From NCBI GenBank assembly GCA_021850625.1, contig JAJZLJ010000002.1:20338-84337 (forward strand): DNA of 64,000 nt, read 5' to 3'. The position numbers and the translations under genes were made by a program. Source of the DNA: Microcaldota archaeon. Its GTDB lineage: Archaea > Micrarchaeota > Micrarchaeia > Micrarchaeales > CABMGC01. How positions within the stretch are numbered: position 1 is the stretch's first letter; each line of letters starts with the position of its first letter. The notes beneath the pieces are model-generated. The model saw only the letters and a list, made by a program, of their open reading frames with translations, was not told the origin of the DNA and did no database searches. Shown piece by piece: positions 1 through 64,000 of this stretch.

Positions 1-1173
1 TTCCTTTCCTTCTTGAACAGAGTTATCAAGTATTGAAAACAAAAGCCTGTCCAAACCTATACTTGCTTCGACAACATGTGGAACAAGTTTCTTTCCATTT
101 GACATTACCGAAATTTCCTTCCCTGATGTCTTTGCGTGTTGTGACAGATCAAAATCAGTCCTATATGCTATTCCTGAGACTTCAAGGTTGCCATGAATAG
201 TTCTTATTTCTAAATCGACGTTTCCTTTTGAATAATGAGGCAGCTCTTCTTTGTTTATCTGCCTAAATACATATAAACTTTTATCAGATATGCCAAGCTT
301 TTCCAACATCTTAAACTCAAGATATATACACATTGCAAAAAGTCTGTTTGGTATGTATTTCTTTTCAAGAAGCTCTTTTAAACTGTATAATCTCTCCTCT
401 CCATCAGATGGGCCGAAATTTACCTCTAGTTTAAGCATAGGTTCTATTTCAACTCCATTGAAGGTAGTTTGCTCTGCTTGAGGATCAAAAAATATCTCGG
501 TTTCCATTTGAGTGAATTCACGCACTCTAACGAGCTGGTTTCTTGGAGATATCTCATTTCTATAAGCCTTTCCTATTTGGGCTATAGCAGAAGGAAGTTT
601 AATGCCAAATATTTTAGAGAGGTCCTTAAAATCAACAAATATTCCTTGCGCAGTTTCTGGTCGCAAATATCCTACATTTTCTTTTTCTTGTCCTATTTGA
701 AATTTAAACATGAGATGAAAATCCTCTATATTTGAAAGCTCACCGCCACATTTTTGGCACTTTAGTCCATTTTCTATAATCTTCTTCTGCATTCCTTCTT
801 TATTAAGTTTTTTTAACTCTATAAGCGCTTCTTTATCGTTTGAGGTTTCATAGAACTCCTCAAGCATTTTATCTACACGATAGGATGTGCCACACTTTTT
901 GCATTTTGCTATAGGATCAGTAAAGGTAGCCACATGACCGCTCGCCATAAGAACAATTTCAGGTGTTATGGTGGTCGTATCTATTTCAAGCGAGCCCAAC
1001 TGCTCTACAAAAATATCTCTCCAGATATTTTCTATATTGCGTTTTATCTTAAGCCCTATAGGACCATAATTGTAAAATCCGCTTACACCCGAATAGATAT
1101 TAAAGGCTTGATAGTATATTCCTCTATGTTCTATTATGGATGACGCTCGACTTTGTTTTTCTGTTTTTTGCAT
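1..1173 (-). CDS. glyS: Glycyl-tRNA synthetase, 3' part truncated by window edge
   Basis: Reverse-strand translation from 1173 reads MQKTEKQSRASSIIEHRGIYYQAFNIYSGVSGFYNYGPIGLKIKRNIENIWR...RPETAQGIFVDFKDL...AYRNEISPRNQLVRVREFTQMETEIF, typical archaeal/eukaryal GlyRS class II motifs. Confidence 0.93.
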   Translation of the reverse strand, partial: MQKTEKQSRASSIIEHRGIYYQAFNIYSGVSGFYNYGPIGLKIKRNIENIWRDIFVEQLGSLEIDTTTITPEIVLMASGHVATFTDPIAKCKKCGTSYRVDKMLEEFYETSNDKEALIELKKLNKEGMQKKIIENGLKCQKCGGELSNIEDFHLMFKFQIGQEKENVGYLRPETAQGIFVDFKDLSKIFGIKLPSAIAQIGKAYRNEISPRNQLVRVREFTQMETEIFFDPQAEQTTFNGVEIEPMLKLEVNFGPSDGEERLYSLKELLEKKYIPNRLFAMCIYLEFKMLEKLGISDKSLYVFRQINKEELPHYSKGNVDLEIRTIHGNLEVSGIAYRTDFDLSQHAKTSGKEISVMSNGKKLVPHVVEASIGLDRLLFSILDNSVQEGKE

Positions 1174-1276
1174 TGTATTCACCAAATTATGTAAAGTAAG
1201 TAAATATGATATAGTAAGTATATGATTAACAAAGATATAAATTGTTTCTTGAATATATGTTATAGAGTATTAAGCA

Positions 1277-2251
1277 GTGGTGAGTTATTTGTCTGAAAAT
1301 AATAAAAATAATAATTTTAGAAAAAATAGATTTAACAATAAAAGAAATGATCATCATGGAAAATGGATGAGTAATAATAAAAATAAAGGTAATATAAGAG
1401 AACATAGTTTTAATGAAAGAAATGACGATGCTAGAAGAGCAAGATTTATGAGAAAGGCTCGTGGGGATGTGATAACTGCATACAAAGCAACTGCATTGGA
1501 TCACTCTATAATAGAGGCTATAAAGGCATATAATGAGCTTGAAAAGGTAAGAAATATTGTTTATGAAAGACTTGAGGAGTGGTATAGCGCATATTTTCCA
1601 AATGTAAAGATGGGAAATCATGAAACCTACGCCAGAATAATAACAAGCGTGAAAAACAAGGAAATAGATGAAACAGTTTTGAAAGGGATAGTAGGAGATG
1701 ACATCTCACATATAACAAATGGGATAAACTCTTCTCAGGGTTTTTCTGAGATTGATGAAGAAGAGTATAAAACGCTTAAGAAACTAGCTGAAGAAGAGCT
1801 TTCGATAATAAAGCTCCAAGAGATACTTGAGAAATTTCTTGAAGTGCAGACTAAAAAATTAATACCTAACATAGTATATCTTATAGATTATAAAATTGCG
1901 GCAGAGATGCTGAGCATGGCAGGATCTATAGAGCATCTTGCAGTTATGCCAGCAAGCACCATTCAACTTCTTGGAGCTGAAAAAGCCCTGTTTAAGCATA
2001 TGAAGTTTGGCTCACGACCGCCAAAGTATGGATATCTTTTCAAACTGCCGGAGCTTGCGAATATGGATAAGAAAGAGAAGGGAAGGATGGCTCGTGTGTA
2101 CGCCACAAAGATAAGCATAGCTGCTAGAGCTGATTTTTACACTAAGAGATTCATAGCTGATACACTAAAAGAACAGATAAATAGTATTATGAAAAGAAAG
2201 CCGCATACTCAGAAAAATAACCATAATGAAGATACTTTTTCTCAAGATTGA
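1277..2251 (+). CDS. nop5: Nop5/Nop56-58 family C/D box RNP core protein
   Basis: ORF with Nop domain signature MAGSIEHLAVMPASTIQLLGAEKALFKHMKFGSRPPKYGYLF; GTG start. Confidence 0.9.
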   Translation: MVSYLSENNKNNNFRKNRFNNKRNDHHGKWMSNNKNKGNIREHSFNERNDDARRARFMRKARGDVITAYKATALDHSIIEAIKAYNELEKVRNIVYERLEEWYSAYFPNVKMGNHETYARIITSVKNKEIDETVLKGIVGDDISHITNGINSSQGFSEIDEEEYKTLKKLAEEELSIIKLQEILEKFLEVQTKKLIPNIVYLIDYKIAAEMLSMAGSIEHLAVMPASTIQLLGAEKALFKHMKFGSRPPKYGYLFKLPELANMDKKEKGRMARVYATKISIAARADFYTKRFIADTLKEQINSIMKRKPHTQKNNHNEDTFSQD

Positions 2252-2316
2252 ATTGGTAAAAAATTCCAATAAAGTAAGTAAAACGTTTTATACAACGTAT
2301 AGAAGGATTTAATATT

Positions 2317-2814
2317 TTACCAAGGAACCTCTTTTAATTTTGCTTTATGTGCAACCTTATTTGTAAATTTATGCAAAACTCCAGTTAGTATGAATATGAA
2401 AATTAAACCATATATGCTAGGAAGATTACCTAAGGGAAGCGCAAATAAAAGCGCAAATATAAGAAACAGATATTGATCCATAAGAAATATGTCCTTTCCT
2501 TCTTTATGGCCCATCTGCCTCTTTATAAAACTGCCAAACATATCTCCAAACAAAGTTCCAAAACTTAATACTATGCCTATTACAAACATAAATGGCAGCG
2601 CAAGAGAAAATAAAGCGCCTATTAAGGTACCTGAAAGCATTCCGAACACGAAACCACGTATGGTTTTATGCTTACCGAGTATAGGCTTACCACGAAACTT
2701 CTTGCCTAAATCTATTGGCAATCCTCCGCCAAATATTACTGGTGCTCCATTAGCAACGTAAGCAGGGAAGATATAAATTAATGGATAAAGTATTATTGTC
2801 CAAAGATAATCCAA
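2317..2814 (-). CDS. carS: CDP-archaeol synthase (CarS family)
   Basis: ANGAPVIFGGGLPIDLGKKFRGKPILGKHKTIRGFVFG and downstream GDMFGSFIKRQMGHKEGKD, multi-TM. Confidence 0.9.
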   Translation of the reverse strand: MDYLWTIILYPLIYIFPAYVANGAPVIFGGGLPIDLGKKFRGKPILGKHKTIRGFVFGMLSGTLIGALFSLALPFMFVIGIVLSFGTLFGDMFGSFIKRQMGHKEGKDIFLMDQYLFLIFALLFALPLGNLPSIYGLIFIFILTGVLHKFTNKVAHKAKLKEVPW

Positions 2815-3046
2815 TAAATCACAGCGATAATTGTAAAGATAAAGAGAACAATTATTAATACATTCTTATCCGAAAAAGTATATAAGAATTTGGTATTTTT
2901 TATTTGTTAATTTTGCCTTTTGATTTTTTCTTTTTAATATTTAGCTCTTTTTGCTTTTATTGTAATTTATGTTGTAATTTATTTTGTCAATTTTTTATTT
3001 GACGTAGATATATTCAACAGATTATTTTATTATCTAAAAACTCTTT

Positions 3047-5755
3047 TTATTTGCTTATTATACCTTCTGCGCTTTCCCTTGAGCCACCGCCTTTGAATGC
3101 AGATCCTATGCTTTTCTTAGCGAACTCCAAAGCTCCGTACTCTGCGTTAGGACCTGCGATACAAACTACCTCTCCTTGTTTGTTCTTTGCAAGTAATGTA
3201 AGAGATGGACGTTCAATAATTATTTTTGAGATAGCCTTTCTGAGTATCTCTCTGCTTCCTTCTTGTTCAATCACAGCGGTGCTTTCTGATGAATCTATGT
3301 CAGTTAGAAGCTGTTTTGCTATGACATTGGCAAGCTCTTCGTCCTTATCTTTCGATGACTTAAGTAGCAAAGAATAATCGCTTCGCATCTTCTCTATCTT
3401 AAGATAAACGCTTTCAAGATCCGAATTAAGTAATGTAGCAGCACTGCTTAGCTCGTTGTGTTCATTTTGCATGTACTCAAGAGCAGCTTTACCTGCAACA
3501 AATTCTATTCTATCTACGCCGTCGTGAATTCTCGAAGTGTTTATAATCTTTATCATTCCTATTGAGCTTTCGTAAGAAGCAACATGAAGCCCTCCGCATG
3601 CCTCAGCGTCTATAAGCTTGCCATGTTTATCTTTGATTATTATTATACGCATGAGCTTTGCAGGAACTCCATGACCCTGATATATTGTAAAACCATAATT
3701 TTGCTCAGCATCTGCACGGCTCATCTCCTTTACCTCGACTGATATTCCATTGAACAAAATCAAATTTGCTAGATCCTCTATAGCCTTTACCTCTTCTAGC
3801 GTTAATTTTTCATAATGGGCTATATCTATATGCGCCTTATCTTCATCCTTTCGTGCACCTTCCTGCCATGCGTGCTTGCCTAGTATTGTCCTTGCAGATG
3901 CACTTATTATGTGTGTTGCGGTATGATGTGCCATTAATTTTTTTCTTCTTTCCATATTGACTTTGCAACTTACTGTTTTTCCTTTTGAAATTGAAGAATC
4001 TGGAAGTTTTTTGAGTATGTGGACTACTACAGAACCTACCTTCTGAACGTCTTCAACATCAAAACCACTTATAGTACCATTATCTGCAGCTTGACCACCA
4101 CCCTCTGGATAAAAAGGAGTTTTGTCTAGGACAACATATTTGTCCTTTGAGTATAAAACCTTTGAGTCTGACTCTGATTTGAAATTATAATACAACTGTT
4201 CAGTTTTAGGCAGCTCCTCATTAAAGTCCAATTTAAGTTTTTTTGTTTTTTCCTTTCCAGCAAAATCTCCCTTTATTATATCTTCATATGCATTATCTGG
4301 AAGCTCTATTTCTTTGTCTTCCGCTTTTGCTATAGACTTGATTAATTCTGGAGTTACTCCATTGCTTTCATACAATGTGCGCAGCTCGTCCTTACTTATA
4401 CTTGATTTCTTTGAAAGTATGTTTGTTATAAGTTTTCCAGCATTATTTATTGATGACTCGTATCTTTTTGCTTCTACATCTATTATTTTTGAAAGTATAT
4501 CTAAATTATTCTCTAACTCTGGATACAATCCTTTAAGTTCAGTTGCCTGCTTTTCTGCAATCTCCATTATACTTATGTCCATCTCATACTCTTTTATAAA
4601 TGCAAGAGCCCTTCGTAAGATTACTCTTAGGTTATATCCTCCTCCTATGTTTGATGGAAGTGCTCCGTCAGACACTCCGAAAAGCAAGGTTCTTGTGTGA
4701 TCAAGCGTTGCATAAAATGCCTGCATCGGTTTTATTACGCGCGTGTACTCATCTGTAGAAAGCCCGGCCTTTTTAAGTATTTGAGTTTCAAGCTTTTTGT
4801 ATTGTGTTGTTTCTGTAACATCTAATTCGCTTGCGTATTTTGCAAATTTTTTAAAGATTTGACTGTTCATTTCAAATGGCAATGCCTTCTTAGTGCTTTT
4901 TATTATGTCATGAAACACAGCGTCATAAATGTTATCAAAGCCTGTATAAAACCACAATAACCTTTCAAAACCCCAGCCCACATCCACTACCTGTCCTTTG
5001 AGCTCCTTTATTTCACCATTAATGCTTTCGAATTGCGTAAATACATTGTTTACAAGCTCAAGACCATTTGAAAAACCTTCTAAACATGGACCGAACTCGG
5101 AGAAATCACCCATTGCCCAGACATCCTCATTATAAACTAGTTTATCTTTTTTAACGCCAAGCACATCTATTAAAAATTTATAATCAAGTTCCATTGTTCT
5201 ATCTCTCCAATAACCTTCTTTAGGATAATTGAAGGCATGTTGACCTGCCATCATAAAACTAGTTAAATGTCTACCTGTCACTCCTACATTTTCTATATCT
5301 CCAAAACGCAGACATATTTGCGGCACTATAAGTGGATTTGCATTATACTCAAAATGCATTGCTCCGTTCTCTATTCTTTGGAAGTCTTGTATACTTGCTA
5401 TTGTAAAATAAAGGTCTTGACGCCACCTACTCACTACTGGATAACGTTTTATATATGCATGACCATTCTCTTCGAAAAACTTAGAAAATTTACGCCACAT
5501 TTCTACATAGGATATTGGCGTAGGTTTTTCTTTAAAGAATGAGTACTCAGTGTGTTCAGGATCTTCACAGGTATCTCTTTCTGAAATACTCCAGAAATTT
5601 TTGCCGCAAATTTTACAAGTATATCTATTAAATCCCTCTTTTTCAAAGATTTTTGTTGAATAGTAAAGTTTGGGATTTTTTGAAAATTCAGTTCTTAATT
5701 CTTTCTTATCGAGTTTTATTCCATCAAGCACAACAACACCAATAATAAAATACAT
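3047..5755 (-). CDS. alaS: Alanyl-tRNA synthetase (archaeal type)
   Basis: 902 aa; RFGDIENVGVTGRHLTSFMMAGQHAFN, editing-domain HHTATHIISASARTILG, ACGGLHVASYESSIG. Confidence 0.96.
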   Translation of the reverse strand: MYFIIGVVVLDGIKLDKKELRTEFSKNPKLYYSTKIFEKEGFNRYTCKICGKNFWSISERDTCEDPEHTEYSFFKEKPTPISYVEMWRKFSKFFEENGHAYIKRYPVVSRWRQDLYFTIASIQDFQRIENGAMHFEYNANPLIVPQICLRFGDIENVGVTGRHLTSFMMAGQHAFNYPKEGYWRDRTMELDYKFLIDVLGVKKDKLVYNEDVWAMGDFSEFGPCLEGFSNGLELVNNVFTQFESINGEIKELKGQVVDVGWGFERLLWFYTGFDNIYDAVFHDIIKSTKKALPFEMNSQIFKKFAKYASELDVTETTQYKKLETQILKKAGLSTDEYTRVIKPMQAFYATLDHTRTLLFGVSDGALPSNIGGGYNLRVILRRALAFIKEYEMDISIMEIAEKQATELKGLYPELENNLDILSKIIDVEAKRYESSINNAGKLITNILSKKSSISKDELRTLYESNGVTPELIKSIAKAEDKEIELPDNAYEDIIKGDFAGKEKTKKLKLDFNEELPKTEQLYYNFKSESDSKVLYSKDKYVVLDKTPFYPEGGGQAADNGTISGFDVEDVQKVGSVVVHILKKLPDSSISKGKTVSCKVNMERRKKLMAHHTATHIISASARTILGKHAWQEGARKDEDKAHIDIAHYEKLTLEEVKAIEDLANLILFNGISVEVKEMSRADAEQNYGFTIYQGHGVPAKLMRIIIIKDKHGKLIDAEACGGLHVASYESSIGMIKIINTSRIHDGVDRIEFVAGKAALEYMQNEHNELSSAATLLNSDLESVYLKIEKMRSDYSLLLKSSKDKDEELANVIAKQLLTDIDSSESTAVIEQEGSREILRKAISKIIIERPSLTLLAKNKQGEVVCIAGPNAEYGALEFAKKSIGSAFKGGGSRESAEGIISK

Positions 5756-5803
5756 ATATTATAAAACAGTATAATTATTAATTATACAATATAGTTTTAT
5801 TTG

Positions 5804-6691
5804 TTACTCTTTCCACCATGTTTTGCATTCCTTTCCAAAGAATTTGCACATCTTACATCTCCAAACATTTTCTTCTGAAACCGGCCTTGCCTCTCTATCT
5901 CCAGACCAGTATTTCATTGCTTCTACAAGATAACTATCAAGTGTTTCTCGTTTATATACTATATCCATTTCAGTAAGTATCTGAGTAGTTTGTCGATCTA
6001 TATATCTTAATTTTAAAATATTACTTAGCTCTGGAAGTTTTTTGAGTTCTTCAAACATTAATTTATGAATAATATCTAATCTGCGCAACTCGTTTTTTAT
6101 TCCTATTTGATCCAGCCCTTTAACAAATTCAGTTGACATAGACATTTGCAGTATGCCATTTGAATTTATAAAATTTTCGTAGGTATATTCTCCAGATTTT
6201 ATATCATCAAAAAGATGCTTGTATATTTCGAGCTGTATTTTATCTACATCTATACGTAAACCAACATTGTTTGTTCCGTTTTTAGAATTTATTGTTTTAT
6301 CCTCAACAATTACCGTTTTTCCATCGATTATACGAATTTCATCTAATTGACCGGCAACTCTAAAACCGTTTATAGAACCATACATGCGTATTTCTCTGCA
6401 ATAGCCATTTTTTCTAAGATTGATTAGACTAGTATAATTTTCATATGCCCATTTGTATAATCTATCAGGATAAGTTATAGGTTCTATAGTAAGTTTTTCC
6501 ATTACCTTTTCCTGCATTATAGCATGCATAGCTGCACCCTTTGTCATTGCAGGCGTACTATAAAATCCACCCATTTCATAAAGCTCCATTTGTTTTTCGC
6601 ACCACAACTGGCTAGCTATGTCTTTTACCGGAACGCTTACCTTTTTAAGCCGCGTAAGTGCGCTTACCTTTCCCGTTTGCATAAAAAACAT
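5804..6691 (-). CDS. Cas4/EXO5-like PD-(D/E)XK nuclease with C-terminal Fe-S cysteines
   Basis: LWCEKQMEL near N-terminus, QLDEIRIIDGKTVIVEDKTIN (DE...EDK), C-terminal RCKMCKFFGKECKTWW cysteine cluster. Confidence 0.7.
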   Translation of the reverse strand: MFFMQTGKVSALTRLKKVSVPVKDIASQLWCEKQMELYEMGGFYSTPAMTKGAAMHAIMQEKVMEKLTIEPITYPDRLYKWAYENYTSLINLRKNGYCREIRMYGSINGFRVAGQLDEIRIIDGKTVIVEDKTINSKNGTNNVGLRIDVDKIQLEIYKHLFDDIKSGEYTYENFINSNGILQMSMSTEFVKGLDQIGIKNELRRLDIIHKLMFEELKKLPELSNILKLRYIDRQTTQILTEMDIVYKRETLDSYLVEAMKYWSGDREARPVSEENVWRCKMCKFFGKECKTWWKE

Positions 6692-6693
6692 CG

Positions 6694-6760
6694 TTTATCA
6701 GACCGCCTACCTATCTTCATCGCAATAAAGCTCCGCGATCACCAGATCTCATCATATACA
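6694..6760 (-). ncRNA. Candidate C/D box sRNA (weak D')
   Basis: Minus strand: ATGATGA (6749-6755), GCGATGA (6717-6723), CTGA (6698-6701), with AT-rich TATA-like sequence upstream; no clear box D'. Confidence 0.35.
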
Positions 6761-6790
6761 TTTTTATTTATTCACAACATTAATAACACT

Positions 6791-7435
6791 ATGTCTGAAA
6801 TTAAGGAAAAGGAATTATTCATCTTTGATTGGGATGGCACCCTAAGCACTTCTACGTTGATAGTTGCAGCTTCAAGAATCTTCAGAAGAGGATATAATCC
6901 AAAAAATATAGAGAAGAAACAGGAGTTTTATAAAAAGCTTGGAAACTCTAAAGGAAAAGGGCTTTCACTTGAACTAAAACAAGATAGAAGTAAGATATTT
7001 GCAGTAATTTATGATTTTTATGCTCGCTTTTACATGCCTAAAACTAAAAAGAACTCAATAGAACTCCTTTTGGAATTGAATAAGAAGAAAAAAACCGTTA
7101 CATTATTCAGTGACTCGAGAAGCTATAGACTTATGAATGAGATGCGCTGCTTAAATGTAATTAAGTACTTTGATTTTATATTAAGTGCAAGTAGCGTAGG
7201 AGCATACAAACCTGATCCTACTGGAATACTTTTTATTATAAATAAATATGGAATAGATAAAAAAAAGGTTGTCTATATTGGAGATACTGTTTCTGACATA
7301 ATGGCATCAAAATTTGCAGGTGTTAGTTCATGTATAGTTGCTGATGGACTTGAGCCTATAGAAAAAATAAGGGAGGCAAAACCAGATTATCTATTTGAGA
7401 GTTTATCTGATTTATACAAAGCTATACAAAAATAA
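6791..7435 (+). CDS. HAD-superfamily hydrolase (phosphoglycolate phosphatase-like)
   Basis: ELFIFDWDGTLS, TLFSDSR, KPDPTG, VVYIGDTVSDIMASKFAG; internal ATG at 6791 preferred over the ORF start at 6524. Confidence 0.85.
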   Translation: MSEIKEKELFIFDWDGTLSTSTLIVAASRIFRRGYNPKNIEKKQEFYKKLGNSKGKGLSLELKQDRSKIFAVIYDFYARFYMPKTKKNSIELLLELNKKKKTVTLFSDSRSYRLMNEMRCLNVIKYFDFILSASSVGAYKPDPTGILFIINKYGIDKKKVVYIGDTVSDIMASKFAGVSSCIVADGLEPIEKIREAKPDYLFESLSDLYKAIQK

Positions 7436-7506
7436 TAGTGCATTATCCAAAGATTGAAGGTCTTTGATTTTTGATAATTTATCAATAGGAAAATATAGCT
7501 TATTAC

Positions 7507-8139
7507 TTAATGTACTTGCGACTTTAATTCTGTTCTTCTAAGAGCAGCCAGTTCATTTGAGGCTACTACTTCTACGTAATCAGTATTGACCTTCTTTCTT
7601 TTCAACTCGAGAAACTGCGACTCTGTAGCTTTGACAACATCCACTATACAAATATTTTCTAAACCAATGTTATTGCAATTTTCAGCAAAAAGATTTACAC
7701 TGGTTATATCATTTTTTCCCAGTATAAAACCAGTGTTAGGATAAATTGTGCTGAGTTCTATATCTAAACCAAAAAGACGCGAGTATTTAACATTAAAACC
7801 GTATATTTCAGTATTGTAGATATTAGTTCCTATGAAGTTAGATACCTGTGCATCTACCACTAATATTTTACAACCTACAAAGCTAGCTTTTTCGAAAGAG
7901 CATCCAGAAAGCTTTGAATGTATAAAAATTGTTGAATTGAAAAGAGTATTTTCAAAGGTACTGTTTGAACAGTCTATTTTATCAAATATTATTGGTTTTA
8001 CTACTGCGCTATTAGATGGTATTTCAAATTTCTGCTTATCTACAATTAAATTAGTAAAATCTCGCCTACCACTATTGTAATCTGAGATAAACTGCTCTGC
8101 TGATATACTCCGTTTTGCCACGGTTTTAATAACCCCCAC
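7507..8139 (-). CDS. Pentapeptide-repeat-like protein
   Basis: Repetitive IDCSNSTFENTLFNSTIFIHSKLSGCSFEKASFVGCKI pattern. Confidence 0.55.
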   Translation of the reverse strand: MGVIKTVAKRSISAEQFISDYNSGRRDFTNLIVDKQKFEIPSNSAVVKPIIFDKIDCSNSTFENTLFNSTIFIHSKLSGCSFEKASFVGCKILVVDAQVSNFIGTNIYNTEIYGFNVKYSRLFGLDIELSTIYPNTGFILGKNDITSVNLFAENCNNIGLENICIVDVVKATESQFLELKRKKVNTDYVEVVASNELAALRRTELKSQVH

Positions 8140-8323
8140 AATATCCCCAAATATATATTAAATAAATTAATATTTAAATGCTCTTGTTTGGTTAGTTTTT
8201 TGTCATATTCTTAATATTTTGAAATTATAACAAAAATGGAGTTTACCGATAGTTTTATAAATCAATACCAACACAATATTAGTATGTAGTAAAGCATACG
8301 GCTGATTCTACAGAGGAAACAAC

Positions 8324-8614
8324 ATGTCAGATGAATATGAAAGAAATGAAGAAGGTAGAGATAGGGCTAGAGGAGAAAGAAGCGACAGAGGAGACAGAAG
8401 ACCAGGCATGAAGCCTAATTACTTCCTCCCAAAGCCAGTTAAGGTCGGTGATGAGCTCGATCTTACAATAGAGGCAACAGCCTCAAAAGGTGACGGAATA
8501 GCAAAGAAAGACGGCTACGTAGTTTTTGTAAAAGATGCAAAACAAGGCGAAGCGGTCAAGGTAAAAATAACTGAAGTTAGAGCAAGATTTGCAATAGGAG
8601 AAATAATGAAGTAA
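8324..8614 (+). CDS. Small TRAM-domain protein with charged N-terminal tail
   Basis: KVGDELDLTIEATASKGDGIAKKDGYVVFVKDAKQGEAVKVKITEVRARFAIGEI. Confidence 0.85.
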   Translation: MSDEYERNEEGRDRARGERSDRGDRRPGMKPNYFLPKPVKVGDELDLTIEATASKGDGIAKKDGYVVFVKDAKQGEAVKVKITEVRARFAIGEIMK

Positions 8615-8783
8615 CGCGGTTGCGTACATAGTTAAAAACAGTTAATTTATTTTATTTTTTTATTTTATTACTTATTTTATACCTATTTTTATAATATTAT
8701 AGACCTTTCAGAGATAAAAACCTTCAGAAAACCTACCGCTCAGAAAAACCATTTATAGTTTTTTGTATAAAGTTAATTGTGTT

Positions 8784-9653
8784 ATGATGGGAAAAACTCT
8801 TGAAACTAAGAAAAAAATACTTAATATGCTAAAAGAAAGAAAGATGACTGTTGGAGAGATATCTAAAGAACTTGGACTTTCACATGCAACAGTTAGCCAA
8901 CATATTTCTGAATTACAAAATGCAGGAGCAATTGAAAAAATAGATAATGAGCATTTCAAAAAATTAAAGTACTATAAAGCTGGAGAAAACTCAAGTAGTA
9001 TTTTATTAAAATATGCCATTGGTGCAGTAGTTATAATTGCTCTTCTTTCTGGAATAATTTATTTTTATTACTTGTCTGGAAGTGCAAATAAAAATATAAA
9101 TAATGTAAATCTAACTACCGTTTCAAATACTATATCAAAAACAACAAATCTTGGAACACAAATATCAGTGAATAGCGCAGGTGCAGAGGCATGTCCATTT
9201 TTATTCTATAATTTAAACGGCACTATAAAAAACAGTATAGGCTTTAAAACATATTATCTGAATACTAGCTACGGAACTGTTCAAGACCTAATAATAAATA
9301 AAGGAGATATAGGCACATTATATGTTAATGAAACAATAACAAATGTACTAAATGAAAGCGATAGTAGCTTGTATAATAGAGAACATTATGTATATTTAAG
9401 CACAATGGACAACTCCTTTAATTATTCCAATACTGGAATAAATGTAAGCATTAATCCAGTGAACTTCACTATAAGAAATAATGAAAGTTTAGGATTTGAG
9501 TTGAGTTTTTACATATCTCAAAATGCTATAAATCAGACCTATTGGCTACATATAGACGGGCCTTGTGGTGGAGGAGTAAAACCAAGCTTAATTACCATTG
9601 GAAATACTGCATATAGTGGAAATGTTACAATTCCAGTTGTTCCTTTTGCATAA
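8784..9653 (+). CDS. ArsR-type winged-helix regulator fused to a TM segment and extracellular domain
   Basis: MGKTLETKKKILNMLKERKMTVGEISKELGLSHATVSQHISELQNAGAIEK then TM and Asn/Ser-rich exterior; ATG at 8784 preferred. Confidence 0.75.
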   Translation: MMGKTLETKKKILNMLKERKMTVGEISKELGLSHATVSQHISELQNAGAIEKIDNEHFKKLKYYKAGENSSSILLKYAIGAVVIIALLSGIIYFYYLSGSANKNINNVNLTTVSNTISKTTNLGTQISVNSAGAEACPFLFYNLNGTIKNSIGFKTYYLNTSYGTVQDLIINKGDIGTLYVNETITNVLNESDSSLYNREHYVYLSTMDNSFNYSNTGINVSINPVNFTIRNNESLGFELSFYISQNAINQTYWLHIDGPCGGGVKPSLITIGNTAYSGNVTIPVVPFA

Positions 9654-9731
9654 TTATTTTTGTTTTTTTATTTTTAGGATTATTTTGTAAATATAGAACA
9701 AGCATAAAATTAAAATTGGGATTAATAAAAA

Positions 9732-9804
9732 TGCGAGCGCCGGGATTTGGACCCGGGCTCTTGCCTTGGCAAGGCAAAGTCCTACCAGGCTAGACTACGC
9801 TCGC
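9732..9804 (-). tRNA. tRNA-Gly (GCC)
   Basis: Reverse complement folds: GCGAGCG/CGCTCGC acceptor, anticodon arm TTGCC-TTGCCAA-GGCAA, T arm CCGGG-TCCAAAT-CCCGG. Confidence 0.93.
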
Positions 9805-9904
9805 AATATTTAATTAACAATATTGTTTATTGTTTAAAAATATAAACCTTTGCAAGTTAAAAGATATATTCAAAGCATTTATAAAGATTTTTGAGTTATA
9901 CATA

Positions 9905-10621
9905 TTGGGCGATTTTATAAAAACAGAACATGTTACTACATTAATAGCAGTACTTGCCATATTAGTATTGGGGCTTGCATTGACAGTTGCGGTTATGTAT
10001 CCTAATGGAACATCACAAAAAAATAATAATGGTATTGTGATAGTTACTGCATCTGGAACCAGTGAGCAGTACCCTGCACAAGGAGTAATTTATGTAGATG
10101 TGAATGGCACTGGAAATACTGAGCAGATAGCAACGGCGAATCTGTCTTTGAGCATGGCTAAAATAAATAATACAGTTTTTTCGTATATAGGAAATAATTC
10201 AGAAAATATACAAACACAACAATATTATGTAAATAAGATTAAGAACACTAGTTTGTATCAAGTTAATGAATACGCTATGATTACTATTTTGAATTCGAGT
10301 AATATAAACAATGCAATTAGTGCATTGTCAAAAATAAATAATGTATATGTTACAAGTACAGATGCACAATTCTCTAAACAACAAATTACAACAATGAGAA
10401 ATCAGGCATTAACATACGCATTAGAAAATGCTACACAGCAGGCTATGATTCTTACTGATAATGCAAGTTTAACTCCAGAGAATATTACCGTTGGACAACT
10501 TCATTTCCAGATCTTTGCTGCTCCAGCAGTGCAGAGTCAAGGAATGTCTTCAAACCTGTTTTACTATGGCAATCAGGAACTTACTGAGACAGTAACTGTA
10601 ACATTTTCCAGAAATAACTAG
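9905..10621 (+). CDS. SIMPL (DUF541) domain exported protein
   Basis: N-terminal TM, then VIVTASGTSEQYPAQGVIYVDVNGTG... and QALTYALENATQQAMILTDN...; TATA-like ttataaag ~9880 suggests TTG start ~9905 rather than 9830. Confidence 0.7.
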   Translation: MGDFIKTEHVTTLIAVLAILVLGLALTVAVMYPNGTSQKNNNGIVIVTASGTSEQYPAQGVIYVDVNGTGNTEQIATANLSLSMAKINNTVFSYIGNNSENIQTQQYYVNKIKNTSLYQVNEYAMITILNSSNINNAISALSKINNVYVTSTDAQFSKQQITTMRNQALTYALENATQQAMILTDNASLTPENITVGQLHFQIFAAPAVQSQGMSSNLFYYGNQELTETVTVTFSRNN

Positions 10622-10711
10622 AGTTTAGATAGATTATAAAACAATAGAAATACTTTTATATCTTTCAAGTTAATATTAGATGGAATATATAATGCTTATT
10701 TGGTGTTTTAG

Positions 10712-11260
10712 ATGAAATTAAGGCCAGCAAGAACAATGAGATATATAAACAGTCAAGCATGGAGTAGATACTCGGTAAAAAAACCTAGAAAGAACTATGT
10801 AAAGGCGCTCCCTCACACAAGTCTTTTGATATTTAGAATGGGCGTTGAAAAAAATGATTATGATATAGTACTTACGCTTAATACTGATCAATACATACAG
10901 TTAAGATCTAACGCTATTGAATCTGCACGATTAGTTGCAAACAAGCATTTAGAAAGAAATCTCCCAGGGCAGTACTTTTTTAGGATAGTTACATTTCCGC
11001 ACATGGTGATTAGAGAAAAGAAAAGAGCAACTGGTGCAGGAGCAGACAGATTATCACAGGGTATGTCTATGTCCTTTGGAAGGCCAGTTTCAGTAGCAGC
11101 AAGAATAAGAAAGGGTAAACCAATTCTTGAAGTACGATTAAAAGAGGCAAATAGAAATATAGGAAAGGAGGCGCTACATAGAGCAGCTGCTAAGCTTTCA
11201 GGATCTTACTCGATTGTTACTTCTGAATACAAAGTAGCAAACAATAATGTAACAAAGTAA
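10712..11260 (+). CDS. rpl10e: 50S ribosomal protein L10e (L16/L10e family)
   Basis: MKLRPARTMR...HTSLLIFRMG...NLPGQYFFRIVTFPHMVIREKK...GADRLSQGMSMSFGRPVSVAARI. Confidence 0.92.
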   Translation: MKLRPARTMRYINSQAWSRYSVKKPRKNYVKALPHTSLLIFRMGVEKNDYDIVLTLNTDQYIQLRSNAIESARLVANKHLERNLPGQYFFRIVTFPHMVIREKKRATGAGADRLSQGMSMSFGRPVSVAARIRKGKPILEVRLKEANRNIGKEALHRAAAKLSGSYSIVTSEYKVANNNVTK

Positions 11261-11463
11261 TTATTTTGTATTACAAGTTCTAATGTAAATAATATTGGTT
11301 AATTAAAAGTTTGGAATCTTAAGAATAAAAATATTACAAAGAATAAATAGTTTTTATATCTCTTTTTTATTCATAGCAATAAATGAGAGTGCATTGTAAA
11401 ATTATTTTCTATACTTACCAGCACCAATAAACAAGGTAGGATTTCCTGCCAACTATATTAAAA

Positions 11464-12012
11464 TTAATGTTTTACTTTTTTTGATTGTGTAGGGTTTATT
11501 TTATCTAGATTTTTCGCTACCTCATTAATCATGAGCTTAAGCCAAGGGGTGAACGACTCAGGACTTTTCTTTATCTCATTTTTAAGTTCAGGGATCGAAA
11601 TCCATTTCCACTCATATACCTCTTCAGAATTTAGCTTTGGAACACCATTGTAATTTCCAAACACTATGTGATCGTACTCATTTTCTTTAAGGCCTTTTCC
11701 TACATCGGCTTGATATGGAAAATTAAATACTTCATAAAGTTCGCAGTCAAATCCCATCTCCTCTTTTAAACGTCTGTGGGCAGCATCAAGTGTAGTTTCA
11801 TTTACACGTTGATGACTACAACAAGTATTAGACCAACAGCCAGGAGTATGATACTTAGAAAGAGCACGCCTCTGAAGCATTGTCTGGTTTTTATCATTAA
11901 ATACAAAAATAGATAGTGCGCGATGCCATACACCGCCATTTTGATGCGCCTTTAGCTTTTCCATAGTACCTATTTGATTATCCTCTGAATCTACTAGTAT
12001 TACCTCTTCCAT
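11464..12012 (-). CDS. idi: Isopentenyl-diphosphate delta-isomerase, type 1 (Nudix)
   Basis: MEEVILVDSEDNQIG...HQNGGVWHRALSIFVFN...LLQRRALSKYHTPGCWSNTCCSHQR-type motifs and RRLKEEMGFDCE; start at 12012 preferred. Confidence 0.9.
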   Translation of the reverse strand: MEEVILVDSEDNQIGTMEKLKAHQNGGVWHRALSIFVFNDKNQTMLQRRALSKYHTPGCWSNTCCSHQRVNETTLDAAHRRLKEEMGFDCELYEVFNFPYQADVGKGLKENEYDHIVFGNYNGVPKLNSEEVYEWKWISIPELKNEIKKSPESFTPWLKLMINEVAKNLDKINPTQSKKVKH

Positions 12013-12106
12013 AAAAACTACCGTTAACGTTAATATACAATATAAATATATATCTATAAATATAAAGCTTTCAGTGTATAAGTCATTAGACGAAACAGTG
12101 TATTTT

Positions 12107-13042
12107 ATGAAAATACTTTTGCAATTTCCAGAAGGGCTTAAACAAGAAGCATTAAAGCATGCTAAGAAGCTCGAGCTTGAGGGTAATGAAGTTTTCATCT
12201 CAGCTTCGCCTACTTTTGGAGCTTGTGATCTTGCAATAGATGAGGCTAAGAACCTCGGCGCCGAGAAGCTCATACATTTTGGGCATGCTGAGTTCCACAA
12301 GGTAGACTTTAATGTTGAATATATAAGTTATAGCTACGATGCTCCACTAACACTTCTTCCTAAATCGCTAGAAAAGCTTGAGCCATATCATAAGATAGGT
12401 CTTATGACAACTATACAGCACATACACCAGCTTGAAATGGTGAAGAGGTTTTATGAAGAGCATGGAAAAGAAGTAATAATAGGAAAACCATACGGCTTTG
12501 CAAAAAAAGCAGGCCAGATACTTGGCTGTGATATAGGCAGTGCAGCAAGCATAGATAAAGAGGTTGAGGTTTTTGTATATTTTGGAGGTGGATTGTTTCA
12601 TCCGTTAGGTGCTCTTTTACATACAAAAAAACCATTTCTTCTTGTAGAACCGTTTAATAATACAATAGAATTTCTTGATAGATATCGTGAGATATATAAT
12701 AAAAAAAGCAGAGGTAGAATACTCTCTAGCTTAGATGCTAAAAAAATAGGTATTTTAGTGAGTACTAAAAATGGCCAACATAATATGAATCTTGCTAAGA
12801 TACTTAAAAATAAACTTGAAGCGAATGGGCTTAGTGCAGCTATATTAGTTGCTAATACCTTTGATTTTGACTCTATAAATAACATGATGGAGTTCGATGC
12901 CTTTGTAAATACTGCCTGTCCAAGAATTGCAATTGATGATACGGATAGAACAAGAAAACCTTTGTTAAGCGCCAATGAGATAATGGAGGTTATAAAGCTT
13001 AAAAAAGAGAGAGTAGAGCTGCAGAAAGAGCATTTGAGATAA
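12107..13042 (+). CDS. dph2: Diphthamide biosynthesis protein (Dph1/Dph2 family)
   Basis: LLQFPEGLKQEAL...SPTFGACDLAIDEAKNLGAEKLIHFGHAEF...YFGGGLFHPLGALL...VNTACPRIAIDD. Confidence 0.92.
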   Translation: MKILLQFPEGLKQEALKHAKKLELEGNEVFISASPTFGACDLAIDEAKNLGAEKLIHFGHAEFHKVDFNVEYISYSYDAPLTLLPKSLEKLEPYHKIGLMTTIQHIHQLEMVKRFYEEHGKEVIIGKPYGFAKKAGQILGCDIGSAASIDKEVEVFVYFGGGLFHPLGALLHTKKPFLLVEPFNNTIEFLDRYREIYNKKSRGRILSSLDAKKIGILVSTKNGQHNMNLAKILKNKLEANGLSAAILVANTFDFDSINNMMEFDAFVNTACPRIAIDDTDRTRKPLLSANEIMEVIKLKKERVELQKEHLR

Positions 13043-13093
13043 AACTGCTTGTTTATAGCTAAAGGTAGCTTGTCTTTAAGAGAAGAATCGAAT

Positions 13094-13726
13094 TTATACA
13101 GATTGTGCAGAGATCTGGCCTATCTCTGCTATAAAGGTCGCATTATTTTTAGGAACATGAAAAACAGCCCAAAGATTCCCTTCTATCTTTATTCCACTGC
13201 CTGATTTTGGAGCAATAGCAGCAAGTGTTATGGTTATCTGCTCGCTGTTAGTTATGTTATTTATAATTAATCCTTGCATACCAGGTATTGTGCCATTTTT
13301 TATTGTTGGAGCTGTAGTTAAATTAAGCAGATATAGCTGTGCTCTTGACCAAACGGGATATTGAGTTTCGCTGAACGTTAAAGTAAGATTTCCAGAGATA
13401 CCTGATAATACCGGAGTGCTACATGTAAAACCACCATAAGGATCACAATTGGAAAAAAGAGTGCCGTTAATATGATTTGGAATTACACCATAATTATACC
13501 CCGGAGAGATAGCTCCAGAGCCTGCCGTCACAGTTGTAGTTCCAGCATTAACTATAAGGCCGCTAGAACTTGTAGTAGTGTTATTTGTTGAAGGTATAGC
13601 AGTTGATATGACTGAGGTAGGGCTTGTAATTTTTATTGACCCTATACCATTAGACTTTATGTAAAAATACATTATAACTACAAAGGCTAGAAGCACAAAG
13701 TAGGTAAGAATAGCTTTCTTATTCAT
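13094..13726 (-). CDS. Exported/membrane-anchored hypothetical protein
   Basis: Single N-terminal TM followed by Ser/Thr/Gly-rich exterior; good ORF. Confidence 0.5.
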   Translation of the reverse strand: MNKKAILTYFVLLAFVVIMYFYIKSNGIGSIKITSPTSVISTAIPSTNNTTTSSSGLIVNAGTTTVTAGSGAISPGYNYGVIPNHINGTLFSNCDPYGGFTCSTPVLSGISGNLTLTFSETQYPVWSRAQLYLLNLTTAPTIKNGTIPGMQGLIINNITNSEQITITLAAIAPKSGSGIKIEGNLWAVFHVPKNNATFIAEIGQISAQSV

Positions 13727-13937
13727 CCAATCGTATTAAGAATAAACGAAAAGATATATAAAATATAGAGAAAAGAAATAATTTTAACTATTTGAGTTAT
13801 AGCGTTAATTATTTCGATAGTTTTTAGAAAAAATATAGAAAGAGTAGATTGAAAATAAAGCTCAAAAATAAGAAATAACGGGTCAAAACGCCCGAAATAA
13901 AAATACCGTTTCTGCAGTAGATATTACTCTACAGCAA

Positions 13938-14453
13938 TTATGTTTGCTTTGCAGTTACTAATGCTAATTCTGCATACTGTTGTGTTCCTGCATTTGTATA
14001 AGTAAGCCATAATTGACCTGATATTGCAGAACCAACTGTTGGAGTTCCTGAACCGTCAGTTGGAACTGTAACAGAGTATGTAGAACCAGATACCATTGAA
14101 GTAGAACCAGTAACTATTTGATTAGCGGTTACACCTAATGCAGTTAATTCAGCTAATGTAGAAGTTTGTTGGAACTTTGCAAGATTTGAAGTATTTAAGA
14201 AATATACATTTGCGTTAGTGTAAGACTGTCCTGAACTTTGGCCAATTGTTACAATTATATTTTGACCAACGTATACTGGGTTTTGACATATAAAGCCAGA
14301 CTGTGCTACACAAGAAGTAGGCAGTGTAGATCCTCCAAAGATTCCCAATTCAAAAAGTGCTACTAGAACTATAGCTATGATCAATATGGCCCAGCCATAT
14401 GTCATAAGATATTCCATAGCGCTTTGTCCTTTTAATAATTTCATGGTTACCAC
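13938..14453 (-). CDS. Class III signal peptide type IV pilin-like protein (short form)
   Basis: MKLLKGQSAMEYLMTYGWAILIIAIVLVALFELGIF then CVAQSGFICQNP. Confidence 0.85.
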   Translation of the reverse strand: MVTMKLLKGQSAMEYLMTYGWAILIIAIVLVALFELGIFGGSTLPTSCVAQSGFICQNPVYVGQNIIVTIGQSSGQSYTNANVYFLNTSNLAKFQQTSTLAELTALGVTANQIVTGSTSMVSGSTYSVTVPTDGSGTPTVGSAISGQLWLTYTNAGTQQYAELALVTAKQT

Positions 14454-14536
14454 TTTAATATTTTATAGAAGTATAATGAAAGTAATATATATAAAGCTTT
14501 CTACTACGAGTTGTGTAAGGATTTGACAATAATTAA

Positions 14537-14564
14537 TGCTTAATTAAGTATGCTTAATTAAGTA
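14537..14564. promoter_or_regulatory. Tandem near-palindromic operator-like repeat upstream of the pilin gene
   Basis: Two adjacent copies of TGCTTAATTAAGTA, each with a perfect CTTAATTAAG palindrome. Confidence 0.45.
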
Positions 14565-14621
14565 TTTTAGTTATTCGTATAAGATTTTCTTTTGCTTTCC
14601 GTTATTAATTTTTACAGTAAT

Positions 14622-16112
14622 TTACAATATAAAAAACCATGGAATGAATAGAATTATGAAGATGATCACAGTTATTATAGAAAATAATGTTAATGTTTTT
14701 GGATTTTTTATGAGATTCTTGTAAATTCTCCATCCATCAAATCCAGGAAATGGAAGAAGATTTACTACTGCGATAAGGAAGTTAAGTATAAGTGAAAGGG
14801 TCAGAAATTGGAATATGAATAATGCAATAGAATAGTATAGTCCTGATTTTATTGCTGTTATACTAGTTATGAATACACCTATCTTGCCGCTTGAGTTAGC
14901 AGTAAGTGAATAGGTGGAAGAGTTGGTAGTTACTACAACTTTAGAAAATGGTTTGTCCGCACTTGCAACTGACTCTAAAGAGGAGATATTTTTCACTGTT
15001 ACCCCATTCCACTGTTCGATTATAGAGCCTGGAGTTATCACATTATATGATGGAGAACCAACATTTACGCTAGAGATTTGTAGAGAGGTTGTTGAGATGT
15101 TAGGAGTAATATATGTAAAGAAAATTAAAGTTAATATGAAAAATATAAAGGTGAATAAGAAGTTTGCTGAAATTCCTGCTATAAACATATTATTTTGTTT
15201 GTACTTTTCAATCTTGCTTAGATGTTTTTCATCGGGCTCTACAAAGGCACCCAGTGGAAGTACACCAAAAAGAACCAGACCTACTTTTTTAATCTTCACT
15301 TTATAAACACGCGATAAGATTCCATGAGAAAACTCGTGCACTATCAATATAACTGCAAGGGAAAGCACCCCTGCGAAAAGAGGCAATGTTATTCCGGGAA
15401 TTGCTGGAACTAACGCCGGAGTTGCTGTTGATAATGGGGTATAATTAGGCGAAGATGCAGCAATAGATGCGGCTACTGAAAATACACCAGATATTACCTG
15501 CCATGCACCTATTAAAAGCGAGGCAAAGATAAAGAAGAAAAAACCCCCAATAAGTACTGCTGCAAGCAAGACATATCCAACTATGCTTATCTGCGAGACT
15601 CCAGAAGCTTGCGTGGATAAAGTACTCGAAAGATTAGGTATGTAAATAAACTGTAATGCTAAAATAAAATATGGATATATAAGAAGTATTAATACAATTA
15701 TTGAAGCTAGTCCTAACACCAAAGCTTTTTTTGAGATTCTTTTTGGAAATAGAAAATAGGATAATACGCCAAAGCTAAGTACCATTCCCCATTCTGAGAG
15801 AAAAATCCAAAATTGCTTTTTATGATCAGATAATTTTTCTATAATTCCTATACCGGCTTTTCCGCCATAGATGTATAGACCATAATTGCCTTGTAGAGAA
15901 TTTATTCTAGCAAGCAAAATACCCACTATAAAGAGACTTAGTATACCAATTACAAAACGTATTAATATAGAGTAAGAAGCCAGATATAGACTTGTAAGCA
16001 AGAAAAACTCAGCTATTATAAAAACTAACGTCAACATATGTTTGGTATTTTTCTGCAATGAAAGCTTTTTATTGTTTTTTTCTATTATTTTTTTTGGAGG
16101 TTTGCTTGGCAT
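14622..16112 (-). CDS. Site-2 protease-like M50 membrane metalloprotease
   Basis: Multi-TM; VHEFSHGILSRV (HExxH) and NLLPFPGFDGWRI. Confidence 0.85.
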   Translation of the reverse strand: MPSKPPKKIIEKNNKKLSLQKNTKHMLTLVFIIAEFFLLTSLYLASYSILIRFVIGILSLFIVGILLARINSLQGNYGLYIYGGKAGIGIIEKLSDHKKQFWIFLSEWGMVLSFGVLSYFLFPKRISKKALVLGLASIIVLILLIYPYFILALQFIYIPNLSSTLSTQASGVSQISIVGYVLLAAVLIGGFFFFIFASLLIGAWQVISGVFSVAASIAASSPNYTPLSTATPALVPAIPGITLPLFAGVLSLAVILIVHEFSHGILSRVYKVKIKKVGLVLFGVLPLGAFVEPDEKHLSKIEKYKQNNMFIAGISANFLFTFIFFILTLIFFTYITPNISTTSLQISSVNVGSPSYNVITPGSIIEQWNGVTVKNISSLESVASADKPFSKVVVTTNSSTYSLTANSSGKIGVFITSITAIKSGLYYSIALFIFQFLTLSLILNFLIAVVNLLPFPGFDGWRIYKNLIKNPKTLTLFSIITVIIFIILFIPWFFIL

Positions 16113-16157
16113 GAGTAAAGATTAGCTACAAATATATTTATAAGTTCACTGCTTTAT

Positions 16158-16622
16158 ATGATGGGTCATTGTATGTATGATTGTGAGATCTGTGGCAAAA
16201 AAACCAAGTCGTTGTATATAATAGATGTTGAGGGTGCTGAGCTTACAACATGTATGAATTGTGCCGAAGGAAAAAATATAGTAGAAATTATTGAGGAAGA
16301 AAGCCCAAAAATAGGAGTTAGAACAACTCAAAAAACCGAAGAAAGTTCCATAGAGGTAATTGATAATTATGGGGAAGTTATACGCTCTGCGAGAGAAAAA
16401 CTAGGAGTGCCGATGAAGGTTCTTGCTGAAATGATAAATGAAAAGGAAAGCATGCTTAATAGAATAGAACATGGAAAGTTGCTACCTAATGATAAAGTTG
16501 TGCAAAAACTTGAGAAAAATCTAGGTATAAAATTAACTACAAGCATTGAAAAAGGATCACATCTTCAAAACAAAGGCAATGATGCACCAGTAACATTGGG
16601 CGATGCTGCTGTTAAAAAATAG
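16158..16622 (+). CDS. mbf1: Archaeal MBF1-type transcription factor (zinc ribbon + HTH)
   Basis: CEICGKK...CMNCAEG then YGEVIRSAREKLGVPMKVLAEMINEKESMLNRIEHGKLLPNDKVVQKLEK. Confidence 0.85.
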   Translation: MMGHCMYDCEICGKKTKSLYIIDVEGAELTTCMNCAEGKNIVEIIEEESPKIGVRTTQKTEESSIEVIDNYGEVIRSAREKLGVPMKVLAEMINEKESMLNRIEHGKLLPNDKVVQKLEKNLGIKLTTSIEKGSHLQNKGNDAPVTLGDAAVKK

Positions 16623-16640
16623 GCATACAACAGTGATTAT

Positions 16641-17699
16641 GTGGCAGTAGACATTGCAAAGCTTGTTGCCGAAATAAAAAGAGGCATTAGCTTTGAAGAA
16701 CTGTCAGGAAAAACTATTGTCATAGACGCATATAACACAATATACCAATTCTTATCTATAATAAGGCAGCCTGACGGAACTCCACTTACTGATTCTAAAA
16801 ATAGGGTGACCAGCCATCTTTCAGGACTTCTTTATAGAACCATAAATTTAATAGAAAATGATATACGGCCAGTTTATATCTTCGATGGTATTCCATCTGT
16901 CTTAAAACAGAGAACCATAGATGCTCGCATTAAAAAAAGAAATGATGCACTAGTCGCGTGGAATAAAGCAAAAGAAGAAGGCATGCTTGAAAGTGCAAGA
17001 TCACATGCAATGGCCAGTACAAGAATAACACGAGAAATTGTCGATGGAGCAAAGGCTCTTCTTGAATATATGGGAATACCATACATACAAGCGCCTGGAG
17101 AAGGTGAGGCGCAAGGAGCTGTAATGACCAAAAATAATTTAGCTTATGCTTCAGCATCGCAGGATTATGATTCATTTCTTTTTGGAGCTAGTGGAATAGT
17201 AAGAAATCTTACTATAACAGGAAGAAGAAAACTTCCAATGAAAAATGTTTATATAAATATAGAACCTGAATTTGCCACTACCGAGGAACTTTTAAATAAA
17301 TTTCAAATAACACAAAGGCAACTTATAATGATAGGTGCTCTTATAGGTACAGACTTTAATACTGGAATAACGAAAGTCGGTCCTAAAACTGCACTTAAAT
17401 TAGTAAAAGAGTATGATACTATAGAAAAACTCGAGAGGGGTATAAAAGAAAAGTATAACGAGGAATTTGATGTTCCATTGATTGAGGTAGTAGAACTTTT
17501 TGAAAAGCCAGATGTTAAAACATTTACACAGAAAGAATTTGATGATTTAATAAAGAAATTTAAGCCGGACAAAGAAAAAATTATAAAATTTATGTGTGAT
17601 GAACATGAGTTTTCTGCCGAGAGAATTGAAAATTCAATCAAAAAACTTTTAGATAGCAGAAATATGGGCAACCAAAAAGGTATAAATAATTGGATGTAG
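16641..17699 (+). CDS. fen: Flap endonuclease 1
   Basis: VIDAYNTIYQFLSIIRQPDGTPLTDSKNRVTSHLSGLLYRT, PYIQAPGEGEAQGA, ASQDYDSFLFGA, LIGTDFNTGITKVGPKTALKL. Confidence 0.95.
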   Translation: MAVDIAKLVAEIKRGISFEELSGKTIVIDAYNTIYQFLSIIRQPDGTPLTDSKNRVTSHLSGLLYRTINLIENDIRPVYIFDGIPSVLKQRTIDARIKKRNDALVAWNKAKEEGMLESARSHAMASTRITREIVDGAKALLEYMGIPYIQAPGEGEAQGAVMTKNNLAYASASQDYDSFLFGASGIVRNLTITGRRKLPMKNVYINIEPEFATTEELLNKFQITQRQLIMIGALIGTDFNTGITKVGPKTALKLVKEYDTIEKLERGIKEKYNEEFDVPLIEVVELFEKPDVKTFTQKEFDDLIKKFKPDKEKIIKFMCDEHEFSAERIENSIKKLLDSRNMGNQKGINNWM

Positions 17700-17715
17700 A
17701 AAAGATAATGATTTT

Positions 17716-17835
17716 ATGCAAAAGACTGTAAGTAAAAAAACAAGAAGGGTAGGAAAAAAATACAGAAAAATGAACTCAATAAACAAGTTAAAAAAACGAA
17801 GCAGAAAGCTTATGAAGAGAACAAGGGCAAGGTAA
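17716..17835 (+). CDS. 39-aa very basic small protein
   Basis: ATG...TAA reads MQKTVSKKTRRVGKKYRKMNSINKLKKRSRKLMKRTRAR, immediately after fen. Confidence 0.4.
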   Translation: MQKTVSKKTRRVGKKYRKMNSINKLKKRSRKLMKRTRAR

Positions 17836-18394
17836 GATCCCGATAAAGTTTGTCATTGAATTCATAAGCAGTTATATCGCTGTTGTTTTTATCTATTAAA
17901 TATTTAAACATAAGTTCTTTATTTTTAAATTTTTTAACTTCTTTTGAATGTTCAAATAATAGTACATTGTTATTGATGTCCTCCGAGTAAACAACAACTT
18001 TGCTATTATCCTCAATGGATAGCACTAAAACCTTTGTTGCAACGCCTCCAAGAGAAATTAAGATACTGCAGAGTAAAGAGTAGTAATCGAGCATGTCTCC
18101 TATTCCATTTAGAAGTGTTTCAGATGGAGTTTGCCAAAATTGTATGGGAAGTTGGAGTATAGAGATTTTAGCTTCAAGCTTTTCTAAGACTTTTATTGAA
18201 GCTTCATAGAAATTGCTTTTGAAGTCATAAGGCTCAACTTCATTTTTTATAGAAATAACAAATGCAAAAACTTCATCTGAATCTGGAGTTATTAATTTTG
18301 GTGTATCTGGAAGATAAAGATTTTCGCTCTGTTCTATATAGGTTTTATATCTCAGTATTATCGATAGATAAAGAGAGTTATATCGCCTAAGCAA
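17810..18394 (-). CDS. Hypothetical protein, possible degenerate transglutaminase-like fold
   Basis: Long ORF; PSETLLNGIGDMLDYYSLLCSILISLGG resembles the transglutaminase-core GDC..D...L..LL..LG segment with the Cys absent. Confidence 0.4.
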   Translation of the reverse strand: MLRRYNSLYLSIILRYKTYIEQSENLYLPDTPKLITPDSDEVFAFVISIKNEVEPYDFKSNFYEASIKVLEKLEAKISILQLPIQFWQTPSETLLNGIGDMLDYYSLLCSILISLGGVATKVLVLSIEDNSKVVVYSEDINNNVLLFEHSKEVKKFKNKELMFKYLIDKNNSDITAYEFNDKLYRDLTLPLFSS

Positions 18395-18411
18395 CTCGTT
18401 TTCAGAGATAG

Positions 18412-18843
18412 CTACCCTAAAACCACCATAGTCTTCGTATTGACTATGCCTGCTTTTGAATGAATGTAGTCTAGAAGTATCTCCTTGAAATGCGTAGTAT
18501 CCTTTGCTATTACACGTATGATTATATCCGCATCGCTCGTTGTTATAAAGCCTTCTCTTACATATATCACAGAAAGAAGCTCTTTTAGAAGTGTATCCTG
18601 CGTTCGATTAAGACTTTTAAGAAGATTTATGTCAACATTTATTAAAACAAACGCAGAAAGAGAAAAACCAGCTTTCTTCCAGTCAATCTCTCCTTTATAG
18701 TATTTAATAATCTTTTCCTTTTCAAGTTTTTTAATGCGAAAGTGCACAGAAGATACTGGAGAATTAAGCTTTTTTGCAAGGGAGGTATACTTCACTATAC
18801 CCGAATCTATATTAGTTATGAGCTCTTCATCAAACTCATCCAT
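18412..18843 (-). CDS. Lrp/AsnC family transcriptional regulator
   Basis: N-terminal HTH LAKKLNSPVSSVHFRIKKLEKEKIIKYYKGEIDWKKAG and RAM-like C-terminal half. Confidence 0.8.
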   Translation of the reverse strand: MDEFDEELITNIDSGIVKYTSLAKKLNSPVSSVHFRIKKLEKEKIIKYYKGEIDWKKAGFSLSAFVLINVDINLLKSLNRTQDTLLKELLSVIYVREGFITTSDADIIIRVIAKDTTHFKEILLDYIHSKAGIVNTKTMVVLG

Positions 18844-19119
18844 GATTAAAGTTAAGATACTTAAAAATATAAGGTTTGTGTTACAATACGCTTTTACTTA
18901 CAAGATCTTTTTATAGATAAATAGTACAAAGTTCCAGTTCATATTGTTAATATTTAATGTAATAGTATAAGTAGGGTTTATTTTAATAGTAAAGTTAAAT
19001 AAGTTATAGCGTGAATTGATGATTTATTGGAAATTTTACAATGAAGTATATTAAACATTGCATAAAAATGATAAAAAATACAATAATATAGAATAAAAGT
19101 ATTTAAAGGAGCTTAATCA

Positions 19120-19210
19120 TTAGTATATGCAGTTATTTCTATATCTAAAAAGATAGAGAAATGATTTAGGGGGTTGGGTTGCCCAAAAGATTAACTCTTT
19201 TGGGCTTAAT
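19120..19210 (+). ncRNA. Candidate structured leader RNA or small RNA
   Basis: TATA-like tatttaaag at ~19098; hairpin atttctatatct/agatagagaaat; perfect 9-bp hairpin GCCCAAAAG-attaact-CTTTTGGGC at 19181-19205. Confidence 0.3.
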
Positions 19211-19251
19211 ATTTAAGCATTGTTTTTAAATAGCTATGCTTAGGTGGGGAT

Positions 19252-19536
19252 ATGAATAAACAAGATACGAGATTGACTAGAATGAGGAATAGATGCAATG
19301 GTTACTCTTTATTTTTTATAAGGCCAACATCTTCCTCAAATGTGCATGATTCTGCTAAAGAACTCATGCAGATAGAAACTGTACAGGAGGTCATGATAAC
19401 CAGTGGAAGATATGGTTTTGTAGTGAAATGTCCTTCTGAGAACAAAAGCGAACAGAAAGTAAGTAGTTATATCAAAAAAAGATATGGAAACGTAAATGTC
19501 TCGAAGCTTGAATGCCATTATCAATATTTAAGATAA
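19252..19536 (+). CDS. Stand-alone AsnC/Lrp RAM-like ligand-binding domain protein
   Basis: YSLFFIRPTSSSNVHDSAKELMQIETVQEVMITSGRYGFVVKCPSE pattern. Confidence 0.55.
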   Translation: MNKQDTRLTRMRNRCNGYSLFFIRPTSSSNVHDSAKELMQIETVQEVMITSGRYGFVVKCPSENKSEQKVSSYIKKRYGNVNVSKLECHYQYLR

Positions 19537-19690
19537 TGATTTTCTACTAGATATATACAGAGTAAGTCTAATTTACTCTCAGTTTTCGCATATTTTTGTT
19601 AGATAATATGATAGGAAAAATATTTTATAATATATCAAATGGATAATTAATTTTTAGAAAAAATGTTTTTACATTTTCTTTGTTATGTTG

Positions 19691-20977
19691 CTATGAAAAA
19701 GTAATTGTTACTAGACCATTCTCTGCTTCTGGAGCGCCTGCACCTGCAGTGTTAGTAATATCACTAACAGAAAGAGCATTTGCCCAACTTGAACCTCCAC
19801 CACCGCCACCGGTATTAAAAGAACTGCTTGCGCCGCCGCCATAATAACCACATCCGCCTCCGCCGTTACCACTACCTCCATAACCACCCAGATAATTTGA
19901 ACCTCCATCACTACCACCAGTGGTCTGAGTACCGCCAGCACCATATGGAGACCCCATACCATTATTTCCAATTAGCCCACCGCCATTACCACCATTATTA
20001 CCAGTATTATAACTACCTCCACCTCCTCCAGCAGCAACGATTATAACGCCAGGATTTGATAATTCATTAGTTATGCTGATTGCTGAACAACCGCCACCGC
20101 CACCGCCGCCTGGAGTTCCACTTCCACCGCCATTTATGCCGCCTCCGCCTCCGCCACCACTTCCAAACCAGGCAATTCCACCTCCACCAACAAAGACATA
20201 TAACTCTGTTCCAAAAGATACAGGATATGTTCCAGAAATATAACCCCCATAACCACCGCTGGAATAAAAAGAATATCCTCCTCCTCCACCAGAAAGTTGC
20301 ACATTAGCCAAATTACAACCTAAAGGGACAAACATATTATACGGTCCCCCAGGTGTACTAAATGTAGTTGATGTGTCAGAGCAAGCAACAAGACCGCTTG
20401 ATAAAGTTGCCTTTGTTGAAAGAGATGCAATTTGACTCACTTGATTAGGTATGCCATTTTTCGTGTACTGTATCCATAAGGTTCCAGAGAATAGAGTTCC
20501 TAAACTACTTGATTTTAATTTGCAAGTAAACAATAATGTCGAAGTACTGCCAGATATTGCATTTATTGGTAAATTATACTCGGTAGAAAAACTTGATGGT
20601 GCAGCAGTAGTATTTGAACATGCTACGCCAGTTATTGTAATCTCAGTACCTGATTCCTGACCAAAAGTTACTAATACATTACCCGTTGTATTCAATTGAG
20701 GATTAGAACACAAGAAACTGGATTGTGCAACACATCCAGAAGAAGATCCCGAAATATTAAATATCCCAAGTTCAAAAAAAGTAACAAGAATTACTGCAAT
20801 AAGAAGAATAGCCCAACCATAAGTCATTAAATATTCCATTGCACTTTGAGCATAAATAGATTTTGATAAAACTCTGTCAAGTTTATTATCAGAATTTTTT
20901 CTGCTTAGACAAAATCTTTTTAAAAAATGATTTATCGATAAACCATTTTTATCATTACTTGAAGTTATATTGTCCAT
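19691..20977 (-). CDS. Class III signal pilin-like protein with C-terminal Gly-rich (ALK-type) domain
   Basis: YAQSAMEYLMTYGWAILLIAVILVTFFELGIF...CVAQSSFLCSNP, then GGGGGYSFYSSGGYGGYISG...VFVGGGG...VIIVAAGGGGGSY... Confidence 0.85.
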   Translation of the reverse strand: MDNITSSNDKNGLSINHFLKRFCLSRKNSDNKLDRVLSKSIYAQSAMEYLMTYGWAILLIAVILVTFFELGIFNISGSSSGCVAQSSFLCSNPQLNTTGNVLVTFGQESGTEITITGVACSNTTAAPSSFSTEYNLPINAISGSTSTLLFTCKLKSSSLGTLFSGTLWIQYTKNGIPNQVSQIASLSTKATLSSGLVACSDTSTTFSTPGGPYNMFVPLGCNLANVQLSGGGGGYSFYSSGGYGGYISGTYPVSFGTELYVFVGGGGIAWFGSGGGGGGGINGGGSGTPGGGGGGGCSAISITNELSNPGVIIVAAGGGGGSYNTGNNGGNGGGLIGNNGMGSPYGAGGTQTTGGSDGGSNYLGGYGGSGNGGGGCGYYGGGASSSFNTGGGGGGSSWANALSVSDITNTAGAGAPEAENGLVTITFS

Positions 20978-21076
20978 TTAATATTTTCCCATCGCAAATA
21001 ATATGTTTTTTATATAGATAACTACAATACTTGTAAATATTAATAGATATAAAGATATAAAGATATAAATATTTGA

Positions 21077-21724
21077 TTATTTTAATTTTGAGATAAGTTG
21101 CGAGTAATTGTTTATTCTTTTCGAATATCTGTTTAATTTTCTTTTTTTACTGTTTATTACTTTTTGCATCAAGGTTATCTCTCCTTTTCGCATAAATTTA
21201 AAGATTCCTTTATTTTTTTTATGCAGCTCTGTTGCTATCTGATTCAAAACACGTTCCTCTTTGCTAGATTTACTAGTGTAGGTCGTGAGATTTTTCTCTA
21301 TGCCGCTTACTAGTTTTTCATGATATTTTTTAATTGATTTGAGATCTCGCGCTTTAGAGGTAAGTCCAATAAGAATTATATCGGTTATGTCTGTTGTAAA
21401 TATGTGCTGATAACCAACAGCAAGCTTTTCTATGAAAGCGAGATAACTTCTTAACTCAGGTATAGACATATGCTTAGAATTGCCTATTATGTTCTGCATG
21501 CATATGGCTTCGTAATCCAAATTTTTTAATAACACCTCCATCCTAGCTGCATGCTCATCGAGAAGTTGGATTGTTGCCGAACCATGTGGCTCGGTCTTCT
21601 CATCCAAAAGCTTGCCGCGCCAGCTATCTTTAACTACTTTTCTTAATATGTCAGTTTCGAATGATGAATTAAAAACTTGGGGGGATTTATTTTCATTATT
21701 ATGCGATTGTGTCGTATTTACCAT
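21077..21724 (-). CDS. Hypothetical helical protein
   Basis: Full-length ORF, no recognised motif. Confidence 0.5.
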   Translation of the reverse strand: MVNTTQSHNNENKSPQVFNSSFETDILRKVVKDSWRGKLLDEKTEPHGSATIQLLDEHAARMEVLLKNLDYEAICMQNIIGNSKHMSIPELRSYLAFIEKLAVGYQHIFTTDITDIILIGLTSKARDLKSIKKYHEKLVSGIEKNLTTYTSKSSKEERVLNQIATELHKKNKGIFKFMRKGEITLMQKVINSKKRKLNRYSKRINNYSQLISKLK

Positions 21725-21739
21725 TTATTCACCTTGGAT

Positions 21740-23461
21740 TTATAACGATATAAAGCTAGGGGTTTTATCTTTTTTATCTAGCTTGAAGAAGCCTACGCGT
21801 TCAAACTGGACTATCTCGCCAACTTCCAGAGTTTCAGCATAACTTTCTACGTATCCTTCCTTTATATTCAAACTGTTTTTATTGAATGAATCGTTATTAA
21901 GCAAATTACCGACTTCGTATATATTGCAGGTTATAAAATTTCCTTCATTTACCCATTGGACTCTTGGAGCAGTAGAGATTTTTTCTATGTATCTCGCTGT
22001 TATCTCTCCATTGTTTATATTTTCTATTTTTACATCAAACAAATCCTTAAGTCTCAAATAGCCGCCCGCGATTAAGTTATTTGCATCATATGTATTTATA
22101 AAGAATGTGTTGCTTAGCATGTAATTTCTGTATCCTAAATCTGCACTTGGATGCAACTTTAACTTTGCTTTTGAGCTATCTTCTGTCATACCATTTACCG
22201 TAAGTTTCAATGGTTTTTCTATAAAAAATAATCGCTTTGAATGATTGTCGAGTATTTTTTTGTTTTCTGTTAAAAGTTGATTTATATCTATAGAACTTTC
22301 TGTTTTGCTCATTCCAAAACGCATTGAGAATTCCTGTATGGCTTTTGGAGTTACACCACGTCTTCTTAAACCAGCTATTGTCACAAGTCTTGGATCATCG
22401 TAGCCCCAAAGAAGCCCTTGTTTAATTAGCTCGTTTATCTTTCTTTTTGAAGTAAGGTTATTAGTTATCTCCAATCTTGATATGCTATGTATTCTTGGTT
22501 TTCTCAGTGATAAAGAATTAAGAATATAGAAGTAAAGCTCGTCCATCAATTCAAACTCTTTACTGCGTATAACATCAGTTACGCCCTTAATAGAATCAAT
22601 TATAGGAGTATTGAATACGTAAGTAGGCCACACAGTATATCTCGTACCCTGACGATAATGTGGTGTAGTTTTTATCCTAAATAGAGTAGGATCACGCATA
22701 GCGGTATTTAGGGCAGTTAGATCATTATTAAGTCTAACTATAACTCCTTCATCGCTTTGAGTGCTAATCATGCTACGCCACAGATCCATATTTTCATATA
22801 TCTCTTGTTTTTTATGTTTGCATGCTATACCACTTACCCTGCTTTTTTTAACATCGTCTGGAGAACAAGAACATACATAGGCATTTCCTTGAGCGATTAA
22901 TTTCTCGGATAATTCATAAATTAAATTTATATTATCACTAGCATAATATTCTTCATCGTATGAAACACCAAGCCACTCCATATCCAGTTTCATAGCATCT
23001 ACAAATTCCTGACGCTCAGTATCAGGATTTGTATCGTCAAAATATAATGCCAATTTTCCATCATAAATCTCGGCGAATTTCTTTTCAGTAAAAAGGACCT
23101 TTGCATGACCTAACTGCATTGGCCCGTTTGGTTCTGGTGGAAATCTTGTCATGAAATTTCCTACTACAGCACCTTCAAGAAAAAAATGTGGCTTTGCTGT
23201 TTTTTCAAGTCGTTCCATCTCCTCAGATTTGAAGTCTTCGGAAAAACGTGATGCCTGTTTAGCTATCTCGTCTTTAGAAAGAAGATTAACATCTACAACA
23301 ACTTTTTCTATATATACTGAAAGGGATTTTATGTCAGTTCTAAGTTCAGGAAATTTCGAGAGTATTTTATTTAGAGCAGTTTCCTTCCTTGCAGTACCAT
23401 AGTCTAGTGCATTCTTAAGAACTATCTTTTTTATCTCCTCTTTTTGCTTTTCATTTAGCAT
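21740..23461 (-). CDS. gltX: Glutamyl-tRNA synthetase (archaeal GluRS)
   Basis: FMTRFPPEPNGPMQLGHAKVLF, YFDDTNPDTERQEFVDAMKLDMEWLGV, LTSKRKINELI. Confidence 0.95.
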   Translation of the reverse strand: MLNEKQKEEIKKIVLKNALDYGTARKETALNKILSKFPELRTDIKSLSVYIEKVVVDVNLLSKDEIAKQASRFSEDFKSEEMERLEKTAKPHFFLEGAVVGNFMTRFPPEPNGPMQLGHAKVLFTEKKFAEIYDGKLALYFDDTNPDTERQEFVDAMKLDMEWLGVSYDEEYYASDNINLIYELSEKLIAQGNAYVCSCSPDDVKKSRVSGIACKHKKQEIYENMDLWRSMISTQSDEGVIVRLNNDLTALNTAMRDPTLFRIKTTPHYRQGTRYTVWPTYVFNTPIIDSIKGVTDVIRSKEFELMDELYFYILNSLSLRKPRIHSISRLEITNNLTSKRKINELIKQGLLWGYDDPRLVTIAGLRRRGVTPKAIQEFSMRFGMSKTESSIDINQLLTENKKILDNHSKRLFFIEKPLKLTVNGMTEDSSKAKLKLHPSADLGYRNYMLSNTFFINTYDANNLIAGGYLRLKDLFDVKIENINNGEITARYIEKISTAPRVQWVNEGNFITCNIYEVGNLLNNDSFNKNSLNIKEGYVESYAETLEVGEIVQFERVGFFKLDKKDKTPSFISL

Positions 23462-24124
23462 TTATGCACCGCTTTGTGTAATATAAGCTTGATATACCGT
23501 TCCATTCTGATAAACTAAAGCCTTTATAAGTATTGGAACTAGCAGTGAATTTGATGGTATTGTTACATTAAGATAAATACTCCTTACAGAGCTTGGAAGT
23601 ACTATTGGAACATTCTGCTGCTTTTGACCTGTACCTCCCGATACGGTAAAGTTTACATACGAAGGAACACTTAACTGCGCAGTTGCATTAAAAATCAAAC
23701 ATGATTTCTCCTTACTTACCAAATTATTTGAAAAGAAGTTATATAATGAAATTGGAGAGAAGCTTCCAAGATCTATATTAAACTGACGTTGTGTTTGATA
23801 AAATGTTGAGACTGAGTTATTACCCTCTAACAAAGTCAATATGTTAGTAACATTAGAGGCAGTTGAGTTGTATAAACTTTCATTTTTGCATATAACATTT
23901 ATATTGGCAGTTCCGGTATAATTTTCGATTAATGCATTAGAGGTCGTAGTTAGATATATTTTTTGTGCAGTTGAATTAGAAGAGGTCTGGTTGGAGGTCT
24001 GTGTAGACGAAGTAGGAGTCGTATTGAGATTTGCAAATACCGCATAGGAGGATATAAACAATACACCTATAAAAATTGAGAAGATTACCTCGAGCTTTTT
24101 TTTGTTTTCCATATAATCACACAA
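23462..24124 (-). CDS. Membrane-anchored exported hypothetical protein
   Basis: N-terminal TM, Thr/Asn/Ser-rich exterior; abuts gltX. Confidence 0.5.
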   Translation of the reverse strand: MCDYMENKKKLEVIFSIFIGVLFISSYAVFANLNTTPTSSTQTSNQTSSNSTAQKIYLTTTSNALIENYTGTANINVICKNESLYNSTASNVTNILTLLEGNNSVSTFYQTQRQFNIDLGSFSPISLYNFFSNNLVSKEKSCLIFNATAQLSVPSYVNFTVSGGTGQKQQNVPIVLPSSVRSIYLNVTIPSNSLLVPILIKALVYQNGTVYQAYITQSGA

Positions 24125-24225
24125 AACCTTTTAATAATAAACTATATAATATATAAGTTAAATTAAAAGGCTTTCGAAACATATATGTTTTGTATTGTTT
24201 TTATATATTACGCTTAAGTGATTTT

Positions 24226-24912
24226 ATGGCTTTTAAGGATGGAGATTTTGTAAAGATAGAATATAGCATATGGAGAGGCTCTGATAACATGCTTGTTATG
24301 ACGACAGATAAGAAGCTTGCTGAAGAAAATGATATATATGACAAGGAGTTCAAATATGAACCGCGCTTGGTTATTTTAGGAAAAGATAATATGATAAAGG
24401 GCGTTGTTGATGTTTTGAAGAATATGAACGTAGGAGATAAAAAGAAAGTAGAGATAACACCTGAGAATGCCTTTGGAGAACGAATTCAAGAGTTAGTACG
24501 TATTCTTCCAGTATCGGACTTTAGAAAAAGGGATATGAATCCTATGCCAGGAATGCAAGTAGAGATAGATGGCGCTATTGCTACTGTTAAAAGCGTTAAC
24601 TCAGGAAGAGTTATGATAGATGCTAATCATCCTCTAGCAGGAGAAAAAATAACCTGCGAGATAAAGGTGCTCGAAGGAATTAATAGTACAGAAGAAAGAA
24701 CTAAAAGTGTAATGGAACAGTATGGGCTTAAACCGGATAAAGTAAAACTTGATGGAAAATCTGTTATAATAACTTTCGGAGCCGATACGAAAAAAGATGG
24801 AAGATATTTTATAGATAAATCTTCTGCTGTAGAGATGATGATTAGTAATATGGAAATTGACAAGGTAATTATTCAGGAAGAATATACAAAAGAAGGGAAA
24901 AAAGATAAATGA
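24226..24912 (+). CDS. FKBP-type peptidyl-prolyl isomerase (SlyD-like)
   Basis: FKDGDFVKIEYSIWRGSDN...MIKGVVDVLKNMNVGDKKKVEITPENAFGER... Confidence 0.88.
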   Translation: MAFKDGDFVKIEYSIWRGSDNMLVMTTDKKLAEENDIYDKEFKYEPRLVILGKDNMIKGVVDVLKNMNVGDKKKVEITPENAFGERIQELVRILPVSDFRKRDMNPMPGMQVEIDGAIATVKSVNSGRVMIDANHPLAGEKITCEIKVLEGINSTEERTKSVMEQYGLKPDKVKLDGKSVIITFGADTKKDGRYFIDKSSAVEMMISNMEIDKVIIQEEYTKEGKKDK

Positions 24913-24980
24913 TTTCAGGTAAATAAGTTATAAATTAAGTAAAAAATAAGTAAAAAAATTTAAATTTATTTATAGGATAG

Positions 24981-25178
24981 TTATTCAGTTATGTTCAGAG
25001 CATAAGTCCCATTTACGGTAAAACCTAGTTTTTTAGCAAGCTCAGATTTTTCCACATTAAGAATAACTACGTATCCACTCCATTTTGTCGTTAAATTACT
25101 CTGACCACATATCGGACATTTTTCTCCTTGTGAGAGAATAACTTTACAGTTGCGGCATACCTTTTCCATTTTACTCAT
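24981..25178 (-). CDS. spt4: Transcription elongation factor Spt4 (RpoE2)
   Basis: VCRNCKVIL...CPICGQSNLTTKWSGYVVILNVEKSELAKKLG. Confidence 0.92.
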   Translation of the reverse strand: MSKMEKVCRNCKVILSQGEKCPICGQSNLTTKWSGYVVILNVEKSELAKKLGFTVNGTYALNITE

Positions 25179-25780
25179 CTCTTTTTAGCACCAGGCTTGC
25201 CGTGAGGTTTTTGTCTTTGACCTTGAACCTTTTTATCTTTTGAAAGCGGCTCTTTTAACCATTCTGCCTTACCAAGTCCATCTGGCCTCATAGTAAGTGC
25301 TATTTTAGTATCTTTTATATTATTTTTAAGACTAATTGTAGAAACCTTTGCATATACTATATCTCCTTTTTTAAGATTTTTACCTGTATTTCTTGAGATA
25401 AATGACCCTGATTTTCTATCGTAATTTATAAAGTCATTAGTTATTTGTGACATGTGAACAAGACCATCTATAGGTCCTAATCTTACAAAGCAACCAAAAT
25501 CAACAAGTTCTGATATCTCTCCAGTTACTATCTCACCCACATCAAGATTAAAGGATAAAATATCAAATGTGACTGTGTGGTGTGTAGAAGGATCTCCAGG
25601 AAGTATAAAGCCATCGCTTATATTTCTTACATCGAAAAGAGCAAGTATTAGACCTAACTGCTTGTCTATTGTTCGCTCATATTTAGAGCGCAGTATTGAG
25701 ATTGCTGCCTTGTTTATATCTTCTCCGAAAAGGCTTGGGGGTATATTTATCGTATCTTTTATAGTATGCACATAATACAA
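25175..25780 (-). CDS. rpoE1: DNA-directed RNA polymerase subunit E' (Rpo7)
   Basis: DTINIPPSLFGEDINKAAISILRSKYERTID, S1 domain GEIVTGEISELVDFGCFVRLGPIDGLVHMSQI. Confidence 0.93.
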   Translation of the reverse strand: MYYVHTIKDTINIPPSLFGEDINKAAISILRSKYERTIDKQLGLILALFDVRNISDGFILPGDPSTHHTVTFDILSFNLDVGEIVTGEISELVDFGCFVRLGPIDGLVHMSQITNDFINYDRKSGSFISRNTGKNLKKGDIVYAKVSTISLKNNIKDTKIALTMRPDGLGKAEWLKEPLSKDKKVQGQRQKPHGKPGAKKR

Positions 25781-25842
25781 AATCTCACCTAAGGGTTAAA
25801 ATTTCAATTAGTATTGAGCAGTAAATTAATTTAAGCTTATCG

Positions 25843-26214
25843 TTATCTTAGAGTTCCGGTTTTTGTAACACTCAATGTGCGTATATTCATATTTCTTAGC
25901 TTTTTTTTAAGTTTTATATCATTTGTGCATACAGAGTATTTTTTACTGTTAGCTAACTCAAGTATCCATTTATCAACATAAAGTGTTGAATAATTTATCT
26001 CTATTTTATGCTTTTTTATAGAGTTTATAGCTACAACAGCTAGCGGCCTCAGTTTAGTTCTAGAAACTGCAAACTTCTTGAGCTCTAATATAACACCTTT
26101 AGATATTATCGGATAGTACTCATTAGTGTTTTCTATTTCATCGAATATATCATTGCCATTAACTAATGAGAAGATTATTGAACTGGTATCTATTATCAAC
26201 TCTTCTTTTTCCAT
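25843..26214 (-). CDS. PIN-domain (Fcf1/Utp24-like) protein
   Basis: LIIDTSSIIFSL...VDKWILELANSKKYSVCTNDIKLKKKL; clustered with rpoE1/spt4. Confidence 0.75.
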   Translation of the reverse strand: MEKEELIIDTSSIIFSLVNGNDIFDEIENTNEYYPIISKGVILELKKFAVSRTKLRPLAVVAINSIKKHKIEINYSTLYVDKWILELANSKKYSVCTNDIKLKKKLRNMNIRTLSVTKTGTLR

Positions 26215-26276
26215 GCAAAAATATTTATAACATGATAAACTAAAAAGCTATTGTTGTTAATTATTTTGGTATAAGT

Positions 26277-26681
26277 ATGGAACTTGATATGTATGCAGAG
26301 GAATTAATTCAAAGCTATGAACATCCTTCACATAAAGGAGTTATAGAAAATCCGACTTTAGAGAGGCATGAAGAGAATATATCATGTGGAGATAAAATAA
26401 CAGTTTATATAAAATTAGAAAATAATAAAATAATTGATATCAAATTCAACGGTTTAGGCTGTGTAATATCTATGGGCTCTGCGGATATGCTAATTGAGGA
26501 GCTAAAAAATAAGGAAGTTGATGATATAGAAAAACTCAAAAAAGAAGATCTGCTTAAAATAATAGGCATAGACCCTGGACCAGTAAGAATGCACTGTGCA
26601 ACATTAGCCTTGAGAGCTGTCAAAAAAGCCATCTTTGAGTATGAGAAAAAAGAACCGGATAAGGAAACAAAAGAGTTATAA
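26277..26681 (+). CDS. sufU: SufU/IscU-like Fe-S cluster scaffold
   Basis: ISCGDKITVYIKLENNKIIDIKFNGLGCVISMGSADMLIEEL...RMHCATLALRAVKKAI. Confidence 0.88.
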   Translation: MELDMYAEELIQSYEHPSHKGVIENPTLERHEENISCGDKITVYIKLENNKIIDIKFNGLGCVISMGSADMLIEELKNKEVDDIEKLKKEDLLKIIGIDPGPVRMHCATLALRAVKKAIFEYEKKEPDKETKEL

Positions 26682-26811
26682 ATTAGAGTTTAATTTTACC
26701 TTTATTATTCCGCCAGTTATCTTACCATAATGCCTTTTTAATTATAATCTATAACTGTAGCTTAAAAGTTGGCTATATATGAATCTTTCAAGTAAAGTTT
26801 TTCTGTCATAA

Positions 26812-26870
26812 AAATATCTCAGAAGACTTTTTTCATCACAAATCAGAAATACCTCGTCTCATCATTAAAC
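26812..26870 (-). ncRNA. C/D box sRNA (2'-O-methylation guide)
   Basis: Minus strand: box C ATGATGA (26859-26865), 12-nt guide GACGAGGTATTT, D' CTGA (26843-26846), TTT, C' GTGATGA (26833-26839), 10-nt guide AAAAAGTCTT, D CTGA (26819-26822); TATA-like TTATAAAT upstream. Confidence 0.85.
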
Positions 26871-26913
26871 ATATTTATAATTAAAGTTTATTAATACTTA
26901 CTAAAAATTAGAG

Positions 26914-27582
26914 TTATCTTGAAATAAATTTTTTAAATATTGAACTTAAAAAATAATTTATGTCGCTTCCTTTAACTTTGGAACTTTTCTGTTCTGTCCA
27001 TTTTATCGGAAGTTCGTAAGGAACTATTCCAAGCTTCTGAGATCTTAATATTATTTCTGTATCGAAAAACCAATGATCGTCTTTTATGTTTTTTGCTTCT
27101 TTTTTTATAAATTTTGAAGACCAGAACTTAAAGCCGCATTGATGATCATGCACCTTTGATAAAAAAATAAAATTAATCAAATAATTATAGACTTTGCTTG
27201 CCACAAGCCTTTTTACTCTTCTGTGTATAACAGATTCTTTCGTGTATCTTGAACCGATAACCATTAAATTTCCAGTTTCTACAAGAGATACTGCTTTTAT
27301 AAGATACTCAATTGGAACAGCAAGATCTATATCCATATAACCAATAACATTTCCTTTTGCAATTTTTATTGCATTTTTTATTGCCTTCCCTCTTCCTAAT
27401 TTCTTACTTGAAGTTATAAGCTTAACATTGGGAAGTTTAGAGTAAGATTTTGAAAGCTTTAATGTTGAGTCTGTAGAGCCATCCTCAGCAAGAATTATCT
27501 CAGAATTGCCTATCTTTGAAACTACTGAGTATATTCTCTTAAAATTATTTTTTAAATTTACCTCTTCATTGTATAAAGGCAA
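26914..27582 (-). CDS. Family 2 glycosyltransferase (dolichyl-phosphate sugar synthase-like)
   Basis: LPLYNEEVNLKNNF...IILAEDGSTDSTLKL...GYMDIDLAVPIEYL; start codon uncertain. Confidence 0.88.
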   Translation of the reverse strand: MPLYNEEVNLKNNFKRIYSVVSKIGNSEIILAEDGSTDSTLKLSKSYSKLPNVKLITSSKKLGRGKAIKNAIKIAKGNVIGYMDIDLAVPIEYLIKAVSLVETGNLMVIGSRYTKESVIHRRVKRLVASKVYNYLINFIFLSKVHDHQCGFKFWSSKFIKKEAKNIKDDHWFFDTEIILRSQKLGIVPYELPIKWTEQKSSKVKGSDINYFLSSIFKKFISR

Positions 27583-27646
27583 AATAAGTGTTAATTTTAT
27601 TTTTTCACCAATAATTAATGACTATTAGACTTTAAAAGGATATTGT

Positions 27647-28837
27647 TTAGTTTTGAGGAAGAAATTTTTTGGGATTCATGCCATGAGAAATTAAGTATTT
27701 TTTAGTTTGTGCAAGGCTGTATCTTGAGACTATACTAACGTATTTGTCAAGCTCTTTTTGAGATTTAACAGGAACTGGAGTTTCAACACTCATTCCATAT
27801 ATACCTTTATCGAGCAATGAGTCTATCACGTAATATCCATTTTTCTTGAATTTTGCAGAATAGAATGGGTTTGATTTTGTTCCAGTATCTTCAATTCGTG
27901 AAAATTTGAGAGGGGATATAGTAAAAAATAAAACTTTATTTATGCATGTAACTGGTATGACATTATTTGTAGGCATGGTTACTTTTTTTCCTGTGGTGGT
28001 TTTACTATAAATAATTTCAAAATCTTTTTCGAATTCCTTTTTATTTTTTATTGATTTGTAAGTTTCCCACATATAACTATGTATTACAACTGTAGTGTGT
28101 GGCTGGGTTATTTGAGTATACGAGAGTGATCCTGGAAGAAAAAGATAATGACCAGATCCTTTATATTTATGCTTTGAAATGGCAGATGAGACAATATAAG
28201 GATATGCTAAACTTCCATCACCCGGTAACATACTTCGTCCGTTACTACTGGAGAAAGGTACTAAAAGCAGTCCATTATTTGAAATCATATTTTTAAGGGA
28301 AACCTTTGGAGGTTTATAGGTGAATGGAATACCATATACGGCGCTTAGATCTTTGTAATATTTTTTCATTGAAAGAGGAGTTTCTGATTCTAAAGAAGTT
28401 CTAACAGTTTCTCCATCTCTTGCTACAACAAAAACTGGAAATTTATAATATCCCATACCATTATAAGTAGGTACAAAAATTCCTGAACTATAAGTGCTTG
28501 AAAGGCTCAGAGGGACATAGATGGCTTTAAATGGAGTTATCTTTTTTCCAGTGAATATAGTCGCATTACCAAGGTATTGTTGGAATTTTTCGCCATTAAT
28601 AGTTAAAATTCTACCTTTATTTTTTATATTATGTACCTTTACATCATGCACATCTATTGGTCGTAATGGTTTTGGTAAATGATATATTCCATAATCTGTA
28701 ACTGCAGACATAGTAATTACCGCTGAAGCAATAGCTATAGATGCCATACGTTTTAATGGTTTAAGGTATTCTACCATAGGGCTGAATTTTTCTTGGGTAT
28801 TTTTTATATTATTAACAACGGCCTTCGTATTTTGCAT
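27647..28837 (-). CDS. Membrane-anchored hypothetical protein
   Basis: 396-aa ORF with an N-terminal TM; no family recognised. Confidence 0.5.
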   Translation of the reverse strand: MQNTKAVVNNIKNTQEKFSPMVEYLKPLKRMASIAIASAVITMSAVTDYGIYHLPKPLRPIDVHDVKVHNIKNKGRILTINGEKFQQYLGNATIFTGKKITPFKAIYVPLSLSSTYSSGIFVPTYNGMGYYKFPVFVVARDGETVRTSLESETPLSMKKYYKDLSAVYGIPFTYKPPKVSLKNMISNNGLLLVPFSSSNGRSMLPGDGSLAYPYIVSSAISKHKYKGSGHYLFLPGSLSYTQITQPHTTVVIHSYMWETYKSIKNKKEFEKDFEIIYSKTTTGKKVTMPTNNVIPVTCINKVLFFTISPLKFSRIEDTGTKSNPFYSAKFKKNGYYVIDSLLDKGIYGMSVETPVPVKSQKELDKYVSIVSRYSLAQTKKYLISHGMNPKKFLPQN

Positions 28838-28879
28838 TTTATCCCATAATTTATTAATTATTCACCAATATAAAGATAC

Positions 28880-29560
28880 CTATTTTGTAACAAATGTTAT
28901 ATTTGTTTCCATTATTGATAAATTTAAAGAACCATCGTAAGTATTGTTAGGTAGCTCCAATAATACAGATAGTTTACAAGTTCCGGAACATTTAGGGGTT
29001 GTATACGTGCCTTCTAATACACCAGTACTAGTCGGAACTGGATATGAGGAAAAATTAAGCACCTTAAAAGCGTTGGAAGATGTTGTCACATTGCTTATTA
29101 CAATTCCTTTAAATATTGATAAATAAAGGGTATAATTGTAGATGGAACCAGCTGTACTGCTGAACGTAGTGTTTGTATGTATTACTGCAACTTGATCATA
29201 AAGAGGAGGCAGTGGCAGTACAAGCACATGTGTTTGATTAGTAACGGTTTTGTTTCGCGACGCGTTTGTTCTTGTATTAATATCTGGATTATTTACAAGT
29301 ATTGACATATTTCTTGCGCCATTAAGATATGCCTTATATTCGGTCGTATTTTTAATATAAAATGTATTTATATTGTATATATGAAATGTAACATTTGTGA
29401 TATTAACCATATTGCTTGATTGATTTTTAGATATTGATGTAGTAGTTGAAATTAGATTTTGAGGCTGCATTGGAATGGAAATAAGTACGTATAATAAAAT
29501 AACAATTATTATAGCTACGACAGTTATAAAATAAAACTGAGTTTTTCCCATATTAATCAC
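28880..29560 (-). CDS. Membrane-anchored exported hypothetical protein
   Basis: N-terminal TM, sequon-rich exterior; overlaps the next gene by 1 nt. Confidence 0.5.
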   Translation of the reverse strand: MINMGKTQFYFITVVAIIIVILLYVLISIPMQPQNLISTTTSISKNQSSNMVNITNVTFHIYNINTFYIKNTTEYKAYLNGARNMSILVNNPDINTRTNASRNKTVTNQTHVLVLPLPPLYDQVAVIHTNTTFSSTAGSIYNYTLYLSIFKGIVISNVTTSSNAFKVLNFSSYPVPTSTGVLEGTYTTPKCSGTCKLSVLLELPNNTYDGSLNLSIMETNITFVTK

Positions 29561-31767
29561 TAAGTTCCTGGATTAGGAGTCCATTGTAATTGGTAAGAGT
29601 TGCCAATAGTACTTCCAGGAGGTAGAATATCAACACAATTACCAAATGGTTCTCCAAAACGCATAAGAGAGTAATAAAAATCACTTCCCGTAGCGGATAT
29701 TGAACTACCACTATTACAATCAAGACCAGTATCAGTATATATGGCACCATCGTATGGTGGAACAGAAGGAGTTTGAACTTGTGTTGCATACTGGGTGTTA
29801 GTCCAATAACCAAAACAATTTCCACTATTAATATCTTGTATTGTAGTACCTACCTCGTAATAACCAATATAGACTTCTATTGGTGCACCAGAAGGTGAAA
29901 TTTGACCAGTATTATAATTACAAGTCCACCCCATTGGAATCCATGCCTCCATATAATTATAAGCACTGCCCCATTGTGCAGTTTCAGTTATGTCGTTTTT
30001 GATATCTTTTAAAGGAAAGTATGGAGCATCAGAACCACTATAACCACCGTTTGAACTTGTCCAACTATTAAATTGAAATAGAAGAGGAGTTCCCCAAGAA
30101 ATACCACCAGTAATTTGAGCATAAGGATCCTGATTTAAAGTATTGTTATAGCCACAACCAACAAACCAGTTATTGCTTGTTGCTATATTTGAATAGCCAG
30201 TAGGAAAAGGAAACCCTGCTTCACTATAAGACGCTGGATTGCTTATTAATGTAAAACTCAAGGTATTAGCTGGTAGTCCATCACCTGTAGCAACAGATAA
30301 ACCAACTTGATAAACAAATTGTGGCGACCATACAGTATTAGAGCCATATGGAATTGTTTGTATATAAGTGCTAGTTCCACAACCTGTGCTTGGACCATTT
30401 GGTGCTGGTCCAGATATATCATAGTAAGTAACAGTAGGATCAGCTCGTATATAATATGCAGTAGCAAGAGTGTTTACAGGATATTGTGAACTTGGTATTG
30501 TGATAGAGGTAAGTGAACTTGATGTTGATAATGGACCCGCAACATTTGGCGTACTACTAAAACCCCATCCTTCGAATATGAATGGTGTTCCAGAACCAAT
30601 ATTACAAGTAGGCTGTGCAATTATAGTTTCAGGGAGAAGATCTTGCGCGGACGGTGCAAAATCATAGAAAGGATTTGGTGGTAGCGTTCCTGAACCGATA
30701 GTTACACACTGTGCAACTTCTTGTGAGTATGTTGCTGCATAACCACCACCTAATGGGGCATAATTATTGAAGTTTGTATAAGTTCCAGAATCAGCTGCTG
30801 GTTGTGCATACGCACCGGCACCAACCCACGAATCACCATTAGGAGGACTACCTCCACCTCCACCGCCTGTCACAGTTGATGGAGGAGTTGAGGAAGATGA
30901 GGAGGAACTTGAAGATGAAGAAGAGGATGATGTTGAGGAAGAAGATGAGGATGATATTGAAGATGAAGATGAACTTGAAGAGGAGGAAGATGAGGATGAT
31001 ATTGAAGATGAAGATGAACTTGAAGAGGAGGAAGATGAGGATGAACTTGAAGAGGAAGAAGATGAGGATGATGATGAAGATGAAGATGAACTTGAAGAGG
31101 AGGAAGATGAGGATGAGGATGAACTTGAAGAGGAAGAAGATGAGGATGATGAAGGTGAAGTACCGCCACCAGGATTAGAGATTATTGGTGTTCCACCACC
31201 TACCGGTATTTTTATTATGTTATTTTGAAGCAAAACATTAACTGGATATGCATAACTTACTGAAGATCCTGCAGTTGAAAGTTTTGTTGCTGCTATTTTA
31301 TTATTGCAATTTGAAGCAAAGCATTCAGTATAATTAAAAAAGAATTGCGGCTCAAGTTGTGCGCCGTATGAAGGAGTGAAACCAGGGATTGTTGCTGTGC
31401 AGGTTACAGCAGTACCACTAGGAACATTGGAAGGAATACATGAGCCAGGAGCATAACTAGATGATGGTAAAAGTTTTATCCAGAATGGAAAAGGAGATTG
31501 TTGAAAATAGATTTCTTTGCCTAAAAGGTTTGTAAATTCCAAAAGTACTGTCGTACCTAATGAATTAGTACTAACTATAAGTTGATAGCATTGAAAGTTT
31601 TCTGATATATAACAATAAGAAGGGCTGTATGATGTATTAGAAGAATGAAAGAAAATAAAAAAGAAGATTATTACTGCTAACGCCAAAATTATTAATGCCC
31701 AGGCATAAGAACTAAGGTATTCTGTTGCTGATTGTAATTTCATTACTCCTCTTTTAGCCAAATCCAT
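29560..31767 (-). CDS. Class III signal pilin-like protein with poly-Ser stalk and large C-terminal ectodomain
   Basis: MKLQSATEYLSSYAWALIILALAVIIFFFIFF; ~90-residue Ser tract; Cys-containing ectodomain. Confidence 0.8.
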   Translation of the reverse strand: MDLAKRGVMKLQSATEYLSSYAWALIILALAVIIFFFIFFHSSNTSYSPSYCYISENFQCYQLIVSTNSLGTTVLLEFTNLLGKEIYFQQSPFPFWIKLLPSSSYAPGSCIPSNVPSGTAVTCTATIPGFTPSYGAQLEPQFFFNYTECFASNCNNKIAATKLSTAGSSVSYAYPVNVLLQNNIIKIPVGGGTPIISNPGGGTSPSSSSSSSSSSSSSSSSSSSSSSSSSSSSSSSSSSSSSSSSSSSSSSSSSSISSSSSSSSSSSSSSISSSSSSSTSSSSSSSSSSSSSSTPPSTVTGGGGGGSPPNGDSWVGAGAYAQPAADSGTYTNFNNYAPLGGGYAATYSQEVAQCVTIGSGTLPPNPFYDFAPSAQDLLPETIIAQPTCNIGSGTPFIFEGWGFSSTPNVAGPLSTSSSLTSITIPSSQYPVNTLATAYYIRADPTVTYYDISGPAPNGPSTGCGTSTYIQTIPYGSNTVWSPQFVYQVGLSVATGDGLPANTLSFTLISNPASYSEAGFPFPTGYSNIATSNNWFVGCGYNNTLNQDPYAQITGGISWGTPLLFQFNSWTSSNGGYSGSDAPYFPLKDIKNDITETAQWGSAYNYMEAWIPMGWTCNYNTGQISPSGAPIEVYIGYYEVGTTIQDINSGNCFGYWTNTQYATQVQTPSVPPYDGAIYTDTGLDCNSGSSISATGSDFYYSLMRFGEPFGNCVDILPPGSTIGNSYQLQWTPNPGT
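30888..31160. repeat. Tandem DNA repeat, 45-bp-like unit, encoding the poly-Ser stalk
   Basis: Repeated gatgatattgaagatgaagatgaacttgaagaggaggaagatgag and variants. Confidence 0.85.
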
Positions 31768-31842
31768 AGAAATATATTAAATAATAGACTTTAAATACCT
31801 ATATGCTTTGTTTAAATAGTATATATCAATAATGTGAGATAA

Positions 31843-33834
31843 ATGTTTGTACTTGGACTACTTTTTTACATTATAAGTATTATATTTGGTCTTGCGATTG
31901 TTTCCCTTTTTCTTGATGACATTATTAAAGAAAATGTTATAAAATACGCCTTTGCCATACCGGTTGGTTTTACCATGGCAACATTTTTAGTTTTAATTAT
32001 GGATGCAATGTTTAAAGGATTTAATAACATATTTGTTATTTATGCATCTTTGATAATGATTTTAACATCAACAATTATTTTAATAAAAAATAAAAATATT
32101 AAAATGTTTAAAAAAGAACTGCTTCTAAAACAAATTAAAAAAGAAAAACTTTTTTATGGTATACTTTTTGTATTAATAATAGCATTAATAATTCTACAGA
32201 TATTTGGAGTGCATAACAGTAGCAATGGTATAGTTGGCGGGGATAATTATGGTACCGATTTCTTATTTCATATAAGTATAGGAAATTCAGTTATATACAC
32301 AGGTTGGCCACCAAAATTATTATATGCAAATTACGCAACAAATGTCTTTCCATTTATTTCTGATTTTTATATGTCTATTCTTATTTTTAATGGAATTCAG
32401 CCTGTTTACGCGTTGTATTTGATTAATTTTTTGTTATATTTTTCATTAGTTACATCGACAGTTTATTTTATAATACTTATAACTAAACATAAAAAAGCTG
32501 CTATTTTTGCATTTATATTATTTCTTTTTTGTAGCGTTGGATTGAACATGTTTTTAATATATATATTTAGAATAAATCTGCCATTTTTTTCATATTCACA
32601 AATACAAAGCATGAATAATAATCTATTTGGAATTGTAACATATCAACTTATGAATTTTGCTGAACCTCTAGAGAATAATTTTGCTCCACAGCATGATTAT
32701 GTTCTTGGTTTTCCGTTAGTTATGATTGTTCTATCGATTTTATATATAAATATTTTTGAAAATAAGAAAAAAAATATTATTAATGGCATTGATAAATCTA
32801 TTCTTCTTGCAGCAATAATAACTGGATTGATGCCATTAACACATCCGTTTTCTTTGATTTTTATCTTTATTTTTGGAATAGTTGCAATGTTTTACTCATT
32901 ATTGAGAAAGGATAAAGTAAATACATTTATGAAAATTTGGCTCCCGTTTGGTATAATATCATTAGGTATAGCAGCTCCACAACTGTTTTTTATCCATTCT
33001 GGAGATATAACACAGGGATTTTTAGGCTCTGTTTTAGGACTTCCATTTTGGAGTAGTACATCAATCATAAATGCAATATTATTGCATGGCTTATTTTGGC
33101 TTGAAACTATAGGGCCTTTACTTGTCGTAGGAATTATTGGACTTTATTTTTTCAGAAAAAAAATTGTAGTTTTTATACCAGTAATTATAGCATTCATTAT
33201 AGTTAATATCATAAGATTTTCGCCTAGTTTTGGAGATTCTAATAAGATAGTTATTTACTTTTTACTCTTTATGAGTATTTCTGCTACTGAATTGTTTTAC
33301 TTAATGTGGAAAAGGGGAATATTATTTAAAATAGTAGTAATTGTTATTTTTATAATAATAATAGGCGGAGGAGTGCTTGGCGAGTATTATGATATTTTTG
33401 TAGGTTCATATCCAATAGCATCTAATGTTGAGATCTCTGCAACAACGTGGATAATAAACAATACACAAGTAGGAAATACCTTTGTAGATAGTTGTTATAA
33501 TACAGTCTTTGGAATTACTTCATCTTTAGCTGGAAGAAGAACACTGATGGAATTTGAAGGGTATATTGGTTTGGTTGGAATAGAGAATTATAATGTTCAA
33601 GAAATAGATCAGCAAACTCAAAATTTTATGATGAACCCCACATGTGATTTTGTAAATGAATACAATATAAGTTATGTTGCTTTAGAGAACCTTAACACTT
33701 TTTCAAGTACATGGTGTGATACTGTCAATTACACTAAATTTTCAAATTCTCAGAGTTTTCAGCTTTATAAAGGATTTAACGAAAGCTCCCTTTCTAACAA
33801 TATACTTATTTACAAACCCATATGCAATAAATAA
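31843..33834 (+). CDS. Polytopic membrane protein, possible GT-C-like glycosyltransferase
   Basis: Many TM segments; GGDNYGTDFLFHISIGNSVIYTGWPPKLLY loop; C-terminal soluble domain. Confidence 0.5.
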   Translation: MFVLGLLFYIISIIFGLAIVSLFLDDIIKENVIKYAFAIPVGFTMATFLVLIMDAMFKGFNNIFVIYASLIMILTSTIILIKNKNIKMFKKELLLKQIKKEKLFYGILFVLIIALIILQIFGVHNSSNGIVGGDNYGTDFLFHISIGNSVIYTGWPPKLLYANYATNVFPFISDFYMSILIFNGIQPVYALYLINFLLYFSLVTSTVYFIILITKHKKAAIFAFILFLFCSVGLNMFLIYIFRINLPFFSYSQIQSMNNNLFGIVTYQLMNFAEPLENNFAPQHDYVLGFPLVMIVLSILYINIFENKKKNIINGIDKSILLAAIITGLMPLTHPFSLIFIFIFGIVAMFYSLLRKDKVNTFMKIWLPFGIISLGIAAPQLFFIHSGDITQGFLGSVLGLPFWSSTSIINAILLHGLFWLETIGPLLVVGIIGLYFFRKKIVVFIPVIIAFIIVNIIRFSPSFGDSNKIVIYFLLFMSISATELFYLMWKRGILFKIVVIVIFIIIIGGGVLGEYYDIFVGSYPIASNVEISATTWIINNTQVGNTFVDSCYNTVFGITSSLAGRRTLMEFEGYIGLVGIENYNVQEIDQQTQNFMMNPTCDFVNEYNISYVALENLNTFSSTWCDTVNYTKFSNSQSFQLYKGFNESSLSNNILIYKPICNK

Positions 33835-33989
33835 TAGCTATGCTTGAAGTTTAAAATACTTGATAGTATATAAATCTTTTACCGATAAAGAATATACGTT
33901 TTAGAGCTTTGTAAATAATACAATATTTTATATCAAGGAGGATAGCAAAACTTATTAATGTAAAAATTAAAAGATAAGTAGGTAATAGC

Positions 33990-34664
33990 ATGGTTACATT
34001 AATGAAATTTCCAATAGAATCTAAAAGTTCCAAAAACTCCACGAATATTAGCGAAAGCCTACCAAGCATAGATCTTAGTTCAAAAGAGGAGATCTGGTCG
34101 CTAGTAACGCGGGGAATATCTATTAGAAATGTCTTTTTTAAATCAATACAAAAAGAAACATATAACGATTTTTCACGTTTATTTGGGGATGTTGTTAGAG
34201 ATAGAGGTTCTTACAAACATACTGCTAGAACGGAAAGATCTGTATTAGTACGTTATGATTCTAAATCATTAGTAGGAGAGTTCATACAGTTAATTAAAAT
34301 GCACGAAGTCGTACCTACTAATATTGCAAGACCTATAGCTATTACAACATGGGGCTCAAATGTTGTTGGATATTTTGTAGAGTATATAGATGGAAAGCCG
34401 CTTGAACATTTCGAATTTGGCTTTATAAAAACAGTTGTACTTAACACAATCATACCAATGATAAATAAGATGAATAGTAATGGTGTTGGTCATGGTGATA
34501 TAACTCTTGGTGACAGTACTAGAGAAGGTAACATTAAGGTAGCATCTAATGGGGAGATAAAAGTATTTGATCCTCTACCATCTTACAAAGATATTGATGA
34601 TAAATTTAGAATAGAGGCAGATCAGAGTAGCATAACAAAACTTTTAAGAATTTATAATAAATAA
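33990..34664 (+). CDS. Protein kinase-like (Bud32/RIO-like) protein
   Basis: GVGHGDITLGDSTREGNIKVASNGEIKVFDPLP resembles HGD...N...DP kinase catalytic/metal-binding segments. Confidence 0.55.
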   Translation: MVTLMKFPIESKSSKNSTNISESLPSIDLSSKEEIWSLVTRGISIRNVFFKSIQKETYNDFSRLFGDVVRDRGSYKHTARTERSVLVRYDSKSLVGEFIQLIKMHEVVPTNIARPIAITTWGSNVVGYFVEYIDGKPLEHFEFGFIKTVVLNTIIPMINKMNSNGVGHGDITLGDSTREGNIKVASNGEIKVFDPLPSYKDIDDKFRIEADQSSITKLLRIYNK

Positions 34665-34692
34665 ATTTTATTTACAAATTTCTAATTAAATA

Positions 34693-34765
34693 TAGCCCCT
34701 ATCGGATTCGAACCGATGTTCGTGGGTCCAAAGCCCACTGTCCTTGGCCACTAGACGAAGGGGCT
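34693..34765 (-). tRNA. tRNA-Gln (TTG)
   Basis: Reverse complement AGCCCCT...GTGGG-CTTTGGA-CCCAC...ATCGG-TTCGAAT-CCGAT-AGGGGCT. Confidence 0.94.
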
Positions 34766-34799
34766 GCGATAAATATTTGTTATACGCATATAAATATCT

Positions 34800-36272
34800 T
34801 TAGTAAGATCTTGCAAAGTAAACAATAATATCGGTATCTTTTTTACAGTATATACATTTGCCTTTTTTCTTTTCATCAAAAGGTATTGCACGTGTTGTTG
34901 CAGTGGTTTCAGATTTAATCTTCTCTTCACACTCAATAGTTCCGCACCATGACACCTTTACAAATCCTTTTAAGACATTTTCTTTAAATTGTTCATAATT
35001 ATTTGCAGTGTATATTTTTTCCTTCATTATTGCTTTATTCCTAGTTAAAATATTTTTCTGTATTATTTTTAAGGTTTTTATTACAGTAGGTACTGTAATT
35101 TCTAATTTTACCGTATTTTTTTCTCCAGTATCTCTTCTTACTACTATTATACTATCGTTCTTTAAATCTCTAGGACCTATTTCTATTCTGATAGGAATAC
35201 CTTTTAATTCCCAATAGTTAAATTTGTACCCTGGAGACCTTCCTTCTCTATTATCTAACTTTACAGAAATATGCTTTTTTGAAAGTTTTTTTGCAAGTTC
35301 AGAAGCTGCTTGCAATATTATAACTTTATCTTCATCTGAATAAAAAATAGGAACTATTACAACCTGTATTGGAGCAATCATCGGAGGCAGTATCAAACCT
35401 TTATCATCACTATCTAACATAACAATTGCACCTAAAAGTCTAGTCGATATTCCCCAAGATGTAGTATGCACATTTTGAGATTTTCCTTCTTTGTCAAGAT
35501 AGCTTACATCAAAATGCTTTGAGAAATTTTCCCCCAGATAATGAGAAGTTCCTGCTTGAAGTGCTTTTCCATCAGGCATTATGCTTTCTATTGTAGTTGT
35601 ATATACCGCACCAGAAAACTTCTCTGATTCAGATTTCATACCAGTTATTACAGGTATTGATAAATATTTTTCAGATAATTCTTTATAAAAATTAAGAGCT
35701 AGATAAACTTCTTTTTCAGCTTCTTCTTTTGTTGCATGTGCGGTATGCCCTTCTTGCCAAAGAAACTCGCTCGATCTTAAAAATGGGCGCGTTGCTTTTA
35801 TCTCTGCCCTGGCAACATTACACCATTGATTAAGCAATAAAGGCAAATCTCTCCAACTTCTTATCCATTTTGACATAAAATGATAAACCATTGTCTCTGA
35901 AGTTGGTCTTACTGCAAAACGTTCACCTATATCTCTATCACCACTTTTTGTAATCCAGAAAAGTTCAGGAGCAAAACCTTTCATATGTTCAGATTCCTTA
36001 AGAAAAAAGCTTTCCGGAATAAACATTGGAAAATAGGCATTTTCATGATTTGTAGATTTTATCATTTCATTGAATATGGACTGTATTTTCTCCCATATGG
36101 CATAACCATATGGCATTATTGCAACAGTTCCTTGTACAGGACCATAATCTGCTAGTTCTGCTTTTCTTACGAGCTGCGTGTACCATTCAGAAAGATTCTC
36201 GCTTTTTTTTACTGTTATTCCTTTATCATCTTCAGTATTTTTTTTGTCAATCAGATAAACACCAATAGTCAA
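34800..36272 (-). CDS. proS: Prolyl-tRNA synthetase (archaeal/eukaryal type)
   Basis: VQGTVAIMPYGYAIWEKIQSIF...RPTSETMVYHFMSKWIRSWRDLPLLLNQW...LQAGTSHYLGENFSKHF. Confidence 0.95.
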   Translation of the reverse strand: MTIGVYLIDKKNTEDDKGITVKKSENLSEWYTQLVRKAELADYGPVQGTVAIMPYGYAIWEKIQSIFNEMIKSTNHENAYFPMFIPESFFLKESEHMKGFAPELFWITKSGDRDIGERFAVRPTSETMVYHFMSKWIRSWRDLPLLLNQWCNVARAEIKATRPFLRSSEFLWQEGHTAHATKEEAEKEVYLALNFYKELSEKYLSIPVITGMKSESEKFSGAVYTTTIESIMPDGKALQAGTSHYLGENFSKHFDVSYLDKEGKSQNVHTTSWGISTRLLGAIVMLDSDDKGLILPPMIAPIQVVIVPIFYSDEDKVIILQAASELAKKLSKKHISVKLDNREGRSPGYKFNYWELKGIPIRIEIGPRDLKNDSIIVVRRDTGEKNTVKLEITVPTVIKTLKIIQKNILTRNKAIMKEKIYTANNYEQFKENVLKGFVKVSWCGTIECEEKIKSETTATTRAIPFDEKKKGKCIYCKKDTDIIVYFARSY

Positions 36273-36314
36273 TTTATTTTAATAATATAATTATATGAAT
36301 TTAATGCAATAACT

Positions 36315-36905
36315 TTATAAACCTAGCTTTGAAAGTTCTATGTCAAGAGTTCTTCTGTCTTTAAAATGTATTCCATTTATTCCTGCTTTAATAGCAGAAT
36401 TAACATTTTCTTCTCTATCATCTATAAAAATAATCTCTTTTGAAGGCAGCTTAAGTTCTTTTATTACCTTTTTGTATATTTTAATGTCGGGTTTTCTTAG
36501 TTTAATGTAGCAGGAAGCAAATTTAAAATCAAAAAGATCCATATTCATAATTTTTATAGTATATAGATATCTAGAAATGTCAACGTTAGATAGATAACCG
36601 GTTATATACTCCTTATGTAAAGTAGTTATAAGTTCTATTACATCATAATTAAACATTACAGTTTCTTTATAAAACTCAAGCCATCTGATTCTGTTTTGTT
36701 TCATTCCTAGTTTTATTGCTGTGTTTTTTTCAAATTGTTGAAGTGTTATTTTGCCTTTTTCAAAATCAGGCAGAGTTACATCTTCTATTACATGACGTAT
36801 AGTTTTTAATGATAAACCGCCTTCTTTTGAAAGATATTTATAATAAGGTGTATTATTAAAATTTATAACAACACCGCCTAAATCAAATATAATAGCTTTA
36901 ATCAT
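36315..36905 (-). CDS. HAD-superfamily hydrolase
   Basis: MIKAIIFDLGGVVINF...RKPDIKIYKKVIKEL...IIFIDDREENVNSAIKAGI. Confidence 0.85.
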   Translation of the reverse strand: MIKAIIFDLGGVVINFNNTPYYKYLSKEGGLSLKTIRHVIEDVTLPDFEKGKITLQQFEKNTAIKLGMKQNRIRWLEFYKETVMFNYDVIELITTLHKEYITGYLSNVDISRYLYTIKIMNMDLFDFKFASCYIKLRKPDIKIYKKVIKELKLPSKEIIFIDDREENVNSAIKAGINGIHFKDRRTLDIELSKLGL

Positions 36906-36971
36906 ATTACCGATACTCTGCATAAACAAAGCAATATTAATATCTTTGGATGAAAAGATATAAGAGTAAGA

Positions 36972-37109
36972 GGGGTTGTTGCGTAATCTGGCAGCGCGGC
37001 AGGCTCCAGATGTTTAATAATCTTTGAGCCTTATGGCAGTGATGAAGATCTGGAAGTTTGAAAAATATGAAGTAACCTGCATGTCCGGGTTCAAATCCCG
37101 GCAACCCCA
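36972..37109 (+). tRNA. tRNA-Trp (CCA) with ~65-nt intron in the anticodon loop
   Basis: GGGGTTG/CAACCCC acceptor; D arm; GCAGG-CTCCAG|intron|A-CCTGC; CCGGG-TTCAAAT-CCCGG; anticodon CCA at 37006-37008. Confidence 0.93.
37010..37074 (+). ncRNA. tRNA-Trp intron with box C/D guide elements (predicted Cm34 guide)
   Basis: Box C GTGATGA 37039-37045; D'-like TTGA 37058-37061; guide ATCTGGA 37048-37054 complementary to TCCAGAT 37005-37011; D+5 base (G37053) pairs with C34 (37006). Confidence 0.7.
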
Positions 37110-37151
37110 AACAAATTTAAATAATGAAGTAATTATATTTAATAGAGAATT

Positions 37152-37937
37152 ATGATAGATTCTACAGTAATTAAGAAAAAAATGATAGTTTGTGATCTTG
37201 ATGGAACGCTTACAGAAAGTAAACTGGGCGTAACACGAGAAATGTCAGAAAACATTAAAAAATTAGTAAAGTACCTGCCTTTAGCGGTTATTGGAGGTGG
37301 AACGTATAAACAATTTACTGAGCAGTTTGCAGCAGGAATAGGAACTGAAGAAAAAACCTTAAGCAGAATATATCTTTTTCCCACCTGCGCAACAAGATTT
37401 TATAAATATTCAGTAAATACGTGGAAAGAAATTTATGCTGAAACGCTTACTGAAGAAGAGAAGAAAAAAATAGTAAATGCAATAAATACAGCATTAAATA
37501 TGACAAACATAAAACCTACACAATTATTTGGAGATATTATAGAAGATAGAGGAACACAAATAACTTATTCTGGACTTGGACAAAAAGCGCCTATAGAACT
37601 TAAAATAGTATGGGATAAAACTCTTGAAAAAAGACAAAAAATCAAGAGAATATTAGAAACGTTAATACCGGAGTTTGAGATAACAATAGGAGGAACTACT
37701 TCAATAGATATAACAAGAAAGGGAATAGATAAAGCTTACGGAATAAGAAAAATTTGTGAGTATTTTAATTATGAGATAAAAGATCTTTTATTTTTTGGCG
37801 ATGCTATTTTTGAGGGAGGCAACGATTATCCAGTTAAGAGTATTGGTGTAGACTCTATAAAGGTAGAAAATTACAAAGAAACAATGGCATACTTTAATAA
37901 AATAATAGAAATATTTGAAAAAAAAGCGAAAACATAA
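37152..37937 (+). CDS. Eukaryotic PMM-like HAD-IIB phosphomannomutase
   Basis: MIVCDLDGTLTESK...LPLAVIGGGTYKQF...RGTQITYSGLGQKAP...IDITRKGIDKAYGIR...DLLFFGDAIFEGGNDYPV. Confidence 0.8.
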   Translation: MIDSTVIKKKMIVCDLDGTLTESKLGVTREMSENIKKLVKYLPLAVIGGGTYKQFTEQFAAGIGTEEKTLSRIYLFPTCATRFYKYSVNTWKEIYAETLTEEEKKKIVNAINTALNMTNIKPTQLFGDIIEDRGTQITYSGLGQKAPIELKIVWDKTLEKRQKIKRILETLIPEFEITIGGTTSIDITRKGIDKAYGIRKICEYFNYEIKDLLFFGDAIFEGGNDYPVKSIGVDSIKVENYKETMAYFNKIIEIFEKKAKT

Positions 37938-37950
37938 TGTTATTTTTATT

Positions 37951-38535
37951 TTACAGAGCTAATTTAGGAACAATTTTTTTTACTATGTTATTGAATATTT
38001 CATTAATTTTAGGTTTATAGAAACTTATTATGTAATAAAGAATTATGCTTAATGCAATTCCAGCAATTACATCAGTAAAGTAATGTAGTCCTAGATACAC
38101 TCTGCCAAATAACTCAAGTACTAGCCAAATAAAGTATAATATTCTAAGATATTTGTATGGCTTTAAGAAAAATATTAAACCAGTAAGAACAGATGCATGA
38201 TTACTTGGAAAGGAGAATGTATTTTCACATCCAAGGTTATTTATCCATGATAATTCAGATACATTGCATGGCCTTGGTTCCATTGTTAGCATCTTTATAA
38301 TATCAGATACTATAAAAAAAACTACTCCTGCAATAATAAATGTGTATACATTCTTATCCTTTTTAAGATATAAGTATATTGCAAGTAAAGGTATTACAAT
38401 TAAAAATGAAGAAGAAAGAGTAGAAAAAAGCGTATTTAGAAATGGACTTGATATAGATTTTACAAATTGAAATGCCCAGATGTTTATGTTTATATTATAA
38501 GGTGCAAAAAATGATGCAAATGAGAAAATATCCAT
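37951..38535 (-). CDS. PAP2-superfamily membrane phosphatase
   Basis: EPRPCN...SFPSNHASVLTG...RVYLGLHYFTDVIAG. Confidence 0.88.
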   Translation of the reverse strand: MDIFSFASFFAPYNININIWAFQFVKSISSPFLNTLFSTLSSSFLIVIPLLAIYLYLKKDKNVYTFIIAGVVFFIVSDIIKMLTMEPRPCNVSELSWINNLGCENTFSFPSNHASVLTGLIFFLKPYKYLRILYFIWLVLELFGRVYLGLHYFTDVIAGIALSIILYYIISFYKPKINEIFNNIVKKIVPKLAL

Positions 38536-38580
38536 AGTATCGTTTCTTTAGTTTTATATATAAATATTAATATTATTACA

Positions 38581-39231
38581 TTATTTGTTTCTGGATCTTA
38601 ATTTTTTATTTGAAACCTTAGATTTAAAACTGCGCTTTCTTTTATTATTGTACGTTTTTAGTTTATTCCCAAACTTTGGTTTTTTAACCTTTTTAATTAC
38701 GAGATAAAGTATAATTATCAAGATTATTATTGCAAGTACAATTAATATTTGGTATAGTATTGGCAAACCTATTGGTTTTAATGCAGTTACTCCAACTATC
38801 TTTGCAACTCCTTGTTGTAAAATAGCTCCACTACCTGAAATTGTAGTATTTGATAGTTCTATTGCTTGTAATATTCCGCTCCAATGCATCCCAGGTTTAT
38901 TCTTATTTGATGGCATAAATACAGTAACGTTTAAGGTTAACTGACCTCCTGGAGGAATTGTTCCATTCATTTGTGAAATAGAAAATGTAGGAGTAGTTGA
39001 GTTAGGTATGGTATTTAATGTAGGCAATATTATTTTAAAATTTAAAGATTGAGCACCTCCGTTTATTAATGTGAAGGGTAGTGAAGCACTGCCACCTATG
39101 CTTGCATTAAAATTTAACTGTCCAGCAACTTCCCCGAATTGAGCATAATTAAGATTAATAAAAAGAAAAGAAAAAATAAGAAAAAAACTAATTAAATGAA
39201 TACGATTAAAGTTCATATTACCATTTAACAA
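38581..39231 (-). CDS. Exported membrane-anchored surface protein
   Basis: Signal TM, beta-rich exterior, C-terminal TM plus Lys/Arg-rich tail; overlaps the upstream gene. Confidence 0.55.
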   Translation of the reverse strand: MLNGNMNFNRIHLISFFLIFSFLFINLNYAQFGEVAGQLNFNASIGGSASLPFTLINGGAQSLNFKIILPTLNTIPNSTTPTFSISQMNGTIPPGGQLTLNVTVFMPSNKNKPGMHWSGILQAIELSNTTISGSGAILQQGVAKIVGVTALKPIGLPILYQILIVLAIIILIIILYLVIKKVKKPKFGNKLKTYNNKRKRSFKSKVSNKKLRSRNK

Positions 39232-39737
39232 GAATTCTCAAATGTTATAGTTTGAGTATATGTACCTGAAGCCGTTCCGCCAGGAACTTGTAATCCAAAA
39301 TAAATAGTGTTGGATGTTGAAGGTGATGAAACGGTTGGTGCGGATATTTGTATAGCCGTATCCACTAATGAGGTTGTTAAAGAAATTCCATTGTATGAAG
39401 ATTGAGATATCCCGTTATAGTTTGTTTGACCTACTGCAAAGCTATTACCACCTGAAGTCCAAGTAGTGCCTTCTAAAAGAATATTTGCAGCTACATTTCC
39501 GCCATTGTCAGTATCTGTTACTAGAACGTTTGTGTCGTATGAAGAAGTAGGTGCCATATTTCCAAAGGTAATCGAGTTAGGAGAAAGTCCTATAAAACAA
39601 GCAGATGAAACCACTACATTTGCATTGACATTTGAATTTCCTGAAGAAGGATATATCAAAGGCAATGACAAATAGCCCATTATAGCGATGACGCCAGCAA
39701 AAATACTTAACAATCCTATATTGCGTTTTCCAAACAT
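39225..39737 (-). CDS. Small surface protein with Cys-terminated Ig-like domain
   Basis: N-terminal TM; CFIGLSPNSITFGNMAP...VPGGTASGTYTQTITFENSC-end, shared with the C-terminus of 39822-44327. Confidence 0.6.
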   Translation of the reverse strand: MFGKRNIGLLSIFAGVIAIMGYLSLPLIYPSSGNSNVNANVVVSSACFIGLSPNSITFGNMAPTSSYDTNVLVTDTDNGGNVAANILLEGTTWTSGGNSFAVGQTNYNGISQSSYNGISLTTSLVDTAIQISAPTVSSPSTSNTIYFGLQVPGGTASGTYTQTITFENSC

Positions 39738-39821
39738 AAATAAACCCAGTAATGTATTGACTAAAACATTTATATAGTTATCCGTTCATGACCAAATATA
39801 TAACTGCATTGTTTATTTTAA

Positions 39822-42800
39822 TTAGCACGAATTTTCAAAAGTTATTGTTTCTTGATATGTTCCTGAAGCCGTTCCACCAGGAACTCTCAAACCCAGATAT
39901 ATTGAATTGTTTCCAATAGAAGGTATGCTAATCAAAGTATTTGATAATGTCAGAGTAAGTTTAGATGCTGCAGAAAAGGGAATATTATTTGTTGCTGCCC
40001 AGGTGGTATTACTTACACCAAACTGCATAGGTCCAATCCAATTTCCTCCAAAAATATACATATATGCACCTGCATTGCCATTATTTGTATCACGTATGGA
40101 ATTTATTGTATTTATACTTGAGGATGGATTTAAAGAACCGAAATTTATCGAGTTTTGATTTAAAGAAATTGTACAAGTTAAAGAGGAGGAAACAGAAACA
40201 GCAGTACCTTGAAGTGAATAGGGCATAACGCCATTAGGAGGGTAAGTTCGTATAATTAATCCATTCATATATTGTGTTGAAGTACTAGCTGCTGCATCTC
40301 CCACAAATCCAAGATAATTTCCATTGTCTGATACACTATAATTATTAGATGGATTGCTACTTATTTCAGTTCCATAAATTCCAGGAGTGGTAGATAAAAA
40401 CAATTGAGCATTTCCATTGCGTATAGTTAGACCCATGAGCAGCCATTCGTTTGACCATATTCCAGTATTTGGCGGTGCTGTCCATAAAGTCCATGAACTA
40501 GAAGAAGCAATACCATACCACCCTACACCATTTCCAACTCTAGCAATTTGACCATTGCCTAAAGAATTAACTAAAAAGAATAAATCATCCAAATTTTGGG
40601 TGTAGGTATAGTACTCTATTATTGAATTTTCAGTCTGATTGTTTGCAATTGTATACAAATAATCACCATTGGCGCCATTTGCATAAAATGCGTTTAGTCC
40701 AAATGGAGAACCAGATGGTGCAGAGGTAGTAATTCCCGCAGTGCCTGAAGAGGTCCAACCGTTTAATGATCCACCATTAAAATAATTATTAAAAATATAA
40801 TTACCATTGTCATACTGTGCATATGTTGATGTTGCAGTTGGAAACTCGCCTATACCATTAATTCCAGTATTTGAAAGTAAGTTTAAGGTATTACTTGCAA
40901 AACCTAAATACAAGGGATAAATTGAATTTGAAGAGATACCATATGGTAATTTTGTCCATATAGTAATATTTCCAGTGGTATTTTGCTCTATCCACGAAGG
41001 TAAAATAGCTCCGCTAGTATTAAATATCTCAAAATTAGCTAGATTTCCATTATACTGAAGATAATTTTTATAAATGCTTTCGTTTATACTTATTAATTGT
41101 TGAAATGCTTCCTGCACAGAAGCAGTTTGATTATTAACAATACATAGTGGAGCATAGTAAAGTATATTTGAAGGAGTACTGCTAGGCAGATTAATTATAC
41201 ATACATCTTTTTTTGTAGTTTCAGGTAAATAATTACCATTTCCAGAAGTTAATAAGGTAATATTGTATAGGCCATTACCAGAAGAATGAAAATCATAAAT
41301 GGTATTGAAGTAGGTATTAGAGACCAATGCTCCGTTTATATAAAGGGTTGAGTCTAGTTGATTTCCAACAGTTAAAATTGAATAATTAATAGGAATAGTG
41401 CTTTCATTATTTAGTATTACCTTTTGTAGATTTAGCTTTAAAGATGGAGGTGATTGAGTTACGAGTAATATAGCATTTGAAGTTAACCCCGAATTTGTAT
41501 CATTAACAGATATAATATAATTTCCAGGAGATAAACAGCTATTAATATATGGAGAAGATCCACAAACAGTGTATGACACAGTATTTGTTGATGGACCAGC
41601 AGCTAGAACACCATTGATAAATAATTTTAATGTATCTCCATTTTTTGAGCTTATTCCATTAATAATATCGGAAGTTCCATACGGAACTGGATTATATTGA
41701 AGTTCAATTATCGGTGTTTTTGAGGATTGAGGAGTACCAAATGATGCCGAAGGCATAATGCCGTTAGGAGGATAGTTACGTATTATAAAGCTATTCCAGT
41801 AGGTTATGTATGAAGAACCTAAACCATCACCTATCAATCCAATATAATTACCATTATTTGCAATAGAAAATCCAGAGTTTGTAAGAGTTCCTAACGTTGA
41901 AAGATAGTTTGATACACTACCGATATACGCATTTGCAGTAGAGCTTGATATGACAATATCATATTTATACCAGGTATTTTTTGAGACGTCTATTCCTGGA
42001 CTTGGAGCCGACCATGAAGTCCACGAAGCAGTTTTTGCAAGACCGGAATAATCGCTACCACCTCTGCCATCTAGTCTTACCATCTGCCCTGCACCGGCGG
42101 AGTTTGTAAGAAAAAACATATCCCCAAGACCAGTAGTATATACATCAAAACTTATAATCGAGTTTTGAGACAAACTACTAATAGGTATATACATATAATC
42201 CCCATTTGCAGAATTTGCGTATAATGCATTATCGCTATCGTAATGACTTCCAGATGGAGCTGTATTTTTTTGTCCAGCCGTACCATGTATAGTCCAACCA
42301 GAAGTGGATGGTGGTGCTACATTATAATAGTTAAACACACTTGATCCGTCATCATATTGCGCATATGAAGTGCTTAATTGTGGTGCTTCGCCAACATCAA
42401 TCGTATTAAATAAATTTTGTGAAGTTAATGCAAAACCCATATATATTGTTATACTGTTGCTGGAAGGTATGCTATTATAAAGTTTTAACCAATAAATAGT
42501 GTTTGTAGAACTATAAAAATAAACCGAGTTTGTTGGATTGTTTAGTAGAGTATTACTTGTACTTCCTTCCATCCAACTTGGAATTATAGTTCCATTAAAA
42601 TAAAAGAATTCTATATTGCTAAGATTTTTAGCTTCGTAACTCTCAAAAGCTAAACTGTTTACCGAAAGCTGATATTGAAAAGGTATTGGTGTTGGAATAT
42701 TTTGTGAATTGGATAAAGTAATTGGAACAAATGTATTTATTGTAGATGGTATTACTATTACAGTAGGATCTATTGAAGAGTAATTATTATTACCTGATGT

Positions 42801-44327
42801 ATCAAAGGTTATAGTTGCATTAGATGTATAAGATAATGTATAAATAAAACTTTTATTTATTGATGTATAATTACCACTTCCGTCAATTATAGTACCATTG
42901 CTAAATTTTATTGAATAACTAAATTTTGCATAATTATTGTTCCCTAAAATACCCTGTAGAGATATTGATAAATTATAATTTTTTTGATTGTTTATAATTG
43001 GGATATAAAATTTACCAGTCGTATTAGCTTTATTAAATGATACTCCATCAATAGATATTGACATATTAGGTAATGCTTTTTCAACTGAAATATTATAATA
43101 TGAAAGAGTAGATTGATTGTTGTAAGTTATAAAATTTACATTGTTTCCGGCAGGAATAAACTTTCCATTTTGTTTTATTAAACCGTAACTCAAATTGAAT
43201 GTTTTATTATTTTGGCTTATGGATATCTTTTTAGTTTTTATATAATTTTTGAAATTTAAAAGTTGTTGATTGTTTAAAGAAGTAAGATTATCGATAATTG
43301 AATAGTTTAAAGATATGTTACTGCTAATTGAGGTATTTATGCTATTGATAGAAGCATTATAGGTAGTGTTAAGATTTTGATTTAATATTTTAGAACTTAT
43401 TGCGCTTTTTATATTGCTGATATCTACAGTTGAGTTTAAAGATCCTTTAGTTTTTGAAGAGATTAACAACGGTTTAATAAATACACCATTTGACATATTG
43501 AAAGTCTTGAATAATGGTAGTATTATTTTTGAAAGATTACTTGGGGCATAATTAGAATAATTATATTGAATGTTTTGAGTAATTATTTTATTAGTTATAT
43601 TAGTAAAATTATTTTTATTAGAGAGATTTGTATTTTTATTGAGTAAAGAGGTATTTACTGATGAAAAATTAATCGTTGTAGTATAACCAGAAGATATATT
43701 TTCTTCATTTTTAATTGGAAAGTATAAGATATTTCCATCTGAAATATTATTTATTATAATAGTATTTTCTATTCCTAGATCCTTAAAGATTATCGTGTTT
43801 GAATTAGAAGATTTTTCTATTCCGCCGTATGATAAATACCAAGTTGTATTAAAAGGTAGGCCTTCTTCGTAGAACTTAATAATCTTCAAGGCTGTGTAAT
43901 TTATTAATATTTTATTTGAATAATTAAATTTGCTTAAATTTATATCGTTTATTGATGGAATAAAAATTTCTTCCCCATATGAGGCGTTAGGTATAAATAG
44001 TGTTTGAATATTATTTTTACTATTATTTTGTATTGATATTGAATTTGGAGTAACTGAGTTAAAAACATCTGAATAATTATTTATATATACCTCCCAGGAC
44101 ATATTTTCCGGTAGACCATTTTCTATTATACTTATGTTTTTATAATATGGCTCAGTGTAATTATTTAATAAAATAGTATTTGTATTTATGCTAGAATACG
44201 ATTGGTTAGATATAATAGAATTATTTATGGTATTATTAATAGAGATACCACTATTTGTAAGATTTGTCAAAGTTAAAAACAATAAAGGAAATAATAGAAT
44301 AATAAATAAATTAGAGTATCTAAACAT
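39822..44327 (-). CDS. Giant surface protein with two DUF2341-like modules
   Basis: 1501 aa; signal peptide; duplicated F.YFNGTIIPSWMEG...YWLKLYNSIPSSNSITIYMGFA / FEIFNTSGAILPSWIEQ...IWTKLPYGISSNSIYPLYLGFA, each followed by a homologous GE.P...YAQYD(D/N)G module. Confidence 0.75.
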   Translation of the reverse strand: MFRYSNLFIILLFPLLFLTLTNLTNSGISINNTINNSIISNQSYSSINTNTILLNNYTEPYYKNISIIENGLPENMSWEVYINNYSDVFNSVTPNSISIQNNSKNNIQTLFIPNASYGEEIFIPSINDINLSKFNYSNKILINYTALKIIKFYEEGLPFNTTWYLSYGGIEKSSNSNTIIFKDLGIENTIIINNISDGNILYFPIKNEENISSGYTTTINFSSVNTSLLNKNTNLSNKNNFTNITNKIITQNIQYNYSNYAPSNLSKIILPLFKTFNMSNGVFIKPLLISSKTKGSLNSTVDISNIKSAISSKILNQNLNTTYNASINSINTSISSNISLNYSIIDNLTSLNNQQLLNFKNYIKTKKISISQNNKTFNLSYGLIKQNGKFIPAGNNVNFITYNNQSTLSYYNISVEKALPNMSISIDGVSFNKANTTGKFYIPIINNQKNYNLSISLQGILGNNNYAKFSYSIKFSNGTIIDGSGNYTSINKSFIYTLSYTSNATITFDTSGNNNYSSIDPTVIVIPSTINTFVPITLSNSQNIPTPIPFQYQLSVNSLAFESYEAKNLSNIEFFYFNGTIIPSWMEGSTSNTLLNNPTNSVYFYSSTNTIYWLKLYNSIPSSNSITIYMGFALTSQNLFNTIDVGEAPQLSTSYAQYDDGSSVFNYYNVAPPSTSGWTIHGTAGQKNTAPSGSHYDSDNALYANSANGDYMYIPISSLSQNSIISFDVYTTGLGDMFFLTNSAGAGQMVRLDGRGGSDYSGLAKTASWTSWSAPSPGIDVSKNTWYKYDIVISSSTANAYIGSVSNYLSTLGTLTNSGFSIANNGNYIGLIGDGLGSSYITYWNSFIIRNYPPNGIMPSASFGTPQSSKTPIIELQYNPVPYGTSDIINGISSKNGDTLKLFINGVLAAGPSTNTVSYTVCGSSPYINSCLSPGNYIISVNDTNSGLTSNAILLVTQSPPSLKLNLQKVILNNESTIPINYSILTVGNQLDSTLYINGALVSNTYFNTIYDFHSSGNGLYNITLLTSGNGNYLPETTKKDVCIINLPSSTPSNILYYAPLCIVNNQTASVQEAFQQLISINESIYKNYLQYNGNLANFEIFNTSGAILPSWIEQNTTGNITIWTKLPYGISSNSIYPLYLGFASNTLNLLSNTGINGIGEFPTATSTYAQYDNGNYIFNNYFNGGSLNGWTSSGTAGITTSAPSGSPFGLNAFYANGANGDYLYTIANNQTENSIIEYYTYTQNLDDLFFLVNSLGNGQIARVGNGVGWYGIASSSSWTLWTAPPNTGIWSNEWLLMGLTIRNGNAQLFLSTTPGIYGTEISSNPSNNYSVSDNGNYLGFVGDAAASTSTQYMNGLIIRTYPPNGVMPYSLQGTAVSVSSSLTCTISLNQNSINFGSLNPSSSINTINSIRDTNNGNAGAYMYIFGGNWIGPMQFGVSNTTWAATNNIPFSAASKLTLTLSNTLISIPSIGNNSIYLGLRVPGGTASGTYQETITFENSC
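40205..41150 (-). repeat. Internal protein module copy 2 (DUF2341-like + YAQYDNG module)
   Basis: Homologous to the 41730-42690 copy; ends NGVMPYSLQGTA. Confidence 0.7.
41730..42690 (-). repeat. Internal protein module copy 1 (DUF2341-like + YAQYDDG module)
   Basis: Ends NGIMPSASFGTPQ; parallels copy 2. Confidence 0.7.
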
Positions 44328-44363
44328 TCAATCAGTTATATTTAAATAAAAGATATAAAATAT

Positions 44364-45140
44364 CTATCGGTATTTTCTAAATAAGCTTAGTATGAATGAG
44401 ATAATGCCTCCTTTTTCATAATTTTGAACATTATTTGAATTTGATGAAAAGAATCTTGCCGACTCAAAAATATCTTTTGAAAATATAGAATGTTTATCTA
44501 AAAGAGTTGCGGGTATATGCATAGCTATACTTTTCGGAACTACTTCGACTTCTGGCAATGTTGTCAATGCTTTTGATCCAAACATTTCCTCTATTTCTTT
44601 TGTATGAAGTTCATATCTTTTATTTTTAACTCGGTTTATAATCATATTAGCTTTGAGACCATATTTTTTATAGCTATTTGCTAGTCTTACGCAACTTGTA
44701 CAAGAACTAAGTTCAGGTGTAGTTATTATAATGCCTTCATCACACATAGATGAAAACTCAGGAACTAAATAGCCAGGAGCTGTATCAAATATTATATAAT
44801 CATATTTTGACTTTTTAAGCTCAGTTATAAATCGTTGTATCTGCAGCAAGGATGGATCTTTTTGATCTGCAACAATACTACCAGGAATTACTCTTAAACC
44901 AGTAGGAGTGTGTGGTATTGCAACATCATTAATTTTTGCATTTTTAAGTAGTATATCTGAAATCCCTAAATTTTGATTTTCTATGCCTAAATGAAAACCA
45001 ACACTAGGATTTGCAATATCAAAATCTACCAATAGAACGTCATTGCCTAATTCTTGAAGAACAGTTGCCAAATTTACGGATATTGTAGTTTTACCTACGC
45101 CTCCTTTTTGGGATGATATTTTTATTAAATATGGTTTCAT
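44364..45140 (-). CDS. MinD/ParA-family ATPase
   Basis: ISSQKGGVGKTTISVNLA, VLLVDFDIANPSVG, YIIFDTAPG. Confidence 0.92.
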   Translation of the reverse strand: MKPYLIKISSQKGGVGKTTISVNLATVLQELGNDVLLVDFDIANPSVGFHLGIENQNLGISDILLKNAKINDVAIPHTPTGLRVIPGSIVADQKDPSLLQIQRFITELKKSKYDYIIFDTAPGYLVPEFSSMCDEGIIITTPELSSCTSCVRLANSYKKYGLKANMIINRVKNKRYELHTKEIEEMFGSKALTTLPEVEVVPKSIAMHIPATLLDKHSIFSKDIFESARFFSSNSNNVQNYEKGGIISFILSLFRKYR

Positions 45141-47189
45141 TTAATCATTATTTTTCTCATAATTTCTTTCTATTTGATCCTTTATTTTTCTAAGTTCTTG
45201 GCTTCTTTCTTTATTATATTTTGATTTATTAATCTTTATAAGTAATGATAATATTAATATGAATAAAAATAATAATGTGACGCTAAGATAGATTGTTGTT
45301 GAATTAATAAAATATCCAAAAGATGGAGCTGTTGAATTAGTAGTATTTTGAATTTTTTTATTGTTGATTTGAGTGCTATTTATTTTATTTGTAACTAGTA
45401 TTGGTATTGAATAAGAATAATTTATATTTGTACCTTTTATTAAAAGGGCTACTAGCATTGTTCCGCTGCTCGAGTTAGTTGAAATATTAAAATTAGTATA
45501 GAACAACTTATTTGGAGATACATTAAATGTTTGTATTGGATTTTCTATATTTAAAGATCCGTAATTAGACAGTATAAAGGATACCTTACTGTTAGTAGTT
45601 CCAGTATACAAAGAAGTTATATTTAAGTGGTTGGTAGAGTTAGCGTAGAAAGTAGGCACGTTTATTTTTAATATATCAAGATTGCTTAATGGAGTTAAGT
45701 TTGACTGAGCTGCAAATATATTCTGCGTGTTTTGTAAAAAGGACTGATCAGATATGTTTTTTATTTGATAATATGCATAGGTACTTTGGCCTTTTTGTAA
45801 ATAAGGTATGTACCAATTTATATTATAATACCCATTAGAAGTAGTTAAATTATTTTGAACACCATATGCGAAAATCTGAGAGATGTTTTTTGCCGATGAT
45901 AAAGGAAGTTTTGTAATTAGAGTTATATTAGATAAAGATTTATTCAAAGGTGCGGATATGTAAATAGTCCCAAACGCATCAGCAGTATTATTTGTTAATA
46001 TGACTTGTGTGCTGATACTTGGTTTTAATTGTGTATTATTATAGATATCTAATGTTACAAACTCTTCTTGAGTCTCGCTTGTACCGTTTAATATATGAGC
46101 AGTTATATTTATTGGGATAATATAAAAACCAGGCGATAGATTACTACCGATAAAATTCAAAGATATTGAAAGAGAAGAATCAGAAGTTATATAAATATTT
46201 TTTGAGGAAAAGGAGATAATTTTTGAAAAGTTCTGTGGAACTGACATATTTAAAATCTCTGGAACTGATCCAGTATTAAATATTTTTAAGGAGGATGTAG
46301 TTTCTGTTCCTTGTCCTGTAGAAACATATATTGGAATGTTTAGTATTGAAAGCTGTGGAAATGAAGTTATTAAATTTTTAAGTTTTGGAGAAGGTGAAGA
46401 GGAACCTTGGGTACTATATTGATTTTGTATTATGGTATAAACTATTCTTTTTTGTATATATCCTATGAGATTGGAATAATCTGAAGTGTTAAAAGATAAC
46501 TTAAGAGTTGCATTATAAATTCCTGGAGTTAAAGTTAAGTTTTCTGGCGCAATTATTGAAATATTTTCACTTTCGCCAGGTGATAACGCTGGTTCAAGAT
46601 ACTTAAAATTATTTGAAGTAGGGCCAAAAATTGATAAATTCATAATTATATTATTTGAAGCTAGAGCACCAGTATTTGAAAGAGTTATGCTAAAAATAAT
46701 TTGTGAGTTTACGTTCGTTTGATTTGGAACTGCTACAAACTTAGATATTACAATATTTGCTGGAAGTATCAATGAAAGTGATTTTTTAGTTGTATTATAA
46801 AAATTCTCGCCTGAAAATGAAATATTTATTGTAGAATTATTTGGAAAAGATGAAGTATTTAATGTGATTGTTGAATTATACTCATTTTTTAAATTAGATA
46901 AAGTTAGGTATTTTTCATATTTTATGGAATTTGAATTTTCAGAGGTCACATTTAGATAACCAGAGATATTTCCAATATTACAGTTATATTGAGAAATGAT
47001 AAAATAATTAATTGGTATTTGAGTATATTTTATATATGTTGAAAAAGAGTTAAACGTTATTTTAAAAGGACATATAACATTTACATTTGCTGATAAAGAA
47101 CTACTTGAAAAAACCGGCGATAAAAATAGGGATAAAAGCATTAATGTAAATAAAAATATATTAATAATAGTTCTTTTAAGTTTACGCAA
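45141..47189 (-). CDS. Large exported protein with repeated CARDB/NEW3-like beta domains and C-terminal TM
   Basis: Signal TM; ITLSNTGALASNNIIMNLSIFGP..., LKIFNTGSVPEILNMSVP...; C-terminal TM + basic tail. Confidence 0.65.
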   Translation of the reverse strand: MRKLKRTIINIFLFTLMLLSLFLSPVFSSSSLSANVNVICPFKITFNSFSTYIKYTQIPINYFIISQYNCNIGNISGYLNVTSENSNSIKYEKYLTLSNLKNEYNSTITLNTSSFPNNSTINISFSGENFYNTTKKSLSLILPANIVISKFVAVPNQTNVNSQIIFSITLSNTGALASNNIIMNLSIFGPTSNNFKYLEPALSPGESENISIIAPENLTLTPGIYNATLKLSFNTSDYSNLIGYIQKRIVYTIIQNQYSTQGSSSPSPKLKNLITSFPQLSILNIPIYVSTGQGTETTSSLKIFNTGSVPEILNMSVPQNFSKIISFSSKNIYITSDSSLSISLNFIGSNLSPGFYIIPINITAHILNGTSETQEEFVTLDIYNNTQLKPSISTQVILTNNTADAFGTIYISAPLNKSLSNITLITKLPLSSAKNISQIFAYGVQNNLTTSNGYYNINWYIPYLQKGQSTYAYYQIKNISDQSFLQNTQNIFAAQSNLTPLSNLDILKINVPTFYANSTNHLNITSLYTGTTNSKVSFILSNYGSLNIENPIQTFNVSPNKLFYTNFNISTNSSSGTMLVALLIKGTNINYSYSIPILVTNKINSTQINNKKIQNTTNSTAPSFGYFINSTTIYLSVTLLFLFILILSLLIKINKSKYNKERSQELRKIKDQIERNYEKNND

Positions 47190-47282
47190 GTGATAACCGA
47201 GTATTTATAGAAAAGAAAAATATAAATTCTATTCTAATCAAATGAATTTTGAATTTAAATGTCTAAAAAAGAAAATATTTTA

Positions 47283-47909
47283 TTATGCCTTAAAAGATGC
47301 ATAGTTTATATATTTTTCTTCGACTTTTTTCCAATCTATGTTATCAATCAATGCGGTTAGATAAGACACTCTATCTGGACCATATTTATGATAATAAGCA
47401 TGTTCAAATATGTCTATTGCTATTATTGGAATTGAACCGGCTATGCCTCCTTGATTATGAAAATCATACATCACACACCTTAGTTTTTTATCACTAAAAA
47501 GATCGTAAACGAGAACTGCCCATCCTCTTCCTGCTTTGCCTACTGCAGCGAATTCGGCTTTAAAATTATCGAATGAACCAAAATCTTCATTTATTTTTTT
47601 TATTACTGAAAGAGAATCAGTAAACTTTCCGTCTCCGCCCATTGTACTCCAATAAACTTCATGTAAAATTTGACCGTTTGCATTCCAAGTTTCTTCGAGC
47701 TTTAAGGAACGTAATAAACTATAATTCGCGTTAGCCTTTGATTTATCTGAATTCTGTAGCTCTTTTTCTATTTCATTACGTTTATTTACATATCCAGCAT
47801 AGTGAGTATCATGATGCCATTTATAGGTATCCTGATCCATAAGTGTACTTACTTTTTCATAAGACACTGCCATATCCTTTACTTTATGTGAACCTTCTTT
47901 ATTACTCAT
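47283..47909 (-). CDS. sod: Fe/Mn superoxide dismutase
   Basis: KWHHDTHYAGYVNKRN, HEVYWSTMGGDG, AIDIFEHAYYHKYG. Confidence 0.93.
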   Translation of the reverse strand: MSNKEGSHKVKDMAVSYEKVSTLMDQDTYKWHHDTHYAGYVNKRNEIEKELQNSDKSKANANYSLLRSLKLEETWNANGQILHEVYWSTMGGDGKFTDSLSVIKKINEDFGSFDNFKAEFAAVGKAGRGWAVLVYDLFSDKKLRCVMYDFHNQGGIAGSIPIIAIDIFEHAYYHKYGPDRVSYLTALIDNIDWKKVEEKYINYASFKA

Positions 47910-48043
47910 ATTATCACTAATAAGAATAGATGCATAAAAGTTAAATTACTTTTATTGAAAAACATGCAATATAGTAATCAAACTATTGTAGATTATTAAA
48001 AAAATTATAAAAAAATAAAAGAAAAACAAAAACAATTATATGA

Positions 48044-48613
48044 TTATGTTGTTGTCTTTGGCTTCTTCAAAAGCAAATATGCTGCTATTATTATGATAAT
48101 TATAACAATTATAGCAACTATCGTACCTAGATTGTTAGAGCCAGAACTTGTTGCAGGAGCAGTAGTGTTTTGAGTTGCTACAGGTTGTGCCGTTGGAGTT
48201 TGTTTACTCGTATTAGAGGTTGTTGAGTTTGTCTTTGTGATGTTCTTTGCAACTACTGTTGTCTTGTTGGAGGTTGTTGAGTTTGTCTTTGTGGTGTTCT
48301 TTGCAACTACTGTTGTATTTGCAGAGGTTGTCTTGTTGGAGGTTGTTGAGTTTGTCTTTGTGGTGTTCTTTGATGTTGTGTTAGCTACTATTGTATTTGA
48401 TGAGGTTGTAGTTGTCTTATTAGATATTGTATTTGCAGTTGTAACAGCATTAGAACTAGAAGCTGTAGTTGTTGGCTGTGTTATAACATAAAACACAAAT
48501 CCACCAGAAGAACTTGTTGCAGCGCTTGCTGAACTTACAGCAAATGGAGCTACAAAAAGTACTAATGCTAATATCAACGCATACATTACATTTTTATTTC
48601 CCATATTTATCAC
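48044..48613 (-). CDS. Sequon-rich Thr/Asn stalk surface protein with C-terminal TM
   Basis: Signal peptide, repeats NTTKTNSTTSNKTTVVAK, C-terminal IVIIIIIIAAYLLLKKPK. Confidence 0.65.
   Translation of the reverse strand: MINMGNKNVMYALILALVLFVAPFAVSSASAATSSSGGFVFYVITQPTTTASSSNAVTTANTISNKTTTTSSNTIVANTTSKNTTKTNSTTSNKTTSANTTVVAKNTTKTNSTTSNKTTVVAKNITKTNSTTSNTSKQTPTAQPVATQNTTAPATSSGSNNLGTIVAIIVIIIIIIAAYLLLKKPKTTT
48216..48372. repeat. Tandem DNA repeat within the Thr/Asn-rich gene
   Basis: gaggttgttgagtttgtctttgtg(g/a)tgttctttg repeated three times. Confidence 0.8.
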
Positions 48614-48750
48614 TTATATTTTTAAAGTATGGTTTAAACGTTAATATTTAAATACTTATGTCTAAGGAGCTTTGCTAAAATATTCAATTATGCTTAGAAA
48701 TTCGAAAGCTTATTATGCAATAGTCTTAGTCTATTCGTATCATCTTGCGT

Positions 48751-48787
48751 GTGACATCCTTCCACGGCTAAAGCTTATGGAACTTCC
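48751..48787 (-). mobile_element. Solo IS200/IS605 (TnpB-type) right-end remnant / orphan omega-RNA 3' end
   Basis: gtgacatccttccacggctaaagcttatggaacttcc aligns with gtgacatccccccacccgtaaacggcgtgggcttcc at 63874. Confidence 0.5.
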
Positions 48788-48880
48788 AAAATGATAAATT
48801 ATATAGACTCGCTCTACGTAACGAATTTTACTACTTGATGCAATGCATGTTTTCAACTAATAAAGCACATACGTTGACAT

Positions 48881-50296
48881 TTATGAAGCAGTTATTACAC
48901 TCGATGTTGATGCACCCTGCTCTCCAGAAACTCTTATTGAGTAATTATTACCGGGAGAGATATTTGCTATTATTGCACCATTTCCATAGGAAACTATGCC
49001 ATTAAAGCTTAACGTTACAGTTGAGTTAGGATTAAGAGTGTAACCTACAGTTTCGAACTCATTGTAATCATTAGGTAATATTAACGTTCCATTTTGTGAG
49101 ATTACAAAATTAAGTGTTCTATAATTTACAACATTTATTCCTACGTGCTCTTCAATATTGAGATCTGAAGTTTCAGTTGCATTTAAGTCATTATTTGAAG
49201 ATGTTGAGGAGTTATTGTCGCTAACTTCTGAGTTTGAACTTACTGAGGAATTATTCTCACCGTTAGAGTTATCTTTAGAGGTCATGGAGGAGTTTAAATG
49301 AGAACTGATATTGAGGTTTGTTTTTATTGAAGACTGTGAGTTTGTTTGTATTTTCAAACCTGAATTGTTATTTGTTTTAACTCCAGAACCAGCATGTATA
49401 TTGGATATGTTTAGATCTCCATTTTCAATTATCGAATCATTTATATGTATTGTTGGAACGCCGTGCATAGATACCTTTGAACTTAAGATTCCTTTAAGTA
49501 GTAGATGATTTAATACAACACTTTGATTTCCATTGTTTTTTAAGGTTATTGAAAGATATGTCGTATTATTGTTATTTGATAATGAAGAAGAAAGTATTGA
49601 GACATTTGGCACTGAGTTTTCAAAGGTACTTCTTTCAGAAGCGTTTAGATTAAAGCGTGCACCTATTTTTACATTTGAACTTGATGATATTGATGCATTA
49701 GATATTACAATTGCTTTTACAGATGGAACAAGAACAAATATTGTTGAATTAGAGGTAAAGATTGTTGCTATTGTTGGAGAAAGTTCTATTATTACACTTT
49801 TATTTTGGCTCACACGTTCTCCAGAACGTAACTGTGCAATTATTTGATTGTTTGGAACAATTACAGAATAATTTGTATTATTAAGCTTTATTGATACAGA
49901 AGTTACATTAAATCTTACTTGATTTATAGTTGAATTTGCAGAAACAGTTACATTGCTTATTACTTGAGTAACATTTACTATAGAAAGTAGGTTAATCTTT
50001 CCGCTTTCAGAACCATATGCCCATAATGAGGTGCCATTTGCTAAAACTTCATGCACCCCTACTGATGAATAAGTAAGTAATATTGCCTGTGTTCCGTTTG
50101 GTGCTTGCGGAGGATCGGTTAACTGCACAGGCATCAATACTACATTTGCAGATGATGAAGATGAAACTGCTTGTGTAGTTATAGTTGTACTATTTATATT
50201 CCCTGTTGAATTAACTCCTGCATTATATGTGAATGCAACATATAATACGGCAATTATTATCACTATTACGATAGCATATGGAATTGATTTATTCAT
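48881..50296 (-). CDS. Membrane-anchored exported protein with Ser/Asn-rich region
   Basis: N-terminal TM; SSVSSNSEVSDNNSSTSSNNDLN low-complexity segment. Confidence 0.55.
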   Translation of the reverse strand: MNKSIPYAIVIVIIIAVLYVAFTYNAGVNSTGNINSTTITTQAVSSSSSANVVLMPVQLTDPPQAPNGTQAILLTYSSVGVHEVLANGTSLWAYGSESGKINLLSIVNVTQVISNVTVSANSTINQVRFNVTSVSIKLNNTNYSVIVPNNQIIAQLRSGERVSQNKSVIIELSPTIATIFTSNSTIFVLVPSVKAIVISNASISSSSNVKIGARFNLNASERSTFENSVPNVSILSSSLSNNNNTTYLSITLKNNGNQSVVLNHLLLKGILSSKVSMHGVPTIHINDSIIENGDLNISNIHAGSGVKTNNNSGLKIQTNSQSSIKTNLNISSHLNSSMTSKDNSNGENNSSVSSNSEVSDNNSSTSSNNDLNATETSDLNIEEHVGINVVNYRTLNFVISQNGTLILPNDYNEFETVGYTLNPNSTVTLSFNGIVSYGNGAIIANISPGNNYSIRVSGEQGASTSSVITAS

Positions 50297-50519
50297 ACAA
50301 ATACCAATATTATAATTTAATTACTATTAATTACTAATATATATAGATTATTATTAAAAACGGTTTTGATTTTTGATATTAATATTTAAAATATACGAAG
50401 TATATAGATATATAAAAGGGTTTTTATTATTAATTTGAAGGTAAATTTTAAAATATTAAGAGTATATCATAGAAGGATAGATTAATTAGAGGTATATAAA
50501 TTAGTAATAAAAAATTTTT

Positions 50520-52304
50520 ATGGAAAAAATTAGAAAAGATAAACTTGTTTTGCAATCTGCAATGGAGTTGTTGCTTACATACGGGTTAGCAGTTTTATTA
50601 ATTTCTATATTAATAATAACATTTTATGAGTTGGGAGTTTTTAATTTGAATCCCTCAACTTTAAATACGTGTGTTCCACAAACTGGTTTTCTATGCCAAA
50701 CGCAGGTGTTGATTAACAATGGAACATATTATGCTACAATTTCAGATTTAAAAAACTCCATTGAGATTGTAGGTACAGCTTGTTCAAATAGTTCTAATGT
50801 TCCTTCATCTAGTAGTTTTATATCATCTAATTTAAATCTTGTTGAAAATCAACAGGAGATATTAACATTTCAATGTCCATTAACTTCAAGAGTTATAGGA
50901 GCTTCGTTTAAAGGCAGTATTTGGATTAAATATAATGAGGGTGGAAATTATAACCTAATAAGTGAAATAGGAATAGTTTATGGCGTTATACATACAACAA
51001 ATCAATCAAGTAGCACTACAGTAACAATTAGCGTAGGACAATCAACTAGTTTGACATCGGTTTTTTCATCAAGTACATCGACTATATCAGGTTCAACAAC
51101 TACATATGAAACAACAATACCAACAAGCGTTTCTACAACTTCTAGTTCTACCAGCACAGTTAGTACGGTTATAACATCCCCAAGTACTATAACCTCTCCA
51201 AGTACAAGTGTAATAACCTCATCAACAACCTCCACTACAGTTAGTACAACAAGCAGCAGCACTACTACAATTAGCAGCTTCAGTCAAAATACATATTATA
51301 GTTATTCAGATGTTCTGCTTGTTTGTAATCCAAGCAGTGCCGAAAGTTTAGATGTATGTAAATATTTTTCAAATGCAAGAATATCTGAAGGATTTAATAT
51401 TTCAAATATATTGAATTTAACAGATATACCTACTTCTGAAACAGTAAATGATATTGTTACAAACTCAATACTATCACAAATAAAAACAAAAATTGCAACT
51501 AGTAGAAATATAAATTATATAGTAACTACGTATGGAGTACCGCTTATAGACTCTGTAGATAGCTATTCTATAGACGCATTGATAGCAAATAACTTAACTG
51601 ATGTTTATAATATTGTAAATAATCCGTATTATGGCGTAATAAACTCTTTTGGAAAGGGTAATCTTGAAAATAACACATTTTCTAGTTCTAAATACCATAT
51701 GTATGAAGTTACACGTTTGGATGGCCCTACACTTCAGAGCATTTATAATTTAATAAAGAATGCCAATAATGCCAGTGATTCTGCCAATCATGGATATGTT
51801 TTATTGAATAGTTATAGTACAAGTAGTACTTATCAGGAGTATGAATCTCTTTTTACCAATCCAGCCCTTACATTAAATAGTTTAAATGTAAATAATAAAG
51901 TAGTTAATACAAGTTTTATAATTAATGTAAAAAATCTTTCTGGATACGCATCATGGGGTTCTAATTGTGGCTGTAGTGCAGGTCAAAACTCAAGCAAATG
52001 GAATCTTACATTCGTACCTGGGGCCATAGGAGAAACCTTTGTTTCTACAGGAGCAAGGACATTGATACAGTATCCTTGGACTGGTGGACAATCTTTGATC
52101 TCAGATTTAGTCATGGATAATATAACCGGAATAAGCGGATATGTAAGTGAACCATATTTATCTGCTGTTGAAGATCTTGAACTCTTATTCCCTGGATATT
52201 TTGAAGGGCTTACATTGGCCGATAGTTATTACAATGCAATGCCGTATTTGGATTGGAAAAGTGTCGTGATAGGAGACCCTAAGGCACATATCACAACAAT
52301 ATAA
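50520..52304 (+). CDS. Class III signal pilin-like protein with Ser/Thr stalk and TIGR03790-like domain
   Basis: LQSAMELLLTYGLAVLLISILIITFYELGVFN...CVPQTGFLCQT; (S/T)-rich linker; YIVTTYGVPLIDSVDS, NPYYGVINSFG, YEVTRLDGPTLQSIYNLI, GYASWGSN, GYVSEPYLSAVEDLELLFPGY, VVIGDPKAH. Confidence 0.75.
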   Translation: MEKIRKDKLVLQSAMELLLTYGLAVLLISILIITFYELGVFNLNPSTLNTCVPQTGFLCQTQVLINNGTYYATISDLKNSIEIVGTACSNSSNVPSSSSFISSNLNLVENQQEILTFQCPLTSRVIGASFKGSIWIKYNEGGNYNLISEIGIVYGVIHTTNQSSSTTVTISVGQSTSLTSVFSSSTSTISGSTTTYETTIPTSVSTTSSSTSTVSTVITSPSTITSPSTSVITSSTTSTTVSTTSSSTTTISSFSQNTYYSYSDVLLVCNPSSAESLDVCKYFSNARISEGFNISNILNLTDIPTSETVNDIVTNSILSQIKTKIATSRNINYIVTTYGVPLIDSVDSYSIDALIANNLTDVYNIVNNPYYGVINSFGKGNLENNTFSSSKYHMYEVTRLDGPTLQSIYNLIKNANNASDSANHGYVLLNSYSTSSTYQEYESLFTNPALTLNSLNVNNKVVNTSFIINVKNLSGYASWGSNCGCSAGQNSSKWNLTFVPGAIGETFVSTGARTLIQYPWTGGQSLISDLVMDNITGISGYVSEPYLSAVEDLELLFPGYFEGLTLADSYYNAMPYLDWKSVVIGDPKAHITTI

Positions 52305-52309
52305 AAAAT

Positions 52310-52419
52310 TGCCGTTGGTCGGATTTGAACCGACGACATTTCGGTATCTGAATTTATCAAACTTTTTTATTAAAAGTTTGTCTTCAGCCGAACGCTCTCC
52401 CGGACTGAGCTACAACGGC
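52310..52419 (-). tRNA. tRNA-Phe (GAA) with ~36-nt intron in the anticodon loop
   Basis: Reverse complement GCCGTTG...TTCGG-CTGAAG|intron|-CCGAA...GTCGG-TTCAAAT-CCGAC-CAACGGC; intron has CAAACTTTT/AAAAGTTTG stem and TTCAG pairing CTGAA (bulge-helix-bulge-like). Confidence 0.93.
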
Positions 52420-52485
52420 GCGTTGTATTGAGTTGTGCCTTTCTTTTTATAGCTTTAAATATTATAAAGATATACTTATAAATAT

Positions 52486-54051
52486 ATGGCAGAGAGTATG
52501 AGAGCGTTAAATGAATTTCCAGGAGTTATGCAGTATATAAATACTGATGGAATAGAGATGCGTGAGTATCAGGAAAATATAATTGACTCTATAAAAAGAA
52601 ATGGAAATACGCTAGTCGTGCTTCCTACAGGACTTGGAAAAACCTTGATAGGAATTATTAGTATAGCTTCGCAGCTTTCAGAGAACAAAAAAGCTATATT
52701 TCTTGCTCCTACAAAACCACTTGCTGAACAGCATTATAACAACTTTAAAAAGATCTTTAAAATAGATGAACAGGAATTGCTACTTTTAATAGGAACAGTT
52801 TCGAAGAAAAAAAGAGAGGCCATGGAGGAAAATGCAAAGATAATAGTGGCAACGCCACAGACCGTTGCAAATGACTTGAAAGATGCTACATTGTCTCTAG
52901 ATAACATAGGGCTTGTTGTCTTTGATGAGTGCCATAAAGCAGTAGGAAAATATGCTTACACATACATTGCAAATGAATGCAATATTAGAGGTATTAAAAT
53001 TTTAGGCCTTACAGCTTCGCCAGGAAGCAAAAAGGAAAAAATAATGGGGCTAGTAGAAGCGCTAAATATAAGGAATATAGAAGCACGCATAGCTAGTGAT
53101 CCAGACGTTTCAAGATATGTAAAACAGAAGTATACACATAATGTTCAGATTGATATGACCGATACCATAAGAAATATAGCTAAGCTTATTGAGCCAGAAG
53201 CTGAGGTTGCTCTTAGAAGCTTAAATAAGATGGGCTTCTTAAGATTCAAGCGTTTTGATAGAATACCTAAAGGAATATTAATAGATGCAGGCAATCAGAT
53301 AAGCAGGATAAATGCAGCTAATTATAGAATGGGGGCTATGTTTAGCTACGTTAAACTTCTTAATCTAAGCCACGCTTATGAATTATTGACAATAGAAGGG
53401 CTTTATCCATTTTTAACTTATATGAAAGCTATGCAAAATAAAGAAAACAAAAGCCGCAGCGTAGAAAACATACTTGCAAATAAAAATATAATTAAAGCAG
53501 TAGAGTTAGCTGAACAAGCAATTAAGAGAGGAGAGGAGCATGGAAAGATAATAGCTCTGATAGATATAATAAGAAAATATAGAGGAAAAGGCGTTATAGT
53601 CTTTGCACAATATCGTTCAACAATAAAGATGATTGTAGAATATTTAATAAACAATGATCTTCCTGCAAAAGCATTCGTTGGCAAAAAAGAAGGCGTAACT
53701 CAGGAAATGCAGAAAAATATAATACAAGAGTTTAGAGAAAGAAAATTTGATATTCTTGTTGCAAGTTCTATAGCTGAAGAAGGTCTAGACATACCAAATG
53801 TTGATGCCGTAATATTTTATGAACCAATACCTAGTGAGATAAGAAATATTCAAAGGAAAGGGAGAACAGGTAGATTCAGAGATGGAGAGATATATATTTT
53901 AATAGCTAGAGATACTAAAGATGAGGTATATAGTTATATATCTGCACAGAGGGAAAGGAAGATGCTTGCGATTATAAACAAAATAAACAATGAACTAACC
54001 AGTAAAATAAGAGCAGCTGGACAGTCGACATTGGGTGGTTCTAATGCTTAA
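52486..54051 (+). CDS. Hef/FANCM-type SF2 helicase (helicase part only)
   Basis: REYQENIIDSIKRNGNTLVVLPTGLGKTLI, VVFDECHKAVGKYAY, GLTASPGS, EEGLDIPNVDAVIFYEPIPSEIRNIQRKGRTGR. Confidence 0.88.
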   Translation: MAESMRALNEFPGVMQYINTDGIEMREYQENIIDSIKRNGNTLVVLPTGLGKTLIGIISIASQLSENKKAIFLAPTKPLAEQHYNNFKKIFKIDEQELLLLIGTVSKKKREAMEENAKIIVATPQTVANDLKDATLSLDNIGLVVFDECHKAVGKYAYTYIANECNIRGIKILGLTASPGSKKEKIMGLVEALNIRNIEARIASDPDVSRYVKQKYTHNVQIDMTDTIRNIAKLIEPEAEVALRSLNKMGFLRFKRFDRIPKGILIDAGNQISRINAANYRMGAMFSYVKLLNLSHAYELLTIEGLYPFLTYMKAMQNKENKSRSVENILANKNIIKAVELAEQAIKRGEEHGKIIALIDIIRKYRGKGVIVFAQYRSTIKMIVEYLINNDLPAKAFVGKKEGVTQEMQKNIIQEFRERKFDILVASSIAEEGLDIPNVDAVIFYEPIPSEIRNIQRKGRTGRFRDGEIYILIARDTKDEVYSYISAQRERKMLAIINKINNELTSKIRAAGQSTLGGSNA

Positions 54052-55303
54052 TGTTACTGAACTTTTTCTTATCTTTTCTGGTGTAGTGTTTCTAGGATTT
54101 ATACTTAACTCACTTTTTTACAAATTACGAATATTAGTTACCTTGCCACTTATGATTATAGGAGTCTTAATAGGCCCTATATTTCATTTAATCGTGCCTC
54201 AAGGAAGCAGCGTTCTTCTTGATATATCTTCTTTGGTTAGTGCAATAGCCATAGCATTCATACTTTTTGATGTTGGACTAAGGATAGATATTTCAGAGCT
54301 AGAGCTCTTTAAATCTATAAGATTCTTCCTTCCATTGGCCATAGTTACAGGAATACTTCTCGGAATAGTAATAGGATTACTTACCGGATGGAATCCCATC
54401 TTATCATTCATAATAGGATTCGCGCTTGCAGGACCTAGTTCTGCAATATTTCCAACATTAAGTAGAATAGCCAGAATAAATACAAGATTGAAAAATCTAC
54501 TGGTTTTTGAAAGTGTTGCTTCTGATTCGGTGCAGCTTATAATACCGTTAATACTTATCTCCTTGCTTGAGACAAACACCTTCTCCGCATATGGAATAGC
54601 ATCAAGCATCTTCTATTTTTTTGTTCTTTCAACTATATTGGGGATAGTCCTTGCCTTTTTCTGGACCTTTATACTACAGATATTTCACGAGTATAGCAAG
54701 GAGTATTCATGGATGCTTACCATTACATTGGTCATAGCAAGTTATGGTATTGCCCAATTTCTTGGATTAAACGGTGCGGTAGCTGTCTTCGTATTTGGAA
54801 TAATATTTTCAAATCTTCCTAAGCTTTTCAAGAACTTTGATAAATATTTTTACGATGTAAGACCAGAATTTAGTCATATAACAGATTATCAAAAGGAGAT
54901 AACATTTTTCATAAGCACCTTCTTTTTTGTATATATTGGTGCTATTTTAAGTTTTAACACTGGAGAGCTTTCCTTAAGTTATATAATAGAAATTGGGATA
55001 ATATTGTCTCTTATAATACTTGCAATAAGAAGATTATCTATGCCGGTACTTGAAGAGTTCTTTACTAATAAAGGGAAGAAAAGCAGTGAACGTATACTCT
55101 CAACCTTTGACATTGCAAGAGGGCTCTCTCCAATAATCATAGCGTTGCTCTTAGCATCAAGTACTATATCAATAGATGTTGCAGCGGTTCTTGGATTGAT
55201 ATTTATAACTGTATTTATAACCAATGTAATAGAGTCTATAGGTATTTTCTTTTATGCTGGAGCTGCAAATAGAGAAAAGAAAAATCAAGAACTTCAAGCC
55301 TGA
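54044..55303 (+). CDS. Cation/proton antiporter (CPA family)
   Basis: ~12 TM; DVGLRIDISEL, GFALAGPSSAIFPTL, NGAVAVFVFGIIFSN; start overlaps the helicase stop. Confidence 0.85.
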   Translation: MLNVTELFLIFSGVVFLGFILNSLFYKLRILVTLPLMIIGVLIGPIFHLIVPQGSSVLLDISSLVSAIAIAFILFDVGLRIDISELELFKSIRFFLPLAIVTGILLGIVIGLLTGWNPILSFIIGFALAGPSSAIFPTLSRIARINTRLKNLLVFESVASDSVQLIIPLILISLLETNTFSAYGIASSIFYFFVLSTILGIVLAFFWTFILQIFHEYSKEYSWMLTITLVIASYGIAQFLGLNGAVAVFVFGIIFSNLPKLFKNFDKYFYDVRPEFSHITDYQKEITFFISTFFFVYIGAILSFNTGELSLSYIIEIGIILSLIILAIRRLSMPVLEEFFTNKGKKSSERILSTFDIARGLSPIIIALLLASSTISIDVAAVLGLIFITVFITNVIESIGIFFYAGAANREKKNQELQA

Positions 55304-55402
55304 TATCCTCTCATGACTAAAGGTAACGCTTGTAATTTTTATATTTTTATCTAATTTTTATATATTTTTATTTTTTATCAAAATGTACTTTTCAAAAATA
55401 AG

Positions 55403-55816
55403 CTATAACTTCTTTTTATATAAATATACTGAAAGTATGAAAAGAGTAATTGTTATCAAATGAACCGCAGTACAGTACTCGCATATGTTTCCAACCATAT
55501 ATTCCGAATAAAGAAAATATACAATGCCTATAACTCCGATTCCGTTTAAAAATACCTTGGCAAAGATATCTTTAATAAAATAAAGAACAATTAATTCAGC
55601 TATAAAAAATGCTATGCCATATACGGCAACTGGTATTCCAAAAATATATCCATATGGACTGTTAATTACGTTATTGCAGTTTATCAGTCCGGATGTAGAA
55701 CATGCAAGAGGCACTCCCAAAAAGTGATATGTAGTAAGATATATTGAAATGAGCAATCCAAGTATGGCAAGTATGACCATTGCCCCTTTTTTGCTCTTTA
55801 ATTTTATCTTATTCAT
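55403..55816 (-). CDS. VKOR-family thiol oxidoreductase
   Basis: GLLISIYLTTYHFLGVPLACSTSGLINCNNVINSPYG, NICEYCTAVHLITI. Confidence 0.9.
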   Translation of the reverse strand: MNKIKLKSKKGAMVILAILGLLISIYLTTYHFLGVPLACSTSGLINCNNVINSPYGYIFGIPVAVYGIAFFIAELIVLYFIKDIFAKVFLNGIGVIGIVYFLYSEYMVGNICEYCTAVHLITITLFILSVYLYKKKL

Positions 55817-56673
55817 TATGACAATCTCTCTATATTTTTAACATACTGCTGTGAACAGACGTTGCTTGGTGTATTATTATCTGCTTCGCAAATCTTTGTT
55901 GTGATAAGATTGGCTGATCCTATTATAGACTGTGATTGTATTGTGGAACTGTTATAAATATCTGAGATTACAGTACTCCAGTTAAGAGTATCCAGAACTG
56001 TTAAAGGATCATATGTTGCTCCGATTAATGCGCTTGTATTTGCAAATAATATAAATGGAATACTGCCCTGGCCGTCGTATTGCGACTGCAGAGCTTCCTC
56101 AGCGGGGGTTGGAGTTTGTAGGGGTTTATAACTATTTCCTGATGGCTGGTTTGTTGTTTGCTCAACACCCACAAATGAGATATAATTGCTCGTATAAGTA
56201 GAGTTATAAAATGTAAAGGTAGGAGTTGATGGGGAATAATCGCTTGCGGAGGATGTCATATAATGAAGATTTGAGAAGTTGCCAAATCTTGATAGTGCGA
56301 TTACAAATGCCCATCGCATAGCTGCACAGTATGGACAGTAATCTGCACCTAAATACAAAATCTCTGGTTTTCCATTAAGCATAAGTATAGTAGTGTTTTT
56401 TATTGGAATTAGTCCGGAATATGAAGCAGTTCCGATTCCTATTTGATTATTCAAAGAATTAGGAGTATTAAGTTTTAGTAAAACAGACTGTGGAACTTGT
56501 ATATTATCATATGAAATCTCTGTTTTTGTTGTGGCTGAATTATTTGAAAATGTAAATATGGCAAGTAAGCCTACCACAATTAAGACAGCAAGAAGTATTG
56601 CATATATCAATATACGTTTCGTACCTTTGTCATTCGAATTAGCTTTTTGTGAAACTTCAGTTTGTTGTTCCAT
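55816..56673 (-). CDS. Membrane-anchored thioredoxin-fold DUF929-like protein
   Basis: [40 protein letters not shown]-terminal TM. Confidence 0.85.
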
Positions 56674-56797
56674 TTTATCAACAATATTATAACTTATTTT
56701 TATTAATCATAAAATAATATTTATAATTTGAAATATTACAATAATTAATCAAATATATATTCTCATAACTATTTATAATACTTCTTATAAATATAAA

Positions 56798-58216
56798 TTA
56801 CAAGTCTTTATCTTTTAATTCTTTAATTATTATCTTAATAATTGTTGTTTTATCTGAGACTTCTGATAATTTTATGCTTGCAGCTGAGTCATGCCCTCCT
56901 CCAGCTTCAACATCATCTTCATAGTTTAGCTTGAGATTTGCTATTATTCCCAGAATGTTTACTTTGGTTGCTATTTTTTTATCTATGCGAATAGAGATAT
57001 AGACTCCGAAATGCAAAAGAAGTATACATGGAATACTGTTTTTTAATGTTAGTCCATCAAGAAGCTTTGATGAAAATCTACCTGGAAGAGGATACCTACT
57101 CTCTCTATTTCTAAATAAAGAGAAATCAGAAACATAAATGTTAAAGCTTTTTGATTTATAAAGTTTTATTTTTTTAATAGCGCCATCTACTGTTTCGTCC
57201 ATCTTGGCCTTTGCAAAATTTACAAGAGAATCGTATCTCTTTTTGTCATTGACTAGCTCATGCAGTTCTAGAGGTGTTATATTTTTTGAGCCTGCGCCGG
57301 TTATACTTGGATCACTAGTTATCATATCTAAAAATGCAGATAGATCTGCACCAGGCTTTGAGGTATTTGCATATATGCTATAATCACCTATCAATGACGC
57401 ATTTTCTATCTCTTTTAATTCTTTTCCTGAAAGCAAATATGCAAAGATGCAGCACAAAAGGCCAGCTGTAATGTTTGAATCTCCTCCAAAGTTCCATGGA
57501 TTTATATAATTTGTTATTAATGAACCATCAAAACCTTCTTCAATTGGATGATGATCTAACCAGATCATATCAAAGTGTTCAGATGCTTTTTTTATAGCCT
57601 TTACGCTTTGTGATGAGGTTCCGAAATCTGCTATAAACAACAATGGTTTTTCAACGCATGAATATGAAGAGATATGAGTTATATCGTATATTGCATCTCC
57701 TAGTTCATATACGACTGTTTTCTGCATTAACCAGAGTATATTAGGCGTGTATTTTATATTAAAAGCATCTAAGATTGAAATAATTCCCAAATATAATGCA
57801 TATGCCGATGAGGAGCCGTCTGCATCGTTATGAAACCGCATTATTATTGGAGAACCCATTATTAATTTTTTAATAAGGAGTTTTGCTGCGTTAATTAAGT
57901 GAGGGGTGAATTTTGATATAGCTAAATCAATCTCTTTTATGGTATTTGGATATTCTCGTTCAATGAAATAAGAGGAGATGGTAGTTTCATATATTTCAGC
58001 TAATTCCTTTGAAAGATTATCGTTAGATGTTTTTTTTATTATTTCATTATTTGAATCAAGGCTAATGTGATCGCCAAGCGTTATTAGAGCTTTTGTTTCT
58101 AATTCATGAAAAGTAGGTTTACCATTGTTAAGACTAGCTAACGTGTATCTTTTTGTATTGCTTATAGATTTGAAACGAGTTATTATACCTTCCACACCGC
58201 CACCTATTGTTATCAT
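56798..58216 (-). CDS. DHH-family phosphoesterase (archaeal RecJ-like)
   Basis: MRFHNDADGSSSAYAL, LFIADFGTSS, MIWLDHHPIEEG, C-terminal GGGHDSAASIKL. Confidence 0.85.
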   Translation of the reverse strand: MITIGGGVEGIITRFKSISNTKRYTLASLNNGKPTFHELETKALITLGDHISLDSNNEIIKKTSNDNLSKELAEIYETTISSYFIEREYPNTIKEIDLAISKFTPHLINAAKLLIKKLIMGSPIIMRFHNDADGSSSAYALYLGIISILDAFNIKYTPNILWLMQKTVVYELGDAIYDITHISSYSCVEKPLLFIADFGTSSQSVKAIKKASEHFDMIWLDHHPIEEGFDGSLITNYINPWNFGGDSNITAGLLCCIFAYLLSGKELKEIENASLIGDYSIYANTSKPGADLSAFLDMITSDPSITGAGSKNITPLELHELVNDKKRYDSLVNFAKAKMDETVDGAIKKIKLYKSKSFNIYVSDFSLFRNRESRYPLPGRFSSKLLDGLTLKNSIPCILLLHFGVYISIRIDKKIATKVNILGIIANLKLNYEDDVEAGGGHDSAASIKLSEVSDKTTIIKIIIKELKDKDL

Positions 58217-59391
58217 GAAGTGTTTTGTGTTATTGCAGAAACGCAGGCGCTATTTTCGCTTGCGTTTAAAATGTAAGAACAATAATTAGTATCGTTATAT
58301 GCCTTTGCTATTATATAATAGCATTGGTATTTTACCGTTAAATTTGAATTAGGACATGAGGTAATATTCTTTTCTGCAACGGATTTTATTATTGACTGTA
58401 TGTTTGAGCAGTATGCATTGTTTCCATTAGAGTAATTTGCACAGCTTTGCCCTATAATTGAAAAGTTGAATTTAGTTAGATTTAGTAGAGTTTTATTTTG
58501 AGATATAGTTTTATTTGAGATATTATTTTCTGTGTTATTTGATTTGAATAAAGAGGTGCACATACTTGAGATTGTTTGATTTTGTATCTTTGCGCAATAA
58601 GTAGTATTTCCAGAGGTGGTAATTGCTGCAAAATAACAGATATCACTAGGACTATAAGTAGTGTTTTGTATTGATTCTAGGTAACTTATTGGGGAAATTA
58701 AATTAAAATTAATGGAGTTGTTAGTGTTTGGCAGCAGAGTTATTTGAGAATCAGTTAATATTTTACTTGAAATTGTTTTATTTGCAACGGTGCTCATATC
58801 TTTACAGTATGATATATTTCCAGTTTTTAATGCAAGATTTATATTTAATGATTCATTACATAATGAAGAGGCATTTGTATTATTCGTAGAATAACATGCC
58901 AGCGTATTGTTGTCTTTAATCGCAACTAATGAAAGGCAGTAATCAAGATCGCTAGCATTTAAATCAAGGCAAACGCTGCCGGAATTTGATGTATATGCTA
59001 TATAATTTGTACAGTCTGACACGTATGAAGAACCAGATGCTACGCATAAAGATTCATTTAAAGTTTTTTCAGCTATATAACTTGTACATTGACCTTGAAG
59101 AGAAGATGGAAGATAATTACATAATGATGGTGCACTCTGATTCTCTGCGGTTAAAAGTATGCAGTTATTCTTATAAGAAGATAAAATAATATTATTGCAG
59201 TTTGTTATTGAATTCGAAGATGAGTAAGTATCGTTGCTTACAAATACAGTGAGTAGAATTACTAATATTAAAAGTACAGCTGCAGCTACAAAGTAAGCTT
59301 TGAGTTGGCTATGTCTTTTGACAAAATTCTCCCATATGTTTCCCAATTTACTTTCAGAATCCAGGTAATTACCAATTATTATTTTTAGCAT
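58213..59391 (-). CDS. Membrane-anchored Cys-repeat exported protein
   Basis: TM then repeated C-x(n)-C...A...C motifs (SLCNYLPSSLQGQCTSYIAEKTLNESLCVASGSSYVSDCTNYIA...). Confidence 0.6.
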   Translation of the reverse strand: MLKIIIGNYLDSESKLGNIWENFVKRHSQLKAYFVAAAVLLILVILLTVFVSNDTYSSSNSITNCNNIILSSYKNNCILLTAENQSAPSLCNYLPSSLQGQCTSYIAEKTLNESLCVASGSSYVSDCTNYIAYTSNSGSVCLDLNASDLDYCLSLVAIKDNNTLACYSTNNTNASSLCNESLNINLALKTGNISYCKDMSTVANKTISSKILTDSQITLLPNTNNSINFNLISPISYLESIQNTTYSPSDICYFAAITTSGNTTYCAKIQNQTISSMCTSLFKSNNTENNISNKTISQNKTLLNLTKFNFSIIGQSCANYSNGNNAYCSNIQSIIKSVAEKNITSCPNSNLTVKYQCYYIIAKAYNDTNYCSYILNASENSACVSAITQNTS

Positions 59392-59407
59392 ATATAGATA
59401 TATTTAT

Positions 59408-60259
59408 ATGTTTTATTTGCAAAAGAGTATCGGTGCAAATTTGGATAGAAGATTGGTAATAATAGGAGTAATATTGGTAATAGTAAGTTTTTTTGCGTTT
59501 AGTACTATAATAGGTCCATCGCTATTACCTGCTCAAAATTTAAACAACACGTATGTAAATAAAATAATAATAGCACCAAACTCTCTAGTTTATGGTAATA
59601 TAAATTTGCAAAATGCAAGCATCATTGTAGTTAAATATTTATCTACAATACCAATTAATTTTTATTTTGCAAATCAAAGCGTTAGCGGATTTTTCAACAA
59701 CTTTAGCGCTAACTTAAGCAAAATCTCTCTTATTGAGGGAAAAGGACTTTATATTGCAATAGAAAACAGCACTTATGGAACAACATATCCATATAATGCA
59801 AATTTTTCAGGATACGGTTATAACCAGAGCTTGGCAGGAGAGGGATATACCAAACCAAGTTATGTCTATAATAATACAACACATAATAATAGTGTATACT
59901 TTCCAAAAGATAATTATTATCTAGAATTTTATAATCGCAACACAACTCATACTGCAAATGTAACATACACATATAGTGAATATCAACTAGCTCAGCTCGT
60001 AAATCAAACAGATCAATCACTTACCCAAAGCAGTTTTGTTCCTGGAAGTCTTATAACATCATTTATCTTTCTTTTAGGCGTAATATTAATTATATATGGT
60101 ATTTTAAGAAAAAGAGAGGATATACAAACACAAGAAAAAATAAATCAAAAAGTAGAGGAGTTATACAAAAAGATAGATGCTAAACATAAAAAGATAAAAA
60201 ATAGAGGACATAAAAATTCATATAAAAAACGTAGTGCAAAAAAAGATAAGGATAAATGA
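59408..60259 (+). CDS. Two-TM exported protein with Lys-rich cytoplasmic tail
   Basis: N-terminal TM, sequon-rich exterior, C-terminal TM (FIFLLGVILIIYGIL), KKIDAKHKKIKNRGHKNSYKKRSAKKDKDK. Confidence 0.5.
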   Translation: MFYLQKSIGANLDRRLVIIGVILVIVSFFAFSTIIGPSLLPAQNLNNTYVNKIIIAPNSLVYGNINLQNASIIVVKYLSTIPINFYFANQSVSGFFNNFSANLSKISLIEGKGLYIAIENSTYGTTYPYNANFSGYGYNQSLAGEGYTKPSYVYNNTTHNNSVYFPKDNYYLEFYNRNTTHTANVTYTYSEYQLAQLVNQTDQSLTQSSFVPGSLITSFIFLLGVILIIYGILRKREDIQTQEKINQKVEELYKKIDAKHKKIKNRGHKNSYKKRSAKKDKDK

Positions 60260-60369
60260 TTATTCTAAGAAGATTACAGAATTAAGAATTTTTATATAAT
60301 TAACTAAACGACTATTGTCTAAAAGTAATTCGTCATAATACTTAAAAGCTTATTTAGGTTAATAGTATT

Positions 60370-61065
60370 ATGGATAGTCTTCAAGAACGAATAGCAGGGG
60401 AGATAGCCTTATCTGAAACCCCAGGAAGCACAATGAAAAAATGGCGCGAATTATTTGGAATCTCACAAGTAGAGCTTGCCAAATATCTTAAGATCTCTAC
60501 CTCTACTATAAGTGATTATGAAGGGAATAGAAGAGCAAGTCCAGGAGTAGGAATAATAAAGAGATTTGTAACGGCATTAATTACTATGGATAATCAAAAA
60601 GGAGGAGAGGTAATAAGAAACCTTGAAAAGTTCAACAAAGGCATAAAGACTGGAGATGATTCTTTTTATTATATACATGATTTTTCAGCTCCTATAACAG
60701 GAACGGATTTAGTAAGGCTTATAGATGCTAAGATAATTACTAATCCAAATTATTTGGACTCTATGAAATTATTCGGGTATACACTTCTAGATAGCCTTAG
60801 GGTAATACTTGAGATCTCTCCGTCAGAATATCCAAGATTATTCGGAGCTACTAATGAAAGAGTATTCATTTTTGACCAGGTAAGCACTGGAAGATCGCCA
60901 ATGGTAGTAGTAAGAGTGGCTCCAATAAAACCAAAACTAGTTGTGATACAAAATCTCGATACTGTAGATAAACTTGCTATAAAGATATCGCAAATAGAAA
61001 AAATACCATTGCTTACTACAAGACTTAATGCTGAAGAAATAAAGATGAGACTCAATAATATTTAA
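60370..61065 (+). CDS. XRE-type HTH transcriptional regulator (archaeal COG1709-like)
   Basis: WRELFGISQVELAKYLKISTSTISDYEGNRRASPGVGIIKRFV. Confidence 0.8.
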   Translation: MDSLQERIAGEIALSETPGSTMKKWRELFGISQVELAKYLKISTSTISDYEGNRRASPGVGIIKRFVTALITMDNQKGGEVIRNLEKFNKGIKTGDDSFYYIHDFSAPITGTDLVRLIDAKIITNPNYLDSMKLFGYTLLDSLRVILEISPSEYPRLFGATNERVFIFDQVSTGRSPMVVVRVAPIKPKLVVIQNLDTVDKLAIKISQIEKIPLLTTRLNAEEIKMRLNNI

Positions 61066-61823
61066 TCGTAATCCTGAGCAGAGTAGGATCTTTTATCTAT
61101 AGCATTTAAAAGAAGAATATTAAATCCATTTTGGGTTATCTCATAAGGTACAGCATTGTATATATGATCTGTACCGCGCATCTTAACTATTTCTATTGAT
61201 GGAATTCTATTTTCCAAATCCTTTCCAGTAAAGAACAAAAGTATTAAACCATCGTATATAAATGACTCTGGCTGATAGAAGGTATTTGTTTTTTCTGCAG
61301 CAATAGATTCCATTGTTATTAGGGAGGTTATACCCTGCCTTGTTAAAACAGAGAGAAGGCTTATTGATAAAGATCTGTAATAATACATATCAGTTATAAA
61401 CAATTTTATTACAGAGATTGAGTCAAGAGCTATTCTTTTTGCATTATGTTGCCTTGTTACTGAGGTAATCTCAGATATAAAATTGCCAAAGGAGTATGCA
61501 GTGTCTGCTTGATTTTTTTGCATGTAGAGCTTTGTTTCTTCAGAACCCAAAATAGTTATCTTTCCTTGTTTTATCAAATCGTCTATATCCGTAAAAGAAG
61601 TAAATGCCGCTTTTGCATTATTTATTATGCTTTCAGCCTCCTCCTCAAATGAGAACATTACACCATTTTCTCCAGCTTTTGCACCTTTATATAAATATTC
61701 AAAACACAAAAGTGTTTTTCCAGAACCAGGACCTCCCTCTACAATTACTTGATTTCCGAGAGGTATGCCACCGCTAAGCATCTTGTCTAGTCCGACAATA
61801 TTTGTTGAGATTTTTTGTCGCAT
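61062..61823 (-). CDS. KaiC-like RecA-superfamily ATPase
   Basis: GLDKMLSGGIPLGNQVIVEGGPGSGKTLLCFEYLYKGA, RIALDSISVIKLF. Confidence 0.88.
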   Translation of the reverse strand: MRQKISTNIVGLDKMLSGGIPLGNQVIVEGGPGSGKTLLCFEYLYKGAKAGENGVMFSFEEEAESIINNAKAAFTSFTDIDDLIKQGKITILGSEETKLYMQKNQADTAYSFGNFISEITSVTRQHNAKRIALDSISVIKLFITDMYYYRSLSISLLSVLTRQGITSLITMESIAAEKTNTFYQPESFIYDGLILLFFTGKDLENRIPSIEIVKMRGTDHIYNAVPYEITQNGFNILLLNAIDKRSYSAQDYD

Positions 61824-61961
61824 AGTATAATACATCCCTTCTTTTTAACTCTATATAAGAATAAAGGTATATCTTTTTATAGCTTTTTATCTTGCGCTGG
61901 TATAAAGCTAACGCGAATAGTATAATAAAGTTATGTTTATAGTTATAATAAGGATGATAAT

Positions 61962-62657
61962 ATGGTTGAACTTTTTGATAATGCAATAGAGTATATCCAA
62001 AAAGGTGTTTTGGCTTTTCTGTTGATTTTTGTAATATTTTTTGCAATAAATCTTATAGTTGGAGGAATAGTAAATGTTATAGGCAGTATAATTGCCAATG
62101 TTATTCCAATAATTGTTATATTATTTTCAGGAATTGTAACCGCAATAGCGTTATTTTTGATGGCAGCATATATAGCTGCTACAAGCGAGATAGCAAAGAA
62201 GGTTATAGAAAATAAAACAGTAGATTACATCAACGCCATAGTAAAAGGATTTGATATATTAATGAAAAATTTGGATGTAACTGTAATTATATTAATTCTT
62301 GGATTTGTGGCCGGGATTGTTAGTGGAGTTGGAAGCTATAGGTATACTGGATTTAGTCTTTTTGGAGGACTTTTTATACAAGGACTTTTTTATGCAATCG
62401 CAGTTGGAATAGCACTTTCTGAACTTACCGGAAAGCGACATGGAATTAATTTTATTACGTTGTTTAACAAAATAAATCTTACATCGCCTAATGCCGCAAT
62501 AACGTTATATATAATAACACTGATGTCTGTAATACCATTAATAGGATTTTTACAAGGAATACTGATCTCTTTGCCTATAATGATAATAATATTATATGAT
62601 AAGCATCACTCTGAAAAAAAGGGCGTTGAAGAAAGCAAAAAACGTACAGGTAAATAA
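61962..62657 (+). CDS. Multi-TM membrane protein (DUF4013-like)
   Basis: Hydrophobic segments; DNAIEYIQKG... and basic C-terminus. Confidence 0.45.
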   Translation: MVELFDNAIEYIQKGVLAFLLIFVIFFAINLIVGGIVNVIGSIIANVIPIIVILFSGIVTAIALFLMAAYIAATSEIAKKVIENKTVDYINAIVKGFDILMKNLDVTVIILILGFVAGIVSGVGSYRYTGFSLFGGLFIQGLFYAIAVGIALSELTGKRHGINFITLFNKINLTSPNAAITLYIITLMSVIPLIGFLQGILISLPIMIIILYDKHHSEKKGVEESKKRTGK

Positions 62658-62684
62658 ATAGGTATAAGAGTAATAGATGTTACC

Positions 62685-63746
62685 ATGAAATACACACTTA
62701 GTTGTAGTACTTGCAACGCCAGATATCCACAAACATACAAATCACAATTATGCAAAAAATGTCATGGAATACTTGATGTGAACTATATATCAAGACCAGA
62801 ATTATTAGGAATAAATACCACCTCGTTTTGGGATTATGTGAGTATACTGCCTGATTCAAAGTATTACAGAAATTACGAAGTAGGTTTTACTAAATTAATA
62901 AAAAGTAATGACTATGATAATCTTTTTCTTAAGCTTGAGCTGGAAAATCCGACTAGATCGTTTAAGGATCGTGGATCAGTAATAGAGCTGGCTAAAGCAC
63001 ATGAGTATGGATATAAAAATGTAGTTTGTGCCTCTACAGGAAATATGGCTTATTCCATAGCGTATTATGCTAAATTATATGGAATAAAAACTACTGTATA
63101 CATAAGTAATGATGCCAATCCTTACAAAATCAGAGATATAAAGGAAACGCATGATGCACAGGTAATAAAGGTTAATGGAGATTTTACAATGGCTCAGAAA
63201 CTTGCACAGACGCACTCAATAAAAAAGAACGCATTTCTTACTGGGGATTATTGCTACAGAAAAGAAGGGCAGAAAACGATAATGTACGAAATAATAAAAC
63301 AACTTCCTGATGTTAGAAATATAATAGTTCCAATAGGCAATGCTACACTTTTTAGTGGAATGCTTGAGTCATTAAATGAAATTAAAGAAAGTTATAGGAA
63401 AATCTCGATTCCACGTATAATAGGGGTTCAGTCAAGCTCTTGCTCGCCATTATATGATGCATTTAAAGCGAATAGTGTAATAAGGTATGAAAAGCCTAAG
63501 ACCTCTGCTGATGCGATAGCTGTTGGTTTGCCTACCTTTGGTAAGCAGTCTTTAGAGTATATGAAAAGCGTAAACTCGAGCATAGTAACTGTGAGCGATG
63601 CTGAATTGAAAACGGAGCAGAAACTCTTCTATGAAAAACATGGAATTATTGCAGAGCTTGCAGGAGTCGCAAGCATAGCAGCAGTTAAAAAACTTAAATT
63701 AAAGAATGAAAAAACAGTGGCAGTAGTAACCGGTGGCAATATTTAA
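62685..63746 (+). CDS. thrC: Threonine synthase (PLP-dependent)
   Basis: N-terminal Cys pairs CSTC/CKKC; LKLELENPTRSFKDRGSVIEL, ASTGNMAYSIAYYAKLYG, GVASIAAVKKL. Confidence 0.9.
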   Translation: MKYTLSCSTCNARYPQTYKSQLCKKCHGILDVNYISRPELLGINTTSFWDYVSILPDSKYYRNYEVGFTKLIKSNDYDNLFLKLELENPTRSFKDRGSVIELAKAHEYGYKNVVCASTGNMAYSIAYYAKLYGIKTTVYISNDANPYKIRDIKETHDAQVIKVNGDFTMAQKLAQTHSIKKNAFLTGDYCYRKEGQKTIMYEIIKQLPDVRNIIVPIGNATLFSGMLESLNEIKESYRKISIPRIIGVQSSSCSPLYDAFKANSVIRYEKPKTSADAIAVGLPTFGKQSLEYMKSVNSSIVTVSDAELKTEQKLFYEKHGIIAELAGVASIAAVKKLKLKNEKTVAVVTGGNI

Positions 63747-63760
63747 TAGCGTTACAGCAT

Positions 63761-63873
63761 CTAACTAAAGATTAAGGACTTTCCTGCATTTACAGAATAG
63801 ACTTTTAGTTCTTCGGTGTGACTTTCAAGGTATATTGCATCATAAAGATCACCCTCCGCCACTTGAATAACTT
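63761..63873 (-). pseudogene. C-terminal fragment of an interrupted ORF adjacent to the insertion
   Basis: Minus-strand reading frame ...QVIQVAEGDLYDAIYLESHTEELKVYSVNAGKSLIFS-stop, truncated at the IS right end. Confidence 0.45.
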
Positions 63874-64000
63874 GTGACATCCCCCCACCCGTAAACGGCG
63901 TGGGCTTCCTTTGCATTCATGAAATTACCTCATCCTGCAAAGGATGTGTTTTATCGGTTCTCAGTTCCACGATGCGACTTTTCAATTCCTGTTGAACTGC
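63874..64000 (-). mobile_element. IS200/IS605-family TnpB-type element right end (continues beyond window)
   Basis: Minus strand ...GGAAGCCCACGCCGTTTACGGGTGGGGGGATGTCAC typical of the TnpB/omega-RNA 3' end; hairpin cccac-ccg-taaa-cgg-c-gtggg at 63884-63906. Confidence 0.65.
63917..64000 (-). CDS. tnpB: Putative TnpB C-terminus (partial)
   Basis: Minus-strand frame AVQQELKSRIVELRTDKTHPLQDEVIS-stop just inside the IS end. Confidence 0.45.
   Translation of the reverse strand, partial: AVQQELKSRIVELRTDKTHPLQDEVIS

Follow-up and report, generated by a model that had tools for sequence, protein, structure and literature searches.

Modular pilins that carry binding modules are established in bacteria, where they were surveyed by means of IPR012902 in a paper whose text is without archaea (PMC8179133). 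The peptidase families C25 (gingipains) and C50 (separase) both belong to clan CD, for which a strand-end rule gives the places of the catalytic His and Cys and was used here to place both residues (PMC4357240). A caspase-like fold may persist without this dyad, as in the HC-to-YS pseudo-orthocaspases, which are reported to be absent from Archaea (PMC6426788). Here we describe, by computational analysis, a gene of a Micrarchaeota genome that brings these themes together; positions refer to the 64,000-nucleotide stretch of DNA that was analysed as a whole (the window).

Architecture and pilin module

As read from its sequence, the open reading frame 50520-52304 is a three-part, predicted surface protein composed of a pilin module, a Ser/Thr linker, and a C-terminal TIGR03790 domain (Table 1), and a Pfam search of the 594-aa protein matched no model. 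A preliminary description of this DNA had proposed precisely such a fusion, which is borne out by the ORF, the HMM match, and the linker composition; its inference that the pilin-like N-terminus and the linker display the TIGR03790 domain on the surface is sound, and its guess at a DPANN genome was right. The linker in particular stands out against the flanking domains (69 % vs. ~20 % S+T), and none of 2000 shuffles of the protein reached its S+T level. The TATA-box-like element 24 nt before the ATG would fit a leaderless archaeal transcript. On the other side, the tRNA gene, which was missed by ARAGORN, begins 6 nt past the stop codon and is a neighbour outside the pilin/TIGR03790 system.

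Table 1. Features of the pilin/TIGR03790 locus (window coordinates).
Feature	Position	Strand	Basis and remarks
TATATAA, TATA-box-like element	50493..50499	+	centred 24 nt upstream of ATG; read in sequence
Gene, pilin module + Ser/Thr linker + TIGR03790 domain	50520..52304	+	594 aa; ORF + HMM
Leader peptide MEKIRKDKLVL, residues 1-11	50520..50552	+	predicted prepilin-peptidase site L11/Q12; Glu at +5; Leu at -1 atypical
Type IV pilin module, residues 1-160, helix + ~7 strands, conserved Cys51/Cys59	50520..50999	+	alignment, profile search, AlphaFold, Foldseek
Hydrophobic N-terminal pilin helix, residues 12-38	50553..50633	+	AlphaFold helix 3-37
Ser/Thr-rich linker, residues 161-258, 98 residues	51000..51293	+	69 % S+T
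TIGR03790 domain, residues 259-594	51294..52301	+	HMM match 264-579 = 51309-52256; caspase/gingipain-like fold by model
Trp479 (domain W221), clan CD catalytic His place	51954..51956	+	after strand 215-220; Y.GHGS (C25) vs. GYASWGS; strand-end rule PMC4357240
Ser509 (domain S251), clan CD catalytic Cys place	52044..52046	+	just after strand 240-248; exact register inferred
Intron-containing tRNA gene, anticodon read as GAA (Phe)	52310..52419	-	Rfam RF00005, 59.2 bits

The N-terminus reads MEKIRKDKLVL/QSAMELLLTYGLAVLLISILIITFYELGVF, with the slash at the predicted cleavage site, and corresponds to a hydrophobic helix of pilin type that carries Glu at +5. It shows what is expected of an archaeal type IV pilin, namely a short charged leader followed by such a helix (KDKLVL/QSAMELLLTYG) and a globular domain homologous to other pilins in a genome that also encodes assembly machinery, but has Leu in place of the expected Gly or Ala at -1. 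Residues 1-160 can be aligned with the window pilins 13938-14453 (-) and 19691-20977 (-), and the alignment covers the Q-S-A-M-E helix as well as the conserved cysteines. The ~120 residues past the N-terminal helix can also be aligned with other pilins of the genome. When a profile of pilin rows was run against the whole genome, 19 places were found, some of them weak; the 594-aa protein scored 224.6 bits but was itself a row of the profile. AlphaFold modeled the module with moderate confidence (pLDDT 70.8) as a long helix followed by strands, and Foldseek listed two archaeal pili among the top seven PDB matches, none of which was significant. Since no pilin of the genome reaches the cut-off of PF04021, the Pfam class III signal (best score 11.4 bits), this model is non-discriminating here. 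The earlier claim of a pilin signal therefore stands as to the pilin-type N-terminus but was drawn too narrowly, an entire pilin domain being present rather than a signal alone. Orthologues, for which the lack of a class III-type N-terminus had been named as a counter-argument, do carry one (L028, MRLRL/QSAMEYL; L029, KKRES/QSAMEYL).

The residue at -1 depends on the gene: most pilin-like proteins of the genus have Ala or Gly there, and several have Leu. A subset with Leu, often as KL/Q, comprises 29560-31767 (-), L131:3204-3677, L135, L069, and 50520, and possibly reflects a lineage-specific specificity of the prepilin peptidase. An alternative that we consider unlikely, though the strongest of its kind, is that the leader stays uncleaved and the protein is a membrane-anchored surface protein, in which the pilin helix would serve as anchor, the Ser/Thr stalk would span the surface layer, and the pseudo-peptidase would still bind its ligand. 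Leu at -1 in the 594-aa protein, in L028, and in several of the genome's divergent pilin-like proteins speaks for this reading, as do three TIGR03790 proteins of the genus (L009, L012, and L013) that lack a pilin module and are anchored by N-terminal signal/TM, C-terminal TM, and acidic tail. It is countered by Ser at this position in the syntenic orthologue L029 and Ala in the paralogue L015, and by the recurrence of Leu in L131:3204-3677, a pilin-like gene that lies close to the assembly ATPase and the other genes for pilus assembly. This recurrence suggests that the peptidase of the lineage may tolerate Leu at -1.

A predicted clan CD-like fold without the catalytic dyad

The NCBIfam TIGR03790 model matches the full protein at residues 264-579 (E 1.5e-28, 100.2 bits) and the domain alone with E 3e-29. 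With positions 2-316 of 316 covered and a score above the curated cut-off of 67 bits, family membership is full length and confirms the assignment first made from motif order; all motifs then listed (VTTYGVPL, NPYY, VTRLDGPT, GYASWGSN, EPY, and GDP) are present. An AlphaFold model of the domain, built from an alignment with 20 relatives, reached a pLDDT of 89.9 and a pTM of 0.92. Its first match in the PDB by Foldseek is gingipain K (C25; E 2e-4, prob 1.00, TM 0.52) and its second is separase (C50, prob 0.99), so that the predicted model has the caspase/haemoglobinase fold of clan CD, in line with the earlier suggestion of a caspase/gingipain-like fold.

Sequence comparisons were less telling. 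None of 21 TIGR03790 members matched PF01364, Pfam as a whole gave no credible match for members of the family, and the profile-profile comparison of TIGR03790 with C25 by hhalign was not significant; against 29 environmental C25 sequences it likewise yielded in-register fragments only, not significant. The C-terminal part scored higher against C25 (18.5) than all 100 column shuffles (maximum 18.1), which is weak support because such shuffling also destroys hydrophobic patterning. Kinship with the peptidases thus rests on structure, and homology to C25 is suggested by the comparison of one predicted model with solved folds. Searches of solved-structure sequences by phmmer and profiles returned nothing meaningful, no viral structure was matched by Foldseek at E below 0.001, and tblastn against plasmids gave no match.

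Given the non-significant profile comparison with C25, and given that Foldseek ranks 3 to 50 are nearly all periplasmic binding proteins or LacI-type domains, one might suppose that the similarity to clan CD merely reflects a general Rossmann-like alpha/beta topology and that the domain belongs to some unrelated fold that binds ligands. We regard this as very improbable, as the matches at these ranks have E values at least 29-fold worse than that of gingipain K and TM values (query) of at most 0.24, compared to 0.52. Moreover, independent in-register anchors (VTRL/GRLP, GYASWGS/Y.GHGS, and the terminal GDP) are found in both families, and strand ends fall where clan CD puts His and Cys.

At these places the dyad is missing. 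In clan CD peptidases of the C25 type, His and Cys follow strands 3 and 4; in the model, W221 follows strand 215-220 and F249-S251 follow strand 240-248, so that the Cys place falls within T248-S251, the exact partner of the catalytic Cys being uncertain by 1-2 residues. Among 46 TIGR03790 sequences, which have the motif GY.SWGS where C25 has Y.GHGS, the His column holds an aromatic residue in 42 and His in none (W34/F5/Y3/Q2/T1/M1), and there is no conserved Cys at the Cys place. By contrast, His and Cys are each kept in 28 of the 29 environmental C25 proteins. The clan CD His/Cys dyad is, on this computational evidence, absent from TIGR03790, and an active clan CD cysteine peptidase was accordingly rejected. 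With both catalytic residues lost, the domain probably serves as a binding module displayed on the surface, not as an enzyme.

It is nevertheless conceivable, if improbable, that TIGR03790 is an active enzyme that uses another active site (e. g., D94, R141, S220/N224, and E286) on extracellular protein or glycan. S18, D94, R141, E/D286, and D328 are near-invariant polar residues in archaea and bacteria alike, and D94, R141, E/D286, and G-D-P might form an unrecognised site. However, likely C25 counterparts exist for D94 and R141 (residues 352 and 399 of the protein) and for the terminal G-D-P (columns D178, R204, and G536-D537-P538); as these counterparts lie outside the catalytic pair, the three elements look structural. 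The family has neither a conserved His nor a conserved Cys, and S251 (39 of 46 sequences overall) varies in bacteria and has no His partner.

Two cysteine pairs of the domain, C11/C22 and C225/C227 (protein residues 269, 280, 483, and 485; window 51324-51359 and 51966-51974), are specific to the genus group and are possible disulfides or a metal site; the CxC pair C225/C227, which directly follows the lost-His loop, is replaced in L032/L033.

Distribution and recurrence of the fusion

The genome encodes three TIGR03790 proteins: the window gene, the pilin-fused paralogue L015 (802 aa), which at 60 bits falls just below the family cut-off, and L009 (1347 aa), in which signal/TM, TIGR03790 domain, and propeller are combined. 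Within a set of 60 genomes (own included) the family was found in the own genus only, namely in 5 of its 7 genomes; broader counts were 10 of 295 genomes for the phylum, 5 of 371 for the phylum of a Pacearchaeota match, and 22 of 297 for an acidobacterial phylum sample. The syntenic orthologue L029 has the identical three-part architecture (68 % identity in the domain), and the same helicase comes after it (62 % identity).

The domain is likewise preceded by an N-terminus of pilin type in L028, L023, L035, and L143, of which L023, from a distant member of the Micrarchaeota, combines it with CARDB repeats and L035, from Pacearchaeota, has a different pilin type (KKRGLSTVVSS). Pilin/TIGR03790 fusions, for which a survey across DPANN had been proposed at the outset, thus recur in other DPANN lineages, where the pilin N-termini differ. 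A tree of 46 TIGR03790 domains places the bacterial members in a single group and requires a minimum of four changes of the pilin label, so that the fusion was probably gained, or lost, more than once. Since the deepest rows of the tree have long branches, the number of changes carries some uncertainty, and L143 is a further case beyond the count from this tree. The domain of L050, the sole IMG/VR relative, groups with archaeal domains.

The pilus is not intrinsic to the TIGR03790 domain, as about 11 of the 18 archaeal members examined are not pilins. L009, L012, L013, and L026 are TIGR03790 proteins of 1237-1489 aa with S/T linkers, a C-terminal TM, and an acidic tail, one of them with a Vgb-like propeller, and their sequences suggest an alternative, non-pilin display of the same domain.

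Genomic context and proposed role

As pilus machinery, the genome was found to encode a single A24 prepilin peptidase at L130:2153-3010, an ATPase of the T2SSE type, and two T2SSF platform proteins. C-terminal modules occur on several further pilins of this genome as well, including LamG (near the assembly genes), DUF2341, a beta-propeller, and a Gly-rich module. In 29560-31767 (-) and L135:871-4575 (-), pilin-type N-termini pass into near-homopolymeric runs of serine, tens of residues long, and then into C-terminal domains without a Pfam match. Adjacent genes for VKOR-like and DsbA-like thioredoxin proteins at 55403-56673 (-), i. e., for extracytoplasmic disulfide formation, fit the Cys-containing pilins. 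Elsewhere in the window, the neighbouring surface proteins 39225-39737 and 39822-44327 (-) have a VPGGTASGTY.ETITFENSC-type end module in common and adjoin a MinD/ParA-like ATPase (44364-45140).

Micrarchaeota depend on host archaea, and this archaeon is tiny and probably host-dependent; more generally, many DPANN archaea live by contact with other cells, and the adhesins of this lifestyle are poorly known. ARMAN cells have been seen touching larger cells by pili-like structures, according to work cited in PMC5498576. The explanation we favour, with confidence that is about evenly balanced, is an archaeal modular pilin that uses a non-catalytic protease-fold domain as binding module, perhaps for contact with host cells. 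The N-terminal helix would insert the protein into the membrane, the single A24 peptidase would then remove the leader, and the protein would probably enter a type IV-like filament. An extended, probably glycosylated Ser/Thr stalk would hold the TIGR03790 domain off the filament or membrane, where the dyad-less clan CD fold would most likely bind, as a pseudo-peptidase, to a protein or peptide, plausibly one that the host archaeon exposes on its surface.

A wider generalisation is offered more tentatively, and we hold it to be somewhat doubtful: on repeated occasions, DPANN archaea may have equipped their pilins with a tip for host recognition, namely a dyad-less clan CD (pseudo-gingipain) domain; this would constitute a new archaeal class of modular pilins and would make TIGR03790 a family of pseudo-peptidases. 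The TIGR03790 family, named in no paper of the literature searched (most subscription papers lay outside it), and the modular-pilin idea were already known; as far as that literature reaches, their combination, the fold assignment, and the loss of the dyad appear to be new. Fold and missing catalytic pair turn the unknown TIGR03790 into a testable pseudo-peptidase family, and the recurrent pilin fusions in DPANN provide concrete candidate adhesins for a lifestyle based on contact, extending to archaea the modular-pilin idea described for bacteria.

Comparison with known systems

In the bacterial TIGR03790 members examined, the domain directly follows a short leader and no pilin module is present, whereas here the domain is fused to a pilin. 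With regard to fold, the C25 gingipains are the best match among solved structures and likely have the D, R, and GDP anchors in common with the domain, which differs from them in lacking the His/Cys dyad, a PF01364 match, and a significant profile match. The pseudo-orthocaspases resemble TIGR03790 in combining a caspase-like fold with replacement of His by an aromatic residue and of Cys by Ser (PMC6426788); however, they belong to the p20 (C14) family, while TIGR03790 is structurally nearest to C25 and extracellular by prediction.

The 594-aa protein has the architecture expected of a modular pilin, i. e., a pilin module joined to a non-pilus domain. The closest parallels are PilB (vWA) and PilC (lectin module) of Streptococcus sanguinis, in which, as here, an N-terminal pilin, a linker, and a C-terminal functional non-pilus domain follow one another (PMC8179133). 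In comparison to both, the present protein, as predicted from its sequence, has a pilin of archaeal type; its Ser/Thr stalk is long where theirs is a short loop, and its module has a protease fold.
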